Assembly (NCBI GenBank): GCA_026196955.1
Contig: JAPHTO010000107.1
Location: forward strand, 1 to 64,000
Length of the DNA stretch: 64,000 nt
From: Colwellia sp.
Lineage (GTDB): Bacteria > Pseudomonadota > Gammaproteobacteria > Enterobacterales > Alteromonadaceae
Reading direction: 5' to 3'
Made by a program: the position numbers and the translations under genes. The notes under the pieces are model-generated. The model worked only from the letters and a program-made list of their open reading frames with translations. It did no database searches and was not told the origin of the DNA. Shown piece by piece: positions 1 to 64,000 of the stretch. Positions within the stretch are counted from its first letter, which is position 1; the number at the start of each line of letters is the position of its first letter.

Positions 1-107
1 ACAACTGAAGAAGTAGCTTTCTCTGACGCTGGAAATCGCTCCAATAATGCGATTGGTGGTAATAGATCTTTAATTTTATTGATGCGTACATCGTCAGTTT
101 GATACAT
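1..107 (-). CDS. aroG: 3-deoxy-7-phosphoheptulonate (DAHP) synthase, AroG type, N-terminal fragment
   Basis: Only the first 35 codons are inside the window; the gene runs off the left edge. The protein starts MYQTDDVRINKIKDLLPP and continues IALLERFPASEKA, which follows the start of E. coli AroG (the Phe-sensitive isozyme) residue by residue and is unlike the starts of AroF and AroH. DAHP synthase condenses phosphoenolpyruvate with erythrose-4-phosphate, the first step of the shikimate pathway. The start is supported by a purine-rich AAAGAGAAAG stretch just upstream on the minus strand. The catalytic and feedback residues lie outside the window, so allosteric type is inferred from N-terminal similarity only. 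The gene diverges from add. Confidence 0.85.
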   Translation of the reverse strand, partial: MYQTDDVRINKIKDLLPPIALLERFPASEKATSSV

Positions 108-291
108 AATTCTTTCTCTTTTCGCGTCCTCATAATGAGGCTATTGCTAATATTTTACTAATTTAATACGTCTAGACGCCTAAATGAATAATCCCTCCGT
201 CAATTTACCAGTGTTATTACTCTAATACCAGTGAATAAAGACTAAAAAAACAATATAATTAGTAATAAGTATAACCTTACAGGTATAACAA

Positions 292-1284
292 ATGATTAAT
301 AGAAAATTACCACTTATAGATTTGCATCGTCATTTAGACGGTAATATTCGCCCGACGACTATTTGGCAATTAGCTGAGCAAAATAAAATAGAACTGCCCT
401 GCTCTCACTTTGAAGACTTTATTCCCCATGTACAAATTCAACATAGTGAAGCAGACCTACTCGCTTTTCTAAAAAAACTTGACTGGGGGGTGGCCGTTTT
501 AAAACAACTTGATGATGTAAAACGTATTGCTTATGAGAATGTTGAAGATGCCTATAATGCCGGGTTAAATTATGCTGAGCTTCGTTTCTCTCCCTACTAT
601 ATGTCGATGAATCACAAGTTAAACATTGCTGATGTTGTCGCAGCTGTTATTGACGGCATACAAGCAGGAACAAAAGCATTCAATGTAAAAATAAACCTTA
701 TTGGTATTTTAAGCCGCACTTTTGGAGTTAAGCAGTGTCAATTAGAGCTTGATGCTTTGTTACGCCATAAGGACCAGTTAATTGCTATCGATTTAGCTGG
801 TGATGAATACAATTTTCCAGGTAATTTATTTACCTCACATTTTAAGCAAGTTAGAGATGCCGGTTTGCAGGTTACCGTACATGCTGGGGAAGCAGGTGAT
901 GCAAAGAGTGTTTGGCAAGCGATTGAAGATCTTGGTGCGACACGTATTGGTCATGGGGTTGCTACAATTAATGATGATAAATTAATGGCCTACATGGTTA
1001 AGCATAACATTGCTATTGAATCATGCTTAACCTCAAACTTTCAAACCGGTACGGTTAAGGATCTCAGTCAACATCCGTTAAAAACCTTTCTGGATAAAGG
1101 CATTAAGGTTTGTTTAAACACCGATGACCCCGCTGTAGAAGGTATAGAAATTAAGCATGAATTTAGCGTGGCTAAAGACGTATTAAATTTAACTGATAAT
1201 AATATTAAACAGTTACAGCTGAATGCACTTGATGCGTGTTTTTTATCTGATAGTGAAAAACTGAGTTTACAGCAAGGTATTTAA
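292..1284 (+). CDS. add: Adenosine deaminase
   Basis: Hydrolytic deamination of adenosine and deoxyadenosine to inosine and deoxyinosine in the cytoplasm, feeding purine salvage. The 330-residue protein aligns with E. coli Add over its whole length. The zinc ligands and catalytic residues are at the same numbers: H12 and H14 in DLHRHLDG, H197 and E200 in VHAGE, H221 in GHGV, and D278/D279 in NTDDP. The SCLTSN substrate-pocket motif is at 244-249. The start is fixed by the conserved N-terminus ([14 protein letters not shown]). deoD follows 156 bp downstream on the same strand and uses the inosine produced here, so the two are functionally linked even if separately promoted. Confidence 0.97.
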
Positions 1285-1440
1285 TTTACCCAAAAGGTAC
1301 GATAAACTACAACACTCAATAAAACACCCTTGATAGCAGTAGCATTTCAACCTTTTTGTTGATTTGATCAGGCTAGAAACTTATTGAGTAACTTACCTTT
1401 TTAGTAAAAGGTCAACAAATATCACAACAAGGGGCATTTC

Positions 1441-2145
1441 ATGAGCACACCTCATATTTCCGCAAACAAAGGCGATTTCGCCAAAACAGTACTTATGCCA
1501 GGCGATCCGCTAAGAGCAAAATTTATCGCCGAAAATTTTTTAGATGATGCAAAATGCGTAACAAGTGTTCGCAATATGTTCGGTTACACGGGTACATATA
1601 AAGGCAAGCCAATTTCAGTGATGGGCTCTGGCATGGGCGTACCTTCAATTTCTATCTACGCGACAGAGCTATATAAAGACTTTGATGTTGAAAATATTAT
1701 TCGCATTGGCTCTTGCGGTGCGGTACGTGACGACATAAAAATTCGAGATATTATCATCGGCATGGCAGCAAGCACCGATTCAAATGTTAATCGTCAACGT
1801 TTAAATCAATGTGACTTTGCCGCATGTGCAGACTTTAGCTTGTTGCATCAAGTTGTAAATACTGCTGATAGACTTGGTAAAGCTGTTCATGTTGGTAATA
1901 TTTTTACTGCTGATTTATTTTACACACCGCAACCTGAGTTATTTGCCGCGATGGAAAAATACGGCATTTTAGCTGTAGAAATGGAAGCAGCCGGTTTATA
2001 CGGTGTTGCTGCAGAATATGGTAAAAAAGCGCTAACGGTATTAACGGTGTCCGATCACATTAAAACAGGTGAACAAACAACAGCTGATGAACGTGAAAAT
2101 ACTTTTAAAGATATGATGGAGCTGACATTAGAAAGTGTTCTATAA
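1441..2145 (+). CDS. deoD: Purine nucleoside phosphorylase, DeoD type
   Basis: Reversible phosphorolysis of purine (deoxy)ribonucleosides to free base and (deoxy)ribose-1-phosphate; family members are homohexamers in the cytoplasm. The protein has 234 residues, close to the 239 of E. coli DeoD, and keeps the phosphate-binding [13 protein letters not shown] segment near the N-terminus, the GSCGAV motif, the [10 protein letters not shown] substrate loop and the SDHI motif carrying the catalytic Asp. AAGGGG a few bases upstream supports the start. Unlike the E. coli deoCABD operon it sits beside add and is separated from deoB/deoC by about 8 kb. A strong hairpin follows directly after the stop. 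Confidence 0.97.
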
Positions 2146-2158
2146 CCTTTCTAAACAC

Positions 2159-2190
2159 TCAGGGTAAACAGAATAAAGTGTTTACCCTGA
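2159..2190. terminator. Bidirectional hairpin between deoD and argP
   Basis: A perfect 12-bp inverted repeat (2159-2170 with 2179-2190, arms TCAGGGTAAACA / TGTTTACCCTGA, 8-nt loop) lies between the convergent stops of deoD and argP. It lacks a long T tract on either strand, so it could be a weak intrinsic terminator or a stabilising 3' hairpin used by both transcripts. Confidence 0.6.
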
Positions 2191-2203
2191 AACAAACCAC
2201 AAA

Positions 2204-3097
2204 CTAATTTAATAACTGTTGACCAACCTTAGTAATTTCTTGTGAGATTTTTTTATTCACCCCTTTCACTAACACCCAACTATGCCAGTAAAGCGTTTCT
2301 ACTAAGTTTTTGTCTGGACAAATCTTTACAAGCTCACCGCTTGCGAGTTCATTTTTAATTTGTAGCTCTGGTAGTAAACAATAGGCAACGCCTTGTTTAG
2401 CTAACTCAACAAAAGCCTCTGAAGATCTGACACTGTGGCAGTAATACTCACTTGAGGCTAGGTTAAAATGCTTGGCAATAAACCGAACATGCATGTCATC
2501 CTTGTGATCATAACTGATTGCTGGTGCCATCTTCAAAGATGAAGTAGTTACCCCTTTAGCAAAATATTTTTTTTGAAAGCTTTTTGAGGCAACTAAACAA
2601 TAATTCATTTTACCCAGCTCAAAAGATCTATAACCTTTTAGCGGCTTTTCATCGACACTAACGGCTCCAATTGCTTCACCTGAACGTAATCTATCCAATG
2701 TACGCTCTTCATGTTCAATCAGTAAATTCAACTCTATAAGGTGACTCTCCAACACACCGGTCAGCGCTTTAATAAACCAAGTCGCAATACTGTCTGCATT
2801 TACGGCTAACGTGATTTTAACGGGCTTAATAGGTAGGTCAGGCAATAACTGAGGCAAGAGTTCATTTTCAAGCTGCTTAACTTTTTTATAGTGGCCGAGT
2901 AACTGTGCTCCTATCTCAGTTAACTCAATGGGCTGGCTACGAATAAGGATAGGTTGACCAATATTTTCTTCAAGTAATTTTATTCGTTGAGAAATTGCAG
3001 ATTGAGAGATATATAATTTTTTTGCTGCTAATTCAAAGCTTTGTACTTCGATAATAGTTGCTAAAGCGGCTAATAACTTATAATCAAATTCATTCAT
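2204..3097 (-). CDS. argP: LysR-family regulator ArgP (IciA-like), activator of the arginine/lysine exporter gene
   Basis: A 297-residue LysR regulator, the standard length. The N-terminal winged helix-turn-helix (about 4-62) contains SQSAISQRIKLLEENIGQP, and the C-terminal effector domain spans about 90-295. Sequence runs such as LAVNADSIATW, VGAVSVDEKPLKG-type and SSEAFVELAKQGVAYCLLPELQI match E. coli ArgP closely. ArgP senses lysine and arginine and activates the divergent exporter gene argO; here argO-like DNA starts 118 bp away on the opposite strand, the same arrangement of regulator and target by function. The shared intergenic region (3098-3214) is AT-rich, as ArgP targets usually are, but I see no site that I could define with confidence. 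Confidence 0.9.
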   Translation of the reverse strand: MNEFDYKLLAALATIIEVQSFELAAKKLYISQSAISQRIKLLEENIGQPILIRSQPIELTEIGAQLLGHYKKVKQLENELLPQLLPDLPIKPVKITLAVNADSIATWFIKALTGVLESHLIELNLLIEHEERTLDRLRSGEAIGAVSVDEKPLKGYRSFELGKMNYCLVASKSFQKKYFAKGVTTSSLKMAPAISYDHKDDMHVRFIAKHFNLASSEYYCHSVRSSEAFVELAKQGVAYCLLPELQIKNELASGELVKICPDKNLVETLYWHSWVLVKGVNKKISQEITKVGQQLLN

Positions 3098-3214
3098 TAG
3101 TTTTACTTATGATGATTAATTTTTATTAATTATATTAAAGAATGAAAAAAGTGCAAACTAACGCTGTTTTAAACGTCAAACATCATTTTATCCGAAAAAT
3201 AAGGGGAAGCCATT

Positions 3215-3835
3215 ATGATCATGTTAGCAGCAACTCAAGGATTTACATTAGCATTAAGCATGATAGTACCTATTGGTAGTCAAAATTCTATGCTGCTTAC
3301 TCAAGGGATAAATAAAAACCATCACTTAATGACCGCTGCACTTTTTATGTTTTACGACGCAGTTCTTATAAGTATAGGTGTACTTGGAGGCAGCTTAATA
3401 CTTTCAAGCAACGATAATCTTTTTACCTTATTAACTTGGGGCGGAATAGCATTTTTACTTGCTTATGGTGCACTATCATTTAAATCTGCATTTTCTGCCA
3501 ATAGTGAAAACAGCTCAGGGTTTATTAATAAAAAATCTGTCAAAGTCGTCGTAATGACAAGCTTGATCGTGACATTTTTAAATCCTCATGCCTATATCGA
3601 TACCGTAATGGTGATCGGTAGTGTTGGAGGGCAATATCAAGGTGATGCGAAAATATATTTTCTTTTCGGTGCTATCACAGGATCAATTGTCTGGTTTTCA
3701 AGCTTAGCATTGGGGGCAGCAAAATTATCAGTGGTATTATCTAAACCCAAAGTAAAACGGATTATTGATATAGCCATAGGTTTGGTGATGTGGATTATTG
3801 CATGGTCTTTATTGACAACATGGTTAGCAAGGTAA
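3215..3835 (+). CDS. argO: LysE/ArgO-family amino-acid exporter
   Basis: An inner-membrane exporter of basic amino acids (206 residues; E. coli ArgO has 211). Six hydrophobic segments are visible. The first contains the family signature around PIGSQNSMLLTQGI, and a later segment holds LNPHAYIDT, matching LNPHVYLDT in ArgO. It is divergent from argP, whose product should activate it when arginine or lysine is in excess. The start at 3215 has AAGGGGAAG upstream; an in-frame ATG two codons later is a possible alternative. The stop codon lies in the loop of a strong hairpin (3821-3847). Substrate (Arg, Lys or analogues) is inferred from the argP pairing. Confidence 0.9.
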   Translation: MIMLAATQGFTLALSMIVPIGSQNSMLLTQGINKNHHLMTAALFMFYDAVLISIGVLGGSLILSSNDNLFTLLTWGGIAFLLAYGALSFKSAFSANSENSSGFINKKSVKVVVMTSLIVTFLNPHAYIDTVMVIGSVGGQYQGDAKIYFLFGAITGSIVWFSSLALGAAKLSVVLSKPKVKRIIDIAIGLVMWIIAWSLLTTWLAR

Positions 3836-3847
3836 CCTTGCTAACCA
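3821..3847. terminator. Perfect 12-bp hairpin overlapping the argO stop codon, shared with the convergent TPR gene
   Basis: TGGTTAGCAAGG (3821-3832) pairs perfectly with CCTTGCTAACCA (3836-3847); the 3-nt loop is exactly the argO stop codon TAA. It ends 8 bp before the stop of the convergent TPR gene, so it can serve both transcripts. No T tract follows. Confidence 0.6.
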
Positions 3848-3854
3848 GTATAAA

Positions 3855-6719
3855 TTACCAAGTTTTAAGTAGTGCTTTTGCTTCGCTTTTTTCAGCAAAA
3901 GCACTTGTGCTTTCAACGGCTTCAATTAAATATTTTTTCGCTTCCACATCTCGATTTAAGCCCCTAAGTGTTACCGCTAAATGATACTTAATTTCAGCAT
4001 TATTAAAGTCTTTTACTAATGCTGTTCTAAATAAAGCCAATGCTTGCTCATACTCCCCCAATCGGGACTTTATCCAAGCAAGCGTATCAATAATTGCTGT
4101 GTTATCTGGCAAACTATTATAGGCTTGCTGTGCGTAATCTTTCGCTTTTTGCTGGTTTCCTAAGATAAAATGTACGCTAGCAATATTATTAAGTAGAAAA
4201 GGGATTTCGCCATATTGTTTGATTAATTTTTCATAATAATTGGCAGACTTTTGTAACTGATTACTATTTTTATAGCTATCAGCCAATGAGATAGAAACCA
4301 TCAAGTCGTTGGGATACTTTACTAACCATTGTTGTAAAGGTTTAATCGCTTTTTTCGCTTGTTGTTGTTTTTTATAATTCCTATATAAACCCAGTATCGC
4401 TTGCTTTTGATCTGAGAGTTTCAATGCTTGCTGGTAAAATTTCTCAGCCATTGCTAACTTGTTCATCGCTGAATATAAATCACCTTTGAGTGTAGCCGCT
4501 AAACTTGGACTTGATGATAATTTTTCAATGCTATCAATTAAGGTTAACGCAAACTTTTCATCTTTATTTTCAATGACTATATTAACCAGCCCTAAATGAG
4601 CTTGCAGTGATTTTTCATTGAGAACAATAACCTTTTTATATGATGAAGCCGCGGCTTTCTTGTCGCGAGTTTTAAGTTGTGCTTTCGCTAATAAAATGAG
4701 TGTTTTTTCTCTGTTTTTAGTTTTAGCTAAATGATCGCGTAAAACACTTACCGCTTGTTGATGCTTATTTTGTTGCTGATAAATACTGGCTAGCAATAAT
4801 AAAGCATCTACTTGCTTGGCATTGTGGCTAATAAAGGTTTTTACTGTACTTTCAGCTTGATCTAATTGATTTGTTAAAGCCTGTACGTGCGTTAACCGGA
4901 CAATTACATCTAAATCATTAGGGGCAATAGCATAGGCTTTGTTGATCCAAAGAGCGGCGTTTTCATAGTCCTTTTTCAGTAAATAAGTATCAGATATTTC
5001 GCCAATAATAAGTACATTTTGCTCAAATTCATTGAGTTTTTTGTGAAGAAATGACAGTGCTTGATCGAAATTGCCAGCAATATTATCTATTCTCGCCAGA
5101 TGAACCATGGCAAGTACGTTTTTATCATCTAATTGTAATGCTAAATTAAAGGCTTTCTTGGCTTTTTCACTTTCACCAGATAGGCCGTAAATCATCCCCA
5201 AACGTTGCTGGAAAAAACTTTCTTGTGGAAATTCATCGATGAGCTGAGTCAGTATTTCAATTGCGGTAGCGTAATCTTTAGTCTTTTGGTAAGAATCCAC
5301 TAACATCAGCTTTATTTGTACACTATTAATTTTATTGTCTTTTATGGCAGACAATGCCTTAATGGCTGTTTTATAATCACCGGACTTCATATAGGTTCGC
5401 GCTAAGTTACTAATACCAACGGGTGATTCTGGTTGAATTTTTAGTACACTTTCAAAATAAAATTGAGCTTTTTCATTGTCCCCTAACTGCAGGTAACTTA
5501 AGCCAAGTAAGGAAAGAATATTAATATTATTCGGCCTGGCTAAGTTAGTTTTGCTCAGTAAACTTCGTGCTAAATTGGCTTCGTTATTTTTTAAGTCTAT
5601 CGCCGCAACCATTGTCACCGTTGCAACATCAAATTTAGCATAATTAAGATATTGCATTAGATATCGTCGAGCATCATTTAAATTACCAAATTGATAATTA
5701 GTTAAACCCGCTAAATAATAATAATCTGGCGTAGTGCGCATCACCTCAGGCGGAACAGCCGCCAAGGTAGCAATAACTTCTGTGAGCTTTTCATTACCAC
5801 TTTGCTTACCCGCCATACTGACATTTAAAATAGCTTTAAGATATCCTGCCCTTGGCTCTGTTGGAATTTTAGCTAGAATGTAGTCTACATGCTCTAGTGC
5901 ATCTTCATACTGGCTTAATTGTATGTGTAACATTGCTTTAATTAAATGAGCTGATAAATGTGAAGAGTCTATAAGGAGTGCTTGTTCAATGGCTAACATG
6001 GCTTGTGGAAAATTGCCTAGCTTAGCGTATATTTGCGCCTTAAAAATCCAGCCATTAATGAAAGGTTTCGCGCTACTAACCGCCTGCTCAATAAAAGCTA
6101 ATGCTTTTGCCATTTGAGCTTTATTTAAGGCGATTTGCGCTCGGCCTAATAAAGCCAGTTGATTATGAGGAGTTAATTCAAGCACTTTGATAAAGGTTTT
6201 ATCCGCCAAACCAAACTGTTTTTTGCCGATATATGCCTGTCCCTTTATTAACAATAAATCGGCCTCAATGGCTATACCTCGCTCTCCTGCAGAAGAAATA
6301 TCTATAGCATCATCATACCTGTGCTGTAGTAAGTAAGCATGCCCAAATAATGTTACTAAACGATCATTATCTACTTGACCTTGTTGTGCTCTGTTTAACT
6401 CTATTTCCGCCGCTACACCATCACCCTGCTCGATTAAAACTTGAGCGAGTAGTACTCTTGATGGCATATGATTGCTGTCAGCTTGCAGTGCATTTTTTAA
6501 GTGAATTAAACTGGTTGGAAAAGCATCATTTTGAAATGAAATAAGTGCTTGCTCGTATAAACTGTCAACACTTTCTATAGCTTGCTCTGCCATAACACTT
6601 GAACTAAAACCCAGAAGAAATACTGATGTTAGCGTTAGTTTGTGAAGTGTATTTTGTTGAAGAAAACGTGTCGGGAGTGAAAACATACAACCATTAATCC
6701 ATAAGTGATGAAAGGCCAT
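3855..6719 (-). CDS. Long TPR-repeat protein of the PEP-CTERM/EPS export type (PrsT-like)
   Basis: 954 residues made almost entirely of tandem tetratricopeptide repeats (repeat units recognisable as A-x-x-x-Y-x-x-A-L patterns from about 50 to 950), after a signal-peptide-like hydrophobic segment around 30-43 (TSVFLLGFSSSVMA, probable cleavage before EQ). Length, repeat layout and style match the PrsT family of TPR proteins found in exosortase/PEP-CTERM systems, usually beside exopolysaccharide genes. Supporting context: the divergent neighbour encodes a PEP-CTERM protein. No lipobox is seen. An alternative start is at codon 12 (6686), giving a more ordinary signal peptide; neither start has a strong ribosome site. 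No exosortase is in the window. Role presumably as a periplasmic scaffold for export or sorting, inferred. Confidence 0.75.
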   Translation of the reverse strand: MAFHHLWINGCMFSLPTRFLQQNTLHKLTLTSVFLLGFSSSVMAEQAIESVDSLYEQALISFQNDAFPTSLIHLKNALQADSNHMPSRVLLAQVLIEQGDGVAAEIELNRAQQGQVDNDRLVTLFGHAYLLQHRYDDAIDISSAGERGIAIEADLLLIKGQAYIGKKQFGLADKTFIKVLELTPHNQLALLGRAQIALNKAQMAKALAFIEQAVSSAKPFINGWIFKAQIYAKLGNFPQAMLAIEQALLIDSSHLSAHLIKAMLHIQLSQYEDALEHVDYILAKIPTEPRAGYLKAILNVSMAGKQSGNEKLTEVIATLAAVPPEVMRTTPDYYYLAGLTNYQFGNLNDARRYLMQYLNYAKFDVATVTMVAAIDLKNNEANLARSLLSKTNLARPNNINILSLLGLSYLQLGDNEKAQFYFESVLKIQPESPVGISNLARTYMKSGDYKTAIKALSAIKDNKINSVQIKLMLVDSYQKTKDYATAIEILTQLIDEFPQESFFQQRLGMIYGLSGESEKAKKAFNLALQLDDKNVLAMVHLARIDNIAGNFDQALSFLHKKLNEFEQNVLIIGEISDTYLLKKDYENAALWINKAYAIAPNDLDVIVRLTHVQALTNQLDQAESTVKTFISHNAKQVDALLLLASIYQQQNKHQQAVSVLRDHLAKTKNREKTLILLAKAQLKTRDKKAAASSYKKVIVLNEKSLQAHLGLVNIVIENKDEKFALTLIDSIEKLSSSPSLAATLKGDLYSAMNKLAMAEKFYQQALKLSDQKQAILGLYRNYKKQQQAKKAIKPLQQWLVKYPNDLMVSISLADSYKNSNQLQKSANYYEKLIKQYGEIPFLLNNIASVHFILGNQQKAKDYAQQAYNSLPDNTAIIDTLAWIKSRLGEYEQALALFRTALVKDFNNAEIKYHLAVTLRGLNRDVEAKKYLIEAVESTSAFAEKSEAKALLKTW

Positions 6720-6953
6720 GAGCAGCCTAGTAAGTTTTAATTTATGATAAAGAGTAATGTAAATTGGATCTAGTGAAAAATGTCTGCTTTCTTTACACTT
6801 CTTATATTTGTCATATTATTACTTTCAAAATTAAAAAGTAACACAATGATTAATAACAATAAAAATAAGATGGCATACGCCTTGCTCTAGTTGTACTATT
6901 CACATAAAATAAACAATTGTAGTAAAGCATACATACAAAATTCAGGAAGTACT

Positions 6954-7703
6954 ATGTCATTTATTTCTAATACAATTAAACCACTAGCTATTGCCGCTCT
7001 TTTAAGTGCTAGTCATTCTTTTGCCGCAGATATACTCGTTGAAAATACGCTTATTGATAACAATGGTGTTAATGATGCTATTGGTGGTTGGAAGTATGAA
7101 GTTAACCATATGGATGTTACTTGGATTGATGATGGTAATATCAGTGTTGATGTTTATACAAACTTTGGCGATTACAACAATAGATATAGCTATGGTGGTA
7201 ATGGTAATAATATAGTTTTTGGTGACTTATTAATTAGTACTGGTGGCGATACCAATGTATTTGACTATGCATTTAAGTTAACCGATGGCCGCTTTGATGA
7301 TTATTATGGCTCTGGTTATAGCGAGCATAATGGCAACCTGGTAGAGATTTCATCAACAACGACTGCTGATCAATACCATGGCGGAAACGTTCAACATGAT
7401 GGGCAAGTTTTTGGAAATCAAAGTAGTGTTGAAAGTAGCGGAACTTGGAGTGTAGATACTCACAGCGCAGGCCAAAACTATGATAATTACGATATAATTA
7501 GCTTTAACTTTAATGTTGATGGTGTTGCAGCCTTTCAAAGCGCAAGTCAGTTAGCTTTTAGTTGGGCAATGTCTTGTGCGAATGATGTTATTCACGATGT
7601 AGTCAGTGTTAATAGACCAAGCACAATTCCAGAGCCAGCTACTATGATGCTCTTCTTACTTGGTTTAGCTGTGATTGCAAGAAATAAAGCAAAACTAAGT
7701 TAA
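6954..7703 (+). CDS. PEP-CTERM sorting-domain protein, secreted
   Basis: A 249-residue secreted protein. The N-terminus is a signal peptide (MSFISNTIKPLAIAALL, then SASHSFA before ADILVEN). The last 25 residues form a PEP-CTERM sorting signal: IPEPATMML, a hydrophobic stretch FLLGLAVIA and a basic tail RNKAKLS. The middle is rich in Gly, Asn, Asp and Tyr, as in many extracellular PEP-CTERM proteins, and contains two or so Cys at most. The start at 6954 is chosen because AGGA lies 6 nt upstream and the signal peptide begins there; a 21-codon upstream extension is open but has no such support. Exosortase should cleave near the PEP motif and anchor or release the protein at the surface. Function of the mature part is unknown. 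Confidence 0.85.
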   Translation: MSFISNTIKPLAIAALLSASHSFAADILVENTLIDNNGVNDAIGGWKYEVNHMDVTWIDDGNISVDVYTNFGDYNNRYSYGGNGNNIVFGDLLISTGGDTNVFDYAFKLTDGRFDDYYGSGYSEHNGNLVEISSTTTADQYHGGNVQHDGQVFGNQSSVESSGTWSVDTHSAGQNYDNYDIISFNFNVDGVAAFQSASQLAFSWAMSCANDVIHDVVSVNRPSTIPEPATMMLFLLGLAVIARNKAKLS

Positions 7704-7730
7704 TTAATAACTTGCGTTTACAATCCAAAT

Positions 7731-7759
7731 AAAAAACCTGCATTTATGCAGGTTTTTTT
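7731..7759 (+). terminator. Intrinsic terminator after the PEP-CTERM gene
   Basis: AAAAAACCTGCA, loop TTTA, TGCAGGTTTTTTT: a 12-bp stem including an A/T extension followed by a run of seven T on the plus strand, 28 bp after the stop. The A run on the left arm means it could also act on the minus strand. Confidence 0.9.
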
Positions 7760-7925
7760 GTGGGGAATTACTAGGGGTTGTGTAATTTTTTGAAATTGCC
7801 TGTGTGGCAGCTTTTTAAGTAGTATTTAATTAAAATGGCTAGAATACACAGACTATTCGCCGCGGTTAAACTGTTATCACTAACAACGTTTAACCGCGAA
7901 AAATCTACAGAGCCTAATGCTTTAT

Positions 7926-10233
7926 TTAAAAGAAATTAATTTTAAACTCTGCACCCACAAAGCGCTCTTCATTCACTATCGCTGTATTATTTGTGAAGTC
8001 GACCGCACCAATGGCTTGTTGTTCATCCGTTAAATTTCTAACAAACAATGCAACTTCATAATCTTGATCATCACCATCCCATGTATAACCAGCACGGATA
8101 CCGCCTTCTAATAAAGCTTCACCGGTAAATTCAGTTGAGTTATATAAGAAGAAACTAATTTCATCACGATAAGACCAATCTGTGTAGGCGTAAAATTCGC
8201 CATCACCAATCTCAATTGCGTAACGTGCGGTAAAGTTGAATATCCACTCTGGTGCATGAGGTAGGCTATTGCCATCAACATAAGCAAAAGTATTACCAGA
8301 TACTGGATCAACAAAAGTAGCATCCGTAACCGTACAAGAAGCACAAACTGGTACTGATAAACCACTATCATTTAACTCGGTATGGTTATAACTGGCATTA
8401 GCAGTCACCATCCAATAATCATTTAATACAAATTGGGTATCTAATTCAAAGCCATAACCAACCGTTTCGTTTGCATTCAGTAATCTTGCAGTATTGCTAT
8501 CGCCACCAACTGAAGTAAGTTGTTGATTATCCATTGTATAATAAAATACTGATGCATTTACACGACCCATATTATCTAAAATATCAGACTTGATACCTGC
8601 TTCATAAGAAATAATGGTTTCAGAATCCGCAACAGAAATACCGTCGCCAGCAGCAAATAATGAACGACCTTGGATACTTGGTGCTCTAAACGTATCAGCA
8701 ATACGTGCGTAGAAGTTAATATCGTCGGTATATTTATGAGAAATACTCACATCCCAACTAACATGATTATCGTCGGTGCTAACACTCCCTGCAGCATAAT
8801 CATCAATAAAAGGTAAGAATGATAAAGGTGATTGTGTTCTTTCATTCTTATAATCTTTGTCATCATCAGAATAACGTAAACCAACCGTCACAGAGGTTTT
8901 ATCTGAAAGGTTATAATCTACAGAACTAAAAATTGCCCATGCTGTTGTTTCTTGTTCTTGAATGACATAACCATTTTGAGTGCCAGCACTAAATAAAGCA
9001 TCGTATGAAAAGCTTTCTATAGTTAAATCTTCATTAAAATAAGCCAACTTGATAGTTAAAATCACCCTCTAAATTACTGGTTAAGCGCAATTCTTGCGTT
9101 ACTTGTTGATGGTCAGGAATACCATCTGCAGTTTCTGAGCTAAGGTTAATCACACCAGGTCCTGTAGGGAAATCTACAGGAGGACAACCAAAACCATTAC
9201 AACCATAGCCACCATCTACATCAGCACGAGAAAATAATTCTGCACTCTCATAACCGGTAATTGATGTAACAGTGTGATTATCTAACTCAAAGGTTAATTT
9301 TAAACTGGCACCTTCGGTTTCAACTTGTTGTGTGGCGCGTGAAGCTGAATCGTGATAAACGGTATCACGGTTAAAGTTAGCAACTAAATCATTACTTCCT
9401 GACTCAATTGCGTTCGCGTAAAAGGTAACAGGCTTACCGTCTAAATCACGCATGTGATAGTTAAACAGTGCGTTAAAATCATCGCCTTCATAAAGAAATT
9501 GCAGACGAAGCGCTTGATCTGTATACCCACCTAAAACATCATCTTGCTCAAAACCTGGTGCTTTATTGTCAATATAGTTATCTCTATCTTGACGAAGTAC
9601 AGAAATTCGAGCTGACAAGTTATCAGTTAAACCACCACCAACAGCGGCACGTAAATCACTAGTATTTTTACTACCGTAAGATAAAGAGGCAAAGCCATCA
9701 AAATCTTGACTTGGTTTTGCTGAGTCAAATTTAACTAAACCTGCCGGAGTATTACGGCCAAAGAGTGTACCTTGAGGACCACCTAAAACTTCAACACGCT
9801 CTAAATCAAAAACAGGAAAGCCTTTTAATATGGGGTTTTCTTGTACAACATCATCGACAACTAAAGATACAGGTTGAGAGGCGTTTAAATCAAAATCTGA
9901 ATTACCTAGACCACGCATATAAAAACGCGGGAAAGTACGACCAAATGAAGATTCAACGCTTAGGCTAGGAATTTTAGCATTTAAAAAACGTATATCCATA
10001 GCTGCTGAGCTATAAGCATCAAGATTATCACCTTGTAATGCAGTAACAGCAACAGGAACTTCTTGTACATTTTCAACACGCTTTCGCGCGGTAACTTCAA
10101 TAACTTCTATACCAACGACTTTTTCTTTTTCAATCGCTTCTGCTGCGAAAGCATTCGTTGATGTACTAGCAATAGTTGCTAATAATGATGCTTGTACACA
10201 CAAAGATAGTGTACTTTGCTTAAACATTTTCAT
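7926..10233 (-). pseudogene. TonB-dependent outer-membrane receptor, frameshifted near 9034-9062
   Basis: Two minus-strand reading frames together make one TonB receptor of about 765 residues. The first (10233 to 9034, 399 aa) has a signal peptide (MKMFKQSTLSLCVQASLLA...), a TonB-box-like EVIEVTARKR, the plug domain with MRGLGNSDFDLN and ERVEVLGGPQGTLFGRN, and early barrel strands. It stops after FNYQVGLF. The second (about 9062 to 7926) resumes with AYFNEDLTIESF and continues the barrel to a C-terminal Phe (FKINFF), as outer-membrane proteins usually end. The shift is +1 in net terms at GGCTTATTTTAATGAA. Substrate is unknown; the plug is of the type common in marine polymer and siderophore receptors. 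A GGGAGAG ribosome site precedes the start, and no other damage is visible, so the lesion is recent or a sequencing error. Confidence 0.85.
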
Positions 10234-10306
10234 TCGTTCTCTCCCAAGGACTGATGATGTTTTATTGTTTATTATCCTATTTTAAGGATTTGATTATTAT
10301 AGTGCG

Positions 10307-11572
10307 TTAATTACTGTATAGCTCAGGCAGAAAGCTTTTACCATAGGCCATTGCTTCTACATTAAAAAGCTCCGCTATGGTTTGTCCTAAATCGGCAAAC
10401 GTTGCTCTCTGCCCTAGTGCGACAGATTGTACCAGATGGTGATAACTAAACAAAGGTACAAATTCTCGCGTATGATCGTTACCCGACCAAGTGGGATCGC
10501 AACCATGATCTGCGGTTAAAAATAAAATATCTCCTTCATGCATTTTGTTTATAATTTCAGGTAATTGCTGATCAAATTCTTCAAGTGCCTGTGCGTAGCC
10601 AACAGGGTCACGACGATGACCATAATCTTGATCAAAATTAACGAGGTTGGTAAAAATCACACTATTTTCAGGGGCTGTTTCAATGTGATTGATTGTGGCA
10701 TTTACCAGTGCGTTAATACCTGTAGCTTTGGTATTTAAACTAATACCTTGATGTGCAAATATATCAGCTATTTTACCGACACTGATCACCTGACCACCTG
10801 AATTGGTTATTTTTTCAAGCACAGTTTTACTTGGCGGTAAAACTGAATAATCACGTCTATTACCCGTGCGGGAAAAATTACTACTATCAGAGCCAATAAA
10901 AGGTCTTGCTATCACTCGTCCAATATTCAAGTTGGCATCATCAAGCAGCTCTCGCACTTGTTCACAATAGGTATATAAGTTATCAAGGCCAAAATGTTGT
11001 TCATGCGCAGCAACCTGAAAAACACTATCCGCTGACGTATAGCAAATGGGTAAACCACTACTAATATGTTCTTCACCCAAAGCGTTTATGATGTCGGTTC
11101 CTGAAGCGTGGCAATTACCTAAAAGCCCGTTTAAGCCTGTTTTATCCTTGATAGCAGTAATAAGTTCAGGGGAAAAAGCGTTAGTCTTATCACTGAAATA
11201 ACCCCAATCAAAAAGCACAGGTACGCCTGCCATTTCCCAATGTCCACTCGGCGTATCTTTACCTGTACTGAGTTCAGACATATAGCCATATGCACCTTTT
11301 TGAGGAGTCACATAGAATTCCTCAATTTTTCTACCCGCAGCATTAAGGCATGTTTCAAAGCCCTGCCAGGCTTGCTCACTGCTCGCCTGTTTACTTACTT
11401 CGTGCAAGCCTAATGCACCTAGGTGAGGTAGCTGAATAATTTTATTTTCTTTCTCAAAATAATATTGTGCCAAATTGATGAACGTATTCGCACCAACGTC
11501 TCCAAACGCTTCAGCATCATTGGCGTAACCAACACCAAAGCTATCCAACACTAAAATTATTGCTCTTGCCAT
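10307..11572 (-). CDS. deoB: Phosphopentomutase
   Basis: Interconverts (deoxy)ribose-1-phosphate and the 5-phosphate, linking nucleoside phosphorolysis to DeoC and the pentose-phosphate pathway; a Mn-dependent alkaline-phosphatase-superfamily enzyme. 421 residues against 407 in E. coli. Metal-site motifs are visible: ILVLDSFGVG at the N-terminus, TPSGHWEMAG around 120-130, SDSSNFSRTGNRRDYS with the catalytic Thr, NLVNFDQDYGHRRD and LTADHGCDPTW near the C-terminus. The start is put at MARAIILVLD because the family begins there; an upstream in-frame extension of 16 codons is unlikely. It diverges from the udk/CNT/deoC/tdk operon, so one intergenic region controls the whole nucleoside block. Confidence 0.96.
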   Translation of the reverse strand: MARAIILVLDSFGVGYANDAEAFGDVGANTFINLAQYYFEKENKIIQLPHLGALGLHEVSKQASSEQAWQGFETCLNAAGRKIEEFYVTPQKGAYGYMSELSTGKDTPSGHWEMAGVPVLFDWGYFSDKTNAFSPELITAIKDKTGLNGLLGNCHASGTDIINALGEEHISSGLPICYTSADSVFQVAAHEQHFGLDNLYTYCEQVRELLDDANLNIGRVIARPFIGSDSSNFSRTGNRRDYSVLPPSKTVLEKITNSGGQVISVGKIADIFAHQGISLNTKATGINALVNATINHIETAPENSVIFTNLVNFDQDYGHRRDPVGYAQALEEFDQQLPEIINKMHEGDILFLTADHGCDPTWSGNDHTREFVPLFSYHHLVQSVALGQRATFADLGQTIAELFNVEAMAYGKSFLPELYSN

Positions 11573-11721
11573 AGTTATAACAGCCCTTTTGTAGACACAG
11601 TAAAACAACTTAATTAACAACGATGAGGTTGTTTGATATATTAATAAAAATAAACATGACCAATTAGTCAGGTTGTGTTAATTTAATGCTTTTATTATGC
11701 TCAGACAAGCTTTTACTCAAT

Positions 11722-11735
11722 AATAATCGATTATT
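11722..11735. promoter_or_regulatory. Perfect 14-bp palindrome in the deoB/udk divergent promoter region
   Basis: AATAATCGATTATT lies roughly midway between the deoB and udk starts (249 bp apart). A palindrome here is where an operator for a nucleoside-responsive repressor would be expected, but an AT-rich palindrome can arise by chance, and I cannot match it to a named regulator. Confidence 0.3.
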
Positions 11736-11821
11736 GTGCCTAGCAGTATAGTACAATTTGGCTATTATGATTGAACGACGGATTCTTAAATAAGTCTGCT
11801 TTATTACCCACGGAAATATCA

Positions 11822-12460
11822 ATGACGCAACAAAGTAAAACGACTGTAATAGCGATTGCAGGCGCTTCTGCATCAGGTAAATCGCTTTTTGCTGAGACTA
11901 TCTATAATGAGTTGCTCCCTGAGCTAGGCAAAGATGGCATCTCTATTATTAAAGAAGATGCTTATTATAGAGATCAATCTCATTTAACTATGGATGAGCG
12001 AATACAAACAAATTATGATCACCCTAAAGCATTCGAGCATGAGCTTTTAAGGGAGCATTTAATAGCACTGACCAATCACCAAGATGTTAATTGCCCTGTT
12101 TACTGCTATAAAACTCACACGCGAACAAAAGAAACCGTTAAAGTAAAATCAACTAAAATCATTCTAGTCGAAGGAATATTGTTGCTTTCAAACCCTAGCT
12201 TACGTGATTCTTTTGATATTAAAGTGTATATGGATACGCCATTAGACATTTGTTTAATCAGGCGAATTGAACGCGATACAATGGAGCGGGAGCGTAGTTT
12301 AGTGTCAGTAACAACACAATATTTATCGACTGTCCGCCCGATGTATTACCAGTTTATTGAGCCATCAAAGGCTTGGGCTGATATTGTCATTACCCGCGGC
12401 GGAAAAAATCGTATGGCGATCGAAGTATTAAAAGCAAAAATTCGTCAACTATTTCAATAA
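11822..12460 (+). CDS. udk: Uridine/cytidine kinase
   Basis: Phosphorylates uridine and cytidine to UMP and CMP with ATP or GTP. The 212-residue protein has the P-loop AGASASGKS at about 11-19, the DAYYRD substrate segment, YDHP and the YIDTPLD-like YMDTPLDICLIRRIERD lid region, all as in bacterial Udk. The start at ATG 11822 is chosen because GGAA precedes it at 8 nt and the family starts just before the P-loop; a TTG 17 codons upstream also opens the frame but has no homology value. It is first in a tight plus-strand operon with a nucleoside transporter, deoC and tdk (gaps 36, 17 and 22 bp). Confidence 0.95.
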   Translation: MTQQSKTTVIAIAGASASGKSLFAETIYNELLPELGKDGISIIKEDAYYRDQSHLTMDERIQTNYDHPKAFEHELLREHLIALTNHQDVNCPVYCYKTHTRTKETVKVKSTKIILVEGILLLSNPSLRDSFDIKVYMDTPLDICLIRRIERDTMERERSLVSVTTQYLSTVRPMYYQFIEPSKAWADIVITRGGKNRMAIEVLKAKIRQLFQ

Positions 12461-12496
12461 CATCATTAATTAAAAGAAGAATAATAAGAGAGTCTT

Positions 12497-13741
12497 ATGG
12501 AAATAACAGCGCTACGCGGCATACTTGGTATAACTATTTTATTAATTATAGCGATATTATTATCTAATCACAGAAAAGCGATAAACCTACGCACTGTTGG
12601 TTGGGCTTTTATTTTACAGTTATCCTTAGGCGCTTTTGTTCTTTATATTCCTTTTGGCAAAGATGTTTTAGCCTCAATTTCTGGTGGCGTACAACAAGTC
12701 ATTGATAGTGCAAAAGTTGGTATAACATTTTTATTTGGTGGCTTAGGCTCAGATGCTATGTTTACTAATGGCGTCGGTTTTGTCTTTGCTGTACGGGTAT
12801 TACCTGTCATCATTTTTTTCTCCTCATTGATCGCCGTACTCTATTATCTTGGCATTATGCAATGGGTTGTAAAAATTATTGGTGGTGCGCTGCAAAAATT
12901 ATTGAAAACATCCAAGCCCGAATCCTTATCAGCAACGGCAAATATTTTTGTTGGTCAAACCGAAGCACCATTAGTGATCCGCCCTTACATTGCGGGTATG
13001 ACGCAGTCTGAATTGTTTGCCATTATGGTAGGAGGCTTAGCCTCTGTCGCTGGCTCTATTTTGGCTGGTTACGCAGGCCTTGGTATAGATTTAAAGTATC
13101 TGATCGCAGCATCTTTTATGGCGGCTCCTGGCGGCTTGCTTATGGCAAAAATTATTGTTCCTGAAATAGAGCCAGAAAAACTCGCTCAAGAAGACTTGAT
13201 AACCGAAGATTCTGGCGAAAGACCTACCAATGTTATTGATGCTGCTGCTACTGGTGCAGCATCCGGACTAAAATTAGCGGTTAATGTTGGTGCCATGCTA
13301 CTAGCTTTCATCGCGCTCATTGCTTTACTTAACACGCTTGTTGGCGGTGTTGCGAGTTTACTTGGTTTTGAAGGTATTACCATTGAGTGGTTGCTAGGTT
13401 ATTTATTTGCACCTATTGCCTTCATTATAGGTGTGCCAAGTGAGGAAATGTTGCAAGCAGGTAGTTTTATAGGACAAAAAGTTGTGGTGAATGAATTTTT
13501 TGCCTACGTAAATTTTGTCGAAATAAAAGATAGTCTCTCAGTTTCAACCCAAGCCATAATAACATTTGCCTTATGTGGCTTTGCCAACCTTTCTTCTATT
13601 GCTATTTTATTAGGTGGCATTGGCTCAATGGCGCCTAACAGACGATCTGATATCGCTAAACTTGGCATGAAAGCTATGCTAGCTGCCACGTTAGCCAATT
13701 TAATGAGCGCTGCAATTGCAGGCGTATTTTTAGCCCTTTAA
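12497..13741 (+). CDS. Concentrative (CNT-family) nucleoside:cation symporter
   Basis: An inner-membrane transporter of 414 residues with the CNT layout: an N-terminal membrane segment (NupC-type domain, about 1-85), a gate-region core and a C-terminal nucleoside-binding domain. The binding motifs [17 protein letters not shown] (near 153-169) and [13 protein letters not shown] (near 312-324) are visible and are closer to the Vibrio cholerae CNT and E. coli NupX group than to NupC itself, whose first motif is GQSENF. Sodium coupling is therefore likely, which suits a marine cell, but it is inferred. Its place between udk and deoC supports uptake of pyrimidine and deoxy-nucleosides for the same operon. 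Confidence 0.92.
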
Positions 13742-13758
13742 TTTCTCTGGTATTACTC

Positions 13759-14562
13759 ATGAACAATTCAAATCAAACTTCATTAAAAGAAACAGCCCAG
13801 CACGCGCTTGGACTAATGGACTTAACAAGCTTAACAGATCAAGAAAGCAGTGAAGATATTATCGCTTTGTGCCAGCAAGCTAAATCATCAGCTGGGAATA
13901 CAGCCGCTATTTGTATCTTTCCACGCTTTATTCCTTTAGCGAAAAAAGTGTTAGCCGAGCAAGGTACGCCAGAAATTAAAATAGCTACCGTTACCAACTT
14001 CCCTCATGGTAATGACGATATCGATATTGCGGTTGCAGAAACTAAAGCTGCTATTGCTTATGGCGCTGATGAGGTCGACGTTGTCTATCCCTATAACGCA
14101 TTAAAAGCGGGTGATATTAATGTCGGATTAGAGTTAATCGAAGCATGTAAAAATGTTTGCCCTAAAAAAGTGTTGCTGAAGGTGATTATTGAAAGTGGTG
14201 AATTACAATCGCCTGAATTAATCAAACTAGCCAGTGAGGTTTCAATAAGAGCTGGCGCCGACTTTATTAAAACATCAACAGGAAAAGTTAGTGTTAATGC
14301 TACACCTGAAGCTGCTGAGATCATGCTTAATGTAATAAAAACAAGTAATCCCAAGGTAGGTTTTAAAGCGGCGGGTGGCGTAAGAGATGCACATGATGCT
14401 GAAGTTTACTTGACCTTGGCTGAAAAAATATTAGGTGATTCATGGGTTTGTGCCGACCACTTTAGATTCGGCGCTAGTAGTTTACTGGCTAATTTATTGT
14501 CAACGTTAAATGATGATGAACCACCAACGCAAAATAACTCATCAAATAATCAAAGTTACTAG
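13759..14562 (+). CDS. deoC: Deoxyribose-phosphate aldolase
   Basis: Cleaves 2-deoxyribose-5-phosphate to glyceraldehyde-3-phosphate and acetaldehyde, the exit of deoxynucleoside catabolism. The 267-residue protein follows E. coli DeoC along its length: MDLTSLTDQ at the N-terminus, [39 protein letters not shown], the Schiff-base lysine in [10 protein letters not shown] and the second active-site lysine in [11 protein letters not shown] short hydrophilic Gln/Asn/Ser-rich tail ([10 protein letters not shown]) is extra. Its substrate is made by DeoD or other phosphorylases plus DeoB, all encoded in this window. Confidence 0.97.
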
Positions 14563-14584
14563 TTTTATTAAGTAGATTCTTTTT

Positions 14585-15166
14585 ATGGCACAACTGTATT
14601 TTTATTATTCATCAATGAATGCGGGAAAATCCACGCACTTATTGCAATCCTCTTATAACTATAATGAATGCGGTTTACGGACAGTGCTTTATACCGCCAA
14701 AATTGATGATCGGTATGCAAAAGGTAAAGTCTCTTCACGGTTAGGTATTCATGCCAATGCCGAGCTTTTTGATCTGCATACGGATTTATTGGCTGAAGTG
14801 AGTGCATTAGCGCAAGAAGAGAAAATAGCCTGCGTATTAATTGATGAAGCACAGTTTTTGTCTAAAGCACAGGTTAAGCAATTAACAGATATAGTTGATA
14901 CGTTAAAAATACCTGTTTTAGCTTATGGGATCCGTACAGACTTTTTAGGGCAAACATTCTCTGGTAGTGCTGCCCTGCTAGCTTGGGCGGATAAATTAGT
15001 TGAGCTAAAAACAATTTGCCATTGTGGCCGTAAGGCTAACTTTGTTATTCGTTTAGATGAACATGGCAAAGCTGCAACAGGTGGTGAGCAAGTTGAAGTT
15101 GGTGGTAACGAGCGTTACCAAGCACTATGTCGTCAACACTTTAAGGGTTATGTCTCTTTAAAATAA
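14585..15166 (+). CDS. tdk: Thymidine kinase
   Basis: ATP-dependent phosphorylation of thymidine and deoxyuridine to the 5'-monophosphates. 193 residues, as in type II (cytosolic, tetrameric) thymidine kinases. The P-loop reads [12 protein letters not shown] (about 9-20), the Walker B/catalytic segment is VLIDEAQFL, the lasso-type zinc site includes CHCGRKANF and LCRQHF, and the thymidine-binding loop is [10 protein letters not shown]. It is last in the udk operon; its 3' end overlaps the convergent sortase gene by 19 bp. Having tdk and deoC together lets the cell either rescue or degrade thymidine. Confidence 0.96.
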
Positions 15167-15732
15167 GTCATTGGCAGTGCTTGCACGATTAACCTATAGG
15201 GTGTCTGGCTTACCAGACCATTAAAAGGGTAACACGTTACCAGAATAAGTGATTGTTCATCATCAGCGTTTTTATAAACCTGCAATTGATTTTTGCGTGT
15301 ATCTATAATTTGCAGGTTTTCAATTCTATAGTGAAGAACCTCAGCATTTAGCGTTTCTAGCTGTAACTCATCACCAATTTTTAATTTTTCTAAAATGGCG
15401 AAATGGCTATCATTATGCCCAGAGATGATGATATCGCCATGTTGAGAAACAGTATTTGCAGCTGTTAGCCCTGGCCCAAAAGCCAGAGCTTGTCCAGAAT
15501 CACTATTTAAAACCAGTTGAGATAGATTAAACCTCATAAAGCTCAGTTTCGCGATAGGATGAAAGTCAGCCCAAGGCCATGGTGGCTTGGGGATGCTAAA
15601 CTTTTCTATTTGCCGTTTATCCCATGCATATGTCATCAACGCTTGGGCTAAATGTGCTTTAGCCGTCATATAAAAACTTGTTAGTAAAGCGTACATAGCA
15701 AGGGCAAAGCAAATGCTCGTTATATACTTCAT
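15148..15732 (-). CDS. Class GN (marine-type) sortase
   Basis: A 194-residue transpeptidase with one N-terminal membrane anchor (about 4-24) and a sortase barrel. The catalytic triad is visible: H106 in [10 protein letters not shown]167 in LVTCYPF and R180 in TPYRLIV. Gram-negative sortases of this class occur in marine proteobacteria and are almost always encoded next to a single dedicated VIT/vWA substrate; here that substrate gene lies immediately upstream on the same strand, 4 bp away, so the pair is one operon. The enzyme is expected to cut the substrate at its C-terminal sorting motif and move it to an unidentified acceptor in the envelope. The gene's 3' end overlaps tdk convergently by 19 bp. 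Confidence 0.9.
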
Positions 15733-15736
15733 CCTG

Positions 15737-17938
15737 CTAACAGACTCTCTGATGAATGTGCGCTTTTCGTCTAACTATCCACCATTGTAATAATATACTC
15801 AGTGCTAATAGCGTTAAGCCCAGATAAAAATATCCCCAAATGCCTAATGCAGTCTTTGCTAGAGGTATTATTTGTGTTGAGCCTTTTGGCATTAAATTGG
15901 CTACAGCACTTGTGGTTAATTTAGTGGTTTTATTGCGGCTAATGCTGTCTTCTACCGCAATAAAGCTAGTGTATGATGAGATCAAATGATGTTTTAGCGC
16001 TAAATCGGTAATTTTCTGCTTTAATTGCAGCTTAGTTGGCGCATCACTGTTTCTGTGCTCTTGACTTAAGTGTTTGATTTTTTGTCTAGCCCACCATTGA
16101 CCTATTCCTTGATTAGCATTGTGATCATCGCTTTCATAAGCAATATTTTCATTGATATCAATTTTCGTTTGCCAATTGGTAGCCGCTAACTTACCTGTCG
16201 CTGTGATAAACGAAGAGTTAAGCGGTTTTCCAGCATTATTGAGTTGTTCATCGATAGGCCACCTCGCACTGATAACCATAGGCTGATCCTGATATAAATC
16301 TGGGATATGCATTGGATATACTTCACTGTTTTTAACAGGCCAAGCTAGGTTAATATTTGTCATCATGGGATAGCTAATATCACTAAACAACTTATGCATT
16401 TTGGCGCTTACTTCATTAAGGCTTCCTATATAACGATAAGTACCATGACCAAATTCAGCGGCGCGAGACATAAAATAGCTATTGGGCGCAGAGCCAATAC
16501 CGATAGTGTGCAAACGAGTGTCACCAAGGTTTTGCTCTATTAAGCTGAACAAGGCTTGCTCATTAGCAACGCTTCCATCGGTAATAAAGATAACTTGTTG
16601 GTATTTCCCCTGCCCGCTATGTGTATTTTGCTGACTTTGTTGTAAAGCTTGCGCGATAGCTGGGTACATATTCGTTCCGCCACCGGCAGACATGTGCTGT
16701 AACCACTGGCTTGCCATAGCAATATTTTGTTGTGATGCGTATCGGCTAGATTGAAACAAAGTTTCAGTGTCATTATTAAAAGCAATAATATTGAATGAAT
16801 CCTTTTCATCTAATAAATTCAATGCCATTTGTAGCGCTTGTTTTGCCTGTTTTATAGCAACGCCTCCCATTGAGCCAGAGGTATCTAAAATATAAGTGAC
16901 ATTCTTAGCAAACGATTCTCTTTGGTTTACCTTTGACGGCATGATCATCAATAAGCCATAATTGAAATCCCGATCTGCTGTTTTAAAAAAAGCCGCTTTG
17001 GGAATATTTCCTTGCTCAACTTGCCAAGAGAGCACAAAGTCTCTATCCAATTGCACGCGTTTATTCGCTAAGGCAACATATGAAATATCACCCTTTCTTT
17101 GCTTTACCACCGGATGATAATGACTATTAATATTAGTTAACAATAAACCCGTGTTAAGTGTTACTTGGATATTGGCCTTCTGCCCCAAGCTATTTCTGGT
17201 TTGTGGTGGCGAAATATTTCCCCAGCCAGTACGGGAAATATGGGCTGTTTCTGTTATCTGGTGAACATTCGCTTTATTCTCGTCATCAGTATTTATTGGT
17301 ACATAACGAGGTGTGATGGTTAAGGGGATCCGTAAGGAGAATTCATCCGCTTGAAATTTAACTGACTGCAAATAGCTGATGGTTATCTTTATCGTTTCAC
17401 CTGGGGCAATATTACTTACCTTAGTGGTAAACATATTGGGGCGCTGTTGACTCACTAAACTCGCTTTTTTCCCTTGGCTTTTTGCCCGTTGATAACGTTT
17501 TATAGCTTGTTGCTTTTCCTTTATTTTACCAAGGATCCTTCGCTCACCTATTTCCATGACCATACTATCAACAGCGGCATCATCAATTAAAGGGAAAACA
17601 TAAACAGCTTCTAAAAACTGCTCACTGGTATTTTTAAACGTTTGGCTAAACTTAACCCTGGCAAGTAAGGCATTAACTTCCACTTGATAGTCACTATTTT
17701 GAGTTAAGGCACCCAAATAACCATCATCATGCTTGAAATATAAACTACCACTTTTGACTTCGCTATAAGGGAGCTGCTTGAGCTTTAAAAGCGCTGTTTC
17801 ATTGTTTTCTTGTGCTGTAACTTGTTTAACAAACAAAATAAAAAATAGGAGCAAAACTGTCTTTACTAAAGAAGAATGAATAGCTTGTTGTGCAAAGCAA
17901 AGGTAGTTTAGTGGTTGTAACCTTGAATATAATTTCAT
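15737..17938 (-). CDS. Marine sortase target protein with VIT and von Willebrand A domains
   Basis: 733 residues with an N-terminal hydrophobic export signal (about 24-43, ending VTAQ), a VIT domain (about 70-200), a vWA domain (about 345-515) and a C-terminal anchor. The vWA MIDAS motif is DTSGSMGG at about residue 350, with GGGTN and FITDGS following, so divalent-metal-dependent adhesion is plausible. The C-terminus is a sorting signal: LMPKGST at about 682-688, a hydrophobic helix (YFYLGLTLLALSILLQWWIV) and a basic tail RRKAHIHQR. This matches the dedicated substrates of class GN sortases. The domain pair resembles inter-alpha-trypsin-inhibitor heavy chains. Biological role is unknown; surface adhesion or envelope assembly is the usual guess. 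Confidence 0.9.
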   Translation of the reverse strand: MKLYSRLQPLNYLCFAQQAIHSSLVKTVLLLFFILFVKQVTAQENNETALLKLKQLPYSEVKSGSLYFKHDDGYLGALTQNSDYQVEVNALLARVKFSQTFKNTSEQFLEAVYVFPLIDDAAVDSMVMEIGERRILGKIKEKQQAIKRYQRAKSQGKKASLVSQQRPNMFTTKVSNIAPGETIKITISYLQSVKFQADEFSLRIPLTITPRYVPINTDDENKANVHQITETAHISRTGWGNISPPQTRNSLGQKANIQVTLNTGLLLTNINSHYHPVVKQRKGDISYVALANKRVQLDRDFVLSWQVEQGNIPKAAFFKTADRDFNYGLLMIMPSKVNQRESFAKNVTYILDTSGSMGGVAIKQAKQALQMALNLLDEKDSFNIIAFNNDTETLFQSSRYASQQNIAMASQWLQHMSAGGGTNMYPAIAQALQQSQQNTHSGQGKYQQVIFITDGSVANEQALFSLIEQNLGDTRLHTIGIGSAPNSYFMSRAAEFGHGTYRYIGSLNEVSAKMHKLFSDISYPMMTNINLAWPVKNSEVYPMHIPDLYQDQPMVISARWPIDEQLNNAGKPLNSSFITATGKLAATNWQTKIDINENIAYESDDHNANQGIGQWWARQKIKHLSQEHRNSDAPTKLQLKQKITDLALKHHLISSYTSFIAVEDSISRNKTTKLTTSAVANLMPKGSTQIIPLAKTALGIWGYFYLGLTLLALSILLQWWIVRRKAHIHQRVC

Positions 17939-18050
17939 TATTAAACTCTATAGCGATGAAAGTTTAATAATGAAATAGGAGTTTGACTTTTTTGCGGCTA
18001 GATTATGGCAAGTTTATGCTAAATTATGATGAATTATGGCCTTTGCTCAT

Positions 18051-18311
18051 TTACTTCAGTAAGGCATGGCCTTCTGGCAATTGCTTGGCGATCCACAAGG
18101 CAAGTTTATGCTTCATATTAGGTTGATCTTCACTATCAACGGCTAAAGGCTGTATTAATTTATCGTTAACTAATAAACGATATAAACTCTCAACTTTATC
18201 TTTGGCTGAATTGGTCGCTGAAAAGCTTTTATAACCTCGATTTACTGCATATTTTTCGCCAATAACCAAGGCTTTTTTTAATAATTCAGCTTCATGCTTT
18301 AATTTTTTCAT
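18051..18311 (-). CDS. Small conserved protein, DUF5062-like
   Basis: An 86-residue, mostly helical, basic N-terminus protein with no signal or membrane segment. The run MKKLKHEAELLKKALVIGEKY and the end DQPNMKHKLALWIAKQLPEG recall the DUF5062 family of Vibrio/Shewanella-type gammaproteobacteria; that label is from memory. The start is set at codon 11 of the open frame (18311) because AAGAA sits 5 nt upstream and the family begins at MKKLKHEAE; a start at 18341 is also open. No function is known. It stands alone between the sortase operon and a divergent gene. Confidence 0.7.
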   Translation of the reverse strand: MKKLKHEAELLKKALVIGEKYAVNRGYKSFSATNSAKDKVESLYRLLVNDKLIQPLAVDSEDQPNMKHKLALWIAKQLPEGHALLK

Positions 18312-18559
18312 TTGATTCTTTTTATTAAGTTTAACTTGCATTAAAGATGCGTCAAAACTAAATATATGTCAATTAGCTATTGTTCAAATTAGTCACTTAA
18401 ATTGATATACATCATCTTTCGTAGATAGCTATTTGGCTATACTGTGCGGCAATTAGTAACACACAACAATCCCACTATAACTGGATGTTAATTTAATCAA
18501 AAGACTAACATTAATGAATTTAATAGCTTGGGGTTAATATTTAATAAGCAGGTAGTATT

Positions 18560-19678
18560 ATGTCAATATCACGCACTAGAAATGCCCAGCATAAAGTTTA
18601 TATCCCCTCTTCCGCTCGTGAAAATCAATATTTGATGGCTAAAATTCCTTTATCTGATGAATTACTCGCTAAGTACGAAAATTCAATTGATACTAATGCC
18701 TCACAGCCTTATACAAAATTTTACCAGACACTGGCAAAATTGTTTTTTACGATTAATGATGAATTAGCGATTGAAAGCAGCCAGTTTATTGCTAATGATA
18801 AATTTGCACGAGTGCGTTTTAGTCCAGAAAAACTGACCTCACAAACTGAGCAGCAGTTACTATTTTTATATAACCCGCAATATCACACTAGTCAAAATAC
18901 CTTTTATGATGGTGATAAAAAAGCAAAAAAAATTACTTTATTATTTCTTGCTAATGGTGATGAACTACGTGTTAATTCGGCTAAATTTCATCAGCAAGTT
19001 ACACTAGCCATTGCTAAATTTACTGAGCAAACTGGGATTAATAAGTCTTTAGTGCGTGTATCCGATCATCAGCATTTAACCTATGATTTATTTGCGAAAA
19101 ATAAAGGCGTTGAAGGTACACAGTTACATAAATTTAGATCAATGACTAATCGTTACTCTGCAGATGAACAAAATCTGCCAAGTGATACTGATTCTCTTAC
19201 TTACGCTGTTGTAGATTTTCCAATTAACCGCAGAGTACGCTCGCTTGTATCAATTGAAGAGAGTGGCAGCGAACAATATAACGAACTGTATAATTTAATT
19301 GCTGATGCTTTCATTAGTGCGGCTAAGAATCAAAACTTAAATAATGGCGCCGTCATTGCCAATGGCTTAGTTCCTATTGTACGAAAAGGTGAAGATGAAA
19401 ATGTTATCGCAAGCGGCGAGCTACTAATGCTAGGCTATAACCCAACGCACACCAGCTGTGGTTATACATGCAAGTGGGATAGTGCTAAATTGGTGGATAC
19501 CGTGCAATTAATTTTCGTTGCAACTGATCAAGATAAAACTTCCCACGGATATGGAAAATTTGTTAATCAAATAGAGCAAGCCTTACGCACATTTGCTGCG
19601 AGCTTAGACTTTATTAATGACAAAGAAGAAATGTTAGTAAGACTGCATCAACATATAGGTTATTACTACAGCGAATAA
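18560..19678 (+). CDS. Conserved protein of unknown function, DUF3083-like
   Basis: A 372-residue soluble protein without signal peptide or membrane segment. Recognisable stretches are VYIPSSARENQYLM near the N-terminus, DHQHLTYDLFAKNKG in the middle and a Cys pair in HTSCGYTCKW near residue 315. The first two recall the DUF3083 family of Alteromonadales (from memory). No catalytic motif of a known enzyme is apparent; the conserved DHQH and the CxxxC pair would be the first residues to examine. It is preceded by a 250-bp promoter region and followed by a hairpin shared with apbE. Confidence 0.7.
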   Translation: MSISRTRNAQHKVYIPSSARENQYLMAKIPLSDELLAKYENSIDTNASQPYTKFYQTLAKLFFTINDELAIESSQFIANDKFARVRFSPEKLTSQTEQQLLFLYNPQYHTSQNTFYDGDKKAKKITLLFLANGDELRVNSAKFHQQVTLAIAKFTEQTGINKSLVRVSDHQHLTYDLFAKNKGVEGTQLHKFRSMTNRYSADEQNLPSDTDSLTYAVVDFPINRRVRSLVSIEESGSEQYNELYNLIADAFISAAKNQNLNNGAVIANGLVPIVRKGEDENVIASGELLMLGYNPTHTSCGYTCKWDSAKLVDTVQLIFVATDQDKTSHGYGKFVNQIEQALRTFAASLDFINDKEEMLVRLHQHIGYYYSE

Positions 19679-19687
19679 TGTCCTATT

Positions 19688-19736
19688 AAACAACACAGGT
19701 GGTGATCAAAAATGAATGAGCGCCACCTGATTGTTT
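19688..19736. terminator. Hairpin between the DUF3083-like gene and apbE
   Basis: CAGGTGG (19696-19702) pairs with CCACCTG (19723-19729), extended by AAACAA (19688-19693) with TTGTTT (19731-19736). It lies between convergent stops and could terminate both transcripts. The loop is long (20 nt), so confidence is moderate. Confidence 0.5.
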
Positions 19737-19749
19737 GAACGAAAAGCTA

Positions 19750-20661
19750 TCATCTACGTGACCAGAATTTAATTTCTTGCTCGGTTAAAAACTGCTCGGC
19801 ATTTTCCCCCTGCAACAATGCCATTGTGGCAAGTATTCCTGCTTGAATGCAGGCAGGGGCAACAACTGTCATTGATCTAGGCGCATCTTGTATTGGCCAG
19901 CCTGTTTTGGCATTGAGTACATGGCTATAACGCTTTCCATCTTTTAATAAAAAACGACGCGCATCACCACTGGTGGCTAGCGCACCTGAAGATAATGAAA
20001 TAATCATATCTGTTGGCGAGCTATTCCCTGCACCATGAGCATCAGGATGTTCAATGGCAACTTGCCAAGGGATATTAGTTAAACGCGCACTTGTTACCGC
20101 CAGATCACCGCCTAAATTTACCAGTACAGGGAGATCAGTTAACTCTTTGACTAGGATGATGGCGCGATCAACAGCATATTCCTTCCCTAAACCACCAAAA
20201 TCAATTTCCATTCCTTTGGCCAAAGTAATTTGTTCGGGGTTAAATTGCACTTGTGGCCAACCAACATAAGATAAACAAGCAGCAATTTGCGCTTGGCTAG
20301 GCAGTTTCTCACCACCATCAAAGTGCCAAGCTTTACGTAAAATTCCTGAGGTTATATCAAACAAGCCTTCACTTAATTGATAACATTGTTCGGCAAAATT
20401 TAATAATAAATAGGTTTCTTTATCGATGCTTATCGCTTGTCCAGCACTGTTATTAATAATGCTACAAACACTCAATTGATCATAGCGACTATATTTATCT
20501 TCAATGCGCCAGACTTCATTAGCAACGACATCACCTACCCTAACTGCTAATTGCCTATTCCTTGTTTGAATCAACACCTCGCAAGGGCTAGCCATAGCCT
20601 GAAAGTTCAAGGCATAACCATCTTGGTGATTATTGATACTGACAAGCCTGTTGTTTTTCAA
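19750..20661 (-). CDS. apbE: FAD:protein FMN transferase (ApbE family)
   Basis: 303 residues. ApbE enzymes split FAD and attach FMN through a phosphoester to a Ser or Thr of a target protein outside the cytoplasm. Motifs seen: MASPCEV near the N-terminus, YSRYDQLSVCSIIN, the Gly/Glu-rich MEIDFGGLGKEYAVDRA, LVNLGGDLAV and the metal-site segment ALATSGDARRFLLKDGKRYSHVLN followed by KTGWP (broken here to keep it short). No obvious signal peptide or lipobox is visible, which is unusual for a family that normally acts in the periplasm, so it may act before export or use an unrecognised route. It is last in a four-gene unit, 10 bp after the DUF3570 gene, which supplies a candidate target motif. Confidence 0.92.
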   Translation of the reverse strand: MKNNRLVSINNHQDGYALNFQAMASPCEVLIQTRNRQLAVRVGDVVANEVWRIEDKYSRYDQLSVCSIINNSAGQAISIDKETYLLLNFAEQCYQLSEGLFDITSGILRKAWHFDGGEKLPSQAQIAACLSYVGWPQVQFNPEQITLAKGMEIDFGGLGKEYAVDRAIILVKELTDLPVLVNLGGDLAVTSARLTNIPWQVAIEHPDAHGAGNSSPTDMIISLSSGALATSGDARRFLLKDGKRYSHVLNAKTGWPIQDAPRSMTVVAPACIQAGILATMALLQGENAEQFLTEQEIKFWSRR

Positions 20662-20671
20662 ATAAGTCTCT

Positions 20672-21991
20672 TTAAAAAGAATAAGTTACCTGAGCAATAA
20701 TAGCATCAATAGACGGATATAGTTCAACCTCTTTTAAAACTCCAGGCTCATCAAAACCTGCATCTGTTGGCGTTTGACGGTAGTACTCCAACCTAAAAGA
20801 TAATTCATGACCATTATTAATCAACCTACCGTATTTGATCCCTAAGGTGTAAGCGGTCATTTCACCAATCCTATAATCAGCACTTGCAAACGCTGGTTTA
20901 GGATCATTTTCCATCATAAAGGGTCGATAAAAATCAGCGGCACCTTGTTGATAAAATCGAAAATGAGGCTGTAAATAGCTTTCTGTGCCAAAACTATCAC
21001 TTAATGGAATTCTAAAGCGAGAATCTATAGTGTGAGAAGTGATCTCCCAATCGTCCCACATGTAACGATAAGATACATCTAACACTGTGGTATCAAAATG
21101 ATATAAAGACTGCGCATAAAAACTTTGTTTGACTCTAGAATCAGGCCTAGATTCATAAACATAGTCTTGTGCTAAGCCATCATTATCAACCACAGTCATT
21201 ATTTTAAATGGATCGGTTAAATAACCATCCACCATAGAATACGAATAATTAAACTGCATTATCATTCGACGATTGATAACTTGTGTAATGCCCAATAAAA
21301 TATCCGTGGTAGTTTTATCATCTTCACTACCAATACGGGTTTTAGCAAATTCTTCATCCCAACCAGGATCGCTACTATCGCCGATTAACATCGAAGCAAA
21401 AGGCTTGGGAATTCCCCCTTCTGGGGTAAAAGTGTCTTGAAAATAACTGAAACCAAGCGAAAAGGTTGTATTTTTTCGATCAAAATCTATGGCGAGATTT
21501 CCATTAATGCCAAGCGATAGATAGTCATATTCCTTGGAAAGGTGAACGCCACCGCTAGCCGTCAAATCATCGGCAACAGTTTGAGTCCATTGCCCATTAA
21601 TTTGCACACGAGTATCGCGAAAAGTATCATCAAGCGGTGTATCACCCGGTGCAACATCATACTGCCCATTACCAGATGGGCGTGTGAAAGTTTGCACGTT
21701 TGGTTGCGCTACAGCACCATTTGCCGATGCGCCAGTTAAAGCATCAACTGTGAGCTTAAGGTTTAATACTTCATCATCTTCAAATGTTTTCTTCGCATTA
21801 AAAATAGCTTCGCTTGCACTAACACGATCCGCTTCACTGTAAAATAAAAAAGCGCTGTCAAACTCCCAAGCGCTATCATCTGTTGAATTAACAGTTTCAG
21901 CACTAACGGTACTATTACCGCCTAGTAAAGCTGCTGTCGCTATTGTTAGTGCGGCTTTAATATTTTTATTGTCTGCCTTATTTCTCATCAT
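20672..21991 (-). CDS. DUF3570 outer-membrane beta-barrel protein with a flavinylation-like motif
   Basis: 439 residues: an N-terminal signal (AALTIATAALLGGNSTVSA, cleavage before ETVN), then alternating amphipathic strands ending in an aromatic-terminated strand (IIAQVTYSF), typical of an outer-membrane barrel. It matches the DUF3570 family as I recall it. Residues 83-89 read D-A-L-T-G-A-S, followed by ANGA. This fits the Dxx[ST]GA[ST] site to which ApbE attaches FMN in NqrC and RnfG (for example DTLSGAT in NqrC), with S89 as the acceptor candidate. apbE lies directly downstream and a lipoprotein and a thioredoxin-like gene directly upstream. No function is assigned to the family to my knowledge; a flavin-carrying envelope protein is the inference. 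Confidence 0.85.
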   Translation of the reverse strand: MMRNKADNKNIKAALTIATAALLGGNSTVSAETVNSTDDSAWEFDSAFLFYSEADRVSASEAIFNAKKTFEDDEVLNLKLTVDALTGASANGAVAQPNVQTFTRPSGNGQYDVAPGDTPLDDTFRDTRVQINGQWTQTVADDLTASGGVHLSKEYDYLSLGINGNLAIDFDRKNTTFSLGFSYFQDTFTPEGGIPKPFASMLIGDSSDPGWDEEFAKTRIGSEDDKTTTDILLGITQVINRRMIMQFNYSYSMVDGYLTDPFKIMTVVDNDGLAQDYVYESRPDSRVKQSFYAQSLYHFDTTVLDVSYRYMWDDWEITSHTIDSRFRIPLSDSFGTESYLQPHFRFYQQGAADFYRPFMMENDPKPAFASADYRIGEMTAYTLGIKYGRLINNGHELSFRLEYYRQTPTDAGFDEPGVLKEVELYPSIDAIIAQVTYSF

Positions 21992-21997
21992 GCCAGC

Positions 21998-22228
21998 CTA
22001 ATTGCAACCACATCCACCACCACCAAAACCTTTGCCGCCACTTGATGCTTCTTTACTAAAATAAATATGATCATCAAGCGCTGAATCTATGGGTGAAGCC
22101 GTTAACGTCATTTCTTTTTTGGATAACAAATCTCGCTCCCATGGCTCTACCCCAAGGCTTGAACACCCTGATGCAGTAATACTTAACGAAATTAATAAGA
22201 CAACTTTCGCTTTGTTCATAATATTCAT
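21998..22228 (-). CDS. Small DUF4266 lipoprotein with a Gly/Cys C-terminal tail
   Basis: 76 residues. A lipoprotein signal (MNIMNKAKVVLLISLSITAS-GC, lipid-accepting Cys at 22) is followed by a short conserved segment (GVEPWERDLLSKKEM), an HIYFSKEAS stretch and a C-terminal GGKGFGGGGCGCN tail with two closely spaced Cys. This matches DUF4266 as recalled. The start at 22228 is chosen because AGGAAAGG lies at the correct distance; the frame is open to 22261. The gene is 6 bp upstream of the DUF3570 gene and about 38 bp downstream of the thioredoxin-like gene. The tail suggests metal binding, a thioether link or a redox pair; nothing in the sequence decides which. Confidence 0.8.
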   Translation of the reverse strand: MNIMNKAKVVLLISLSITASGCSSLGVEPWERDLLSKKEMTLTASPIDSALDDHIYFSKEASSGGKGFGGGGCGCN

Positions 22229-22266
22229 AACCTTTCCTACTAGGTAATATTTCTTGTTCAAAATGC

Positions 22267-22776
22267 TTAATTATCTGAAGACAGTAATTGTTCAATTTCA
22301 GCTTGATAAACAGGAATTTTTTTAGTGAAAAAACCAGTATGACGTTTTTTAATCTTGCCATCCCTACCAATTAACATACTGCTTGGCATGCCTTGAATGG
22401 CGAAGTGTTTTGCTATTTTACCTTTGGGATCATAGATAACCGCAAAAGAAGCAGGAATTTCAGCAAGAAATTTTTCTGCTAGCGCACGATTTGCATCTAA
22501 ATTAACGCTAATAACACTAAAACCTTGCGATTTATACTTTTCTTGAATGGTATTCATCCAAGGGAATGACTTTCTGCATGGCACACACCAAGATGCCCAA
22601 AAATCAAGATAAACAACCTCTCCTTGATGTTTAGCGAGAGCAACTTCCAAAGTTTGACGACTACTAATGTTCTCATTCGCCATACTATTGCTATGACTGA
22701 TAAGAGCGAACGCCAAAATGACTAATATCAATTTATTCTGTAAAAAGTTAAACACGTTAAACTTCCAATACCTCAA
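22267..22776 (-). CDS. TlpA/ResA-like periplasmic thioredoxin
   Basis: 169 residues with an N-terminal export signal or anchor (about 12-33, KLILVILAFALISHSNSMA) and a TlpA-type thioredoxin fold. The active site is W-C64-V-P-C67 in DFWASWCVPCRKSFPW, and the cis-proline loop is QGMPSSMLIG. The CVPC spacer is common in reducing or specialised thioredoxins such as TlpA and CcmG rather than DsbA. It is first in the unit with the DUF4266 lipoprotein, DUF3570 barrel and apbE. Keeping the lipoprotein's Cys tail reduced, or delivering it in a given redox state, is a plausible but inferred job. Confidence 0.88.
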   Translation of the reverse strand: MRYWKFNVFNFLQNKLILVILAFALISHSNSMANENISSRQTLEVALAKHQGEVVYLDFWASWCVPCRKSFPWMNTIQEKYKSQGFSVISVNLDANRALAEKFLAEIPASFAVIYDPKGKIAKHFAIQGMPSSMLIGRDGKIKKRHTGFFTKKIPVYQAEIEQLLSSDN

Positions 22777-22997
22777 CTATTTATCTGATTAAAACATAGT
22801 TTGTCGATGTTTTCTTAATGAATTCTTAAGAAAGGTTATAAATCTATTATTTGAGTTTTATCAGATTAAATTATCACCACGCTAGTTTATGGGTCTAACC
22901 TATTCATAAGTCATTGCTAGCTCCTTATAACTATTTAGTTTAACAGAGACTCATTTTATAATTGCTTTTCTCGTCAAAACTGGCAGAGTGTCTATAA

Positions 22998-23023
22998 GTA
23001 ATTAGAGCTGTTGCCCTAATTAC
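22998..23023 (+). promoter_or_regulatory. Hairpin in the asnB 5' region
   Basis: GTAATTAG (22998-23005) and CTAATTAC (23016-23023) form a perfect 8-bp inverted repeat with a 10-nt loop, 48 bp before the asnB start. It could be an operator or a leader hairpin. The 295-bp region upstream of asnB holds no gene. Confidence 0.3.
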
Positions 23024-23071
23024 CCTCACAATTTGAATTCAAACAATATTAATTAAAGGAGTAGCGCTTCA

Positions 23072-24736
23072 ATGTGTTCGATCTTTGGTATATTAGATAT
23101 AAAAACAAGTGCGGAAGCACTTCGTCCAAAAGCTTTAGAATGTTCTCGTCTTTTACGTCACCGCGGTCCTGATTGGTCAGGCATTTACAATAATGAGCAT
23201 GCTATTTTAGTCCATGAGCGTTTATCCATTGTAGACACTGAACATGGCGCACAGCCATTGTACAATGAAGATAAAAGCCATGTGCTCGCTGTTAATGGTG
23301 AAATTTATAATCACAAAGCATTAGAAGCTGATCTTAACGTTGATTACGACTTTAAAACGGCCTCTGATTGTGAAGTGATATTACCCTTATATAAAGAATT
23401 TGGTGTTGAGTTTGTTGATAAATTGCAAGGCATGTTTGCCTTTATTCTTTATGATGCCACAACCAATGACTATTTAATCGCTCGTGATCATATTGGTATC
23501 ATCCCACTTTACATGGGTTACGACAGTGAAGGTAACTTTTACGTTGCCTCAGAAATGAAAGCTTTAATGCCAATTTGTAAAACGGTCGAAGAATTTCCTC
23601 CAGGTCATATCTTAGATAGTCGTGTTGGCGAAATTAAACGCTATTACAAACGTAACTGGCAACAATATGCTGCAATTAAAGACAATACTACCAGCAAGGC
23701 CAAACTACGTGAAGCCTTAGAAGAGTCGGTAAAAAGTCATCTAATGACAGATGTTCCTTATGGCGTTTTACTTTCAGGTGGTTTAGATTCATCACTTATC
23801 TCTGCTATAACGCAAAAATTTGCCGCTCGCCGTATCGAAGAAAATGATTTAAGTGAGGCTTGGTGGCCAAAAGTACATTCGTTTGCCTGTGGCCTGGAAG
23901 GCTCGCCTGATTTAGTTGCAGCGCAAACAGTAGCAGACAGTATAGGGACTATTCACCATAGCGTTATCTTCACCGAGCAAGAAGGTATCGATGCCCTTAA
24001 AGAAGTTATTTATCACTTAGAAACTTATGATGTAACCACTATTCGCGCCTCGACGCCAATGTATTTAATGGCTCGAAAAATTAAAGCCATGGGTATTAAA
24101 ATGGTACTTTCTGGCGAAGGTGCCGATGAAATTTTTGGCGGTTATTTATATTTTCATAAAGCACCAAACGCACAAGAGTTTCATGAAGAGCTAAACCGTA
24201 AGCTTGAGCGTTTACATAAATTTGATTGCTTACGTGCTAATAAGTCCATGTCTGCTTGGGGCATTGAAGCCCGCGTACCATTTTTAGATAAAAACTTTAT
24301 GGATGTTGCTATGCGCATCAACCCAGAAGATAAAATGTGTGGTAATGGCAAAATGGAAAAAGCGATATTGCGCGCTTCTTTTGAAGGTTACTTACCAGAA
24401 GAAATTTTATGGCGTCAAAAAGAGCAATTTTCAGACGGTGTTGGTTATTCGTGGATCGACGGTTTAAAAGAATATGTTGAGTCGCAAGTAACTGATCAAC
24501 AACTTGAAAGTGCTAGCTTTAAATTTCCAGTAAATACGCCTGACAGTAAAGAAGCTTATTTTTATCGCTGTGTATTTGAAGAAAAATACCCACTTGCCTC
24601 AGCCGCTGACTGTGTTATTGGGGGTAAGTCTGTTGCCTGTAGCACTCAGGAAGCATTAGCTTGGGATGAAAGCTTCAAAAATAACGCCGATCCATCTGGT
24701 CGTGCAGTATTAAGTGTTCATAACGAGAGTTATTAA
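23072..24736 (+). CDS. asnB: Asparagine synthase (glutamine-hydrolysing)
   Basis: Makes asparagine from aspartate, glutamine and ATP. 554 residues, the length of E. coli AsnB. The N-terminal class II glutaminase domain starts with the catalytic Cys2 (MCSIFGILD) and carries RHRGPDWSG, NGEIYNH and SDCEVILPLY. The synthetase domain carries the ATP pyrophosphatase P-loop LLSGGLDSSLIS (about 233-244), STPMYLMARKIKAMGIK and SGEGADEIFGGY. AAAGGAG precedes the start. It is followed by a terminator hairpin, so it is probably monocistronic. Confidence 0.97.
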   Translation: MCSIFGILDIKTSAEALRPKALECSRLLRHRGPDWSGIYNNEHAILVHERLSIVDTEHGAQPLYNEDKSHVLAVNGEIYNHKALEADLNVDYDFKTASDCEVILPLYKEFGVEFVDKLQGMFAFILYDATTNDYLIARDHIGIIPLYMGYDSEGNFYVASEMKALMPICKTVEEFPPGHILDSRVGEIKRYYKRNWQQYAAIKDNTTSKAKLREALEESVKSHLMTDVPYGVLLSGGLDSSLISAITQKFAARRIEENDLSEAWWPKVHSFACGLEGSPDLVAAQTVADSIGTIHHSVIFTEQEGIDALKEVIYHLETYDVTTIRASTPMYLMARKIKAMGIKMVLSGEGADEIFGGYLYFHKAPNAQEFHEELNRKLERLHKFDCLRANKSMSAWGIEARVPFLDKNFMDVAMRINPEDKMCGNGKMEKAILRASFEGYLPEEILWRQKEQFSDGVGYSWIDGLKEYVESQVTDQQLESASFKFPVNTPDSKEAYFYRCVFEEKYPLASAADCVIGGKSVACSTQEALAWDESFKNNADPSGRAVLSVHNESY

Positions 24737-24750
24737 CTTGTAAAAAGTGC

Positions 24751-24796
24751 ATTAGCAAACGAGTAATTTATTGAAAGGTTACTCGTTGCTAATTTT
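24751..24796 (+). terminator. Intrinsic terminator after asnB
   Basis: ATTAGCA-a-ACGAGTAA (24751-24766) pairs with TTACTCGT-TGCTAAT (24779-24793), a 15-bp stem with one bulge, followed by TTTT; it begins 15 bp after the asnB stop. Confidence 0.85.
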
Positions 24797-24882
24797 ACAA
24801 TAAGTTTATTTATTACTTGCACTTAGCTAAAATTTTACTAATCTTAACTTATAAATACCTTTAAGTTTGAGTAGTTCTATTA

Positions 24883-27066
24883 ATGATAAAAGCAGCACCC
24901 TTGTATTACGCCGCTATAACCAGCACTTTTCTTTCTTTCACTCTTCAGGCTTCTCCTGATAACCCAAACGACTTCTTAAATCTAAACTTAGAAGATTTGT
25001 TAAATATTAACGTTATTACCGCTTCTAAATATGAAGAAAAATTTGTCGACTCCTCCTCCAATATTGAAATATTTACGGCCAAACAAATTAATGATCGCGG
25101 CTATAAAAGTATTGAAGACTTGCTGAGGAACCTAGCAGGTGTTGATTTACATGAGTATTCAACCGTAGGAGAATACAATGTCACTGTGATGCGTGGTGCC
25201 ACCAACAATAACAAATTTATCATTTTAAAAGACGGTATACGCATTTCAACGCCCGCAGGTGAAACAAATGCTATTTCACAAAATTATCCCTTATATATGG
25301 CTAAACGGGTTGAAGTGCTTACTGGCTCAGCAGCGGTAACGTATGGTGCTGATGCTTTCTCAGCTGTGATCAATATTATTACACATGATAACAATAACTT
25401 GCTAGCAAACGAAGATAAAGGCCAGATTTCAGTTTCACTTGGTGAGGATCATTACTTTAACAGTCACCTTCAGTACTCTCACCTGTTTGGCAATGGTATT
25501 TATGTCAATCTCGGCGTACAAGGACATTACAGTCAAGAGTTAGAGTTTGATAAGCAATACCCAGAGCTTTATACCGATACAAATAAGCAGTATGACTTTA
25601 AAAACACCGAAGAATTTCAATTTTTTGCTGATGCAAAAATCAATGAGCATTTTGCTTTAGGTGCTTTTCACTCCAAAATAACCTATTCTTCTGATTTTGT
25701 TGCAAAACCATTTTTTTCTTCTTTTGATCAAGCTATTACCGAAGAAAGCAACACTAGTATTTACACAAAATTTGACTATGAAATATCAGACAATTTGCAT
25801 TCAAATACCTTATTCACCTACCAGCATTTTAGCTTAGGGAATAGTACTAACTTTAATAACTTATTTACTGGCTACGAAAGACGATACAAGTATGGCCGCA
25901 CAGCTCGTTATAGTTTAAATCAAGATTTCACTTATCAGCCAAGCTCAGAGCACTTACTATCCGCAGGTTTTGTGTATGATTATTTTGATGTTATTCCAAG
26001 AGGCCCTGACTTGCCTAGCCCGTATGATGTTGAAAAAAAGCCAAATGAACAGAATTTTTTCTATCCTAACACTGAACTTGAAATTTCATTTTTTCAACAG
26101 CGAGATGAAAATGTCGGTGTTTATCTGCAAGATAACTGGCGTATCGATGAAAAATGGCGACAAGTAACAGGCGTACGTTATGATCATCATACTTTGTTTG
26201 GCGATACTATTAACCCTAGATCAACAACCATATATAAAGCGAACCAATACAATGTTTTTAAGCTAATTTATGCTCACTCTTTTCTAGCACCTCCATCAAA
26301 CCAAGCGTTTAACAGCTTTGGGACATTTACAGGAGAGCAAAATGCACAAGGTCAATGGCTTAGTACTCCTCATGTTCCATTTAGAGTGCCTAATGAAAAT
26401 TTGAAACCAGAAACCTTACAGAGTATTGAGTTTAATTATCAGCATTGGTTTAATGATCATAGTAATATTAAAATAGCACCTTTTTATAGTGAAATTGATG
26501 ATGTCATTTCAATGACAGCTGATGAATTAGCGCAACAAAAAATAGCTGGCGCATTATTAGCTGAGACAAACTCATTCAAAAATATTGGTCAATTAACCAC
26601 TTATGGTGTAGATATAACGGCAAATTTATCAATGGAATTTAGCAAGGCAAGTGTGGAATACTGGCTTGCAACATCTTATTTAAATGGTGATCTAACTGAG
26701 CAGTATGAAGTAACTGACTTACCAATGATCAGTCACTTTAAAGTGAAAACGGGGTTAACGGTAAACTATCAAGATGATGGCCAAAGAATATATGTCATCA
26801 GTCCAATATTGCGTTGGGCTAGTGGCCCTCATAGAAACAATTTGGATTTTGGCAGCAGTGATACGCGATCAGAGCTACCGAGTTATTATGTCATCGACTT
26901 GCATGGTGAAGTTAAGTTCTCAGCATCAATGTCAGCGAAGTTAACAATCAACAACTTGTTAGATAACAAGCACTTTCATGCCTCTGTTGATAACCCAACT
27001 TATGCCTTTGATAAAGCGCCGCAACTCGGTAGACTGATTTTTGCGACACTCACTTATAATTTTTGA
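24883..27066 (+). CDS. TonB-dependent outer-membrane receptor
   Basis: 727 residues, full length for the family. A signal peptide (MIKAAPLYYAAITSTFLSF..., cleavage near LQA-SPD) is followed by NLEDLLNINVITASKYEEKF, a plug domain with IEDLLRNLAGVDL and VEVLTGSAAVTYGADAFSAVINI, and a 22-strand-type barrel ending in LTYNF with a terminal Phe. No clear TonB box beyond NVITASK is seen. Substrate cannot be told from sequence; no siderophore, vitamin or glycan genes lie beside it. It has its own promoter region after asnB and converges on pyrD with only 7 bp between stops. Confidence 0.9.
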   Translation: MIKAAPLYYAAITSTFLSFTLQASPDNPNDFLNLNLEDLLNINVITASKYEEKFVDSSSNIEIFTAKQINDRGYKSIEDLLRNLAGVDLHEYSTVGEYNVTVMRGATNNNKFIILKDGIRISTPAGETNAISQNYPLYMAKRVEVLTGSAAVTYGADAFSAVINIITHDNNNLLANEDKGQISVSLGEDHYFNSHLQYSHLFGNGIYVNLGVQGHYSQELEFDKQYPELYTDTNKQYDFKNTEEFQFFADAKINEHFALGAFHSKITYSSDFVAKPFFSSFDQAITEESNTSIYTKFDYEISDNLHSNTLFTYQHFSLGNSTNFNNLFTGYERRYKYGRTARYSLNQDFTYQPSSEHLLSAGFVYDYFDVIPRGPDLPSPYDVEKKPNEQNFFYPNTELEISFFQQRDENVGVYLQDNWRIDEKWRQVTGVRYDHHTLFGDTINPRSTTIYKANQYNVFKLIYAHSFLAPPSNQAFNSFGTFTGEQNAQGQWLSTPHVPFRVPNENLKPETLQSIEFNYQHWFNDHSNIKIAPFYSEIDDVISMTADELAQQKIAGALLAETNSFKNIGQLTTYGVDITANLSMEFSKASVEYWLATSYLNGDLTEQYEVTDLPMISHFKVKTGLTVNYQDDGQRIYVISPILRWASGPHRNNLDFGSSDTRSELPSYYVIDLHGEVKFSASMSAKLTINNLLDNKHFHASVDNPTYAFDKAPQLGRLIFATLTYNF

Positions 27067-27073
27067 GCTTGAG

Positions 27074-28087
27074 TTATGTCAGACCATTGACTATTTCTTT
27101 AACAAGTCCTGGGCCTTGATAAATAAACCCAGTATAAACCTGTACTAAACTGGCACCTGCTGCGATTTTTTCATTGGCATCTTCGCTCGATGCAATACCA
27201 CCAACTCCAATAATGGGCAGTTTATTATCTAGTGCTTTGCTTAGTATTCGAATTACCGTAGTACTTTTCTCTTTTACTGGCGCACCACTTAGTCCGCCCT
27301 GCTCTTCACCATACTCAAGACCTTCAACACCTTCACGAGATAAGGTTGTATTGGTTGCGATTACACCATCAATATTATTATCAATTAAACATTTCGCAAT
27401 AGACAACACCTCTTCTTCCGTTAAATCAGGTGCAATTTTCACAGCAAGCGGCACATATTTATTATACTGCTTAGCCAATACCGCTTGCTCTGCTTTTAAT
27501 GCGGATAACAACTCATTAAGTGCATCACCGTACTGTAGAGAGCGCAAACCGGGGGTATTAGGTGAAGAGATATTGACGGTAATATAAGTCGCATAATCAT
27601 AAACTTTGCGCATACAGTGCAAATAATCATCTTTTGCATTTTCTTCTGGGGTATCTTTGTTTTTACCAATATTGATACCTAAAACACCGTTAAATTTTGC
27701 CGCACGCACTTGTGAAACGAGGTAATCGACCCCTTTGTTATTAAAACCCATGCGATTAATAATGGCATTAGCTTCAGCTAGTCTAAAAATACGTGGCTTA
27801 TCGTTACCCGGTTGAGGTCTAGGTGTAATAGTGCCCACTTCAACAAAGCCAAAGCCCATGGCAGCAAATGCATCAACGCATTCCCCATTTTTATCTAAAC
27901 CTGCCGCTAAACCAACAGGGTTTGGAAAATCTATTCCCATAACGCTAACGGGCTTATTGGCAACTGTCTGCTTATAAAAATTATTTAGCACGCTAGAGCC
28001 TGTACTTTTTAAACTTTTAATTGTCAGCTCGTGAATAGTCTCGGCATCAAATTGAAAAAAAACTTTACGAATGGCTGAATAAAACAT
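27074..28087 (-). CDS. pyrD: Dihydroorotate dehydrogenase (quinone), class 2
   Basis: Fourth step of pyrimidine synthesis: oxidises dihydroorotate to orotate and passes electrons to the membrane quinone pool. 337 residues, as in E. coli PyrD (336). The N-terminal amphipathic membrane-association helices (about 1-40, [21 protein letters not shown]) mark class 2. FMN and substrate motifs include [14 protein letters not shown], the catalytic Ser region [36 protein letters not shown] and [12 protein letters not shown] bipartite hairpin terminator lies upstream of it, not downstream; downstream it abuts the TonB receptor gene. Confidence 0.97.
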
Positions 28088-28126
28088 AACACCTCAAATT
28101 AGTGGCTCTTTTATAAGCGAGAAATA

Positions 28127-28166
28127 AAAATCCCCGCCTAACTTAATATCGTTAGACGGGGATTTT
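28127..28166 (-). terminator. Intrinsic terminator of the NAD-glutamate dehydrogenase gene (minus strand)
   Basis: AAAATCCCCG-C-CTAAC (28127-28142) pairs with GTTAG-A-CGGGGATTTT (28151-28166), one mismatch. Read on the minus strand it ends in TTTT and lies 44 bp downstream of the gdhB stop, before pyrD. Confidence 0.85.
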
Positions 28167-28209
28167 AGCAGTTTAGCTGTTTTTTATAAATTGCTTTTAA
28201 CCGGAAAAG

Positions 28210-31200
28210 TTAACTTTTCTTGGTTAATCTTTGACAATTTAAACTCAATAACATTAACTCTCTTAATGCCACAGAGAACTTAGCAAACTCATGGGTTTGA
28301 CCTACTTTAAAGTCAGCTAAAATATGCTTCCAACGCTCTAACGGCTGAGCATTAGTTTCTACCCAATCATCAAGCATCTTGTCTAGATCTTTTCCTTTAG
28401 CAGAGCAATCACAACGAAGCACAACTGAAGTCAATGAACGTTGTTGCCAATCTAGCTCTTCTCTAAATGAAGCTCTAGCAAGCGCTTGCCAGTGATTACC
28501 GACCGCTTGACGAGTAATTTGATCTAAGAACCAATGTAGCTCTAATCGCACACCAAGCTTGAAGTACAAACTAGCGACTAACTCAACATCACGCCCATCT
28601 TCTTCAACAATTTCAGCAATATCAAGCGCAGAGAAAATAGTGCTTAATTGTGAAATTCTAACAGCAACTTCTTTTGGTACGCCCGCAGAGCTAAGATCAG
28701 ACTCTACACGTTCTAATTGACTAACTTCCCCTTCAATAATCAAGCTATTGAGTTTCTTAGCCATGGTAGTAAAGGTAGGTCGATAAAGTGCTATTGACTG
28801 TTCAATAGACAATGATTTATTACGATGGCGTAAGAACCAACGCGTTGCACGCCTTACAGTTCGACGATACTGGAATAACATTTCAGTTTGAATCGCAGTC
28901 GAAATTTTATTATTCAACACTTCAATTTTTTGCCAAAAATCTTCTAATTCAAATACTGCACTGGCCATAGTGTAGCTATTGGCAATTTCAACAACCGTTG
29001 CGCCCGTTTCTTCTTGCATGCGATTAACAAAATTAAAGCCCATATCATTACCAATTTTGTTGGCTAATTTAGTAGCAATAATTTCAGCTCGCAGAGGATG
29101 TTGTTGCATTTGCTCTTGATACTTATCGCGAAGCTGTTTAGGGAATGAACCTATCAACAAGCCGTCGTGGTACGGGTTATTGGTAATATCTTCGTGAACA
29201 AGATCTTCTTTTAATACCATTTTGCTGTAGGCAAGTAATACTGAAAGCTCTGGTCTAGTTAACCCATTACCTTTAGATAACCTTTCCGCGATTTCTTCAT
29301 CATCAGGAATAAACTCTAGTGCTCTATCCAGTTTTCCTGTGCGCTCTAACTCATGAATAAAGCGTACTTGCTCTTTCAGTTGGTTAACACCACGCATTGC
29401 TGTAATAGACAATGAGTGAGTTTGACGATAACAATCTTCAATAACAATATCGGCAACTTCATCAGTCATATCATAAAGTAGTTTATTACGTTGCTTAACG
29501 GTTAAGTCACCGTTTTGTACTAAACCATTTAACAAAATCTTAATGTTTACTTCATTATCTGAGCAATCAACACCACCAGCATTGTCAACAGCATCGGTAT
29601 TAATTCGACCACCCGTTGCGGCAAACTCAATTCGACCCAACTGAGTTAAGCCTAAGTTACCGCCTTCACCAACAACTTTCGCTTGTAGCTCTGCGCCATT
29701 AATGCGTAAAGAATCATTAGCTCTATCACCAACTTCTAAATGAGTTTCCTTACTACCTTTAACATAAGTACCAATACCACCATTCCATAGTAAATCTACT
29801 TTCATGGTTAATATTGCTTGAATTAAATCGTTTGGTGACATGCTTTGTTTTTGCGTGCCCAACATTTTTTTAATTTCTGGCGTTAGCTTGATGGACTTAA
29901 CATGACGACTAAAGATACCACCACCGGCTGAGATAAGTTTCTCATTGTAATCTTCCCAGCTACAACCCGGTAAATTAAATAAACGCTCACGCTCTAGATA
30001 GGTTTTAGCCGAATCAGGGGTAGGATCAATAAAGATATGCATGTGGTTAAAGGCTGCTTGCAAACAAATGTGTTTAGATAACAACATGCCGTTACCAAAT
30101 ACATCACCCGCCATATCGCCAATAGCGATACAGGTAAAGTCAGTAGTTTGGCAATCAATATCCATCTCTCTAAAGTGACGTTTTACAGACTCCCAAGCAC
30201 CTTTTGCCGTAATACCCATGGCTTTGTGGTCATAACCAACACTACCACCTGAAGCGAATGCATCACCTAACCAAAAGTTATACTCTTCCGATATACCATT
30301 AGCTATATCAGAGAATGTCGCGGTTCCTTTATCAGCAGCAACCACTAAATACGCATCATCTTCGTCAAGACGCACAACATCAACTGGTGGCACAATTTCA
30401 CCATTAACAATGTTGTCGGTAATATCTAATAATGCTCGAATAAAGGTTCTATAACACTCTTTACCTGCTTCAAATATTTCTTGGCGTGTACCATTAGGTA
30501 ACTGTTTACAAACAAAGCCACCTTTTGCACCTACAGGTACAATAACCGTGTTTTTAACTTGTTGCGCTTTTACTAGACCTAATACTTCGGTACGGAAATC
30601 TTCTCGTCTATCTGACCAACGTAAGCCACCGCGAGCAACTTTACCGCCACGTAAATGAACACCTTCAACTTGTGGCGAATAAACAAAAATTTCAAACTTA
30701 GGTACCGGCAATGGCATTTCGCTGATTTTTTCAGGAACAATCTTAAAGGAAATATAAGGTTTATCTCCCATCAACTTATCTACTTGGAAATAGTTTGTAC
30801 GTATGGTTGCGCAAATCATTTCTACAAATCGACGAATAATACGGTCATCATCAAGATTAGCGACGTTATCGAGTGAATTTTCGATTTCACTCAATAATTT
30901 AGTTTCTGCTTTTTCCTTAGCTGACGGTGTTGATTTACTGCTTGGATCAAAACGTAAAACAAAGAGTTTTATCAGTAACTCTGCAATAGCTGGGTAAGAG
31001 GCAAAGGTATCTTCAATATAACTTTGACTAAAACGGCCACCAATTTGGCGCTCATATTTAGCAAAGGCACGTAAAATAGAAACACTGCGCCCTTCAAGGC
31101 CAGCACCTAAAATCAAACGGTTAAAACCATCATCTTCAAGATCGCCATGCCACACTTTAGCAAAAGCATCTTGGAAAAGTGTTCGCACTTTGTAAACATC

Positions 31201-33078
31201 AAAATCACTTGTGCCGGTTAGCAACATAGAGAAATCTAAAATCCAAAATGTTTCACCATCACTACTTTTTATCGCATAAGGACTTTCGCCGATAACCCGA
31301 AGACCAAAGTTTTCCAACATTGGCAACACATCAGATAAATGGATTGGGTCGCCTTTATGGAATAGCTTTAATTTAACAAAACGACTACCAGCTTTTTCTT
31401 CTACTGGTTGGTAGAACAACATCTCTAAATTGTCTGAAAAATTCACTCTCTCTAACTTTTCAATATCAACAATTGCAGAGCCTGGTAGAACTTCATCTTT
31501 ATAGGCTTGCGGGAAGTTAGCATATTTACGGCTTAATGATTTAGCAGCACTTTCCCCTCTATTTGCTGAAAGTGCACTAACAAGTTTATCATCCCAATTA
31601 CGGGCTGCTTCATTTAAATTCTTTTCAATTTCTTTCACGTTGATATCTGCTTTTGTTGATTTAACTCGAACAATATAATGAGTTCTCGCCTGAACTGATT
31701 CCGAAAAGTAAGTGGTAAACTCTACATCTTCATCACTGCCAAATGCTTCTTGTAATAAACGCTGAGTTTCAATGCGTAATTTGGTGTTATAGCGTTCACG
31801 TGGTACGTAAACCATACAAGAATAGAACCGATCAAAAGCATCGCGTCTAACAAACAGACCGCAATAATCGCGCTCTTGCATTTGAAGAATACCCATAACA
31901 TTTTGCAATAACTCATCGATACTCGATTGTAAAATCTCATCACGAGGATAAGTTTCCAAAATATTAATTAAGGTTTTATAAGCGTGAGTGCCTTTAGCAA
32001 AACCAGAGGCATCACAAACAGAAGACACTTTCGATTTGATTAACGGCAAGTTCAAGGCACTGTTTGTATAATAAGCCGAGCCAAAGAGGCCAATAAAACG
32101 CTCTTCACCTACAACATTTCCTTTGCTATCAAAACGTTTAACGCCAATGTAATCTAAATGAGCAGGCCTGTGTACTCTTGAGCGTGAGTTGGTTTTAGTC
32201 AAAATCAAATGATTGTTCCCTAACGCAATTTCACGACCTGATTCACTTAAGCTAGAGATTAATCGACTTTTTGTACCATTAGAGTTTTTCATTAACCCTA
32301 GGCTAGAATCCATGTTTGCTTCTAGCTTAATATCCCCCTTAACGGCCTTAACATCGTATGAACGATATCCCATCAAGGTAAAATTATTCGCGGCTAACCA
32401 AGATAAAAATTCAACGGTATCTTCTTTTGCTTTTTTAGTGCCGGGTAATGTCGCTTTTTTAACACCATCAATGATAACGTTAAACTGCTCTAGCATAGGT
32501 TGCCAATCATTAACCGTCAGTGATATATCTTCCACTACACTTAATAATTCAGCCTTAATATTATTTAACTCTTGCTCTGAGGATTGACGATCAATTTCAA
32601 TAAAGAAGACAGTTTCTTGTGATGTTGCCTTAATTTTACTCTCAACAGCAGAGGCCAATTTATTAATTTGCTGCTTTTTATCACGCACAATCTTTAATGG
32701 TGAATTCAGCATTAAATGAGGAGATAAACCTAAACGGTTTAAGGCAATTCTAATAGAGTCAACTAAAAAAGGCATATCCTTAACGATAACTTCAATAACA
32801 GTATGGCTTGATTTCCAACCATTTTTATTCACTGAAGGGTTAAAAACATGAATTACTGGCGCGTCATCAGTATGTTCATTGAGTGAGCTCCACAAACTTA
32901 GCGTAGCACCATACATATCACTATCATTTCGGTTTGCTAAATCTAGGGAAGAAATATTGCTATACAGTAAATTAGCAAATTGTTCTACTAATGCTGCAGA
33001 TTCTTGTGGTACTTTTTTGTTAATTAATTGTGCTACGTTTTTTAGTATCACAGAGGGTGAACCATTTACTAACGCCAT
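28210..33078 (-). CDS. gdhB: NAD-specific glutamate dehydrogenase, large (GDH180) type
   Basis: Oxidative deamination of glutamate to 2-oxoglutarate and ammonium with NAD, a catabolic role. At 1622 residues it is the normal size of the roughly 180-kDa class known from Pseudomonas and Streptomyces. A long N-terminal regulatory part (about 1-700, with ACT-like segments such as VPRERYNTKLR) precedes the catalytic core, where the substrate-lysine region GGLRWSDRREDFRTEVLGL and VPVGAKGGFVCKQLP are visible around 835-885, followed by the nucleotide-binding domain (GDMAGDVFGNGMLLS, then LLWNGGIGTYVKG). AAAGGA precedes the start. It is monocistronic, with a 640-bp upstream region and its own terminator. 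The class is often allosterically controlled by amino acids; that is family knowledge. Confidence 0.96.
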   Translation of the reverse strand: MALVNGSPSVILKNVAQLINKKVPQESAALVEQFANLLYSNISSLDLANRNDSDMYGATLSLWSSLNEHTDDAPVIHVFNPSVNKNGWKSSHTVIEVIVKDMPFLVDSIRIALNRLGLSPHLMLNSPLKIVRDKKQQINKLASAVESKIKATSQETVFFIEIDRQSSEQELNNIKAELLSVVEDISLTVNDWQPMLEQFNVIIDGVKKATLPGTKKAKEDTVEFLSWLAANNFTLMGYRSYDVKAVKGDIKLEANMDSSLGLMKNSNGTKSRLISSLSESGREIALGNNHLILTKTNSRSRVHRPAHLDYIGVKRFDSKGNVVGEERFIGLFGSAYYTNSALNLPLIKSKVSSVCDASGFAKGTHAYKTLINILETYPRDEILQSSIDELLQNVMGILQMQERDYCGLFVRRDAFDRFYSCMVYVPRERYNTKLRIETQRLLQEAFGSDEDVEFTTYFSESVQARTHYIVRVKSTKADINVKEIEKNLNEAARNWDDKLVSALSANRGESAAKSLSRKYANFPQAYKDEVLPGSAIVDIEKLERVNFSDNLEMLFYQPVEEKAGSRFVKLKLFHKGDPIHLSDVLPMLENFGLRVIGESPYAIKSSDGETFWILDFSMLLTGTSDFDVYKVRTLFQDAFAKVWHGDLEDDGFNRLILGAGLEGRSVSILRAFAKYERQIGGRFSQSYIEDTFASYPAIAELLIKLFVLRFDPSSKSTPSAKEKAETKLLSEIENSLDNVANLDDDRIIRRFVEMICATIRTNYFQVDKLMGDKPYISFKIVPEKISEMPLPVPKFEIFVYSPQVEGVHLRGGKVARGGLRWSDRREDFRTEVLGLVKAQQVKNTVIVPVGAKGGFVCKQLPNGTRQEIFEAGKECYRTFIRALLDITDNIVNGEIVPPVDVVRLDEDDAYLVVAADKGTATFSDIANGISEEYNFWLGDAFASGGSVGYDHKAMGITAKGAWESVKRHFREMDIDCQTTDFTCIAIGDMAGDVFGNGMLLSKHICLQAAFNHMHIFIDPTPDSAKTYLERERLFNLPGCSWEDYNEKLISAGGGIFSRHVKSIKLTPEIKKMLGTQKQSMSPNDLIQAILTMKVDLLWNGGIGTYVKGSKETHLEVGDRANDSLRINGAELQAKVVGEGGNLGLTQLGRIEFAATGGRINTDAVDNAGGVDCSDNEVNIKILLNGLVQNGDLTVKQRNKLLYDMTDEVADIVIEDCYRQTHSLSITAMRGVNQLKEQVRFIHELERTGKLDRALEFIPDDEEIAERLSKGNGLTRPELSVLLAYSKMVLKEDLVHEDITNNPYHDGLLIGSFPKQLRDKYQEQMQQHPLRAEIIATKLANKIGNDMGFNFVNRMQEETGATVVEIANSYTMASAVFELEDFWQKIEVLNNKISTAIQTEMLFQYRRTVRRATRWFLRHRNKSLSIEQSIALYRPTFTTMAKKLNSLIIEGEVSQLERVESDLSSAGVPKEVAVRISQLSTIFSALDIAEIVEEDGRDVELVASLYFKLGVRLELHWFLDQITRQAVGNHWQALARASFREELDWQQRSLTSVVLRCDCSAKGKDLDKMLDDWVETNAQPLERWKHILADFKVGQTHEFAKFSVALRELMLLSLNCQRLTKKS

Positions 33079-33720
33079 GATTTTTCCTTTCGCTCATTTT
33101 TTAAATAAAAAGTTAAATTAAAAGTATTTAAAAAGAAATTTGTAATAATTGAGTTTGTTTTATTGTTATATATAGCTATAAAAAGCGCTCTCTAGAAACT
33201 GTTGTAAAACTAGAATTAAAAGCTTTTATAGTATAGTACAGATTTTATGAATAAATTTAAGCGATTGCGAGTGTTTTTTAATATTAATTACGAAAGCTTT
33301 TGTAGTGAAATGAACCGTTTTTTTTACATTAATTTTTGTTTATGCAAATATGCTAAATAACTACAGCTTATTTTCACTATTTCTTGTTTAACTATACAGT
33401 TTAAGCGTAAATTTTTAATTTAAAAAACAGGCTAACAAGGCAATAATTTTTTAAAAATATTTTTATTCCGCAAAGATTATTGCCCTTTTCTTCCAGCGCT
33501 TTTTAATTTATAGCTCACAAAAATAACCAATCAGATGATAAAAATAGCTTTTGGTTATCTACGATACTGCCCAAGTTTTATATGAAAATAATGAGCAAAC
33601 GCGCCAAAAAAGAATTTGAATGATTTACTTAGTCTGCTATTTCTTAGGTTAAAACCAATAAAAAATCCCAGCTAAATAGCTGGGATTTTGATTATTCACA
33701 AGCAAAACTCTCTGCTTTGC
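33079..33720. other. Intergenic region of 642 bp, very AT-rich, no gene seen
   Basis: Lies upstream of gdhB and downstream of the RND gene. I see no open frame with coding character. It holds the gdhB promoter region, a 9-bp inverted repeat GGCAATAAT / ATTATTGCC (33439-33447 with 33476-33484) and, at its far end, the RND terminator. Confidence 0.6.
33662..33689 (-). terminator. Intrinsic terminator of the RND exporter gene
   Basis: AAAATCCCAGCT, loop AAAT, AGCTGGGATTTT: perfect 12-bp stem, 32 bp beyond the RND stop on the minus strand, with a run of T on that strand. Confidence 0.9.
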
Positions 33721-36036
33721 TTATTTTTTGTTTGACCATAAAAATGCGGACAATGCCGGTAAAACGATAATGGCAGCAAGCATATTAACTAAAAACATAA
33801 AGGTTAATAAAATGCCCATATCAACTTGGAATTTTAAATCAGAAAAGAACCAAGTAGAAACTCCGATGGCTAGCGTTACCCCAGTAATTAAAACTGCACT
33901 TCCTCGCTCTTTTAATGCAGCAAGGTAAGCATCATGCACATTCGCACCTTCTTTGAGCTTAGTGCTCATGGTAGATAAAATATAAATACCGTAATCAACA
34001 CCAATACCAACACCTAAAGCGATTACTGGCAAGGTTGATACCGTTAAGCCAATATCTAACACTGTCATCAACCATTGCGCTAGTGTTGATACAACATATA
34101 GAGGTAATACGACAACAACGGTTGCACGAACACTTCTAAAGCTTAATAGACATAAAATAATCACTGCCCCATAGACATAAATCATCATAGGCAGTTGCGC
34201 TTCGGCTACAGCTTCATTGGTTGCGGCCATCACGCCAACAGGCCCAGAAGCCAACTTAAATTGTAAGTGTTGAGTATTTAATTCTTGCGCAGCTATTTTT
34301 ACTTGTTCAATAACTCGATTAATAGTTTCGGCCTTGTGATCTTGCAAAAACAATATCACTGGCATCACACTACAATCTCGGTTCAATAGACCACTGGATG
34401 AAGGCACACGCGCAATAGATTGAACAAGTGTCTGTTGGTTACGTGGTATAACACGCCAATTGGGATTACCTTCGTTATAACCCGCGTTCACTATTTTAGA
34501 AATAGACGATAGACTGACCGCAGATTGCACACCAGCCACGTTCTCCATTCGCCATTGAAATCTATCAATGGTACTCATAGTGTCGTAATAGGTACATGCA
34601 TCGGGTGTGGTTTCGATAATCACCGACATATAATCGACGCTAATAGCATACTTATTGGTGATTAAAAATGTATCTTGGTTATAGCGTGACGACTCATGCA
34701 ACGCTGGCGCACCCGCGTGTAACTCGCCAATTTTCAAATACTGAGCATTAAATAAACCTAGCGCGTACAAGACAACCGTTACCACTAAAATGACAATCGC
34801 TGGGCCTTTTGTGGCAAAGCTAGCCATAAAACGCCACACAGGGCTTTCTTCACCAATATTGCCTGCAGTATTATTTCGATCTTTTGGCGTAATGGTTAAA
34901 TATGACACTAATAAAGGCAGTAAGATCAAGTTAGTTAAAATGATCATAGCCACACCTAAAGAAGCCGTAATAGCTAGCTCTCGAATAATGCCAATATCGA
35001 TAGATAACAAGGTCATAAAACCAACAGTATCAGAAAGTAGCGCTATCCCTCCTGGTATTAATAAGGCTCTAAAACTTGCTTGTGCCGCTGCTTGCGAGCT
35101 TAATCCTTCATGAACCTGCTTCACCACAGAGTTAATCATTTGCACGCCATGACTTACGCCGATAGCAAAAACTAAGAAAGGCACTAAGATGGACATAGGG
35201 TCTAAACCAAAACCTAAGGTAGATAACATGCCCATTTGCCAAACAACAGCGACCAAAGAACACACTATTGGCAGCAAGGTTAAACTGACTGAATGACAGA
35301 AGAAAAACACCATAACAGCAGTGATCGCTATGGCAATAGCAAAAAAGACTACAACGCCTTTAGCTCCTTCTGCTACATCGCCAACCATCTTAGCAAAACC
35401 AATGATATGAACTGATATCTTGCCTTGCTCAAATTCTGCCCTAACCTCCTGCTCTAACTGAGCAGCTATCTTTAAAGTATCAAGCTTTTCACCCGTGTCA
35501 GGATTAAAGTCAAGTAATGACGCTTTAACCATTGCACAACTATAATCATCGGCAACGATACTCCCTACAATGCCTGCTTTTTCAATATTGCCCTTTACAA
35601 TGGCTAAGCCTTGCTCATCGGGTTGAAAATCAGCAGGAATAACAGGTCCGCCTGCAAAGCCGTCTTCAACTACTTCAACAAAGCGCGTACTTGGAGAAAA
35701 TAAAGATTTAACTTGAATACGATCAACACCAGGAATAAAGAATAACTTATCATGCACCCCTTTCAGCGCATCAAAAAAATCAGCATTAAAAATATCATCA
35801 TCTTTATTACACACTGAAATCAAAATATTATTAGCGCCACCAAAATTTTCACGGTGCTTTAAATAGGTTTTCATATAACTATGATTTAAGGGGATATTTT
35901 TTGTAAAAGAGGCATCTAATTTGATTTGTGTAGCTTGAAAAAGCAAAAAGACACTGGCTATAACAAAAAGCATAAGTACAAAAAACTTATGACGGAAAAG
36001 GCCAACTTCTAAACGGTTTGCGAGGGAAATTTTCAT
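33721..36036 (-). CDS. RND-superfamily exporter (MMPL/HpnN-like, inner membrane)
   Basis: 771 residues in two homologous halves, each with one membrane segment, a periplasmic domain of about 200 residues and a cluster of five segments; first segment about 15-33, clusters about 215-385 and 615-765. The half-repeat signatures VFAIGVSHGVQMINS and GVGIGVDYGIYILS carry the membrane acidic or polar residues used for proton coupling. This is the short RND/MMPL type used for lipids and other hydrophobic compounds rather than the long tripartite drug-pump type. It follows the YCF48-like gene by 58 bp on the same strand and ends at a strong terminator. Grouping with DUF1302 and DUF1329 genes points to an envelope transport machine; the cargo is unknown. 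Confidence 0.88.
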   Translation of the reverse strand: MKISLANRLEVGLFRHKFFVLMLFVIASVFLLFQATQIKLDASFTKNIPLNHSYMKTYLKHRENFGGANNILISVCNKDDDIFNADFFDALKGVHDKLFFIPGVDRIQVKSLFSPSTRFVEVVEDGFAGGPVIPADFQPDEQGLAIVKGNIEKAGIVGSIVADDYSCAMVKASLLDFNPDTGEKLDTLKIAAQLEQEVRAEFEQGKISVHIIGFAKMVGDVAEGAKGVVVFFAIAIAITAVMVFFFCHSVSLTLLPIVCSLVAVVWQMGMLSTLGFGLDPMSILVPFLVFAIGVSHGVQMINSVVKQVHEGLSSQAAAQASFRALLIPGGIALLSDTVGFMTLLSIDIGIIRELAITASLGVAMIILTNLILLPLLVSYLTITPKDRNNTAGNIGEESPVWRFMASFATKGPAIVILVVTVVLYALGLFNAQYLKIGELHAGAPALHESSRYNQDTFLITNKYAISVDYMSVIIETTPDACTYYDTMSTIDRFQWRMENVAGVQSAVSLSSISKIVNAGYNEGNPNWRVIPRNQQTLVQSIARVPSSSGLLNRDCSVMPVILFLQDHKAETINRVIEQVKIAAQELNTQHLQFKLASGPVGVMAATNEAVAEAQLPMMIYVYGAVIILCLLSFRSVRATVVVVLPLYVVSTLAQWLMTVLDIGLTVSTLPVIALGVGIGVDYGIYILSTMSTKLKEGANVHDAYLAALKERGSAVLITGVTLAIGVSTWFFSDLKFQVDMGILLTFMFLVNMLAAIIVLPALSAFLWSNKK

Positions 36037-36094
36037 AAAATTTTATAATCCAACTGTATTTTATACTAATACTTCTAAAGAATAATGTTGCTAA

Positions 36095-37117
36095 CTATAA
36101 GGCGATCACTTTAACACCAACATCAGAAACAACAATCAATTGATTTTTGAACCAAACGCCAGCTATGAGTGCTTTGCCATCTTTTTGCATACGAATGCGA
36201 TAATTTAAACCATCATCAACACTTTCAAGCAAAGTGCCATTATTAGCTAATAAAAATATTCTATTATTATCGGCTAAAACAATATCATTGATTAAGGCGG
36301 TAGTATCAGTTGGTATTTGCTGCCACGGGGTGCCATTTTGCAAACTTCTAAACACATGGCCTCGTAAGCCAACCACTAATAAATTGCCTTTTTGCGTTCT
36401 CGCTAAGTCAAAAAAAGATCCTTGATAAATTTCATCAAAAGGCTGCCAACTAATGCCAAAATCATTGCTTTTTGCAATTAAACCAATTTCGCCAACTAAA
36501 TATAATGTTCTACCATCAACGACTAAACGATTAAAGTGAGGAAGAATTGATGATGCTTCATCTAAATACGCTTCTTCATCTTCTTGTTTAAGTTCAGCTA
36601 GGTAATCAGCATCATCAGGTAGTAGAAATTCATCATGGAATTCATTTTGCCATGTTTGACCACCATCTATAGTGCGGAAAAACATGCCATAAGCGCCGAT
36701 AGCAACGCCTTCAAGGGGGGATTTAAAAACAATATCAAGCAAAGGTTTTTCTAATTCAGGTTTAAATTGCTGAATTTGCCAAGTTTGACCTGCATCTTGG
36801 CTGTGCAAAATAATGCCATCATGGCCAACTGCCCAGCCCAGTTGCTCGTTAAAGAAAAATACGCTTGTTAATGTTGTTTGCACAGGCACACTGGCTTGTT
36901 GCCACGTTTGCCCGTCTGTTGATAATAAGATATGACCACGCTCACCAACGGCTATTAATTTTTCTTGGCCAATACTCGTTATATCTAATAATAAAGATTT
37001 ACTCGCTAAAGGGGCTTTTACTGAAGGTGATAAGGAGGAGCTATCTGCAGCGACACATACTTGTGTCAATAATGACAACAAAAAAAGACTGCAAAAAATA
37101 GAAGAAATAAAACGCAT
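36095..37117 (-). CDS. YCF48-related beta-propeller protein, exported
   Basis: 340 residues: signal peptide (MRFISSIFCSLFLLSLLTQ, cleavage near CVAA) then repeated BNR/YCF48 blades with the pattern S-x-D-x-G-x-x-W (TDGQTWQQA, QDAGQTWQI, IDGGQTWQN, NDFGISWQP). The family resembles the photosystem II assembly factor Ycf48, but in non-photosynthetic bacteria these genes accompany RND and DUF1329/DUF1302 genes, as here. A periplasmic adaptor role is plausible, unproven. Confidence 0.85.
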   Translation of the reverse strand: MRFISSIFCSLFLLSLLTQVCVAADSSSLSPSVKAPLASKSLLLDITSIGQEKLIAVGERGHILLSTDGQTWQQASVPVQTTLTSVFFFNEQLGWAVGHDGIILHSQDAGQTWQIQQFKPELEKPLLDIVFKSPLEGVAIGAYGMFFRTIDGGQTWQNEFHDEFLLPDDADYLAELKQEDEEAYLDEASSILPHFNRLVVDGRTLYLVGEIGLIAKSNDFGISWQPFDEIYQGSFFDLARTQKGNLLVVGLRGHVFRSLQNGTPWQQIPTDTTALINDIVLADNNRIFLLANNGTLLESVDDGLNYRIRMQKDGKALIAGVWFKNQLIVVSDVGVKVIAL

Positions 37118-37306
37118 GATTTAAGCTCTTATTACGATAAAAATTACGATTCACCTGTTTTTCTCCCCACATAAAAGAATGCAGGTTTAAGAGTTAAAAC
37201 TACTATTTAATCAAACAGGGCCTGAAATAACAGTTTACTCTGAATAAGGTGGATAATTACAACAAATACTAAAAATTAAACAAATAAATATACTATAGCA
37301 ATAATA

Positions 37307-37333
37307 AAAACGGCTGACATAGTCAGCCGTTTT
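37307..37333 (-). terminator. Intrinsic terminator between the DUF1329 and YCF48-like genes
   Basis: AAAACGGCTGA, loop CATAG, TCAGCCGTTTT; 16 bp beyond the DUF1329 stop on the minus strand. It splits the cluster into DUF1302-DUF1329 and YCF48-RND, or limits read-through between them. Confidence 0.85.
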
Positions 37334-37348
37334 ACTCACGATAGAAGG

Positions 37349-38743
37349 TTATCTTCTACCTTCTCGTCTTAATGCTGACGGTGTAAAATCCTTTTCTTTT
37401 AATTGCACTGAAAAGTCATACATCTTAGCTTCATTATCTAAGCCCATAGCAATATAACGGCGTGATTGAAAATCATGATACACTTCAAGCGTAGACCATT
37501 GTGTCGGTACTTCATAGTAATTTAAACCGTGAGCAATAGCCACTCGGTATAATTCATCACGATTATCATAGATATCCGCAATAGCCACCTGCCAGCTATC
37601 CTCATCTATATAGAAAACACGTTTTTTATAAGTATGACGAGTGTTGTCTTTCAAATTTGCTTCAACAACCCAAACTCTATGTTTTTCATAACGTACTAAA
37701 TCAGGATTAATATGACCCGGCTGAATAATGTCATCGTACTTAACTTTATCACTATGCAAACGATAGTCATTATAAGGAATTAATAACTCTTGCTTACCTT
37801 TAAGTGTCCAGTTATAACGATTTGGTGCACCATTATACATATCAAAATCATCGGTTAATCTTAAACCATCTGAAGCGCTACCTGGTGCATCGTATGCTAC
37901 ATTAGGTGCACGACGTACACGTCGTTGACCTGTATTATAAGTCCATGCTTGACGAGGGGTTTTAATTTGATCCATTGTCTCATGAACAAGTAATGCTGTT
38001 CCCGCTAGACGTGCTGGCTCAGTGACTTTTTGTTTGAATTTAAACAAAATATTGGTTTTTTCAAGATCCGCTGGCGTAACACCTTTAACATCATAAGGAA
38101 GTAATAATTGATCATCAAAACCAACATAAGTGTAGTTACCTGAAGCTGTTGGTGCTGCTTGTCCACCTTGGCGAACGATAGCTTCACCACGGTAGCGGAC
38201 AATATGATTCCATATAGCTTCTAAACCATTTTCTGGTATAGGAAAAGGAATACCAACTGCCGCATTTTTTATACCGTTTCCGCCTTCAACCAACTCAGCG
38301 CGGGTAGCGTTATCCTTTACCGCTTGATATACGTGTTCAGGATAAGACGCACTACGTCGGGTTGGATAAACATTCATTTTAAATGTATCAGGATAAGTGC
38401 TAAATAACTTCATTTGGCCAGGCGTTAACAAATCTTTGTAATCTGCAACATTCTTAGCTGTAATGGTATTTTGCACCTTATCATTTGGGTAAGGATCTAA
38501 ATGGTGATCACCTACCTTATAACCAGCCGGTGCTTGTTTAATACCACCTGTCCACTCAGGAATTGAGCCATCTTTGTTGGCAGCCTGAACAGCTCCCATT
38601 GGCGTCAACTCTTTACCTAACTTTCCTGCATCTTCAGCAGAAATTTTTGCATTAACAACTGTTGAAGTAAGGGCAACAGATACTGCTAATGTTAATAAGC
38701 GACTTTTATTGAAAGCGCTTGTTTTAAAAATATGGGTTTTCAT
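37349..38743 (-). CDS. DUF1329 protein, exported, LolB-like fold family
   Basis: 464 residues with a signal peptide (SRLLTLAVSVALTSTVVNA, cleavage before KISAEDAG). The early segments LGKELTPMGAVQAANKDGSIPEWTGGI and YPNDKVQNTITAKNV are hallmarks of DUF1329, a family predicted to have a fold like the lipoprotein carrier LolB. The C-terminus is DFTPSALRREGRR-like and basic. It lies 14 bp after the DUF1302 gene, so the two are co-transcribed. A periplasmic or outer-membrane-associated hydrophobic-ligand carrier is the inference. Confidence 0.9.
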   Translation of the reverse strand: MKTHIFKTSAFNKSRLLTLAVSVALTSTVVNAKISAEDAGKLGKELTPMGAVQAANKDGSIPEWTGGIKQAPAGYKVGDHHLDPYPNDKVQNTITAKNVADYKDLLTPGQMKLFSTYPDTFKMNVYPTRRSASYPEHVYQAVKDNATRAELVEGGNGIKNAAVGIPFPIPENGLEAIWNHIVRYRGEAIVRQGGQAAPTASGNYTYVGFDDQLLLPYDVKGVTPADLEKTNILFKFKQKVTEPARLAGTALLVHETMDQIKTPRQAWTYNTGQRRVRRAPNVAYDAPGSASDGLRLTDDFDMYNGAPNRYNWTLKGKQELLIPYNDYRLHSDKVKYDDIIQPGHINPDLVRYEKHRVWVVEANLKDNTRHTYKKRVFYIDEDSWQVAIADIYDNRDELYRVAIAHGLNYYEVPTQWSTLEVYHDFQSRRYIAMGLDNEAKMYDFSVQLKEKDFTPSALRREGRR

Positions 38744-38757
38744 AGTGCTGCCTTTTC

Positions 38758-40878
38758 TTAAATTGAATAACTAATGCTAAATGATATGTAATCTCTATCT
38801 TCAATCTGATTGGTAGTGCCTACACCATCAAAGAAGCTATTATAATTTATATCTGCTTTCCATTGACTTTGATAGTCAAAGCTTAAGCCAAGCGCAACTG
38901 ACTTTCTGTCTTCAACAAATAAGAATAATGGATCTGGCGTAATACCTTCTACATCATGTGAAAATACAACACGAGGAGACATATTTACACCAGCAAAAAC
39001 GTTGTTATATTCAAGTTTTGCCACCATTTTATAACCCCAAGCAAAATCTGTTGGGAATGGGTTTGTTTCAACACCGTTTTGAATTGGCATTTCTAAGCCA
39101 GGAGCCGCTGCAATACCGCCATTTCTTGCGGTGCCAGGGCCATTAAGGCGAAGTACACTTTCATCAGGCATATCATTAATATTAATACCACCTATTTCAA
39201 CTAAACCAACGAATTGGCTCGCCCCTAATGTCGGGCCAAACAAATGCGTTAATGTCATTTGTGCTTGAACCGTATCAGATAAAATAAAGCCATTTGCGGT
39301 AACACCTGAAGCATACGGTTGACCCGTACTAGGATCGTTTAACTGTGAAATATTGTTGAAATCGTCTCGTATACCTGCGTTGTAAAGTTGTTGTGGCATA
39401 GCAGCAAACAACAACTCAACATCATCAATTTGCAATGGCTCGTCTTGACGGTAACTGATTTCACCTGCTACTGCTGTTGTACCTAAAGTTGTGTTAAAAC
39501 TTAACGCATACATTTTGATATCTTCAGGGTATGCAAGTTTTACTTGAGAGAAGGCAGAAAGGTTATTATACAGATTGTCTTCAGTGATTGTATGCCCTGC
39601 TAAATATTCAAGATCATCACCAATAGTTGCAGCACCAAAGTTAGCCGTTTGTCCGGCAAAAAGTGGTCTACGGCTATGATAATTTACATAATACAAGCTT
39701 AATTCTGTTTCATTAAGTTCAGGCAAATACCAGGATAAACGTAAACCATACTGGCCACCGTCATCAGGTTCCCATTCAGCAGATTTTCCTGGTGATCTTA
39801 AGGTTAATTTTGTCGGATATGCTAAGTATGCTTGACCGGCAGCTGCCATTAACGCAGGATCTCCTGAGCGCATTATATCGCCAATTTGATTTAAGCCTGC
39901 CATTAAGAAGTTAATATCCATATCAGGGTTGCCTGAAAAACCTAACTGAACATTATTGTTGTGACCACCGTCACCAGCAAAATCATTGGTAGAGAAATAA
40001 CTTCCCGGTGGTGGTAAAACTGTTTTTTCCCAAGAATACTGATAGAAAGCTTCAATATTGATGTTCTCTGTGAGACCTAAAGATCCCCATACAGCACCAA
40101 ATGGAATAAACGCTTCTTTTAGCTCTGCGCCAGGTGCTTTTAAGCGGGCGATATCGACAGGGTTAATTTCGCTGATACCATGACCAATTAATGTACTTTC
40201 ACCCCAGCTGATCACTTGTTGACCAACACGGATAGAGAATGGCATATCACCTATATCAAAATTACCATAAACATAAGCATCAAGTAGACGCACATCAGTA
40301 CACACTTGCTTTTTAGCTTCACTATCATCACATGGGTCGTTGATTTGACCACTCACTTGATTAGTCCAATCTCTATCTGAGTCCATCATGGCAAAGTCAT
40401 AATAGTACATACCACGGACAAACACGCCCATACCATTATAATGAATGTCTAATTCATGGCTGCCTTTTAAAACGGTAGAAAAAGCTTCACCCGCATCATA
40501 ATTTAAATTACCGTTATCAACGTTCGAAGAATATCCACCAGGGTTTTCTACACGAATTACTGTGCCATCAGGTCTGGTAATTGTATTATTCCAAATAGTA
40601 CCGTTATCTGGATTAGCGTTTAATGCCGCATTGTAATTACTAAAGTCAAAGCCATTATTTAAATTATTAGCTTTAGCAATATTGTCATCCCAATTACGGT
40701 TTTCAGTTCGAATACTTGTTCCCAAACTGAATGTTGAATCAAAACTTACCTCAACATCACCAAAGTCCCATCTTGCAGCTTGAGAACTTAAACTTGTCGT
40801 TAATATAGTCATGGAAAGTGCAGCGGCAACACCTAGTGAAATAGGTTTTTTGTTAAAACTGCGCGGGCAATTTTTCAT
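38758..40878 (-). CDS. DUF1302 outer-membrane protein
   Basis: 706 residues. Signal peptide (ISLGVAAALSMTILTTSLSSQA, cleavage before ARWDFG) is followed by the DUF1302 start WDFGDVEVSFDSTFSLGTSIRTENRNW, internal VRVGQQVISWGESTLIGHGI-type strands and a barrel-like C-terminus ending ISFSISYSI. GGGGAGAAAATAA before the ATG is a good ribosome site. The family pairs with DUF1329 genes in many Pseudomonas- and Alteromonas-type genomes, often beside lipid, hydrocarbon or sterol genes. Two FadR-like sites lie in the 384 bp upstream. First gene of its transcript. Confidence 0.9.
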   Translation of the reverse strand: MKNCPRSFNKKPISLGVAAALSMTILTTSLSSQAARWDFGDVEVSFDSTFSLGTSIRTENRNWDDNIAKANNLNNGFDFSNYNAALNANPDNGTIWNNTITRPDGTVIRVENPGGYSSNVDNGNLNYDAGEAFSTVLKGSHELDIHYNGMGVFVRGMYYYDFAMMDSDRDWTNQVSGQINDPCDDSEAKKQVCTDVRLLDAYVYGNFDIGDMPFSIRVGQQVISWGESTLIGHGISEINPVDIARLKAPGAELKEAFIPFGAVWGSLGLTENINIEAFYQYSWEKTVLPPPGSYFSTNDFAGDGGHNNNVQLGFSGNPDMDINFLMAGLNQIGDIMRSGDPALMAAAGQAYLAYPTKLTLRSPGKSAEWEPDDGGQYGLRLSWYLPELNETELSLYYVNYHSRRPLFAGQTANFGAATIGDDLEYLAGHTITEDNLYNNLSAFSQVKLAYPEDIKMYALSFNTTLGTTAVAGEISYRQDEPLQIDDVELLFAAMPQQLYNAGIRDDFNNISQLNDPSTGQPYASGVTANGFILSDTVQAQMTLTHLFGPTLGASQFVGLVEIGGININDMPDESVLRLNGPGTARNGGIAAAPGLEMPIQNGVETNPFPTDFAWGYKMVAKLEYNNVFAGVNMSPRVVFSHDVEGITPDPLFLFVEDRKSVALGLSFDYQSQWKADINYNSFFDGVGTTNQIEDRDYISFSISYSI

Positions 40879-40979
40879 TTATTTTCTCCCCGGTAGCGAA
40901 TCAAGACACATAGAGCCTGTAATTATTGTCTAGCTTGAAACTTGTGGCTTAACTTCGTTATTATTTTTTTATTTATTTC

Positions 40980-40993
40980 TCTACATATGTAGA
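40980..40993. promoter_or_regulatory. 14-bp palindrome upstream of the DUF1302 gene
   Basis: TCTACATATGTAGA is perfectly self-complementary and sits about 100 bp upstream of the start, a usual operator distance. No regulator can be named. Confidence 0.3.
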
Positions 40994-41015
40994 TTAAACA
41001 ATAATTGCATCATTT

Positions 41016-41032
41016 GACTGGTCTGGCAAGCC
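41016..41032. promoter_or_regulatory. FadR-like site 1 (degenerate) upstream of the DUF1302 gene
   Basis: GACTGGTCTGGCAAGCC resembles the FadR 17-mer (left arm CTGGTC, centre T, right arm G-x-C). The left arm is complete and the right arm is weak. About 140 bp upstream of the start. Confidence 0.4.
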
Positions 41033-41207
41033 AAAAAAACAATAGTTAAGCCGCTGTATTTTAATGACTTGCATTTAATATAGAGCATAAGTTTCATCCT
41101 TGTTTAAAACTAGCGTTTAAAACCAAAAAAATCAAAATAAAATAAATTGCACTAAGTTAATGAAATAACACCTGTTTAATAAAAAAATGACAATTTAATA
41201 TCAAACA

Positions 41208-41224
41208 AGATGGTCTGACCACTG
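41208..41224. promoter_or_regulatory. FadR-like site 2 upstream of the DUF1302 gene
   Basis: AGATGGTCTGACCACTG contains the perfect core TGGTC-T-GACCA (41211-41221) of the fatty-acid regulator FadR, close to the E. coli fadB site. It lies about 330 bp upstream of the DUF1302 start, in DNA with no other minus-strand gene to serve. Confidence 0.5.
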
Positions 41225-41262
41225 TTTAAAGCTATTACTCTAACCCTGTCTACATAAATAAA

Positions 41263-41478
41263 TTATTTAATTTCAGTAATAGATAAAAATTTTTTATTTT
41301 CCGTCTGCAAACAAAAATTTCCATGAATGCCATTACTTTTTAAGTAAGGTCGCATATGCATGGCAGGAAATTGAAGTCGTAAACCTTGCGTACTTTTGAC
41401 AACAATAGTTTGCGCTATTCCCTGATAGTAAGGTAAAAACTCATTCGCTGTCATGTTAATGGAAAAGTAATATTTCAT
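41263..41478 (-). CDS. DUF2835 family protein
   Basis: 71 residues, small and soluble. MKYYFSINMTANEFLPYYQG and the run GLRLQFPAMHMRPYL are as in DUF2835 proteins of gammaproteobacteria. No function is known. It lies 62 bp after the pepN stop on the same strand, beyond pepN's terminator hairpin, so it may be separately expressed. Confidence 0.8.
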   Translation of the reverse strand: MKYYFSINMTANEFLPYYQGIAQTIVVKSTQGLRLQFPAMHMRPYLKSNGIHGNFCLQTENKKFLSITEIK

Positions 41479-41500
41479 GGTGTCATAAAATGTATTTAAA

Positions 41501-41535
41501 AAAAGCTGAATAAAGATACGATTTATTCAGCTTTT
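41501..41535 (-). terminator. Intrinsic terminator after pepN
   Basis: AAAAGCTGAATAAA (41501-41514) pairs with TTTATTCAGCTTTT (41522-41535), perfect 14-bp stem, 7-nt loop, with flanking A/T runs giving a T tract on either strand. Lies 6 bp beyond the pepN stop. Confidence 0.9.
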
Positions 41536-41540
41536 TTATA

Positions 41541-44123
41541 TCAACCTAATGCAGCAGTCAATTTTTCTTGCAAATCTTTACTGAGTTTAGGTAAAGCTTG
41601 AAGTTTTTCTAGTTGTTCTCTCATTAGGTTTTGATGGACACTTGAAAAGCTTTTAAATTGAATTAAAGGCGTTAATAATCGAGAAGCAACTTGCGGATTA
41701 ATATCATTTAACTTGGCAATATTTTGTGCTAAAAATTGGTAACCGCGTCCTGTTTTACAATGAAAATAAGCGGGATTATTCATAGCAAATGCACCAAGTA
41801 ACGCCCTTGCTCTGTTTGGATTTTTCAAGCTAAAGTTATCATGATTGGCCAACACTTCAAGTTTATCAAAAATGGTGCTGCTATTTTGACTTGCAGCTAA
41901 AGCAAACCATTTATCCATCACCAGTGTCGTTGCTTGCCATTGTTGTTCAAATTGCAGCATTTGCTTACTAAAACAAACAAGATCATACTTAGCTCCACAA
42001 TTCAGTGCTGCAAGTGAGTCTGTCATATTATCAGCACTATTGAATTGCTGTGCCACTAAGTCTTCGTTTGCTGGCAATGAGGATAAATAATACAAGCAAG
42101 TATTTTTCAATGCTCGATTAGCTGTTATTTCTGCTTCGGTTAACTGCGGCTGTGCTAGCAATTTAATGCAATTTTCAAATTTGGCAATAAGCTGTTGTTC
42201 AAGTCCTTGAGCAATAAAGAGGGTTAAGGATTTGATAGCGGAAACTAACGCAATTGGATCTACCTGCTCGATGAGATCTGCCGCTTCGTCAAAACTTGGT
42301 AACGCTAATTGCTCAGCAATAAATGCGGGATCGTCATTGGCAGATAAAACATCCGCAAAGCAAGTTAATAATTGCTCTGTCAGCGAAAAGTTATTGTCTA
42401 GGGTTAATGCTTGTATGGTCGACATCAATAGTTTTTGTCCTGCGTCCCAGCGACAAAAGCTATTTTTCGCTTTAGCTATAATGGTTAACAAACTTTCCTC
42501 ATCTTGAGCAAAGTTCACTTTGACAGGCGCAGTAAAGTCTTCAAGCATTGCTAGCGTTGGTTTATGGGTAAAGTTTGCAAATTCCCAACTTTGGCTATCT
42601 TGGGTCAACTCTAATAAATGTGTTTGGCTTTGTTGGCTATTTTCACTGCAAATTAATTCAATTTTTATGGGAATATGCAATGCTTTTGGAGACGTTTGCC
42701 TAGTGGTGATGGGCGATTGCTGCGCCAAAGTTAAATGGTACACACCAGAGGCTTCATCAAAGCTTTCTGATACCCTGATAGAAGGTGTTCCCGATTGACT
42801 ATACCATAATTTAAATTGACTGAGATCCTTGCCGGATGCATCACTCATAGCATTGACAAAATCATCACAGGTAACAGCCATACCATCAAAACGCTTGAAA
42901 TATAAATCCATCCCTGCCCTAAAATTACTTTTACCTAACAAGGTATGCAGCATGCGTATAACTTCAGAGCCCTTTTCATAGACAGTCAAGGTGTAGAAAT
43001 TATTCATCTCTAAAACTTTTTCCGGCCTGATTGGATGTGCCATTGGTCCGGCATCTTCAGCAAACTGTTGCGATCGTAATACCCGAACATTTTGAATACG
43101 AGTAACGGCACTTGAGTGCATGTCAGCACTAAATTGCTGATCACGAAAAACCGTTAGACCTTCCTTCAAACTCAATTGAAACCAATCTCGACAAGTAACT
43201 CTGTTCCCTGTCCAGTTATGAAAATACTCATGCGCAATCACGGCTTCAATATTAAAATAATCAGTATCGGTAGCAGAGGCTTTGTCAGCTAGTACATATT
43301 TGCTATTGAAAACATTTAATCCCTTATTTTCCATAGCGCCCATATTGAAGAAATCCACAGCCACTATCATGTATATGTCAAGGTCATACTCTAAATTGAA
43401 AGTCTGCTCATCCCACGCCATTGACTTTTTCAATGAGGTCATCGCATGTTCGGCTTTGGCTAAATTTCCTTCATCAACAAATATTTCTAATGCCACTTTT
43501 CGCCCTGAGCTAGTGGTGTAAGTATCGGTTAGCAAGTCAAACTTCCCTGCAACTAAGGCGAACAGATAACAAGGCTTTGGAAAGGGATCATGCCAGGTAA
43601 CAAAGTGTTTGTTGTTTGCGAGTTCACCTTGGTCAACTTTATTGCCATTTGATAGTAAAAAAGGGTATAAATTTTTATCACCAATAACTTTAGTGGTAAA
43701 GGTCGCCATCACATCGGGTCTATCTAAGTAGTAACTTATACGACGAAAACCTTCCGCTTCACACTGAGTGCAAAAGGCATCCCCCGATTTAAATAAGCCT
43801 TCTAAAGAGGTATTTTCAAGCGGGTTTATTTCCGTCACAATCGTTAAAGTAAAATCATTTTGCTCTGTAGATAATGTCAGGTTTTGCTCTGATAATTGAT
43901 ATTGAGCAGCCGTTAAAGGCGTATTATTTAGTGCAACAGAAATTAAGGTTAATTGCTCACCATCCAACACCAAAGCTTCTTGATGCTCTCCTTGGCGTGA
44001 AATAGTCATTTCATTGATAACTTTCGTGCAAGTATTATCCAATTCAACGGTTAAATTAACTGTATTAATAGCAAAAGGAGCGCAACGGTAATCCGCTAAA
44101 AAACGAGAAGTAGATTGAGTCAT
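41541..44123 (-). CDS. pepN: Aminopeptidase N (M1 family)
   Basis: Zinc aminopeptidase removing N-terminal residues from peptides in the cytoplasm. 860 residues, near the 870 of E. coli PepN. The exopeptidase motif GAMENKG (about 255-261) and the zinc motif HEYFHNW with the downstream Glu (about 291-314) are intact. Domains: beta-sandwich 1-185, thermolysin-like 186-435, beta-sandwich 436-540 and alpha-helical C-terminal part. No signal peptide, as expected. Monocistronic by its own terminator; nhaC ends 61 bp upstream. Confidence 0.96.
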   Translation of the reverse strand: MTQSTSRFLADYRCAPFAINTVNLTVELDNTCTKVINEMTISRQGEHQEALVLDGEQLTLISVALNNTPLTAAQYQLSEQNLTLSTEQNDFTLTIVTEINPLENTSLEGLFKSGDAFCTQCEAEGFRRISYYLDRPDVMATFTTKVIGDKNLYPFLLSNGNKVDQGELANNKHFVTWHDPFPKPCYLFALVAGKFDLLTDTYTTSSGRKVALEIFVDEGNLAKAEHAMTSLKKSMAWDEQTFNLEYDLDIYMIVAVDFFNMGAMENKGLNVFNSKYVLADKASATDTDYFNIEAVIAHEYFHNWTGNRVTCRDWFQLSLKEGLTVFRDQQFSADMHSSAVTRIQNVRVLRSQQFAEDAGPMAHPIRPEKVLEMNNFYTLTVYEKGSEVIRMLHTLLGKSNFRAGMDLYFKRFDGMAVTCDDFVNAMSDASGKDLSQFKLWYSQSGTPSIRVSESFDEASGVYHLTLAQQSPITTRQTSPKALHIPIKIELICSENSQQSQTHLLELTQDSQSWEFANFTHKPTLAMLEDFTAPVKVNFAQDEESLLTIIAKAKNSFCRWDAGQKLLMSTIQALTLDNNFSLTEQLLTCFADVLSANDDPAFIAEQLALPSFDEAADLIEQVDPIALVSAIKSLTLFIAQGLEQQLIAKFENCIKLLAQPQLTEAEITANRALKNTCLYYLSSLPANEDLVAQQFNSADNMTDSLAALNCGAKYDLVCFSKQMLQFEQQWQATTLVMDKWFALAASQNSSTIFDKLEVLANHDNFSLKNPNRARALLGAFAMNNPAYFHCKTGRGYQFLAQNIAKLNDINPQVASRLLTPLIQFKSFSSVHQNLMREQLEKLQALPKLSKDLQEKLTAALG

Positions 44124-44145
44124 AAATGATCCACATAATAAAGAA

Positions 44146-44169
44146 GCCTGCTAGTTAACATTAACAGGC
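44146..44169 (-). terminator. Weak hairpin after nhaC
   Basis: GCCTG (44146-44150) and CAGGC (44165-44169) with inner AT pairing, 15 bp beyond the nhaC stop; on the minus strand it is followed by TTCTTTATT. A weak intrinsic terminator at best. Confidence 0.4.
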
Positions 44170-44184
44170 GTAAACAAAAGGAAA

Positions 44185-45666
44185 TTAAGTTTTGCTAACA
44201 AGCTTTTTAATTTTAAACCCTGTGTAGGCATAAATCACAGCAATTACAGGATTTATTAAATTAAAAAAGCAATAGAAAATATAATCATAAGAAGTTAACG
44301 CTAAAGCACCAAACATAAATGCCCCACACGTATTCCAAGGTATCAGTGGCGAAGTAATAGTCCCTGAGTCTTCTAGTGTCCTACTTAGTACTGTCGGATG
44401 TAAACCACGGCGATGAAATTCTTCCTTAAACATCCGCCCTGGCATCACAATAGCCATATATTGATCAGCAGTAATTAAGTTCGTACCTATACAAGTCACT
44501 ATGGTACTGGTGATTAGGCTACCAATAGATTTCGCCGTTTTTAATATTGTTTCAACAAATTTAGCTAACATGCCTAAATGCTCTAACACTGCACCAAAGC
44601 TTAAAGCACACATGACTAACCAAATGGTATTTAGCATGCTAGCCATACCACCACGACTGAGTAATTCGTCAATCTCTTTATTGCCAGTGTTCACCACAAC
44701 GCCATCAAAAAAAGCTGTCCATATGACGGTAATATATGCGGTAGTGCTAGATAGGCCATCTTTTGCCATACTGAGAATTAATTCTTGCTGAAATAATCCA
44801 GACCAAATAGCACCGATGATTGCACCTATTGCAACCGCAGGAAATGCAGGCATTTTTTTATACGCAAGTGCGAGCAGTATAAACAAGGGAATCAGGTTAA
44901 AAATGGAAATATTATAGGTTTGCTCTAAGGTGCTAGTGAGCATTTGAATACTATCAGTATTACCCACATTAGCTGAAGAATGATCAAAACCAATAATTAA
45001 GAATAGGATCAGTGCAATAGTAATAGAAGGGATTGTCGTTAAGAGCATGTAACGAATATGCTCAAACAATTCACTTCCCGCAACTGCCGGCGCGAGGTTG
45101 GTTGTTTCAGACAGTGGGGATAATTTATCACCGAAATAAGCTCCCGATATTACGGCACCAGCAGTCACTGCGGTAGACATTTCAAAACCATTTGAAATAC
45201 CAATAAAGGCAACACCAACAGTTGCCGCTGTTGTCCACGAACTACCAATACTCATGGCAACAATACCACAAACTACACAGCAAGCGGCGTAAAACCAGCT
45301 TGGGTCTATAATTTGTAAACCATAGTAGATCATTGTAGGGACTGTACCAGAAAGTAACCAGGTTCCTATTAATGCCCCCACCGTCAATAAGATTAATATT
45401 GCCCCAAGCGAAATGGATATACCGTTAACAATTGCTTTTTCAATAGCATGCCACTTATATCCATTTTTTAGACCAATAACAATGGCGATACCCATAGCTA
45501 ATAACAGCGCAATTTGATTAGGCCCATAAGATGAATTATCAGCGAAATAAGACACTGAAGCTGTTAACATTATCACGAGTGAAACTAATGGTATTAACGC
45601 ATCTAGCATGCTTGGCTCTTTGACAGCCCTAATGGAATTGTGTTCTGAAGGTAGTTGATTTGACAT
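44185..45666 (-). CDS. nhaC: NhaC-family Na+/H+ antiporter
   Basis: 493 residues with about 11-12 membrane segments, the first after a short cytoplasmic N-terminus. Family motifs: IGSSWTTAATVGVAFIGI, SGAYFGDKLSPLSETTNLAPA (about 190-210) and TITSPLIPWNTCGAFM near 430-445. NhaC exchangers remove Na+ in return for H+ or vice versa, useful for sodium balance of a marine cell; some members of this group transport malate or lactate instead, so the substrate is a family-level call. Own promoter and 3' hairpin; flanked by prc and pepN. Confidence 0.9.
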   Translation of the reverse strand: MSNQLPSEHNSIRAVKEPSMLDALIPLVSLVIMLTASVSYFADNSSYGPNQIALLLAMGIAIVIGLKNGYKWHAIEKAIVNGISISLGAILILLTVGALIGTWLLSGTVPTMIYYGLQIIDPSWFYAACCVVCGIVAMSIGSSWTTAATVGVAFIGISNGFEMSTAVTAGAVISGAYFGDKLSPLSETTNLAPAVAGSELFEHIRYMLLTTIPSITIALILFLIIGFDHSSANVGNTDSIQMLTSTLEQTYNISIFNLIPLFILLALAYKKMPAFPAVAIGAIIGAIWSGLFQQELILSMAKDGLSSTTAYITVIWTAFFDGVVVNTGNKEIDELLSRGGMASMLNTIWLVMCALSFGAVLEHLGMLAKFVETILKTAKSIGSLITSTIVTCIGTNLITADQYMAIVMPGRMFKEEFHRRGLHPTVLSRTLEDSGTITSPLIPWNTCGAFMFGALALTSYDYIFYCFFNLINPVIAVIYAYTGFKIKKLVSKT

Positions 45667-45777
45667 AGTATGAAATTAACCTTGTTATCGTTATTATATT
45701 TAATATTTATACACTTCCACTTAAGCCACTATATAATTATTCTTGTAAACTAAATAAAAATACCTAACTTAAGATGT

Positions 45778-45806
45778 AAGAAAGCCGCCTTAAAGGCGGC
45801 TTTCTT
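45778..45806 (-). terminator. Intrinsic terminator after prc
   Basis: AAGAAAGCCGCCT, loop TAA, AGGCGGCTTTCTT: perfect 13-bp GC-rich stem, 12 bp beyond the prc stop. The run CTTTCTT provides a pyrimidine tract on both strands. Confidence 0.9.
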
Positions 45807-45818
45807 GTTTTACTTTGT

Positions 45819-47906
45819 CTACTTCTTAGCGACTTTTCCTAGACTCACTAAATCAAACGTAATACGCGCTGTTTCATCTAAAAAAGGATCTAATTCATCT
45901 AAATCCTCAGGAAGATCATCCAATGATTCAATTTTTTCCTTGCCCATACGTACTAAACGCTCATTAGCACGAATAAGCTGTTGAGCCTTACGCTCTTCCC
46001 TTTTAACTTTACGCGTGTTTAAATTTAAAGAAATGGTTTTATCATCTTTCTCTGCTTTATATTTTTCAATATCTGACAATAGATAATTAAACTCAGCATT
46101 ATCCTTAATACGCTGCTGGTAAAGCGATGCTAAATACGAAACATCAGCATTAACATCATTTAGCTTAGTATATTGTGCTTTTTCAATTTGATCCCAAGGC
46201 AGAGCGTTTTCTTCCTTGCTTTCACCCCAATCTTCCGGATCTACTGCGGTTGGGAAAGCAATGTCAGGCAAAACGCCTTTATGTTGCGTACTGCCGCCAT
46301 TAATTCGATAAAACTTAGCAATAGTATACTGGATACTGCCTAAAGGGTTTTCATATAAGTCATAAACTCGACCTAAACCACGGTGCTGTTGCACAGTACC
46401 CTTACCGAAAGTATGCTCACCAATAATAACACCACGTCCATAATCTTGTATGGCCGCAGCAAATATTTCTGAGGCTGAGGCACTATACCTGTCAACCATT
46501 ACCGTTAACGGACCATCATAGTAACTTATACCATCACGATCACGATGTACGTCGACACGATCCGCACTATTTCTTATTTGTACTACAGGGCCTTTGTCGA
46601 TAAACAAACCTGTTAGTAAAGTAGCTTCTGGCAAAGAGCCACCACCATTGCCTCTTAGATCAATAACAATGCCTTCTACTTCTTGCTCTTTAAGTTTATC
46701 TAACTCGAGCTTAACATCTCGTGATAAATTATTATAAAAACTGGGTATGGTAATAACACCCAATTTTTTGGTCTTATTCTTCGCTTGCTCGTCAGCGCTA
46801 TCTGCTACCCCATTTCCTTCATAATACACTTCAGATTTAGCCGCTCTATCTTCTAGTTTTATCTTATCTCGTACTATAGTCACAATTTTAATGTTTGCAG
46901 CATCGTCTGATTCACCAGACAACACTTGTAAACGTACGGTTGTGCCTTTGGGGCCTTTGATTTTTTCAACGACATCGTCTAAACGCCAACCAATAACATC
47001 TTCAAAGTCTTTGTCTGCTTGGGCAACACCAACAATGCGATCTTTGGCTTTCAACTGTTTTGATTTATCAGCAGGGCCACCATTAACGATACTTTGAATA
47101 ACCGTATAATCTTCCTCGGCACGAAGTACTGCGCCAATTCCTTCAAGTGATAAGTTCATATCCATTTGAAAGCGTTCAGCATTGCGCGGGGATAAATAAG
47201 AAGTATGCGGCTCCACAACACGAGCAAAGCTGTTCATGACTAACTGAAAAACATCTTCGCTTTCACTTTGCTTTAAACGTTTAATCGCATAGTTATAACG
47301 CTTGGTTAGCACTTCTTTCACTTTCGGCCAATCTTTGCCTGCCAAAGTCAAGTTAAGTGCATCTGATTTTACTTTTAAGCGCCATAGCTCATTTAATTCT
47401 GCCTCGGAATTAGCCCACGGAGCATTTTCTCTGTCATAGTGATAAACTTCATCTTTAGTAAAGTCAAAAGGTGATTTAGTGGCTTCATCACTGCCTAGTA
47501 AAGTTAAAGCATATTGATAACGCTCTAAGCGGCGTAGCATATTTAAGTTATAAATATCATAGGCAACTGATAGTTTGCCGCGGGCAAAGGCATCATCAAA
47601 TTCATCACTATACTGACTAAAATTAGCAATATCTGACGCTAAGAATACATTTCGTGAATAGTCTAATTGTTTGATAAAACGTTCAAAAACCTCATCAGAT
47701 AAGGCTTCGCTTATTTTCACTTTTTTATAGTGGCCACGAGTAAAACGCGCTGTGATACGTTTACTCGCTGTTGCATGCTGACTTTGCGGTGTTAATTCCG
47801 GTATTGATGTATCACTGACATCACCTAGTGCATAACTGCTAAGAGTTGACAGTGAAAAAGTCACTGAAACAGATACGGCTAGTGCTATACGACAAAGTTT
47901 TTGCAT
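45819..47906 (-). CDS. prc: Tail-specific (C-terminal processing) periplasmic protease
   Basis: 695 residues (E. coli Prc 682). Signal peptide (MQKLCRIALAVSVSVTFSLS, cleavage near YALG), N-terminal helical domain about 55-235, PDZ about 240-340 (GIGAVLRAEEDYTVI), catalytic serine-lysine peptidase domain. The dyad is visible: Ser in RYSASASEIFAAAIQDYGRG and Lys in TFGKGTVQQ about 25 residues later. A DUF3340-type C-terminal helical domain follows. It degrades periplasmic proteins with nonpolar C-termini and controls peptidoglycan hydrolases in E. coli. proQ lies directly upstream, the same gene order (proQ-prc) as in E. coli. Confidence 0.96.
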   Translation of the reverse strand: MQKLCRIALAVSVSVTFSLSTLSSYALGDVSDTSIPELTPQSQHATASKRITARFTRGHYKKVKISEALSDEVFERFIKQLDYSRNVFLASDIANFSQYSDEFDDAFARGKLSVAYDIYNLNMLRRLERYQYALTLLGSDEATKSPFDFTKDEVYHYDRENAPWANSEAELNELWRLKVKSDALNLTLAGKDWPKVKEVLTKRYNYAIKRLKQSESEDVFQLVMNSFARVVEPHTSYLSPRNAERFQMDMNLSLEGIGAVLRAEEDYTVIQSIVNGGPADKSKQLKAKDRIVGVAQADKDFEDVIGWRLDDVVEKIKGPKGTTVRLQVLSGESDDAANIKIVTIVRDKIKLEDRAAKSEVYYEGNGVADSADEQAKNKTKKLGVITIPSFYNNLSRDVKLELDKLKEQEVEGIVIDLRGNGGGSLPEATLLTGLFIDKGPVVQIRNSADRVDVHRDRDGISYYDGPLTVMVDRYSASASEIFAAAIQDYGRGVIIGEHTFGKGTVQQHRGLGRVYDLYENPLGSIQYTIAKFYRINGGSTQHKGVLPDIAFPTAVDPEDWGESKEENALPWDQIEKAQYTKLNDVNADVSYLASLYQQRIKDNAEFNYLLSDIEKYKAEKDDKTISLNLNTRKVKREERKAQQLIRANERLVRMGKEKIESLDDLPEDLDELDPFLDETARITFDLVSLGKVAKK

Positions 47907-47987
47907 GCAAGTACTCCAAACTTTACTTGAGAATTTATTTAAACGTAAATAACTGCTGAACAGGCTACATAAATAGCCTTAGTAAAG

Positions 47988-48638
47988 TTAGCTATATATG
48001 TTTTGCATTTGTGTTTTAATGACCATGCCAGAATCAAGCTGAACACTAATATCTTTACCTGCAATTTCAGTAATGGTTGCGTTCATTGGTGTATTACCCA
48101 ATTGAACTTTAACCGCACAACCTACACTAATTGTAGCTGATTCTACCGGTTTTAACGGCGGTAGATCTTTTTTAACCGCTTTTCGTGTTGTTGACTTAAC
48201 TGATTTAAATTTAGCGGTATCACGTTTTTCCGGGCTACCGCCTTTAGCAGCAGTACCTTTAGATTTATAAGGTTTTTTAGCACCTTTGTCTTGATCTTTT
48301 TTGTTACCAAACTTTTCTTGGCTTTCTTTTAAGGTATTACTCGCGTAATCGGCTTGTTCTTGATCAACCTCTGCTACCTCTTTGCCATCGATATCTACGC
48401 GAAAAGTGCCAAGCTTAATGGCTTTTAGATATCGCCAGCTGCTCGTATAATGCCTTAATGCCTGACGTAAGCGAGTTTTACTTACCGTTTCATCATCACT
48501 TAATTTTTCAGCTAAATCTTGGAATATACCAATTTTTAACGGCTTAACCTTGCCTTTTACTGAAAAACATTCAGGAAATTTTTCTGCTAAATAAGTGATT
48601 ATGTCTTTCGTGCTTATACGTTTTATTTCAGTTTCCAT
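47988..48638 (-). CDS. proQ: RNA chaperone ProQ
   Basis: 216 residues. N-terminal FinO/ProQ RNA-binding domain (about 5-120, TKDIITYLAEKFPECFSV, LRQALRHYTSSWRYLKAI), a Lys-rich linker (about 115-165) and a C-terminal Tudor-like domain (about 168-216). ProQ binds sRNAs and mRNA 3' ends and affects osmoregulation through ProP in E. coli. It sits 81 bp upstream of prc on the same strand, a conserved order, and 47 bp downstream of a small acidic gene. Confidence 0.95.
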   Translation of the reverse strand: METEIKRISTKDIITYLAEKFPECFSVKGKVKPLKIGIFQDLAEKLSDDETVSKTRLRQALRHYTSSWRYLKAIKLGTFRVDIDGKEVAEVDQEQADYASNTLKESQEKFGNKKDQDKGAKKPYKSKGTAAKGGSPEKRDTAKFKSVKSTTRKAVKKDLPPLKPVESATISVGCAVKVQLGNTPMNATITEIAGKDISVQLDSGMVIKTQMQNIYS

Positions 48639-48685
48639 AAATACATCTTTTACAATTTTTAGTTAAATTAAGTTTAATTAGATTA

Positions 48686-48973
48686 TTAATCTTGCTGTTG
48701 TAGGTGTTGCTCTCTATTTTCAAGCAGATGGCGACACCAATCATAAATATCATCACTTTCAAGATCAGGTAGTGACTCTTGACCTATCCATGTATCCCAT
48801 ACCAAAGCTAATAATTGCTCTAGTATTTCAGTTTCAATATCTTCTTCTGCTAAGTCGTATAACGTGTGATAAATCTCATTCACTCTCTCAGCAACTATTT
48901 CTTCTTGTCCATCCCAATCACCAACAATAGCTTCGGTGACAAGGTAGTCATGAATAACAACAAATTCTTTCAT
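48686..48973 (-). CDS. Small acidic protein of unknown function
   Basis: 95 residues, rich in Glu/Asp, predicted helical, no signal or membrane segment. Notable: single W-rich patches (GDWDGQ, WDTWIGQ) and DDIYDWCRHLLENRE near the C-terminus. I recognise no family. It lies between msrC and proQ on the same strand (16 and 47 bp gaps), so it is probably part of the msrC-proQ-prc transcript. Confidence 0.7.
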   Translation of the reverse strand: MKEFVVIHDYLVTEAIVGDWDGQEEIVAERVNEIYHTLYDLAEEDIETEILEQLLALVWDTWIGQESLPDLESDDIYDWCRHLLENREQHLQQQD

Positions 48974-48989
48974 TTATATAAATACTCTA

Positions 48990-49505
48990 TTACTTGCTGT
49001 TCGTTGTAGCTTGTACTAGTACATCAACTATGGCTTCTAACCCTAATTGATCATCGCTATCAAAACGGTCAAAATTAGTGCTGTCAATATCTAATACGGC
49101 AATTATATCATTGTTCACTTTAACAGGAATAACAATTTCTGAGTTAGTCGTTGCATCACACGCTATATGCCCTTGGAATTGATGAACATCTGCAACTCTT
49201 TGAGTACTCGCTTGAGTAACAGCAGTACCACATACCCCCTTGCCTAACGCAATTCGAATGCATGCAACTTTTCCTTGAAAGGGTCCCAGCACCAACTCTT
49301 GATCCAACACTCGATAGAAGCCAACCCAATTGACTTGTGCTAGCTGTTCAAAGAGTAAGGCACTGATATTTGCCATGTTGGCGATAAGATCTGTTTCGTC
49401 TGCAAGTAACGCTTTTACTTGCACTAAAAGGTGTTGATATGATTCAGTTTTACTTAGCAATGCTATTTTCCATTGAATTAAAGATGCCTTGAAAGCGCAT
49501 AACAT
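48990..49505 (-). CDS. msrC: Free methionine-(R)-sulfoxide reductase (GAF-domain, YebR type)
   Basis: Reduces free methionine-R-sulfoxide to methionine. The core is a single GAF domain matching E. coli YebR: NWVGFYRVLDQELVLGPFQG, ACIRIALGKGVCGTA and GHIACDATTNSEIV, holding the three conserved redox Cys. The 171-residue frame begins about 15 residues before the usual start; a TTG at 49460 (MLSKTESYQHLL) preceded by GGAAAA may be the real start, and the ATG at 49505 has only a close AAGG. In E. coli yebR is near proQ-prc, as here. Confidence 0.92.
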   Translation of the reverse strand: MLCAFKASLIQWKIALLSKTESYQHLLVQVKALLADETDLIANMANISALLFEQLAQVNWVGFYRVLDQELVLGPFQGKVACIRIALGKGVCGTAVTQASTQRVADVHQFQGHIACDATTNSEIVIPVKVNNDIIAVLDIDSTNFDRFDSDDQLGLEAIVDVLVQATTNSK

Positions 49506-49555
49506 ACCTTGAAAGCTAGATTATTTAAAGCTTTTATCAAGGAAAAAGCTAAAAA

Positions 49556-50347
49556 CTATTCTTTAATGGCAAATTTAACCAAAACACTTGCACTAATTGC
49601 CTTATCAGTCACATGTGAACGATGATCTACACTAGCTTCACTATACATACTGGCAGTAGATAATCGCCTTTGGTAATGGTTAGTGCTCAACTCTTTTAAA
49701 TAAACTAATTTACCTAACTTGATATTCGCTTGGCTAGCTATTTGGTGAGCCTTTGTTTTGGCATTATCAATGGCTTTTGCTAACGCTTGTTGATATGTCT
49801 TTTCGCTATTAGTTACTGATATTGATAACGGGGAAATATGAGTTACTCCCACTTTGATGACGCGGCTTAAAAACTCATCGTACTCATCAATAGTTGAAAA
49901 GTTAATCGAAATGGTTCGGCTTAATTCAAAGTTTTGCGTTTTATCCACATTACTTTCGGCACCTTCAACTCCGACATAAACCTTTCCTTTATTTTGCTGG
50001 GGGAAGTTTCTATTTATTTCAACGCCCTGAACATTCACTGCTGAGCGATCTTTTATAACGCGTAAAATCACTCGGGCAGAATTGATGTTTTTTGTCGGAA
50101 TATCAAGGCTTTCAGCAATATTAATAACCTGATTACTTTTATGATCAACCAAGGCACGAAGTTTACTGGTATTTCTACCTTTTTGGGCAATTGAAAGCAT
50201 TAACGAGAAGTAATCTGGTTGCGTGGTAACACTCGCTTGTCCTTTTACTTCAATGACATTTTCCTCAAGTGTCGAGGCAAAAGCATCGATGCTCGTGATC
50301 AAAAAGAAAAAAATAACAATCGCTGTAATTTGTTGAAACTTAACCAT
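49556..50347 (-). CDS. SIMPL-domain (DUF541) exported protein
   Basis: 263 residues with a signal peptide (IVIFFFLITSIDAFA, before STLEE). The rest is a SIMPL/DUF541 domain (IEVKGQASVTTQPDYFSLML at the start, KAIDNAKTKAHQIASQANIKLG near 195). These proteins (E. coli YggE is one) are periplasmic and linked to oxidative-stress tolerance; biochemical role unknown. It lies 50 bp upstream of msrC and 31 bp downstream of a DUF2057 gene on the same strand, possibly one envelope-stress transcript. Confidence 0.85.
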   Translation of the reverse strand: MVKFQQITAIVIFFFLITSIDAFASTLEENVIEVKGQASVTTQPDYFSLMLSIAQKGRNTSKLRALVDHKSNQVINIAESLDIPTKNINSARVILRVIKDRSAVNVQGVEINRNFPQQNKGKVYVGVEGAESNVDKTQNFELSRTISINFSTIDEYDEFLSRVIKVGVTHISPLSISVTNSEKTYQQALAKAIDNAKTKAHQIASQANIKLGKLVYLKELSTNHYQRRLSTASMYSEASVDHRSHVTDKAISASVLVKFAIKE

Positions 50348-50378
50348 GATAAACCCCAGTATTTAAATCAAATAAAAA

Positions 50379-51032
50379 TTATTTATTTTTTAAAAACTGC
50401 TTAAACTGATCTTTTTCAGTTTTTGAAGCCGTTTGCCACCAATACTTTAGCATGGTTAAAGAATCAACCTGTATCAAACTGTTATCCGATATAGGTGCGG
50501 CTTGTTTTTTGGTAGAATTGCTTTGTGTGTTTGCTATACGTGGCGATGCATTGTGGTTGGCGTTATGAGCAGTAATAGAAGAAACCGCAATATTAACTTG
50601 CTTAACCAGTTTGTAGTCTGAAACTTCTACCAATTCAATAACTAACGGCTTGTTTTTCTCATCAATCAGCATTATCTCAGGTGCCTTAGCAAAGCGCTCC
50701 GCTTGTTTTAAGTTTTTAATAGCAGCCGTTGTTAATGTTAATTGCTGTTGATTAGTTAAAGAAAACTTCACCACAAAATCTTGAGATTCAACCACCCTAT
50801 CCTCAGCAAAATCTAAATCTTCAAATACATCTTTATAACGAACAATTAGCGCATGTTCTCCTTGGTTAAGTTCAAAGGTTGATTTTTTTCCTATAAAGCC
50901 ATGCTCAACTACTTTATCATCAAGCTCACTAACAATAAGGTTATCTGCCACCGTTAACGTAGCAGCCATTGGCGTGAATGAAGTTACTGTAGATAAAAGC
51001 CCCAAACAAAAGATATAAAAAAGCCTAGTCAA
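50379..51032 (-). CDS. DUF2057 (YccT-like) exported protein
   Basis: 217 residues, signal peptide (MTRLFYIFCLGLLSTVTSF, cleavage near PMA-ATLTV), then the DUF2057 pattern LTVADNLIVSELDDK, LNQGEHALIVRYKDVFEDLD. C-terminal third is Ser/Asn/His-rich and less conserved. Function unknown; E. coli YccT affects curli. Own promoter region of about 90 bp toward prpF. Confidence 0.8.
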   Translation of the reverse strand: MTRLFYIFCLGLLSTVTSFTPMAATLTVADNLIVSELDDKVVEHGFIGKKSTFELNQGEHALIVRYKDVFEDLDFAEDRVVESQDFVVKFSLTNQQQLTLTTAAIKNLKQAERFAKAPEIMLIDEKNKPLVIELVEVSDYKLVKQVNIAVSSITAHNANHNASPRIANTQSNSTKKQAAPISDNSLIQVDSLTMLKYWWQTASKTEKDQFKQFLKNK

Positions 51033-51123
51033 AATAAAAGTCCTTAAACAAATAGAGTAAGCTCTTTTATAAACCGACTAGGCATTAATGCAAAGTAATA
51101 TTTAACCAACCTAGGCTAAAGTA

Positions 51124-52302
51124 CTAGAAACTATCCGCGGGAATACGCACCCAACCTTCCATCAGTATTCTAGCACTTCGGCTCATTACCACTTTTTTAA
51201 CTGTCCAATTGCCTGCAACTTCAGCCGCCTCAGCACCTACTTTCAATGTGCCAGAAGGATGACCAAAAGTAACACTATCTTTTTCCCCGCCGCCAGCTGC
51301 TAGGTTAACAAGCGTACCTGGAATGGCTGCCGCAGTGCCAATAGCAACGGCAGCGGTGCCCATCATGGCGTGATGCAATTTCCCCATAGACAAAGCACGT
51401 ACATGTAAATCAATGTCAGTAGCTAAGACTGACTTATTACTTGAAGTCACATAATCTTGTGCAGGTGCTACAAAAGCCACTTTCGGCGTATGCTGACGCC
51501 CTGCCGCTTCTGCTATGTCGGAAATCAATCCCATTTTTACTGCGCCATAGGCTCGAATAGTTTCAAAACGTGTCAGTGCCGCTTCATCACCATTAATGGC
51601 TTCTTGTAATTCTGTACCTATGTAGCCAATATCTTCAGCATTTAAAAAGATAGTAGGAATACCTGCGGTGATCATCGTTGCTTGAAAAGTTCCAATTCCT
51701 GGCACCTCTAATTCATCGACAATATTACCCGTTGGGAACATGGCTTCACTTGGGTCAACTGGCGCAACAAACTCTACTGGCACTTCAGCTGCAGGAAAAG
51801 TCACACCATCAAGCTCAAAGTCACCCGTTTCTTGTACTTGGCCATTAGTAATAGGCACTTGGGCAATAATAGTTTTAGCAATATTTTTCTGCCAAATTCT
51901 TACCGTACAAACGCCATTTTCAGGGATACGACTGCTATCGACTAAACCTGAATATATGGCAAAAGAGCCTACAGCAGCCGTTAAATTTCCGCAGTTACCT
52001 GACCAATCAACAAACGCTTTATCAATGGCAACTTGGCCAAAAAGATAATCAACATCATGATCGGCAACATCACTTTTGGCTAAAATTACCGTTTTACTGG
52101 TACTTGAGGTTGCCCCGCCCATACCATCGGTTTGTTTACCGTAAGGATCAGGTGAGCCAATAACACGAAGTAACATGTCATCACGCGATTTACCCGGAGC
52201 CTGACAACGCTCAGGCAAGTCAGTTAAATTAAGAAACACACCTTTTGATGTACCACCACGAATATACGTAGCAGGGATCTTTACTTGAGGAACGAAAGAC
52301 AT
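51124..52302 (-). CDS. prpF: 2-methylaconitate cis-trans isomerase PrpF
   Basis: 392 residues from the chosen start (MSFVPQVKIPATYIRGGTSKG), matching PrpF; AAGGAGAAAGTA sits directly before this ATG, whereas an upstream in-frame extension from 52341 does not. PrpF isomerises the 2-methylaconitate made by AcnD so that aconitase can hydrate it, and is needed only where acnD replaces prpD, as here. Motifs: NCGNLTAAVGSFA around 115-127 and MGKLHHAMMGTAAVAIGTA near 315. It is the last gene of the prp operon, separated from acnD by a hairpin. Confidence 0.95.
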   Translation of the reverse strand: MSFVPQVKIPATYIRGGTSKGVFLNLTDLPERCQAPGKSRDDMLLRVIGSPDPYGKQTDGMGGATSSTSKTVILAKSDVADHDVDYLFGQVAIDKAFVDWSGNCGNLTAAVGSFAIYSGLVDSSRIPENGVCTVRIWQKNIAKTIIAQVPITNGQVQETGDFELDGVTFPAAEVPVEFVAPVDPSEAMFPTGNIVDELEVPGIGTFQATMITAGIPTIFLNAEDIGYIGTELQEAINGDEAALTRFETIRAYGAVKMGLISDIAEAAGRQHTPKVAFVAPAQDYVTSSNKSVLATDIDLHVRALSMGKLHHAMMGTAAVAIGTAAAIPGTLVNLAAGGGEKDSVTFGHPSGTLKVGAEAAEVAGNWTVKKVVMSRSARILMEGWVRIPADSF

Positions 52303-52333
52303 TACTTTCTCCTTTTTTGGATTTCTACAAAAA

Positions 52334-52363
52334 TGGCACATTATCTTTTAGAACAATGTGCCA
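52334..52363 (-). terminator. Intercistronic hairpin with T tract between acnD and prpF
   Basis: TGGCACATT and AATGTGCCA form a perfect 9-bp stem, 12-nt loop; on the minus strand TTTTTG follows, then the prpF ribosome site. It looks like a partial terminator that would lower prpF mRNA relative to acnD. Confidence 0.6.
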
Positions 52364-52424
52364 CTTTAAAATTAAATCAACTAAGTTTGATGATTAAACG
52401 AATTATTTATATTGAGAGCAAGGC

Positions 52425-52469
52425 GGCTGCACGGAGCTTGGGTTCCCAAGTGAGTACAGCCAACGCAGC
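52425..52469. repeat. GC-rich structured element between acnD and prpF
   Basis: A CTTGG-GTTC-CCAAG hairpin (52437-52441 with 52446-52450) nested in GGCTG (52425-52429) / CAGCC (52457-52461), plus GCTGC/GCAGC at 52426-52430 and 52465-52469. GC-rich within an otherwise AT-rich 146-bp spacer. It could be a dispersed intergenic repeat; no second copy was found in this window. Confidence 0.35.
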
Positions 52470-52488
52470 TATCATTATAAATCAACGT

Positions 52489-55092
52489 TTAGGCATTAGA
52501 CTTTAGGAAGTCGCTGGCGAATTTCTGTAGAACCCCACCGCCATTATATACGGTAACCTCTTCAGCAGTATCTAAACGACACTTCACCGGAATTTCAACT
52601 ACATCGCCATTCTTACGCGTCATAACAACAGTCATCGCACCACCAGGTGCGGTAGTACCAATTACGTCATAAGTTTCAGTTCCGTCAATTCTGTAAGTAT
52701 TACGTGTGTCACCTTGGGTAAATTCAAGTGGCAACACGCCCATACCAATTAAGTTAGTACGGTGAATACGCTCAAAACCTTCTGAAACGATTACTTCGAC
52801 ACCCGCTAAACGAACACCTTTTGCAGCCCAGTCACGTGATGAACCTTGACCGTAATCAGCACCAGCAATGATAATTAATGGCTGTTTCCGCTCCATGTAT
52901 GTTTCAATAGCTTCCCACATACGAGACTCGGTGCCTTCAGGCTCAATACGCGCTAATGAGCCTTGCTTAACTTCGCCATTTGCATCACGACACATTTCAT
53001 TGAACAATTTCGGGTTAGCAAATGTTGCACGCTGCGTTGTTTCATGATCGCCACGGTGAGTTGCGTATGAGTTAAAATCTTCATGTGGAACACCCATTTT
53101 GTCAAGGTAAGCACCTGAAGCACTGTTTAACTGAATAGCGTTACTTGGCGATAAATGATCTGTTGTGATGTTGTCACCAAGTACTGCTAATGGACGCATA
53201 CCTTTCATGGTGCGTTCACCTGCAAGTGCACCTTCCCAATATGGTGGGCGACGAATATAAGTACTCTTAAGATCCCAGTCATACAGTGGACTTTCAGCAG
53301 GTTCAAACGCGCCTAAATCAAACATTGGCGTGTAGATTTTTTTGAATTGCTCAGGTTTAACTGCAGAAGTCACGATTGCATCGATTTCTTCATCAGATGG
53401 CCAGATATCTTTTAAGGTAATGTCATTACCGTTTTGGTCTTGACCCAATACATCTTTTTCAATATCAAAACGTATAGTACCCGCAAGTGCATAAGCAACC
53501 ACTAAAGGTGGCGACGCTAAGAAAGCTTGTTTAGCATGAGGGTGAATACGACCATCAAAGTTACGGTTACCTGATAATACGGCTGTTGAGTATAAATCAC
53601 GGTCAATGATTTCTTGTTGGATTTTCGGATCTAATGCACCCGACATACCGTTACACGTAGTACAGGCATAACCGACGATACCAAAACCTAATTTTTCCAT
53701 TTCAGGTAATAAACCCGCTTCTTCTAAATAAAGTTTGGCAACTTTTGAACCCGGAGCAAATGAAGATTTAACCCATGGTTTACGCACTAAACCTAACTCA
53801 TTTGCACGTTTAGCAACCAAACCTGCAGCAACAACGTTACGTGGGTTAGAGGTGTTAGTACATGAAGTGATTGCAGCAATAATAACGGCGCCGTCTGGCA
53901 TTTCACCGTTAGCTTCTTGTGCTTTACATGCATCTAAGTCTTTAGCAATATCTTTAGACACAAGATCTGCAGTCGCTAAACGACGATGTGGGTTTGATGG
54001 ACCGGCTAAGTTACGACATACTGTTGATAAATCAAATTCGATAACACGTGGGTATTGTGCTTCAACTAAATCACTCGCCCATAAACCTGTGTGCTTAGCG
54101 TATGTTTCAACTAATTTAACTTGCTCTGGCTCACGACCGGTAAGTTTTAAGTAATCAATAGTTTGTTCATCAATATAGAACATACCTGCAGATGCACCGT
54201 ATTCTGGTGTCATATTTGAGATAGTTGCTCTATCACCGATTGTTAAATCTTTAGTGCCTTCACCGAAAAATTCTAAGTAGCTTGAAACCACTTTTTCGTT
54301 ACGTAAAAACTCAGTGATAGCAAGTACCATATCAGTCGCTGTGATACCTGGCGCACGTTTACCCGTTAACTTAACACCAATAATATCAGGTAAGCGCATC
54401 ATAGATGGGCGACCAAGCATAACTGTTTCAGCTTCTAAACCACCAACACCAATGGCGATAACACCTAAAGCATCAACGTGTGGCGTATGAGAATCCGTAC
54501 CAACACATGTATCAGGAAAAGCAACACCATCACGCGCTTGAATAACCGGTGACATTTTCTCTAAGTTAATTTGGTGCATAATGCCGTTACCAGCAGGAAT
54601 GACATCAATATTTTTAAAGGCTGTTTTTGTCCACTCAATGAATTTAAAACGGTCTTCATTACGACGATCTTCAATATCACGGTTTTTCTGAAATGCATCA
54701 GCATCAAAACCTGGCGCTTCCACTGCCAGAGAGTGATCTACGATTAACTGAGTTGGTACAACAGGGTTAACTTTAGATGGATCACCACCTTGCTCTGCAA
54801 TGGCATCACGAAGGCCAGCTAAATCAACCAAGGCTGTTTGTCCTAAAATATCATGACAAACAACACGAGCAGGATACCAAGGAAAATCTAGCTCTTGCTT
54901 GTTTTCAATAATTTGCTTGAGTGAATCAGTAAGTGATTCAGGATCACATTTACGGACTAATTGCTCGGCTAAAACACGTGATGTGTAAGGTAATTTTGCA
55001 TAAGCGCCTGCGCTTATGTCTTCAATTGCTGATCGGGTATCAAAATAATCGATATTCGCACCCGGCAATGGTTTGCGATAATTGTAATTCAT
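52489..55092 (-). CDS. acnD: Fe/S-dependent 2-methylcitrate dehydratase AcnD
   Basis: 867 residues, aconitase superfamily. It dehydrates 2-methylcitrate to 2-methylaconitate in propionate catabolism and needs PrpF. The [4Fe-4S] ligands are in the motifs AAITSCTNTSNPRNV and GYACTTCNGMSG, and the swivel domain carries GADYGQGSSRDWAAKG. That it is AcnD and not housekeeping aconitase is inferred from its place between prpC and prpF; sequence alone is close to AcnA. No prpD is present, consistent with the acnD/prpF variant of the pathway. Confidence 0.93.
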   Translation of the reverse strand: MNYNYRKPLPGANIDYFDTRSAIEDISAGAYAKLPYTSRVLAEQLVRKCDPESLTDSLKQIIENKQELDFPWYPARVVCHDILGQTALVDLAGLRDAIAEQGGDPSKVNPVVPTQLIVDHSLAVEAPGFDADAFQKNRDIEDRRNEDRFKFIEWTKTAFKNIDVIPAGNGIMHQINLEKMSPVIQARDGVAFPDTCVGTDSHTPHVDALGVIAIGVGGLEAETVMLGRPSMMRLPDIIGVKLTGKRAPGITATDMVLAITEFLRNEKVVSSYLEFFGEGTKDLTIGDRATISNMTPEYGASAGMFYIDEQTIDYLKLTGREPEQVKLVETYAKHTGLWASDLVEAQYPRVIEFDLSTVCRNLAGPSNPHRRLATADLVSKDIAKDLDACKAQEANGEMPDGAVIIAAITSCTNTSNPRNVVAAGLVAKRANELGLVRKPWVKSSFAPGSKVAKLYLEEAGLLPEMEKLGFGIVGYACTTCNGMSGALDPKIQQEIIDRDLYSTAVLSGNRNFDGRIHPHAKQAFLASPPLVVAYALAGTIRFDIEKDVLGQDQNGNDITLKDIWPSDEEIDAIVTSAVKPEQFKKIYTPMFDLGAFEPAESPLYDWDLKSTYIRRPPYWEGALAGERTMKGMRPLAVLGDNITTDHLSPSNAIQLNSASGAYLDKMGVPHEDFNSYATHRGDHETTQRATFANPKLFNEMCRDANGEVKQGSLARIEPEGTESRMWEAIETYMERKQPLIIIAGADYGQGSSRDWAAKGVRLAGVEVIVSEGFERIHRTNLIGMGVLPLEFTQGDTRNTYRIDGTETYDVIGTTAPGGAMTVVMTRKNGDVVEIPVKCRLDTAEEVTVYNGGGVLQKFASDFLKSNA

Positions 55093-55182
55093 AATATCAT
55101 CCTGAATAATTCTAAAAATAAGGTAACGGGTTACTAATTTATAAAGCGTTTGTAACCCGATAGTTGTAACTCAAGATTGGAA

Positions 55183-56307
55183 TTATCTTTCTGCGATAGG
55201 GGTAACAACTCTTGGCTCTGAGCCTGTGTAATCCGCTGATGGACGAATAATACGGTTATTCGCACGTTGCTCCATGACATGCGCAGCCCATCCGGTTAGA
55301 CGCGAACAAACAAATATTGGCGTAAATAATTTGGTTGGAATACCCATGTAGTTATACGTCGATGCATGGAAAAAATCGGCATTACAGAATAATTTTTTGG
55401 TATCCCACATAAACTCTTCACACGCGACAGAAATATCATAAAGTGATGTATCACCATTTTCAGCCGCTAATTTTTCTGACCAAGCTTTGATAATGACATT
55501 ACGAGGATCAGACGTGCGGTAGATTGCATGACCAAAGCCCATGATTTTTTCTTTACGCTCAAGCATGCCTGCCATTTGTACTTTCGCATCTTCTGGCGAG
55601 TTGAATTTTTCAATCATATCCATCGCGGCTTCATTAGCACCACCGTGAAGTGGACCACGTAAAGTACCTATTGCGCCAGTGATACATGAGAACATATCAG
55701 ATAGTGTTGAAGCACATACACGTGCAGTAAAGGTTGAGGCATTAAACTCATGCTCAGCATATAAAATGAGTGACACATCCATAACGCGCTCGTGTTGGGC
55801 TGATGGACTTTCGCCATTTAATAAACGCAAAAAGTGGCCACCTAAAGAGCTTTCATCACTCATACAATCAATTTCAACACCGTCATGGGAGTATCTGTAC
55901 CAATAGCACATAATGGCAGGGAAAGCGGCTAACAAACGATTAGCAGCTTTATTCTGTTGGGAGAAATCTTCTTCTGGCTCAACATTACCTAAGAAAGAAC
56001 AACCGGTACGCATTACATCCATAGGGTGCGCTTCTTTAGGAACAAGCTTAAGCACTTCTTTTAACGCTTGTGGGATATCACGCATTGCTAAAAGCTCTGC
56101 TTTATACTCAGCAAGCTGACCTGTAGTGGGTAATTCCCCATTAAATAATAGGTAGGCAACTTCTTCAAACGTGGCATTTTCAGCAAGATCTGCAACATCG
56201 TAACCACAGTAAGTTAAACCACTACCTGATTTTCCTACTGTACATAAAGCAGTTTCACCTGCGCTTTGACCACGTAAACCTGCACCACTTAGTTTTTTAT
56301 CTGACAT
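55183..56307 (-). CDS. prpC: 2-methylcitrate synthase
   Basis: 374 residues, the short citrate-synthase-type form. Condenses propionyl-CoA with oxaloacetate. Signature: GYDVADLAENATFEEVAYLL near the N-terminus, catalytic His in GALHGGANEAA-type segment (LRGPLHGGANEAAMDM), second His in MGFGHAIYRTSDPRN and Asp in the CNADFFHASTYNYMG segment. Fits the PrpC group by length and operon place. Lies 90 bp before acnD and 145 bp after prpB. Confidence 0.96.
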   Translation of the reverse strand: MSDKKLSGAGLRGQSAGETALCTVGKSGSGLTYCGYDVADLAENATFEEVAYLLFNGELPTTGQLAEYKAELLAMRDIPQALKEVLKLVPKEAHPMDVMRTGCSFLGNVEPEEDFSQQNKAANRLLAAFPAIMCYWYRYSHDGVEIDCMSDESSLGGHFLRLLNGESPSAQHERVMDVSLILYAEHEFNASTFTARVCASTLSDMFSCITGAIGTLRGPLHGGANEAAMDMIEKFNSPEDAKVQMAGMLERKEKIMGFGHAIYRTSDPRNVIIKAWSEKLAAENGDTSLYDISVACEEFMWDTKKLFCNADFFHASTYNYMGIPTKLFTPIFVCSRLTGWAAHVMEQRANNRIIRPSADYTGSEPRVVTPIAER

Positions 56308-56452
56308 AATTCTTTCCTCATTCTTTAAATATTTATCTTTTATAATTTATTCAAATCGCTATGAGTTCACTCTAATTGAAGGAAAAAGCGCAAAGTTATT
56401 AATTAACAATGAGCTCCCTTGACGACAAATTAGAGCAAACAGAAAAACTGCT

Positions 56453-57343
56453 TTACTTGTTTTTTCCTTCTGAGAATAAAGCATCGAGCTTTTGCTCATA
56501 ATCGTGATATCCAAGGTAATCATATAAATCCATGCGTGTTTGCATATTGTCGATCTCAGCTTTTTGATCACCATCAGCTAATAATGTTCGATACACTGAC
56601 TCTGCCGCTTTATTCATCGCTCTAAAAGCTGATAGAGGGTAAAGCACCATGGCACAGCCCCACTCTCCTAATTGTTCTTTATTCCACAGCTCTGTTTGAC
56701 CAAACTCTGTAATGTTTGCCAATACAGGCACATCTAATGCTTGAGTAAACGCACGGTAATGTTCTTCTGTTTGCACGGCTTCTGCAAAAATACCATCAGC
56801 ACCTGCGGCTACATAGGCTTTAGCACGCTCTAGTGCTGCGTCTAATCCTTCTTGAGCAAAAGCATCGGTACGCGCCATAATGAAAAAGTCTGGGTCAGTA
56901 CGAGCATCAACGGCTGCGCGAATACGATCAACCATTTCTTCAGTAGAAACTATTTCTTTGTTTGGACGGTGACCACAACGCTTTTGTGCCACTTGATCTT
57001 CAATATGTACTGCCGCGGCACCCGCTTTTTCCATATCACGAATAGTTTTGGCAATGTTAAACGCACCACCCCAACCTGTATCAATATCAACAAGCAAAGG
57101 TAACGAAGACGCAGCTGTAATTCGCGCCACATCTGCGACAACATCATTTAAAGAGGTCATACCTAAATCGGGTAAACCGTAAGAAGCATTAGCAACCCCG
57201 CCACCAGACAAATAAATAGCTTGATGCCCTAATTGCTCAGCCATCATGGCACAATAGGCATTGACGGTACCAACAACTTGAAGTGGTTTATTGTTATTTA
57301 ATGCTTGGCGAAATTTTGCACCAGCTGACATTTGTGTAGACAT
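56453..57343 (-). CDS. prpB: 2-methylisocitrate lyase
   Basis: 296 residues, PEP-mutase/isocitrate-lyase superfamily. Cleaves 2-methylisocitrate to pyruvate and succinate, the last step of the cycle. The catalytic Cys is C123 in [11 protein letters not shown]; metal ligands are in [11 protein letters not shown] (D86, D88) and the preceding [13 protein letters not shown] and following HIEDQ match E. coli PrpB. First structural gene after the regulator, 10 bp downstream of it. Confidence 0.97.
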
Positions 57344-57353
57344 AGTAATTCCT

Positions 57354-58058
57354 CTATTTTTGCTCGTTAATTTCCGATAACGCTTGTTGCGCGATTTTGT
57401 TTTCTATATTTTTTCTTGAAGCGGCAATGTGACGACGCATTAGCATTTCAGCCAATTCGCCATCACGATCAAAGATGGCTTGGATAATTTGAGAGTGCTC
57501 GTTAAAGGCACGGCTTGCTCTAGGGCTATTCATACCAAATTGGAAGCGGTACATGCGAACTAGATGGTAGAGTTGACCACAAATTAAATCGATTAATTGC
57601 TTGTTATGGCTACCTAAAATAATCTTGTAGTGAAAATCAAGATCACCTTCTTCTTGGTAGTAAGCAACACCATCTTTAAGCTCTTGTGTTTGAGCATGCT
57701 TTTGAAGCATGGCCTGCATGTCGACAATCTCTTTATCTGACATATTCAGTGCTGCTTGGCGACATGCCATACCTTCAAGCGCCTCTCTTGTAATATAAAG
57801 TTCAAGTAAACCTTCTATAGTGCAATCAACGACTCTTGACCCCACATTAGCTTTACGTTCAATTAAGTGGCATTTTTCTAAACGGTTTAACGCTTCTCGC
57901 AAGGTAGAGCGACTAATTTGATAACGTTTGGCTAGTTCGGGTTCGCTGATTTTACTGCCAGAAGGTATTTCTCCTTCAACAATAGCGTGCTGCATATGCT
58001 CAAAGACTTTATCAGCTGTTGTTACCGCTGTTTGCTTTGTTGGGTTTGCTAGATACAT
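57354..58058 (-). CDS. GntR-family (FCD) regulator of the prp operon
   Basis: 234 residues: winged helix-turn-helix about 14-78 ([20 protein letters not shown]) and FCD ligand domain about 88-220 with the metal/ligand His pattern ([28 protein letters not shown]). First gene of the prp operon, 10 bp before prpB. Its upstream region holds two copies of the ATTGTCGACA box typical of GntR/FCD operators. In Alteromonadales this propionate regulator has been called PrpQ (from memory), distinct from sigma-54 PrpR. Confidence 0.92.
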
Positions 58059-58103
58059 ATAGGTAAAGCCTTACTCTAGAATTACATCAAGAACAACAAT
58101 AAA

Positions 58104-58115
58104 ATTGTCGACACA
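58104..58115. promoter_or_regulatory. prp operator 1 (ATTGTCGACACA)
   Basis: Ten of twelve bases match the perfect palindrome ATTGTCGACAAT found at 58176-58187. It lies between the -10 box and the GntR start, where repressor binding would block transcription. Confidence 0.7.
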
Positions 58116-58132
58116 TTGAATTTTATAGAAGA

Positions 58133-58160
58133 ATAATAGCGGAAAAATTTTATAATGCAA
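58133..58160 (-). promoter_or_regulatory. Predicted sigma-70 promoter of the prp operon
   Basis: On the minus strand TTGCAT (58160-58155), 16-bp spacer, TATTAT (58138-58133). It is flanked on both sides by the two operators. Confidence 0.6.
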
Positions 58161-58175
58161 GTAGACTTAAGTATT

Positions 58176-58187
58176 ATTGTCGACAAT
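58176..58187. promoter_or_regulatory. prp operator 2 (perfect palindrome ATTGTCGACAAT)
   Basis: Perfect 12-bp palindrome just upstream of the -35 box. Its centre is 72 bp from that of operator 1, close to seven DNA turns, so a repressor loop or cooperative binding is possible. Confidence 0.75.
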
Positions 58188-58223
58188 TTACCGTTAAAGG
58201 TGAGTTTTAAAGACACAAAAAAA

Positions 58224-58251
58224 CCCACGCAATAAATAATTATTGCGTGGG
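58224..58251 (-). terminator. Intrinsic terminator of the tRNA operon
   Basis: CCCACGCAATAA, loop ATAA, TTATTGCGTGGG: perfect 12-bp stem; on the minus strand it is followed by TTTTTTTG. Lies about 50 bp after the last tRNA-Glu. Confidence 0.92.
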
Positions 58252-58300
58252 CTTTCTATATTTCACTTTTCGTACACTAACTTTTAAAGGTAAAAGAAAG

Positions 58301-58376
58301 TGGCATCCCTAAGGGGATTCGAACCCCTGTTACCGCCGTGAAAGGGCGGTGTCCTAGGCCTCTAGACGATAGGGAC
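58301..58376 (-). tRNA. tRNA-Glu (anticodon TTC), copy 1 (last transcribed)
   Basis: 76 nt including encoded CCA. Starts GTCCCTATCGTCTAGAGGCC, anticodon loop CCTTTCACG, TTCGAATC T-loop, nearly identical to E. coli tRNA-Glu. Confidence 0.98.
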
Positions 58377-58573
58377 ACTGAATTAACTTTAGTTAAAACA
58401 AACTATCTACCAGATCACTCTGGTGATTTAATTTCACTGAAGTCTTATCATAGTAGACTTCCCGAAAAACTAAAACTCTAAACTCTTATTTTTCACTTAT
58501 TACTTTAATAAGTTTCAGTATAAGAAAACTGATTCACTTTGCTTGGCACCTTACTAATTAAACAAAAGTAAAG

Positions 58574-58649
58574 TGGCATCCCTAAGGGGATTCGAACCCC
58601 TGTTACCGCCGTGAAAGGGCGGTGTCCTAGGCCTCTAGACGATAGGGAC
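58574..58649 (-). tRNA. tRNA-Glu (anticodon TTC), copy 2
   Basis: Same 76-nt sequence as copy 1, CCA encoded. Its upstream spacer differs from the other two: a long imperfect hairpin (58649-58686) abuts the mature 5' end. Confidence 0.98.
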
Positions 58650-58686
58650 ACTAAAACGCTTGTCGAATAAATTCGACGTTTTAGTG
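58649..58686 (-). other. Spacer hairpin 5' of tRNA-Glu copy 2
   Basis: CACTAAAAC / GTTTTAGTG (58649-58657 with 58678-58686) and inner GTCGAA / TTCGAC (58662-58667 with 58672-58677), with a short bulge. The outer arm includes the first base of the tRNA, so the structure may guide processing of the precursor. Confidence 0.45.
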
Positions 58687-58828
58687 TTAGGTGAGTGCTA
58701 AGCCTGTGAGGCCAAACGACATCATCCAACACTGAATTGGCAATACCAATTCATTTTCGCTTATTTATTTATAAGTATAAGCAAACTTATTATTTCCTAA
58801 TTAGAGTAAACTCTTATTAGAAGAATAG

Positions 58829-58904
58829 TGGCATCCCTAAGGGGATTCGAACCCCTGTTACCGCCGTGAAAGGGCGGTGTCCTAGGCCTCTAGACGATAG
58901 GGAC
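58829..58904 (-). tRNA. tRNA-Glu (anticodon TTC), copy 3
   Basis: Same 76-nt sequence, CCA encoded. The spacer next to its 5' end (CTGAATTAACTTTAGTTA...) is almost the same as that of copy 1, evidence for tandem duplication. Confidence 0.98.
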
Positions 58905-58977
58905 ACTGAATTAACTTTAGTTAATACAAACTATCTATTTTTTACCGTTAAAAATTTAACAACAAAAAACCTAATCT

Positions 58978-59053
58978 TGGTGGAGCTATGCGGGATCGAA
59001 CCGCAGACCTCTTCGCTGCCAGCGAAGCGCTCTCCCAGCTGAGCTATAGCCCC
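58978..59053 (-). tRNA. tRNA-Ala (anticodon GGC)
   Basis: 76 nt with CCA encoded. GGGGCTATAGCTCAGCTGGG start, anticodon loop CTGGCAG, T-loop TTCGATC. First gene of the Ala-Glu-Glu-Glu transcript. Confidence 0.98.
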
Positions 59054-59503
59054 GCTTGTTTAAATATTTCCTTTATAAAGAAACAATTCAAACGGTTATA
59101 TTTAACAACTGGCCTAATAGCTATTAAATATATTTATACTTCTTTAAAAAAGAGATATAAATGTTATCAACTTGGGTTCTTTCGAGGAAATGAACACTTG
59201 CTGAAAACGAGGCGCATTCTAAGCAGCAGCCTGATAACTGTCAACACTTATTTTAAAAAAAAACGTAAAAAACTACAAAAGCCTCGTTGACTGATTACTT
59301 ATGCAACAAGTTGTTTGTTTTTTACCTAACCAGTTGTTTGGCATGTACAAATTATGCTCTACAGAGATAGTTCAACAGCCACTATTCAAGTAAAGTTAAT
59401 ACAAAATAAACAACTAAGCACCTGCATACTTCCTTTTTATTACGTTTACAGGTATTGTTTGTCCACACAAAAGTAAAGACCTAGTTAGAATTTAAACAAT
59501 ACA
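59054..59503. other. Intergenic region between tRNA-Ala and the yvcK-like gene
   Basis: 450 bp. It holds the tRNA leader and promoter (59211-59244) on the minus strand and presumably the promoter of the yvcK-like gene on the plus strand, which I cannot define. No coding frame is convincing. Confidence 0.6.
59211..59244 (-). promoter_or_regulatory. Strong sigma-70 promoter of the tRNA operon with GC-rich discriminator
   Basis: Minus strand: TTGACA (59244-59239), 17-bp spacer, TAGAAT (59221-59216), then GCGCC (59215-59211). A consensus -35, ideal spacing and a GC-rich discriminator are the mark of stable-RNA promoters under stringent (ppGpp) control. About 155 nt upstream of tRNA-Ala. Confidence 0.85.
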
Positions 59504-60409
59504 ATGCAGTTAAACGAATTAAACATTGTTGCTATTGGCGGTGGTCATGGTTTAGGGAGAGTGTTATCTACCCTCTCCTTTATGGAAGATAAACTAACTG
59601 GGATAGTTACTACCACAGACAATGGCGGCTCAACAGGTAAACTACGAAAGCGTAGTAGCTCTATTGCTTGGGGTGATCTTCGAAATTGCTTAACCGAATT
59701 AGTTGATAGTGATTCTGTTGGCAGCCAACTTTTTAACTTTCGTTTTGATGGCAGTGATGAATTAGGTGGCCATAATTTAGGAAACTTGATCCTTTACGGC
59801 CTAGGCCAAGTGCAATCAAGGCCCTTAGATTCAATTAAACTTGTAAGGCGTATGCTAAGAGTACGCACACAAGTTTTACCTATGTCAGAGACTCCAACTG
59901 ATTTAATGGCTTTTTATCCTGAAGGACGCTGCCGTGTTGGCGAGCTTTCTGTTGATGAAATGCCTATAATGCCAAAAAACCTAATGCTAGCTCCCTTAGT
60001 AAAGTCGTTAGCACCTTGCATTAATGCCATTAATAACGCAGATTTAATCATACTCGGCCCTGGAAGCTTTCTAACTAGTGTTATCCCGCCACTATTAGTG
60101 AGGGATATTAGTAATGCTATTGTGAACAGAAAAGGACACTGTGTCTTTATTGATAATATTGTCGCTGAGCAAAGCCCTGCGGCCAAACTATCAATTGACG
60201 AAAAGTTAAGTTGGCTTGAAGAGAACATTGGCTGCCTGCCTATTGACAGTGTTATTTGTCCAGAGCCGTATGTTAATTCAGATAAGGTTGATATTATTTG
60301 CCGTGATTTGGCACATAATAAAGTCCCCCATCATCACGACAAACAAAAGCTTATTGCTGCATTAGAAGCCTGTATTTCACAAGCGAGTGAGAGCAAAAAG
60401 TTAGCATAA
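59504..60409 (+). CDS. yvcK: YvcK/CofD-like gluconeogenesis-factor family protein
   Basis: 301 residues. Phosphate/nucleotide-binding N-terminus VAIGGGHGLGRVLSTL, then TTTDNGGSTGKLRK and WGDLRNCLTELVD, and ILGPGSFLTSVIPPLLV in the middle, all as in YvcK (B. subtilis) and YbhK (E. coli). YvcK binds UDP-sugars and is needed for growth on gluconeogenic carbon and for cell shape in B. subtilis; the role here is inferred. No strong ribosome site is visible before the ATG, but the conserved N-terminus fixes the start. Converges on dcd with 11 bp between. Confidence 0.9.
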   Translation: MQLNELNIVAIGGGHGLGRVLSTLSFMEDKLTGIVTTTDNGGSTGKLRKRSSSIAWGDLRNCLTELVDSDSVGSQLFNFRFDGSDELGGHNLGNLILYGLGQVQSRPLDSIKLVRRMLRVRTQVLPMSETPTDLMAFYPEGRCRVGELSVDEMPIMPKNLMLAPLVKSLAPCINAINNADLIILGPGSFLTSVIPPLLVRDISNAIVNRKGHCVFIDNIVAEQSPAAKLSIDEKLSWLEENIGCLPIDSVICPEPYVNSDKVDIICRDLAHNKVPHHHDKQKLIAALEACISQASESKKLA

Positions 60410-60420
60410 CCCTCTTTGTT

Positions 60421-61020
60421 CTATTGCTTTGATGAAGCTTCATCTTGGCTGATCCGGCTTGCAACCGCTCCTCTTTGTCCCTTATATTTTGCGTCATCAC
60501 GTTTATTATAAGGGCGCGCAGCACTCGATGACATGGTTTCAAAGTTTAGGGCGGCAATTTTCATTTTAGGGCGTAATGCTAAGGGTAATTTACCACTGTT
60601 ATAAAACTCTAGAACAATTTGTCCAGACCAACCAGGATCAATCCTGTGTGCTGTCACATGCACCATAAGGCCTAATCGCGCCAATGAAGAGCGGCCATCT
60701 AGCCAACCAACGATATTTGCTGGTAGCGTTACTGACTCATAAGTTACCGCCAGTGCTAATTCCCCTGGATGTAAAAAGAAAGCATCGCCATCTGCAATAA
60801 CAATTTCATCACTCATCACAGAATTCATCGCTTGTTGCATTTCTTCTTTCGGGCCACTTAAATCAATAAAAGGTGCCGTGTGATCTTGAAATACTCGAAA
60901 TTCATTTCCTAAACGGATATCAACACTAACCCCAGATATCATCGAGCTATCAGGCTTTGGCGAGATAATGATTAGTTCATCATCAAGGTATTGTTCAATA
61001 TCTTTATCACATAATCTCAT
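60421..61020 (-). CDS. dcd: dCTP deaminase
   Basis: Converts dCTP to dUTP and ammonia, the main source of dUMP for thymidylate in gammaproteobacteria. 199 residues (E. coli 193). Nearly colinear with E. coli Dcd: [66 protein letters not shown] and the catalytic Glu in [17 protein letters not shown]. It follows apbC by 28 bp on the same strand, so they may be co-transcribed. Confidence 0.97.
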
Positions 61021-61048
61021 GTTTTATATCTACTTATGGTTAAATTGA

Positions 61049-62176
61049 TTAATTAATTTTTTCAATGGCCGCTGTTACTGGGCTACGCGTGTCTAACTGT
61101 AAAAAAAGCTGCCCGGCAATATTACGGGCTATTCTACGGTACAAGCTTGCAATCTCGCCAGTGCTATTTTCAATGATGTCTGACTGACCAAAATCGGCAT
61201 CTTGGCGGATATTAATATTTAAGGGCAGTTGCCCTAATAATTCTGTGTGCTTTTCACTTGCCATATGGACACCACCGGATTCCCCAAAAATATGACTTTG
61301 ATGGCCGCAATTTTCACATTGGTGGTAGCTCATGTTCTCAATAATCCCTAACACTGGCACCTGCACTTTATCGAACATGGTAATCCCTTTGGCTGCATCA
61401 TCAAGCGCTATGTCTTGTGGCGTGGTCACAACAACAGCAGCAGCAGCAGGCACCTTTTGTGCTAAGGTTAATTGAATATCACCTGTTCCTGGCGGCATAT
61501 CAATTAATAGGTAATCAAGCTCAGGCCAAGCAGTTTCATTGAGTAACTGGTTAAATGCACCGCTAGCCATAGGTCCACGCCAAACGGTTGCATCATTTTC
61601 ATTCATTAAAAAACCTATCGACATTGCTTGTAAGCCAAAGGCCGTTAAGGGAGTCATTAACTTACCATCCGCTGAACTAGGCTTTTTTCCTTTGAGCCCA
61701 AGTAACGTTGGAATAGAAGGACCATAAATATCAGCATCTAACACGCCGACTTTAGCGCCCTCAGCCATCAAGGCATAAGCCAAATTTACCGTAGTCGTTG
61801 ACTTACCAACCCCGCCTTTTCCAGAAGCAATGGCAATAATATTTTTGATATGCCTATCACTGCCCTTTAAAGAGAAAGATCGCACGCTATCAATATTTAA
61901 CTGCACAGTAAATTCAATCTTTTCATCTAAGGTATGCACTAAGCTTTCTGCTATTTCATCCAATTCCCCCTGACAAGGAAATGGCATTTCAAGCGTAATG
62001 TTAATACCTTTATCCAGCTCAACGCTTTTAGCAAGACAAACGCTCAATACACCTTGTGGAAAATTACTTGAACGATATGCTGATAATGTCTCGAAGATCA
62101 GCTGCTCTTTTTCAGCATCTTTAAGCTTTACAAGGGGGGGATTAGATGATTTTTTAGAAAATAGTTTATCGAACAT
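61049..62176 (-). CDS. apbC: Iron-sulfur cluster carrier ATPase (Mrp/ApbC)
   Basis: 375 residues. N-terminal DUF59/MIP18-like domain (about 20-95), deviant Walker A IASGKGGVGKSTTT (about 115-128), DADIYGPS, and the cluster-binding CxxC in MSYHQCENCGHQSHIFG. P-loop ATPase that holds and delivers [4Fe-4S] clusters to apoproteins; AcnD in this window would be one possible client. Divergent from metG, the order found widely in gammaproteobacteria. Confidence 0.95.
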   Translation of the reverse strand: MFDKLFSKKSSNPPLVKLKDAEKEQLIFETLSAYRSSNFPQGVLSVCLAKSVELDKGINITLEMPFPCQGELDEIAESLVHTLDEKIEFTVQLNIDSVRSFSLKGSDRHIKNIIAIASGKGGVGKSTTTVNLAYALMAEGAKVGVLDADIYGPSIPTLLGLKGKKPSSADGKLMTPLTAFGLQAMSIGFLMNENDATVWRGPMASGAFNQLLNETAWPELDYLLIDMPPGTGDIQLTLAQKVPAAAAVVVTTPQDIALDDAAKGITMFDKVQVPVLGIIENMSYHQCENCGHQSHIFGESGGVHMASEKHTELLGQLPLNINIRQDADFGQSDIIENSTGEIASLYRRIARNIAGQLFLQLDTRSPVTAAIEKIN

Positions 62177-62380
62177 GCAAGTGGCCAGTGTAATAATTAT
62201 TTAAATAGTTATAGTCAAGTCATCAGAACAAGCGGGATTAAACGAACATTTAAAACGAGTTTTGCCTGATAAGCACAAAGAACCCATTTACCTTGCAACT
62301 AGCTGCATGAGATGGCTTGAGTATAAAAGCTAAATTCTGTACTATTGCAGCCATTATTACCATCAAAACATTTATTTTTT

Positions 62381-64000
62381 ATGTCAACTGCAATTTCTTC
62401 ATCTTCTTTACCCAAAAAACGCAAAATATTAGTAACTTGCGCTTTACCTTATGCTAATGGCTCTATTCATTTAGGCCATCTACTTGAGCATATTCAAACA
62501 GATATTTGGGTACGTTTTCAGCGTATGCGTGGTCATGAAACTTATTTTGTTTGTGCTGATGATGCTCATGGCACACCAATTATGCTTAAAGCACAAGAAC
62601 TAGGCATATCACCTGAAGAAATGATAAATACTGTTCGTGAAGAGCACATGGCTGATTTTGCTGATTTTCATATCAGTTTTGATAACTATCACTCAACTCA
62701 CAGTGACGAAAATAAAGAGTTTGCCTCTGAAATTTACAATCGTTTACATGCTAGTGGTCATATAAAAACACGCACTATTTCACAACTTTTCGATCCTGAA
62801 AAAGAAATGTTCTTGCCGGATCGTTTTGTCAAGGGTACGTGCCCCAAGTGTAAATCAGAGGATCAAAATGGTGATAGCTGTGATAATTGTGGCGCAACTT
62901 ACTCACCAACTGAAGTATTAAACCCTCGCTCTGTTGTCTCAGGCGCAACACCGGTATTAAAAGATTCAGAGCATTACTTCTTTGACTTACCTGCGTTTGA
63001 GCAGATGCTAAAAGACTGGACTCGCAGCGGTGCCCTTCAAGAAGAAATGGCAAACAAGCTTGCTGAATGGTTTGAGCAAGGCTTAAAACAATGGGATATT
63101 AGCCGTGATGCACCCTACTTTGGTTTTGAGATCCCCAATGCGCCAGGTAAATTCTTCTATGTATGGCTAGACGCGCCTATTGGTTATATGGGGAGTTTTA
63201 AAAACCTTTGTAATAAAAACCCCAACATAGACTTTGACAGCTTTTGGAATGAAAACTCAGAAGCCGAGTTATACCACTTTATTGGTAAAGATATTATTTA
63301 TTTCCACAGTTTGTTTTGGCCTGCCATGTTAGAGGGCGCAGGTTATCGCAAGCCTACCTCGGTTTATGCACACGGTTTTGTCACAGTTAATGGTGCCAAA
63401 ATGTCTAAATCTAAAGGGACTTTTATTAAAGGTCGCACCTATTTAGAGCATTTAAACCCTGAGTATTTACGTTATTACTATGCGGCTAAATTAACGCATC
63501 GTATTGATGATTTAGACTTAAACCTTGAAGATTTCGCGCAACGAGTGAACTCTGACTTAGTAGGTAAAGTGGTTAACATCGCTTCTCGCTGTGCAAGCTT
63601 TATCACTAAACGCTTTGATGGCATGTTATCAACAAACATTGATGATCAAGCACTTGCTGATGAAGTGATGAATGCGGGTGATAGTATTGCTGCACTTTAT
63701 GAGAGTCGTGATTTTGGCCGCGCCATGCGTGAAATTATGGCATTGGCTGATAAAGTGAATGAATATATTGCCGTAAAAGAGCCATGGCAATTAATCAAAG
63801 ACGAAAGTAAGCAGCAAGAAGTACAAGATATTTGCTCGCTTGGCATTAATATGTTCCGTACCTTGATGATTTATTTAAAACCTGTATTACCAGTACTTGC
63901 CGATAGCACAGCCGCATTTTTAAATGACGAACTCGAATGGCAAGGACATAAAAACTTATTAATCAATCACAAAATAAATAAGTTTAAAGCCTTATTACAA
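62381..64000 (+). CDS. metG: Methionyl-tRNA synthetase, N-terminal 540 codons (runs off the right edge)
   Basis: The frame stays open to the end of the window. The class I signatures are complete: HIGH-type [15 protein letters not shown] (about 22-36), zinc-knuckle CPKC and CDNCG around 148-164, and KMSKS in [11 protein letters not shown] (about 340-350); the anticodon-binding helical domain follows ([23 protein letters not shown]). E. coli MetG has 677 residues, so about four fifths is present. The start ATG at 62381 is followed by a Ser-rich run before the conserved [12 protein letters not shown]. Charges tRNA-Met for initiation and elongation. Confidence 0.97.

Follow-up and report, generated by a model that had tools for sequence, protein, structure and literature searches.

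The four-gene operon at positions 19,750 to 22,776 of the window (the whole 64,000-nucleotide stretch of Colwellia sp. DNA analyzed here) is a member of the already described DUF3570-type flavinylation system. What is new relative to that description (PMC8238504) is that the FMN on DUF3570 probably faces outward and probably is attached inside the cell before export. The ORFs for a TlpA-like thioredoxin, DUF4266, DUF3570, and ApbE form a single minus-strand run with intergenic gaps of 5, 6, and 10 nt, and the features are as follows.

22267 to 22776, minus strand: exported TlpA/ResA-like thioredoxin with WASWCVPC, 169 aa (Pfam; the sequence shows a hydrophobic signal at the N-terminus)
21998 to 22261, minus strand: DUF4266 lipoprotein, 87 aa, with lipobox TASGC and the C-terminal tail GGGGCGCN, which holds a CGC dithiol (Pfam; lipobox from the sequence)
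20672 to 21991, minus strand: DUF3570, 439 aa, signal peptide and predicted 16-strand outer-membrane β-barrel (Pfam, AF2, and fold matches; signal from the sequence)
19750 to 20661, minus strand: ApbE-type FAD:protein FMN transferase, 303 aa, without a recognizable signal peptide (Pfam, alignment, and AF2)
21725 to 21745, minus strand: flavinylation motif D83-A-L-T-G-A-S89, with the TCG codon of the predicted acceptor S89 at 21725-21727 (motif scan, AF2, and alignment)
22815 to 22830, minus strand: PmrA/QseB-like response-regulator box CTTAAGAATTCATTAA, carrying one mismatch and lying 39-54 nt upstream of the start listed first for the thioredoxin

The Pfam matches have E-values of 8.5e-21 (Redoxin), 6.8e-22 (DUF4266), 1.7e-158 (DUF3570), and 2.1e-63 (ApbE), and AhpC-TSA and other thioredoxin models also match the thioredoxin ORF. 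The first start listed is TTG for three ORFs: thioredoxin, ApbE, and DUF4266. In the first two, the true start may lie a few codons away; in DUF4266, either of two in-frame ATGs, at 22228 and 22219, would in our reading suit the lipobox better. The sequence-only reading had called a same-strand set of four genes with short gaps, which coordinates and Pfam show to be correct to the base, and had placed DALTGAS at residues 83-89 of DUF3570 with the S89 codon at 21725-21727, both of which we confirmed. It also held that the set had no assigned function; the DUF3570/DUF4266/thioredoxin/ApbE ("DsbD") flavinylation gene set is already in print (Méheust 2021, PMC8238504). The same four genes are present in both. 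According to that source, FMN attachment to the Chlorobium luteolum DUF3570 was shown experimentally and needs the motif serines, DsbD is not nearby in 316 clusters, 227 DUF3570 clusters are among those with DsbD, DUF4266 carries a CXC tail, each DUF3570 has two motifs, and the thioredoxin is PF13899. The window differs in having one motif rather than two, and the matches listed for its thioredoxin do not include PF13899. DsbD lies elsewhere in the genome, where the one DsbD_TM match is on another contig (C123) and not next to the operon, which therefore groups with the published clusters without DsbD nearby.

A scan of stop-to-stop frames of at least 200 aa (18,656 residues) finds D-x-x-[ST]-G-A-[ST] once, as DALTGAS, and this, taken with its near-complete conservation beside apbE, rules out a chance motif. 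We surveyed 147 de-duplicated DUF3570 loci, each flanked by at least 1.5 kb on either side. Of the 103 that have apbE within 3.5 kb, 102 contain [ST]GA[ST], the sole exception reading TGSS; 12 of the 147 contain two such motifs. Among the 90 aligned DUF3570s from three subsets, 89 have S as the acceptor residue and the remaining one has T, a count that leaves out 11 of the 101 tree rows. A rule that the motif disappears when apbE is not nearby is ruled out by its retention in 26 of 44 such loci. Subclass III comprises 41 loci in which the barrel and DUF4266 are kept and apbE is not within 3.5 kb; there the motif reads SSAS in 16 rows and SNAS in 2, and the acceptor Ser is invariant in the alignment, including in those rows. 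The association of apbE with the motif or with heme (see below) rests on few evolutionary events, and it was not significant in a test of independent pairs on the tree, which provided 2-3 pairs. Conservation of the motif beside apbE and flavinylation of the homologue (PMC8238504) lend good support to the proposal that ApbE acts on DUF3570, and the window DUF3570 is probably an FMN carrier on S89, as predicted from the motif and the published homologue. That TGAS/SSAS is instead a structural element of a barrel without flavin strikes us as highly improbable: A-S persists where the Gly is lost, as in the SSAS and SNAS rows, but the motif serines of the homologue are needed and the intact motif pairs with a nearby apbE almost without exception.

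The AF2 model of DUF3570 is a 16-strand barrel (pLDDT 86.6, pTM 0.82) with its long loops all on one side. It aligns from the first to the last strand with PgaA, CymA, and OmpG, with Z up to 21.8 against known barrels, and none of the 50 PDB fold matches listed in each of two comparisons is named as a flavin-bearing barrel. The even strand number, the signal peptide read from the sequence, and the C-terminal Phe (the protein ends in SF) agree with an outer-membrane barrel, so that this part of the sequence-only reading is supported by both AF2 and fold matches. In the model, the acceptor is not buried in a barrel strand. S89 falls just past strand 3 (75-87), in the loop of residues 88-123 between strands 3 and 4, which is predicted to be extracellular. 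This is the most conserved long loop of the protein, with a mean entropy of 0.78 vs 1.11 for the strands and 1.73 for the periplasmic turns; the extracellular loops pooled are less conserved than the strands, at 1.29. All 21 positions common to the three DUF3570 subsets lie on the extracellular half of the model, as do all 12 of the common within-strand positions (P ∼1e-4). The model thus suggests that the FMN on DUF3570 probably faces outward, and the conserved barrel residues could reflect structure and not flavin binding. DUF3570 was not found in phage records, and a comparison of the Hymenobacter DUF3570 with viral contigs returned no confirmed relative.

The word "barrel" is absent from the main text of PMC8238504, and the portions of that source consulted mention neither a flavin site that faces outward, nor an ApbE without a signal peptide, nor the paired residue change described below. 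In the open-access papers searched, we found no mention of a barrel or a signal-less ApbE for the DUF3570 system. The N-terminus of the window ApbE is polar, with an in-frame stop shortly upstream, and neither a signal peptide nor a lipobox was recognized (signal peptides were called from hydrophobicity and inspection by eye, with start codons uncertain). The same absence holds for the ApbEs of 75 relatives when a plausible start is used; L057 and L059, which belong to these 75 and are the 2 of 106 DUF3570-linked ApbEs concerned, exceed the hydrophobicity threshold only with a far-upstream start. A periplasmic ApbE acting as on NqrC and RnfG, the model on which the sequence-only reading had drawn, does not fit these enzymes. 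The window ApbE resembles classical periplasmic ApbEs (Vibrio cholerae, Escherichia coli, Treponema pallidum Ftp, and Listeria FmnB) in its fold, FAD-binding core, Ser, and His. The AF2 model is intact (pLDDT 93.3) and matches 39 ApbE chains over nearly the full length (E ≤2.1e-17; TM by query 0.74-0.83), and Ser231 and His247, which alignment and review equate with Vc Ser241 and His257, are invariant in 33 aligned sequences. Besides lacking a recognizable signal peptide, it differs from the classical enzymes at two active-site positions, where the usual metal/catalytic Asp (Vc Asp285) is Gly275 and the usual Gly after the active-site Lys is Glu161. This K-E/G pair is present in 106/106 DUF3570-linked ApbEs of Pseudomonadota, and K-G/D in 31/31 secreted comparators, a set that leans to the classical type because it consists of the best-scoring PF02424 matches and the second secreted ApbE of the same genome. 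By its sequence, the window enzyme can be described as belonging to a variant ApbE subfamily, not to classical ApbE.

We drew a further sample of 18 regions, 17 of which had an ApbE match. The pair does not mark every signal-less ApbE, as L257-L262 keep K-G and have no evident signal; the pattern used left their Asp position ambiguous. Nor is K-E/G always next to DUF3570: L264, in which K-E is seen, and probably L263 are extra ApbE copies without DUF3570 in the fetched stretch, their genomes having DUF3570 elsewhere.

A signal-less subfamily with an Asp-to-Gly/Gly-to-Glu pair implies that the probable site of FMN attachment is the cytosol, ahead of export, a timing that we infer. The contending account keeps the same flavin barrel and has FMN attached in the periplasm, either by this ApbE, exported by an unrecognized route, or by the genome's secreted ApbEs acting before insertion. 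PMC12052999 calls ApbEs that act on secreted targets periplasmic, and both other ApbEs of the same genome carry a signal peptide. In Hymenobacter sp. DG25B, the one intact Bacteroidota ApbE examined carries a signal peptide and keeps the usual Asp, beside a DUF3570 that is split over two frames and reads SSAS; a signal-less ApbE is thus ruled out as a rule for all phyla, and cytosolic attachment is no rule for the whole family. Subclass III, too, keeps its acceptor Ser though apbE is not close by. Against periplasmic attachment stand the missing signal in the 75 relatives and the distribution of the operon-type ApbE: as assigned by score band, it is present in all 17 of the 39 family genomes with a non-subclass-III DUF3570 and in no others. 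Absence of a signal together with this co-occurrence points to the signal-less ApbE as the dedicated enzyme, and we regard attachment in the periplasm as unlikely, if a contender to be taken seriously. The closest likeness to cytosolic attachment, by description only, is the Klebsiella pneumoniae ApbE, which also has no signal peptide and pairs in the cytosol with a soluble fumarate reductase (PMC12052999); its target stays cytosolic, whereas that of the window ApbE is destined for the outer membrane. If cytosolic attachment holds, an outer-membrane protein can receive a bulky redox cofactor while still inside the cell; the ApbE accounts examined, in which secreted targets are modified in the periplasm, have no such case, and the paired change would mean that an Asp treated as catalytic is replaceable.

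The DUF4266 protein ends in CGC followed by N, K, or Y in 147/147 loci, and a thioredoxin match lies within 3.5 kb of DUF3570 in 134 of them. That these two proteins are electron partners, as the sequence-only reading also supposed, has been published as a hypothesis and is plausible (PMC8238504). We give an even chance to a mechanism in which FMN is attached in the cytosol to an outward-facing flavin barrel that is fed by a thioredoxin-DUF4266 electron path and probably passes electrons to Fe(III). The signal-less ApbE would transfer FMN from FAD to S89 in the cytosol, and the unfolded flavin-bearing barrel would be exported by Sec and then inserted in the outer membrane, where a conserved polar pocket that contains Arg would hold S89-FMN at the extracellular mouth. 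Periplasmic reducing power may then pass from DsbD to the TlpA-like thioredoxin, to the CGC dithiol on the flexible DUF4266 tail, and to FMN. The flavin would hand the electrons on to an acceptor outside the cell, most likely Fe(III), and ferrous uptake would be fed in this way. In Mtr-type porin-cytochrome conduits, an outer-membrane barrel brings electrons to outside acceptors. The four operon genes differ from these in having no cytochrome, and covalent FMN and the dithiol tail would replace the hemes. The full combination of a heme-free port, with cytosolic FMN attachment, Glu standing in for Asp in ApbE, Sec export with the flavin in place, and a CGC arm reaching up the barrel, is a tentative proposal and somewhat doubtful as a whole. 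If true, an outward covalent flavin would offer marine and other Gram-negative bacteria a simple electron route over the outer membrane that needs no multiheme cytochromes, and the DUF3570/DUF4266 family would gain a testable function.

In subclass III, heme may have replaced flavin, with the barrel as a generic electron port for either cofactor. An ORF with at least two CxxCH motifs is near 41/41 subclass III loci vs 5/102 apbE-linked loci, and beside the subclass III copy in the same genome (contig C29) one multi-CxxCH protein is HZS_alpha-like. However, subclass III is one clade and so represents one event, and the 5 apbE-linked exceptions, all with two CxxCH motifs, indicate that heme proteins and apbE can co-occur. 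Other ApbEs lie ∼11-21 kb from the subclass III locus in 8 of the 14 family genomes that have it (counted from coordinates), with a signal peptide in the three whose sequences were examined, so flavin may still be attached. The swap was set back from a firm claim to a rival by the Hymenobacter ApbE and the invariant acceptor Ser, and we consider it fairly unlikely.

Cupredoxin, permease, and two-component genes neighbor 24-29 of 80 relatives' operons (cupredoxin-like, 24/80) and adjoin the paralogue on contig C42 of the same genome; they are absent beside the window operon. The permease is only weakly EfeU-like (9.4e-7, 28.7 bits vs a cutoff of 255), and ZIP-like neighbors are also seen. A role in surface thiol/disulfide or copper handling, with the CGC tail and thioredoxin as the working end and the flavin as an accessory, would suit the cupredoxin-like neighbors, the invariant tail with its frequent thioredoxin, and the persistence of barrel and DUF4266 in subclass III away from apbE. 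The acceptor Ser nevertheless stays in subclass III, and the EfeU-like and ZIP-like neighbors and a reported VIT1 link of the DUF3570 system (PMC8238504) point to iron, which leaves this role quite unlikely. The two-component, cupredoxin, and EfeU-like neighbors together with the PmrA-like box favor iron reduction, and Fe(III) would most likely be the electron acceptor, judging from neighbors in about a third of relatives. The box is no commoner with a response regulator at the locus (17/25) than without one (34/45). Of 70 relatives, 51 have it with at most one mismatch within the last 100 nt before the thioredoxin gene, compared with a mean of 0.6 and a maximum of 4 in mononucleotide shuffles, and the strict box occurs in 29 of 70 over the ∼320 nt searched (shuffle mean 0.09).

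The operon and the sequence element before it are laid out as follows, the genes being given in order of transcription:

22815-22830, CTTAA-N6-CTTAA box (at most one mismatch), upstream of the thioredoxin gene
22267-22776, minus strand, TlpA/ResA-like thioredoxin, first gene
21998-22261, minus strand, DUF4266 protein, second gene
20672-21991, minus strand, DUF3570, third gene
19750-20661, minus strand, ApbE, fourth gene

The gaps between the genes are 5, 6 and 10 nt, and genes for a DUF3083 protein and for asparagine synthase B adjoin on the plus strand. In DUF3570, S89 (codon 21725-21727) closes the motif D-A-L-T-G-A-S. These data bear out the four closely spaced same-strand genes and the motif described in the sequence-only reading, whose central idea, that DUF3570 is the target of ApbE, is sound and already in print. 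Méheust et al. 2021 name DUF3570 as an ApbE substrate, demonstrate FMN attachment on the Chlorobium luteolum homologue, propose a hybrid thioredoxin/flavin system with DsbD as feeder, remark on the CXC tail and count a VIT1 iron transporter in 25 clusters (PMC8238504). The operon is a real, conserved member of this published system; what looks new is the predicted outward position of the flavin site, together with an ApbE that has no recognisable signal peptide and carries a paired change in its active site.

The genome encodes three DUF3570 copies: besides the one in the window there is a full paralogue on contig C42, and contig C29 has a third, divergent copy. DUF3570 occurs in 100 of 196 genomes of the family and 29 of 398 of the phylum. 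We compared 158 further loci, the added ones being picked by us from search lists rather than drawn at random; removal of identical barrels left 154, and omission of seven loci near contig ends (L067, L073, L074, L099, L102, L105 and L179) left 147. An apbE gene lies within 3.5 kb in 103 of these, and 102 of the 103 carry [ST]GA[ST] (12 with two motifs), the remaining one reading TGSS; the motif is conserved beside apbE. The motif is present in 26 and absent in 18 of the 44 loci without apbE within 3.5 kb; three of the 26 belong to subclass I (L043, L088, L093). DUF4266 ends in CGC plus one residue in 147/147 loci, and a thioredoxin match is found in 134/147. Among 80 named loci, some on short contigs, apbE was found in 75 and thioredoxin in 71; 79 read TGAS, each with a single motif, and one TGSS. 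An ATG inside the last DUF4266 codons, a possible DUF3570 start, occurs in 55 of the 80; the window has none there, and its DUF3570 starts 6 nt downstream. The rare TGSS variant stands next to apbE in L024 and L064, which offer a natural experiment on how much change the motif tolerates.

A tree of 101 barrels (the window and 100 of the 147, with all non-apbE and two-motif loci and a sample of other classes; short search, SH-aLRT support only) places the window protein in subclass I, which has one motif, closest to L055, a Colwellia. The two-motif set comprises 12 rows, nine in one clade and three (L174, L175, L180) elsewhere. Its two motifs sit at opposite ends of the same loop, the second acceptor aligning to window residue 118 in five of six mapped proteins and to 106 in the sixth (L174). 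The 41 subclass III rows form a single long-branched clade and have no apbE within 3.5 kb. A nearby ORF with at least two CxxCH motifs accompanies 41/41 subclass III loci versus 5/102 apbE-linked loci, all five of the latter belonging to the two-motif set; one such protein linked to subclass III in the genome studied here is HZS_alpha-like. HZS_alpha-like or other ORFs with at least two CxxCH were seen at subclass III loci including L140 (10303-13005). Across 90 rows from the three subsets (11 of the 101 rows, outlying or unassigned, omitted), the acceptor position is occupied by Ser 89 times and by Thr once; in subclass III it is preceded by SGA, TGA, SSA or SNA. L173 (4766-7504, its gene identical with that of L150) encodes a 912-aa protein whose DUF3570 part has SGAT and SSAS, and whose further ~350 residues resemble, by eye, a second barrel.

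Modelling supports the reading of DUF3570 as an outer-membrane barrel. The AlphaFold2 model (52 sequences; pLDDT 86.6, pTM 0.82) has 16 strands after a low-confidence signal region (residues 1-38), and Foldseek and VIA-align 2 gave whole-chain matches to outer-membrane barrels, including PgaA (4y25; Z 20.2, 259 residues, rmsd 3.9), CymA (4d5b; Z 17.7) and OmpG (2iwv; Z 16.6). Such model-based matches speak to fold, not function. The N- and C-terminal ends of these barrels are usually both periplasmic; if so here, the long loops would be extracellular, with S89 in the 88-123 loop. Mean entropy in this loop is 0.78, as compared with 1.11 in strands, 1.29 in extracellular loops overall and 1.73 in periplasmic turns. 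Positions with an identical residue at ≥80% in each of the three subsets lie on the extracellular half in 21 of 21 cases (hypergeometric P 9e-5), and in 12 of 12 within strands (P 1.1e-4). Several of these positions, by their i, i+2 spacing (152/154/156; 345/347/349), lie on a common face of their strand, which may be lumen-facing.

The window ApbE has a TTG start, an in-frame stop shortly before it and a polar N-terminus, and no signal peptide was seen between plausible start and core in the ApbEs of 75 named relatives. Best-case hydrophobicity over all starts has a median of 0.57 in 106 DUF3570-linked ApbEs, and 2.0 is reached by two of them (L057 and L059, through a far-upstream start that would provide a hydrophobic stretch) versus 31/31 secreted comparators. 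Within the genome, both DUF3570-linked ApbEs lack a signal, which is present in those on C144 (near an NqrF-like gene) and C29. Another ApbE type without an evident signal (L257-L262) retains K-G; in at least L258 the adjoining protein has, by eye, a twin-arginine-like N-terminus, which would suit cytosolic cofactor loading and Tat export.

The same enzymes carry the paired change. All 106 DUF3570-linked ApbEs have Glu directly after the conserved Lys and Gly at the position of the metal/catalytic Asp, against Gly and Asp, respectively, in 31/31 secreted comparators; the window has Glu161 and Gly275, and retains Ser231, His247 and Thr279. For T. pallidum, Asp284, Ala162 and Thr288 are described at a Mg site (PMC5655446), and the conserved catalytic-centre residues are given as Ser241, His257 and Asp285 (PMC12052999). 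The window model (AlphaFold2, pLDDT 93.3) matches ApbE structures over nearly its whole chain. Cys27, Cys93 and Cys271 are invariant in 33 aligned DUF3570-linked ApbEs. Of 39 genomes, 17 have a non-subclass-III DUF3570; assigned by score band, with sequences checked in part, this ApbE type is present in all 17 and in none of the other 22. The signal-less pattern with Glu and Gly is also found in 15 linked ApbEs from further orders and classes of this phylum, and on a Vibrio replicon (L277). The ApbE of Hymenobacter sp. DG25B, the only intact one from Bacteroidota in the comparison, breaks it, having a signal and the usual Asp beside a DUF3570 that reads SSAS. In Hymenobacter plasmid records, the L275 ApbE and L276 DUF3570 are each split across two frames, and the L275 DUF4266 frame is without the usual CGC tail.

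Two points bear on when FMN is attached. Once the barrel is in the membrane, a loop facing outward would be out of reach for an enzyme in the periplasm, which favours attachment before insertion; an ApbE with no signal peptide would encounter the barrel in the cytosol only, which favours attachment before insertion and also before export. FMN would probably be added in the cytosol, and the flavinylated chain would then pass Sec. Electrons may run from DsbD, of which the genome encodes one, through the exported thioredoxin to the CGC tail; iron is our best guess for the acceptor-side substrate. Protein clusters neighbouring the operon in the 80 named relatives, compared with Pfam, lie for the most part downstream in the same orientation; among them are a histidine kinase (29 relatives), a likely exported protein (28), a membrane protein (27), a response regulator (26) and a cupredoxin (24). 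A response regulator and a kinase lie beside the C42 paralogue (L188), with a ZIP transporter, cytochrome b561 and a membrane protein weakly matching EfeU nearby. The conserved CTTAA-N6-CTTAA box upstream of the operon resembles a PmrA/QseB-like site by its sequence, reported PmrA half-sites being CTTAAT and CCTAAG (PMC3973317). Of 70 relatives, 51 have it, with at most one mismatch, within the 100 nt immediately upstream of the thioredoxin gene, against 0.6 in shuffles; among loci with the response regulator the count is 17 of 25, and among those lacking it 34 of 45.
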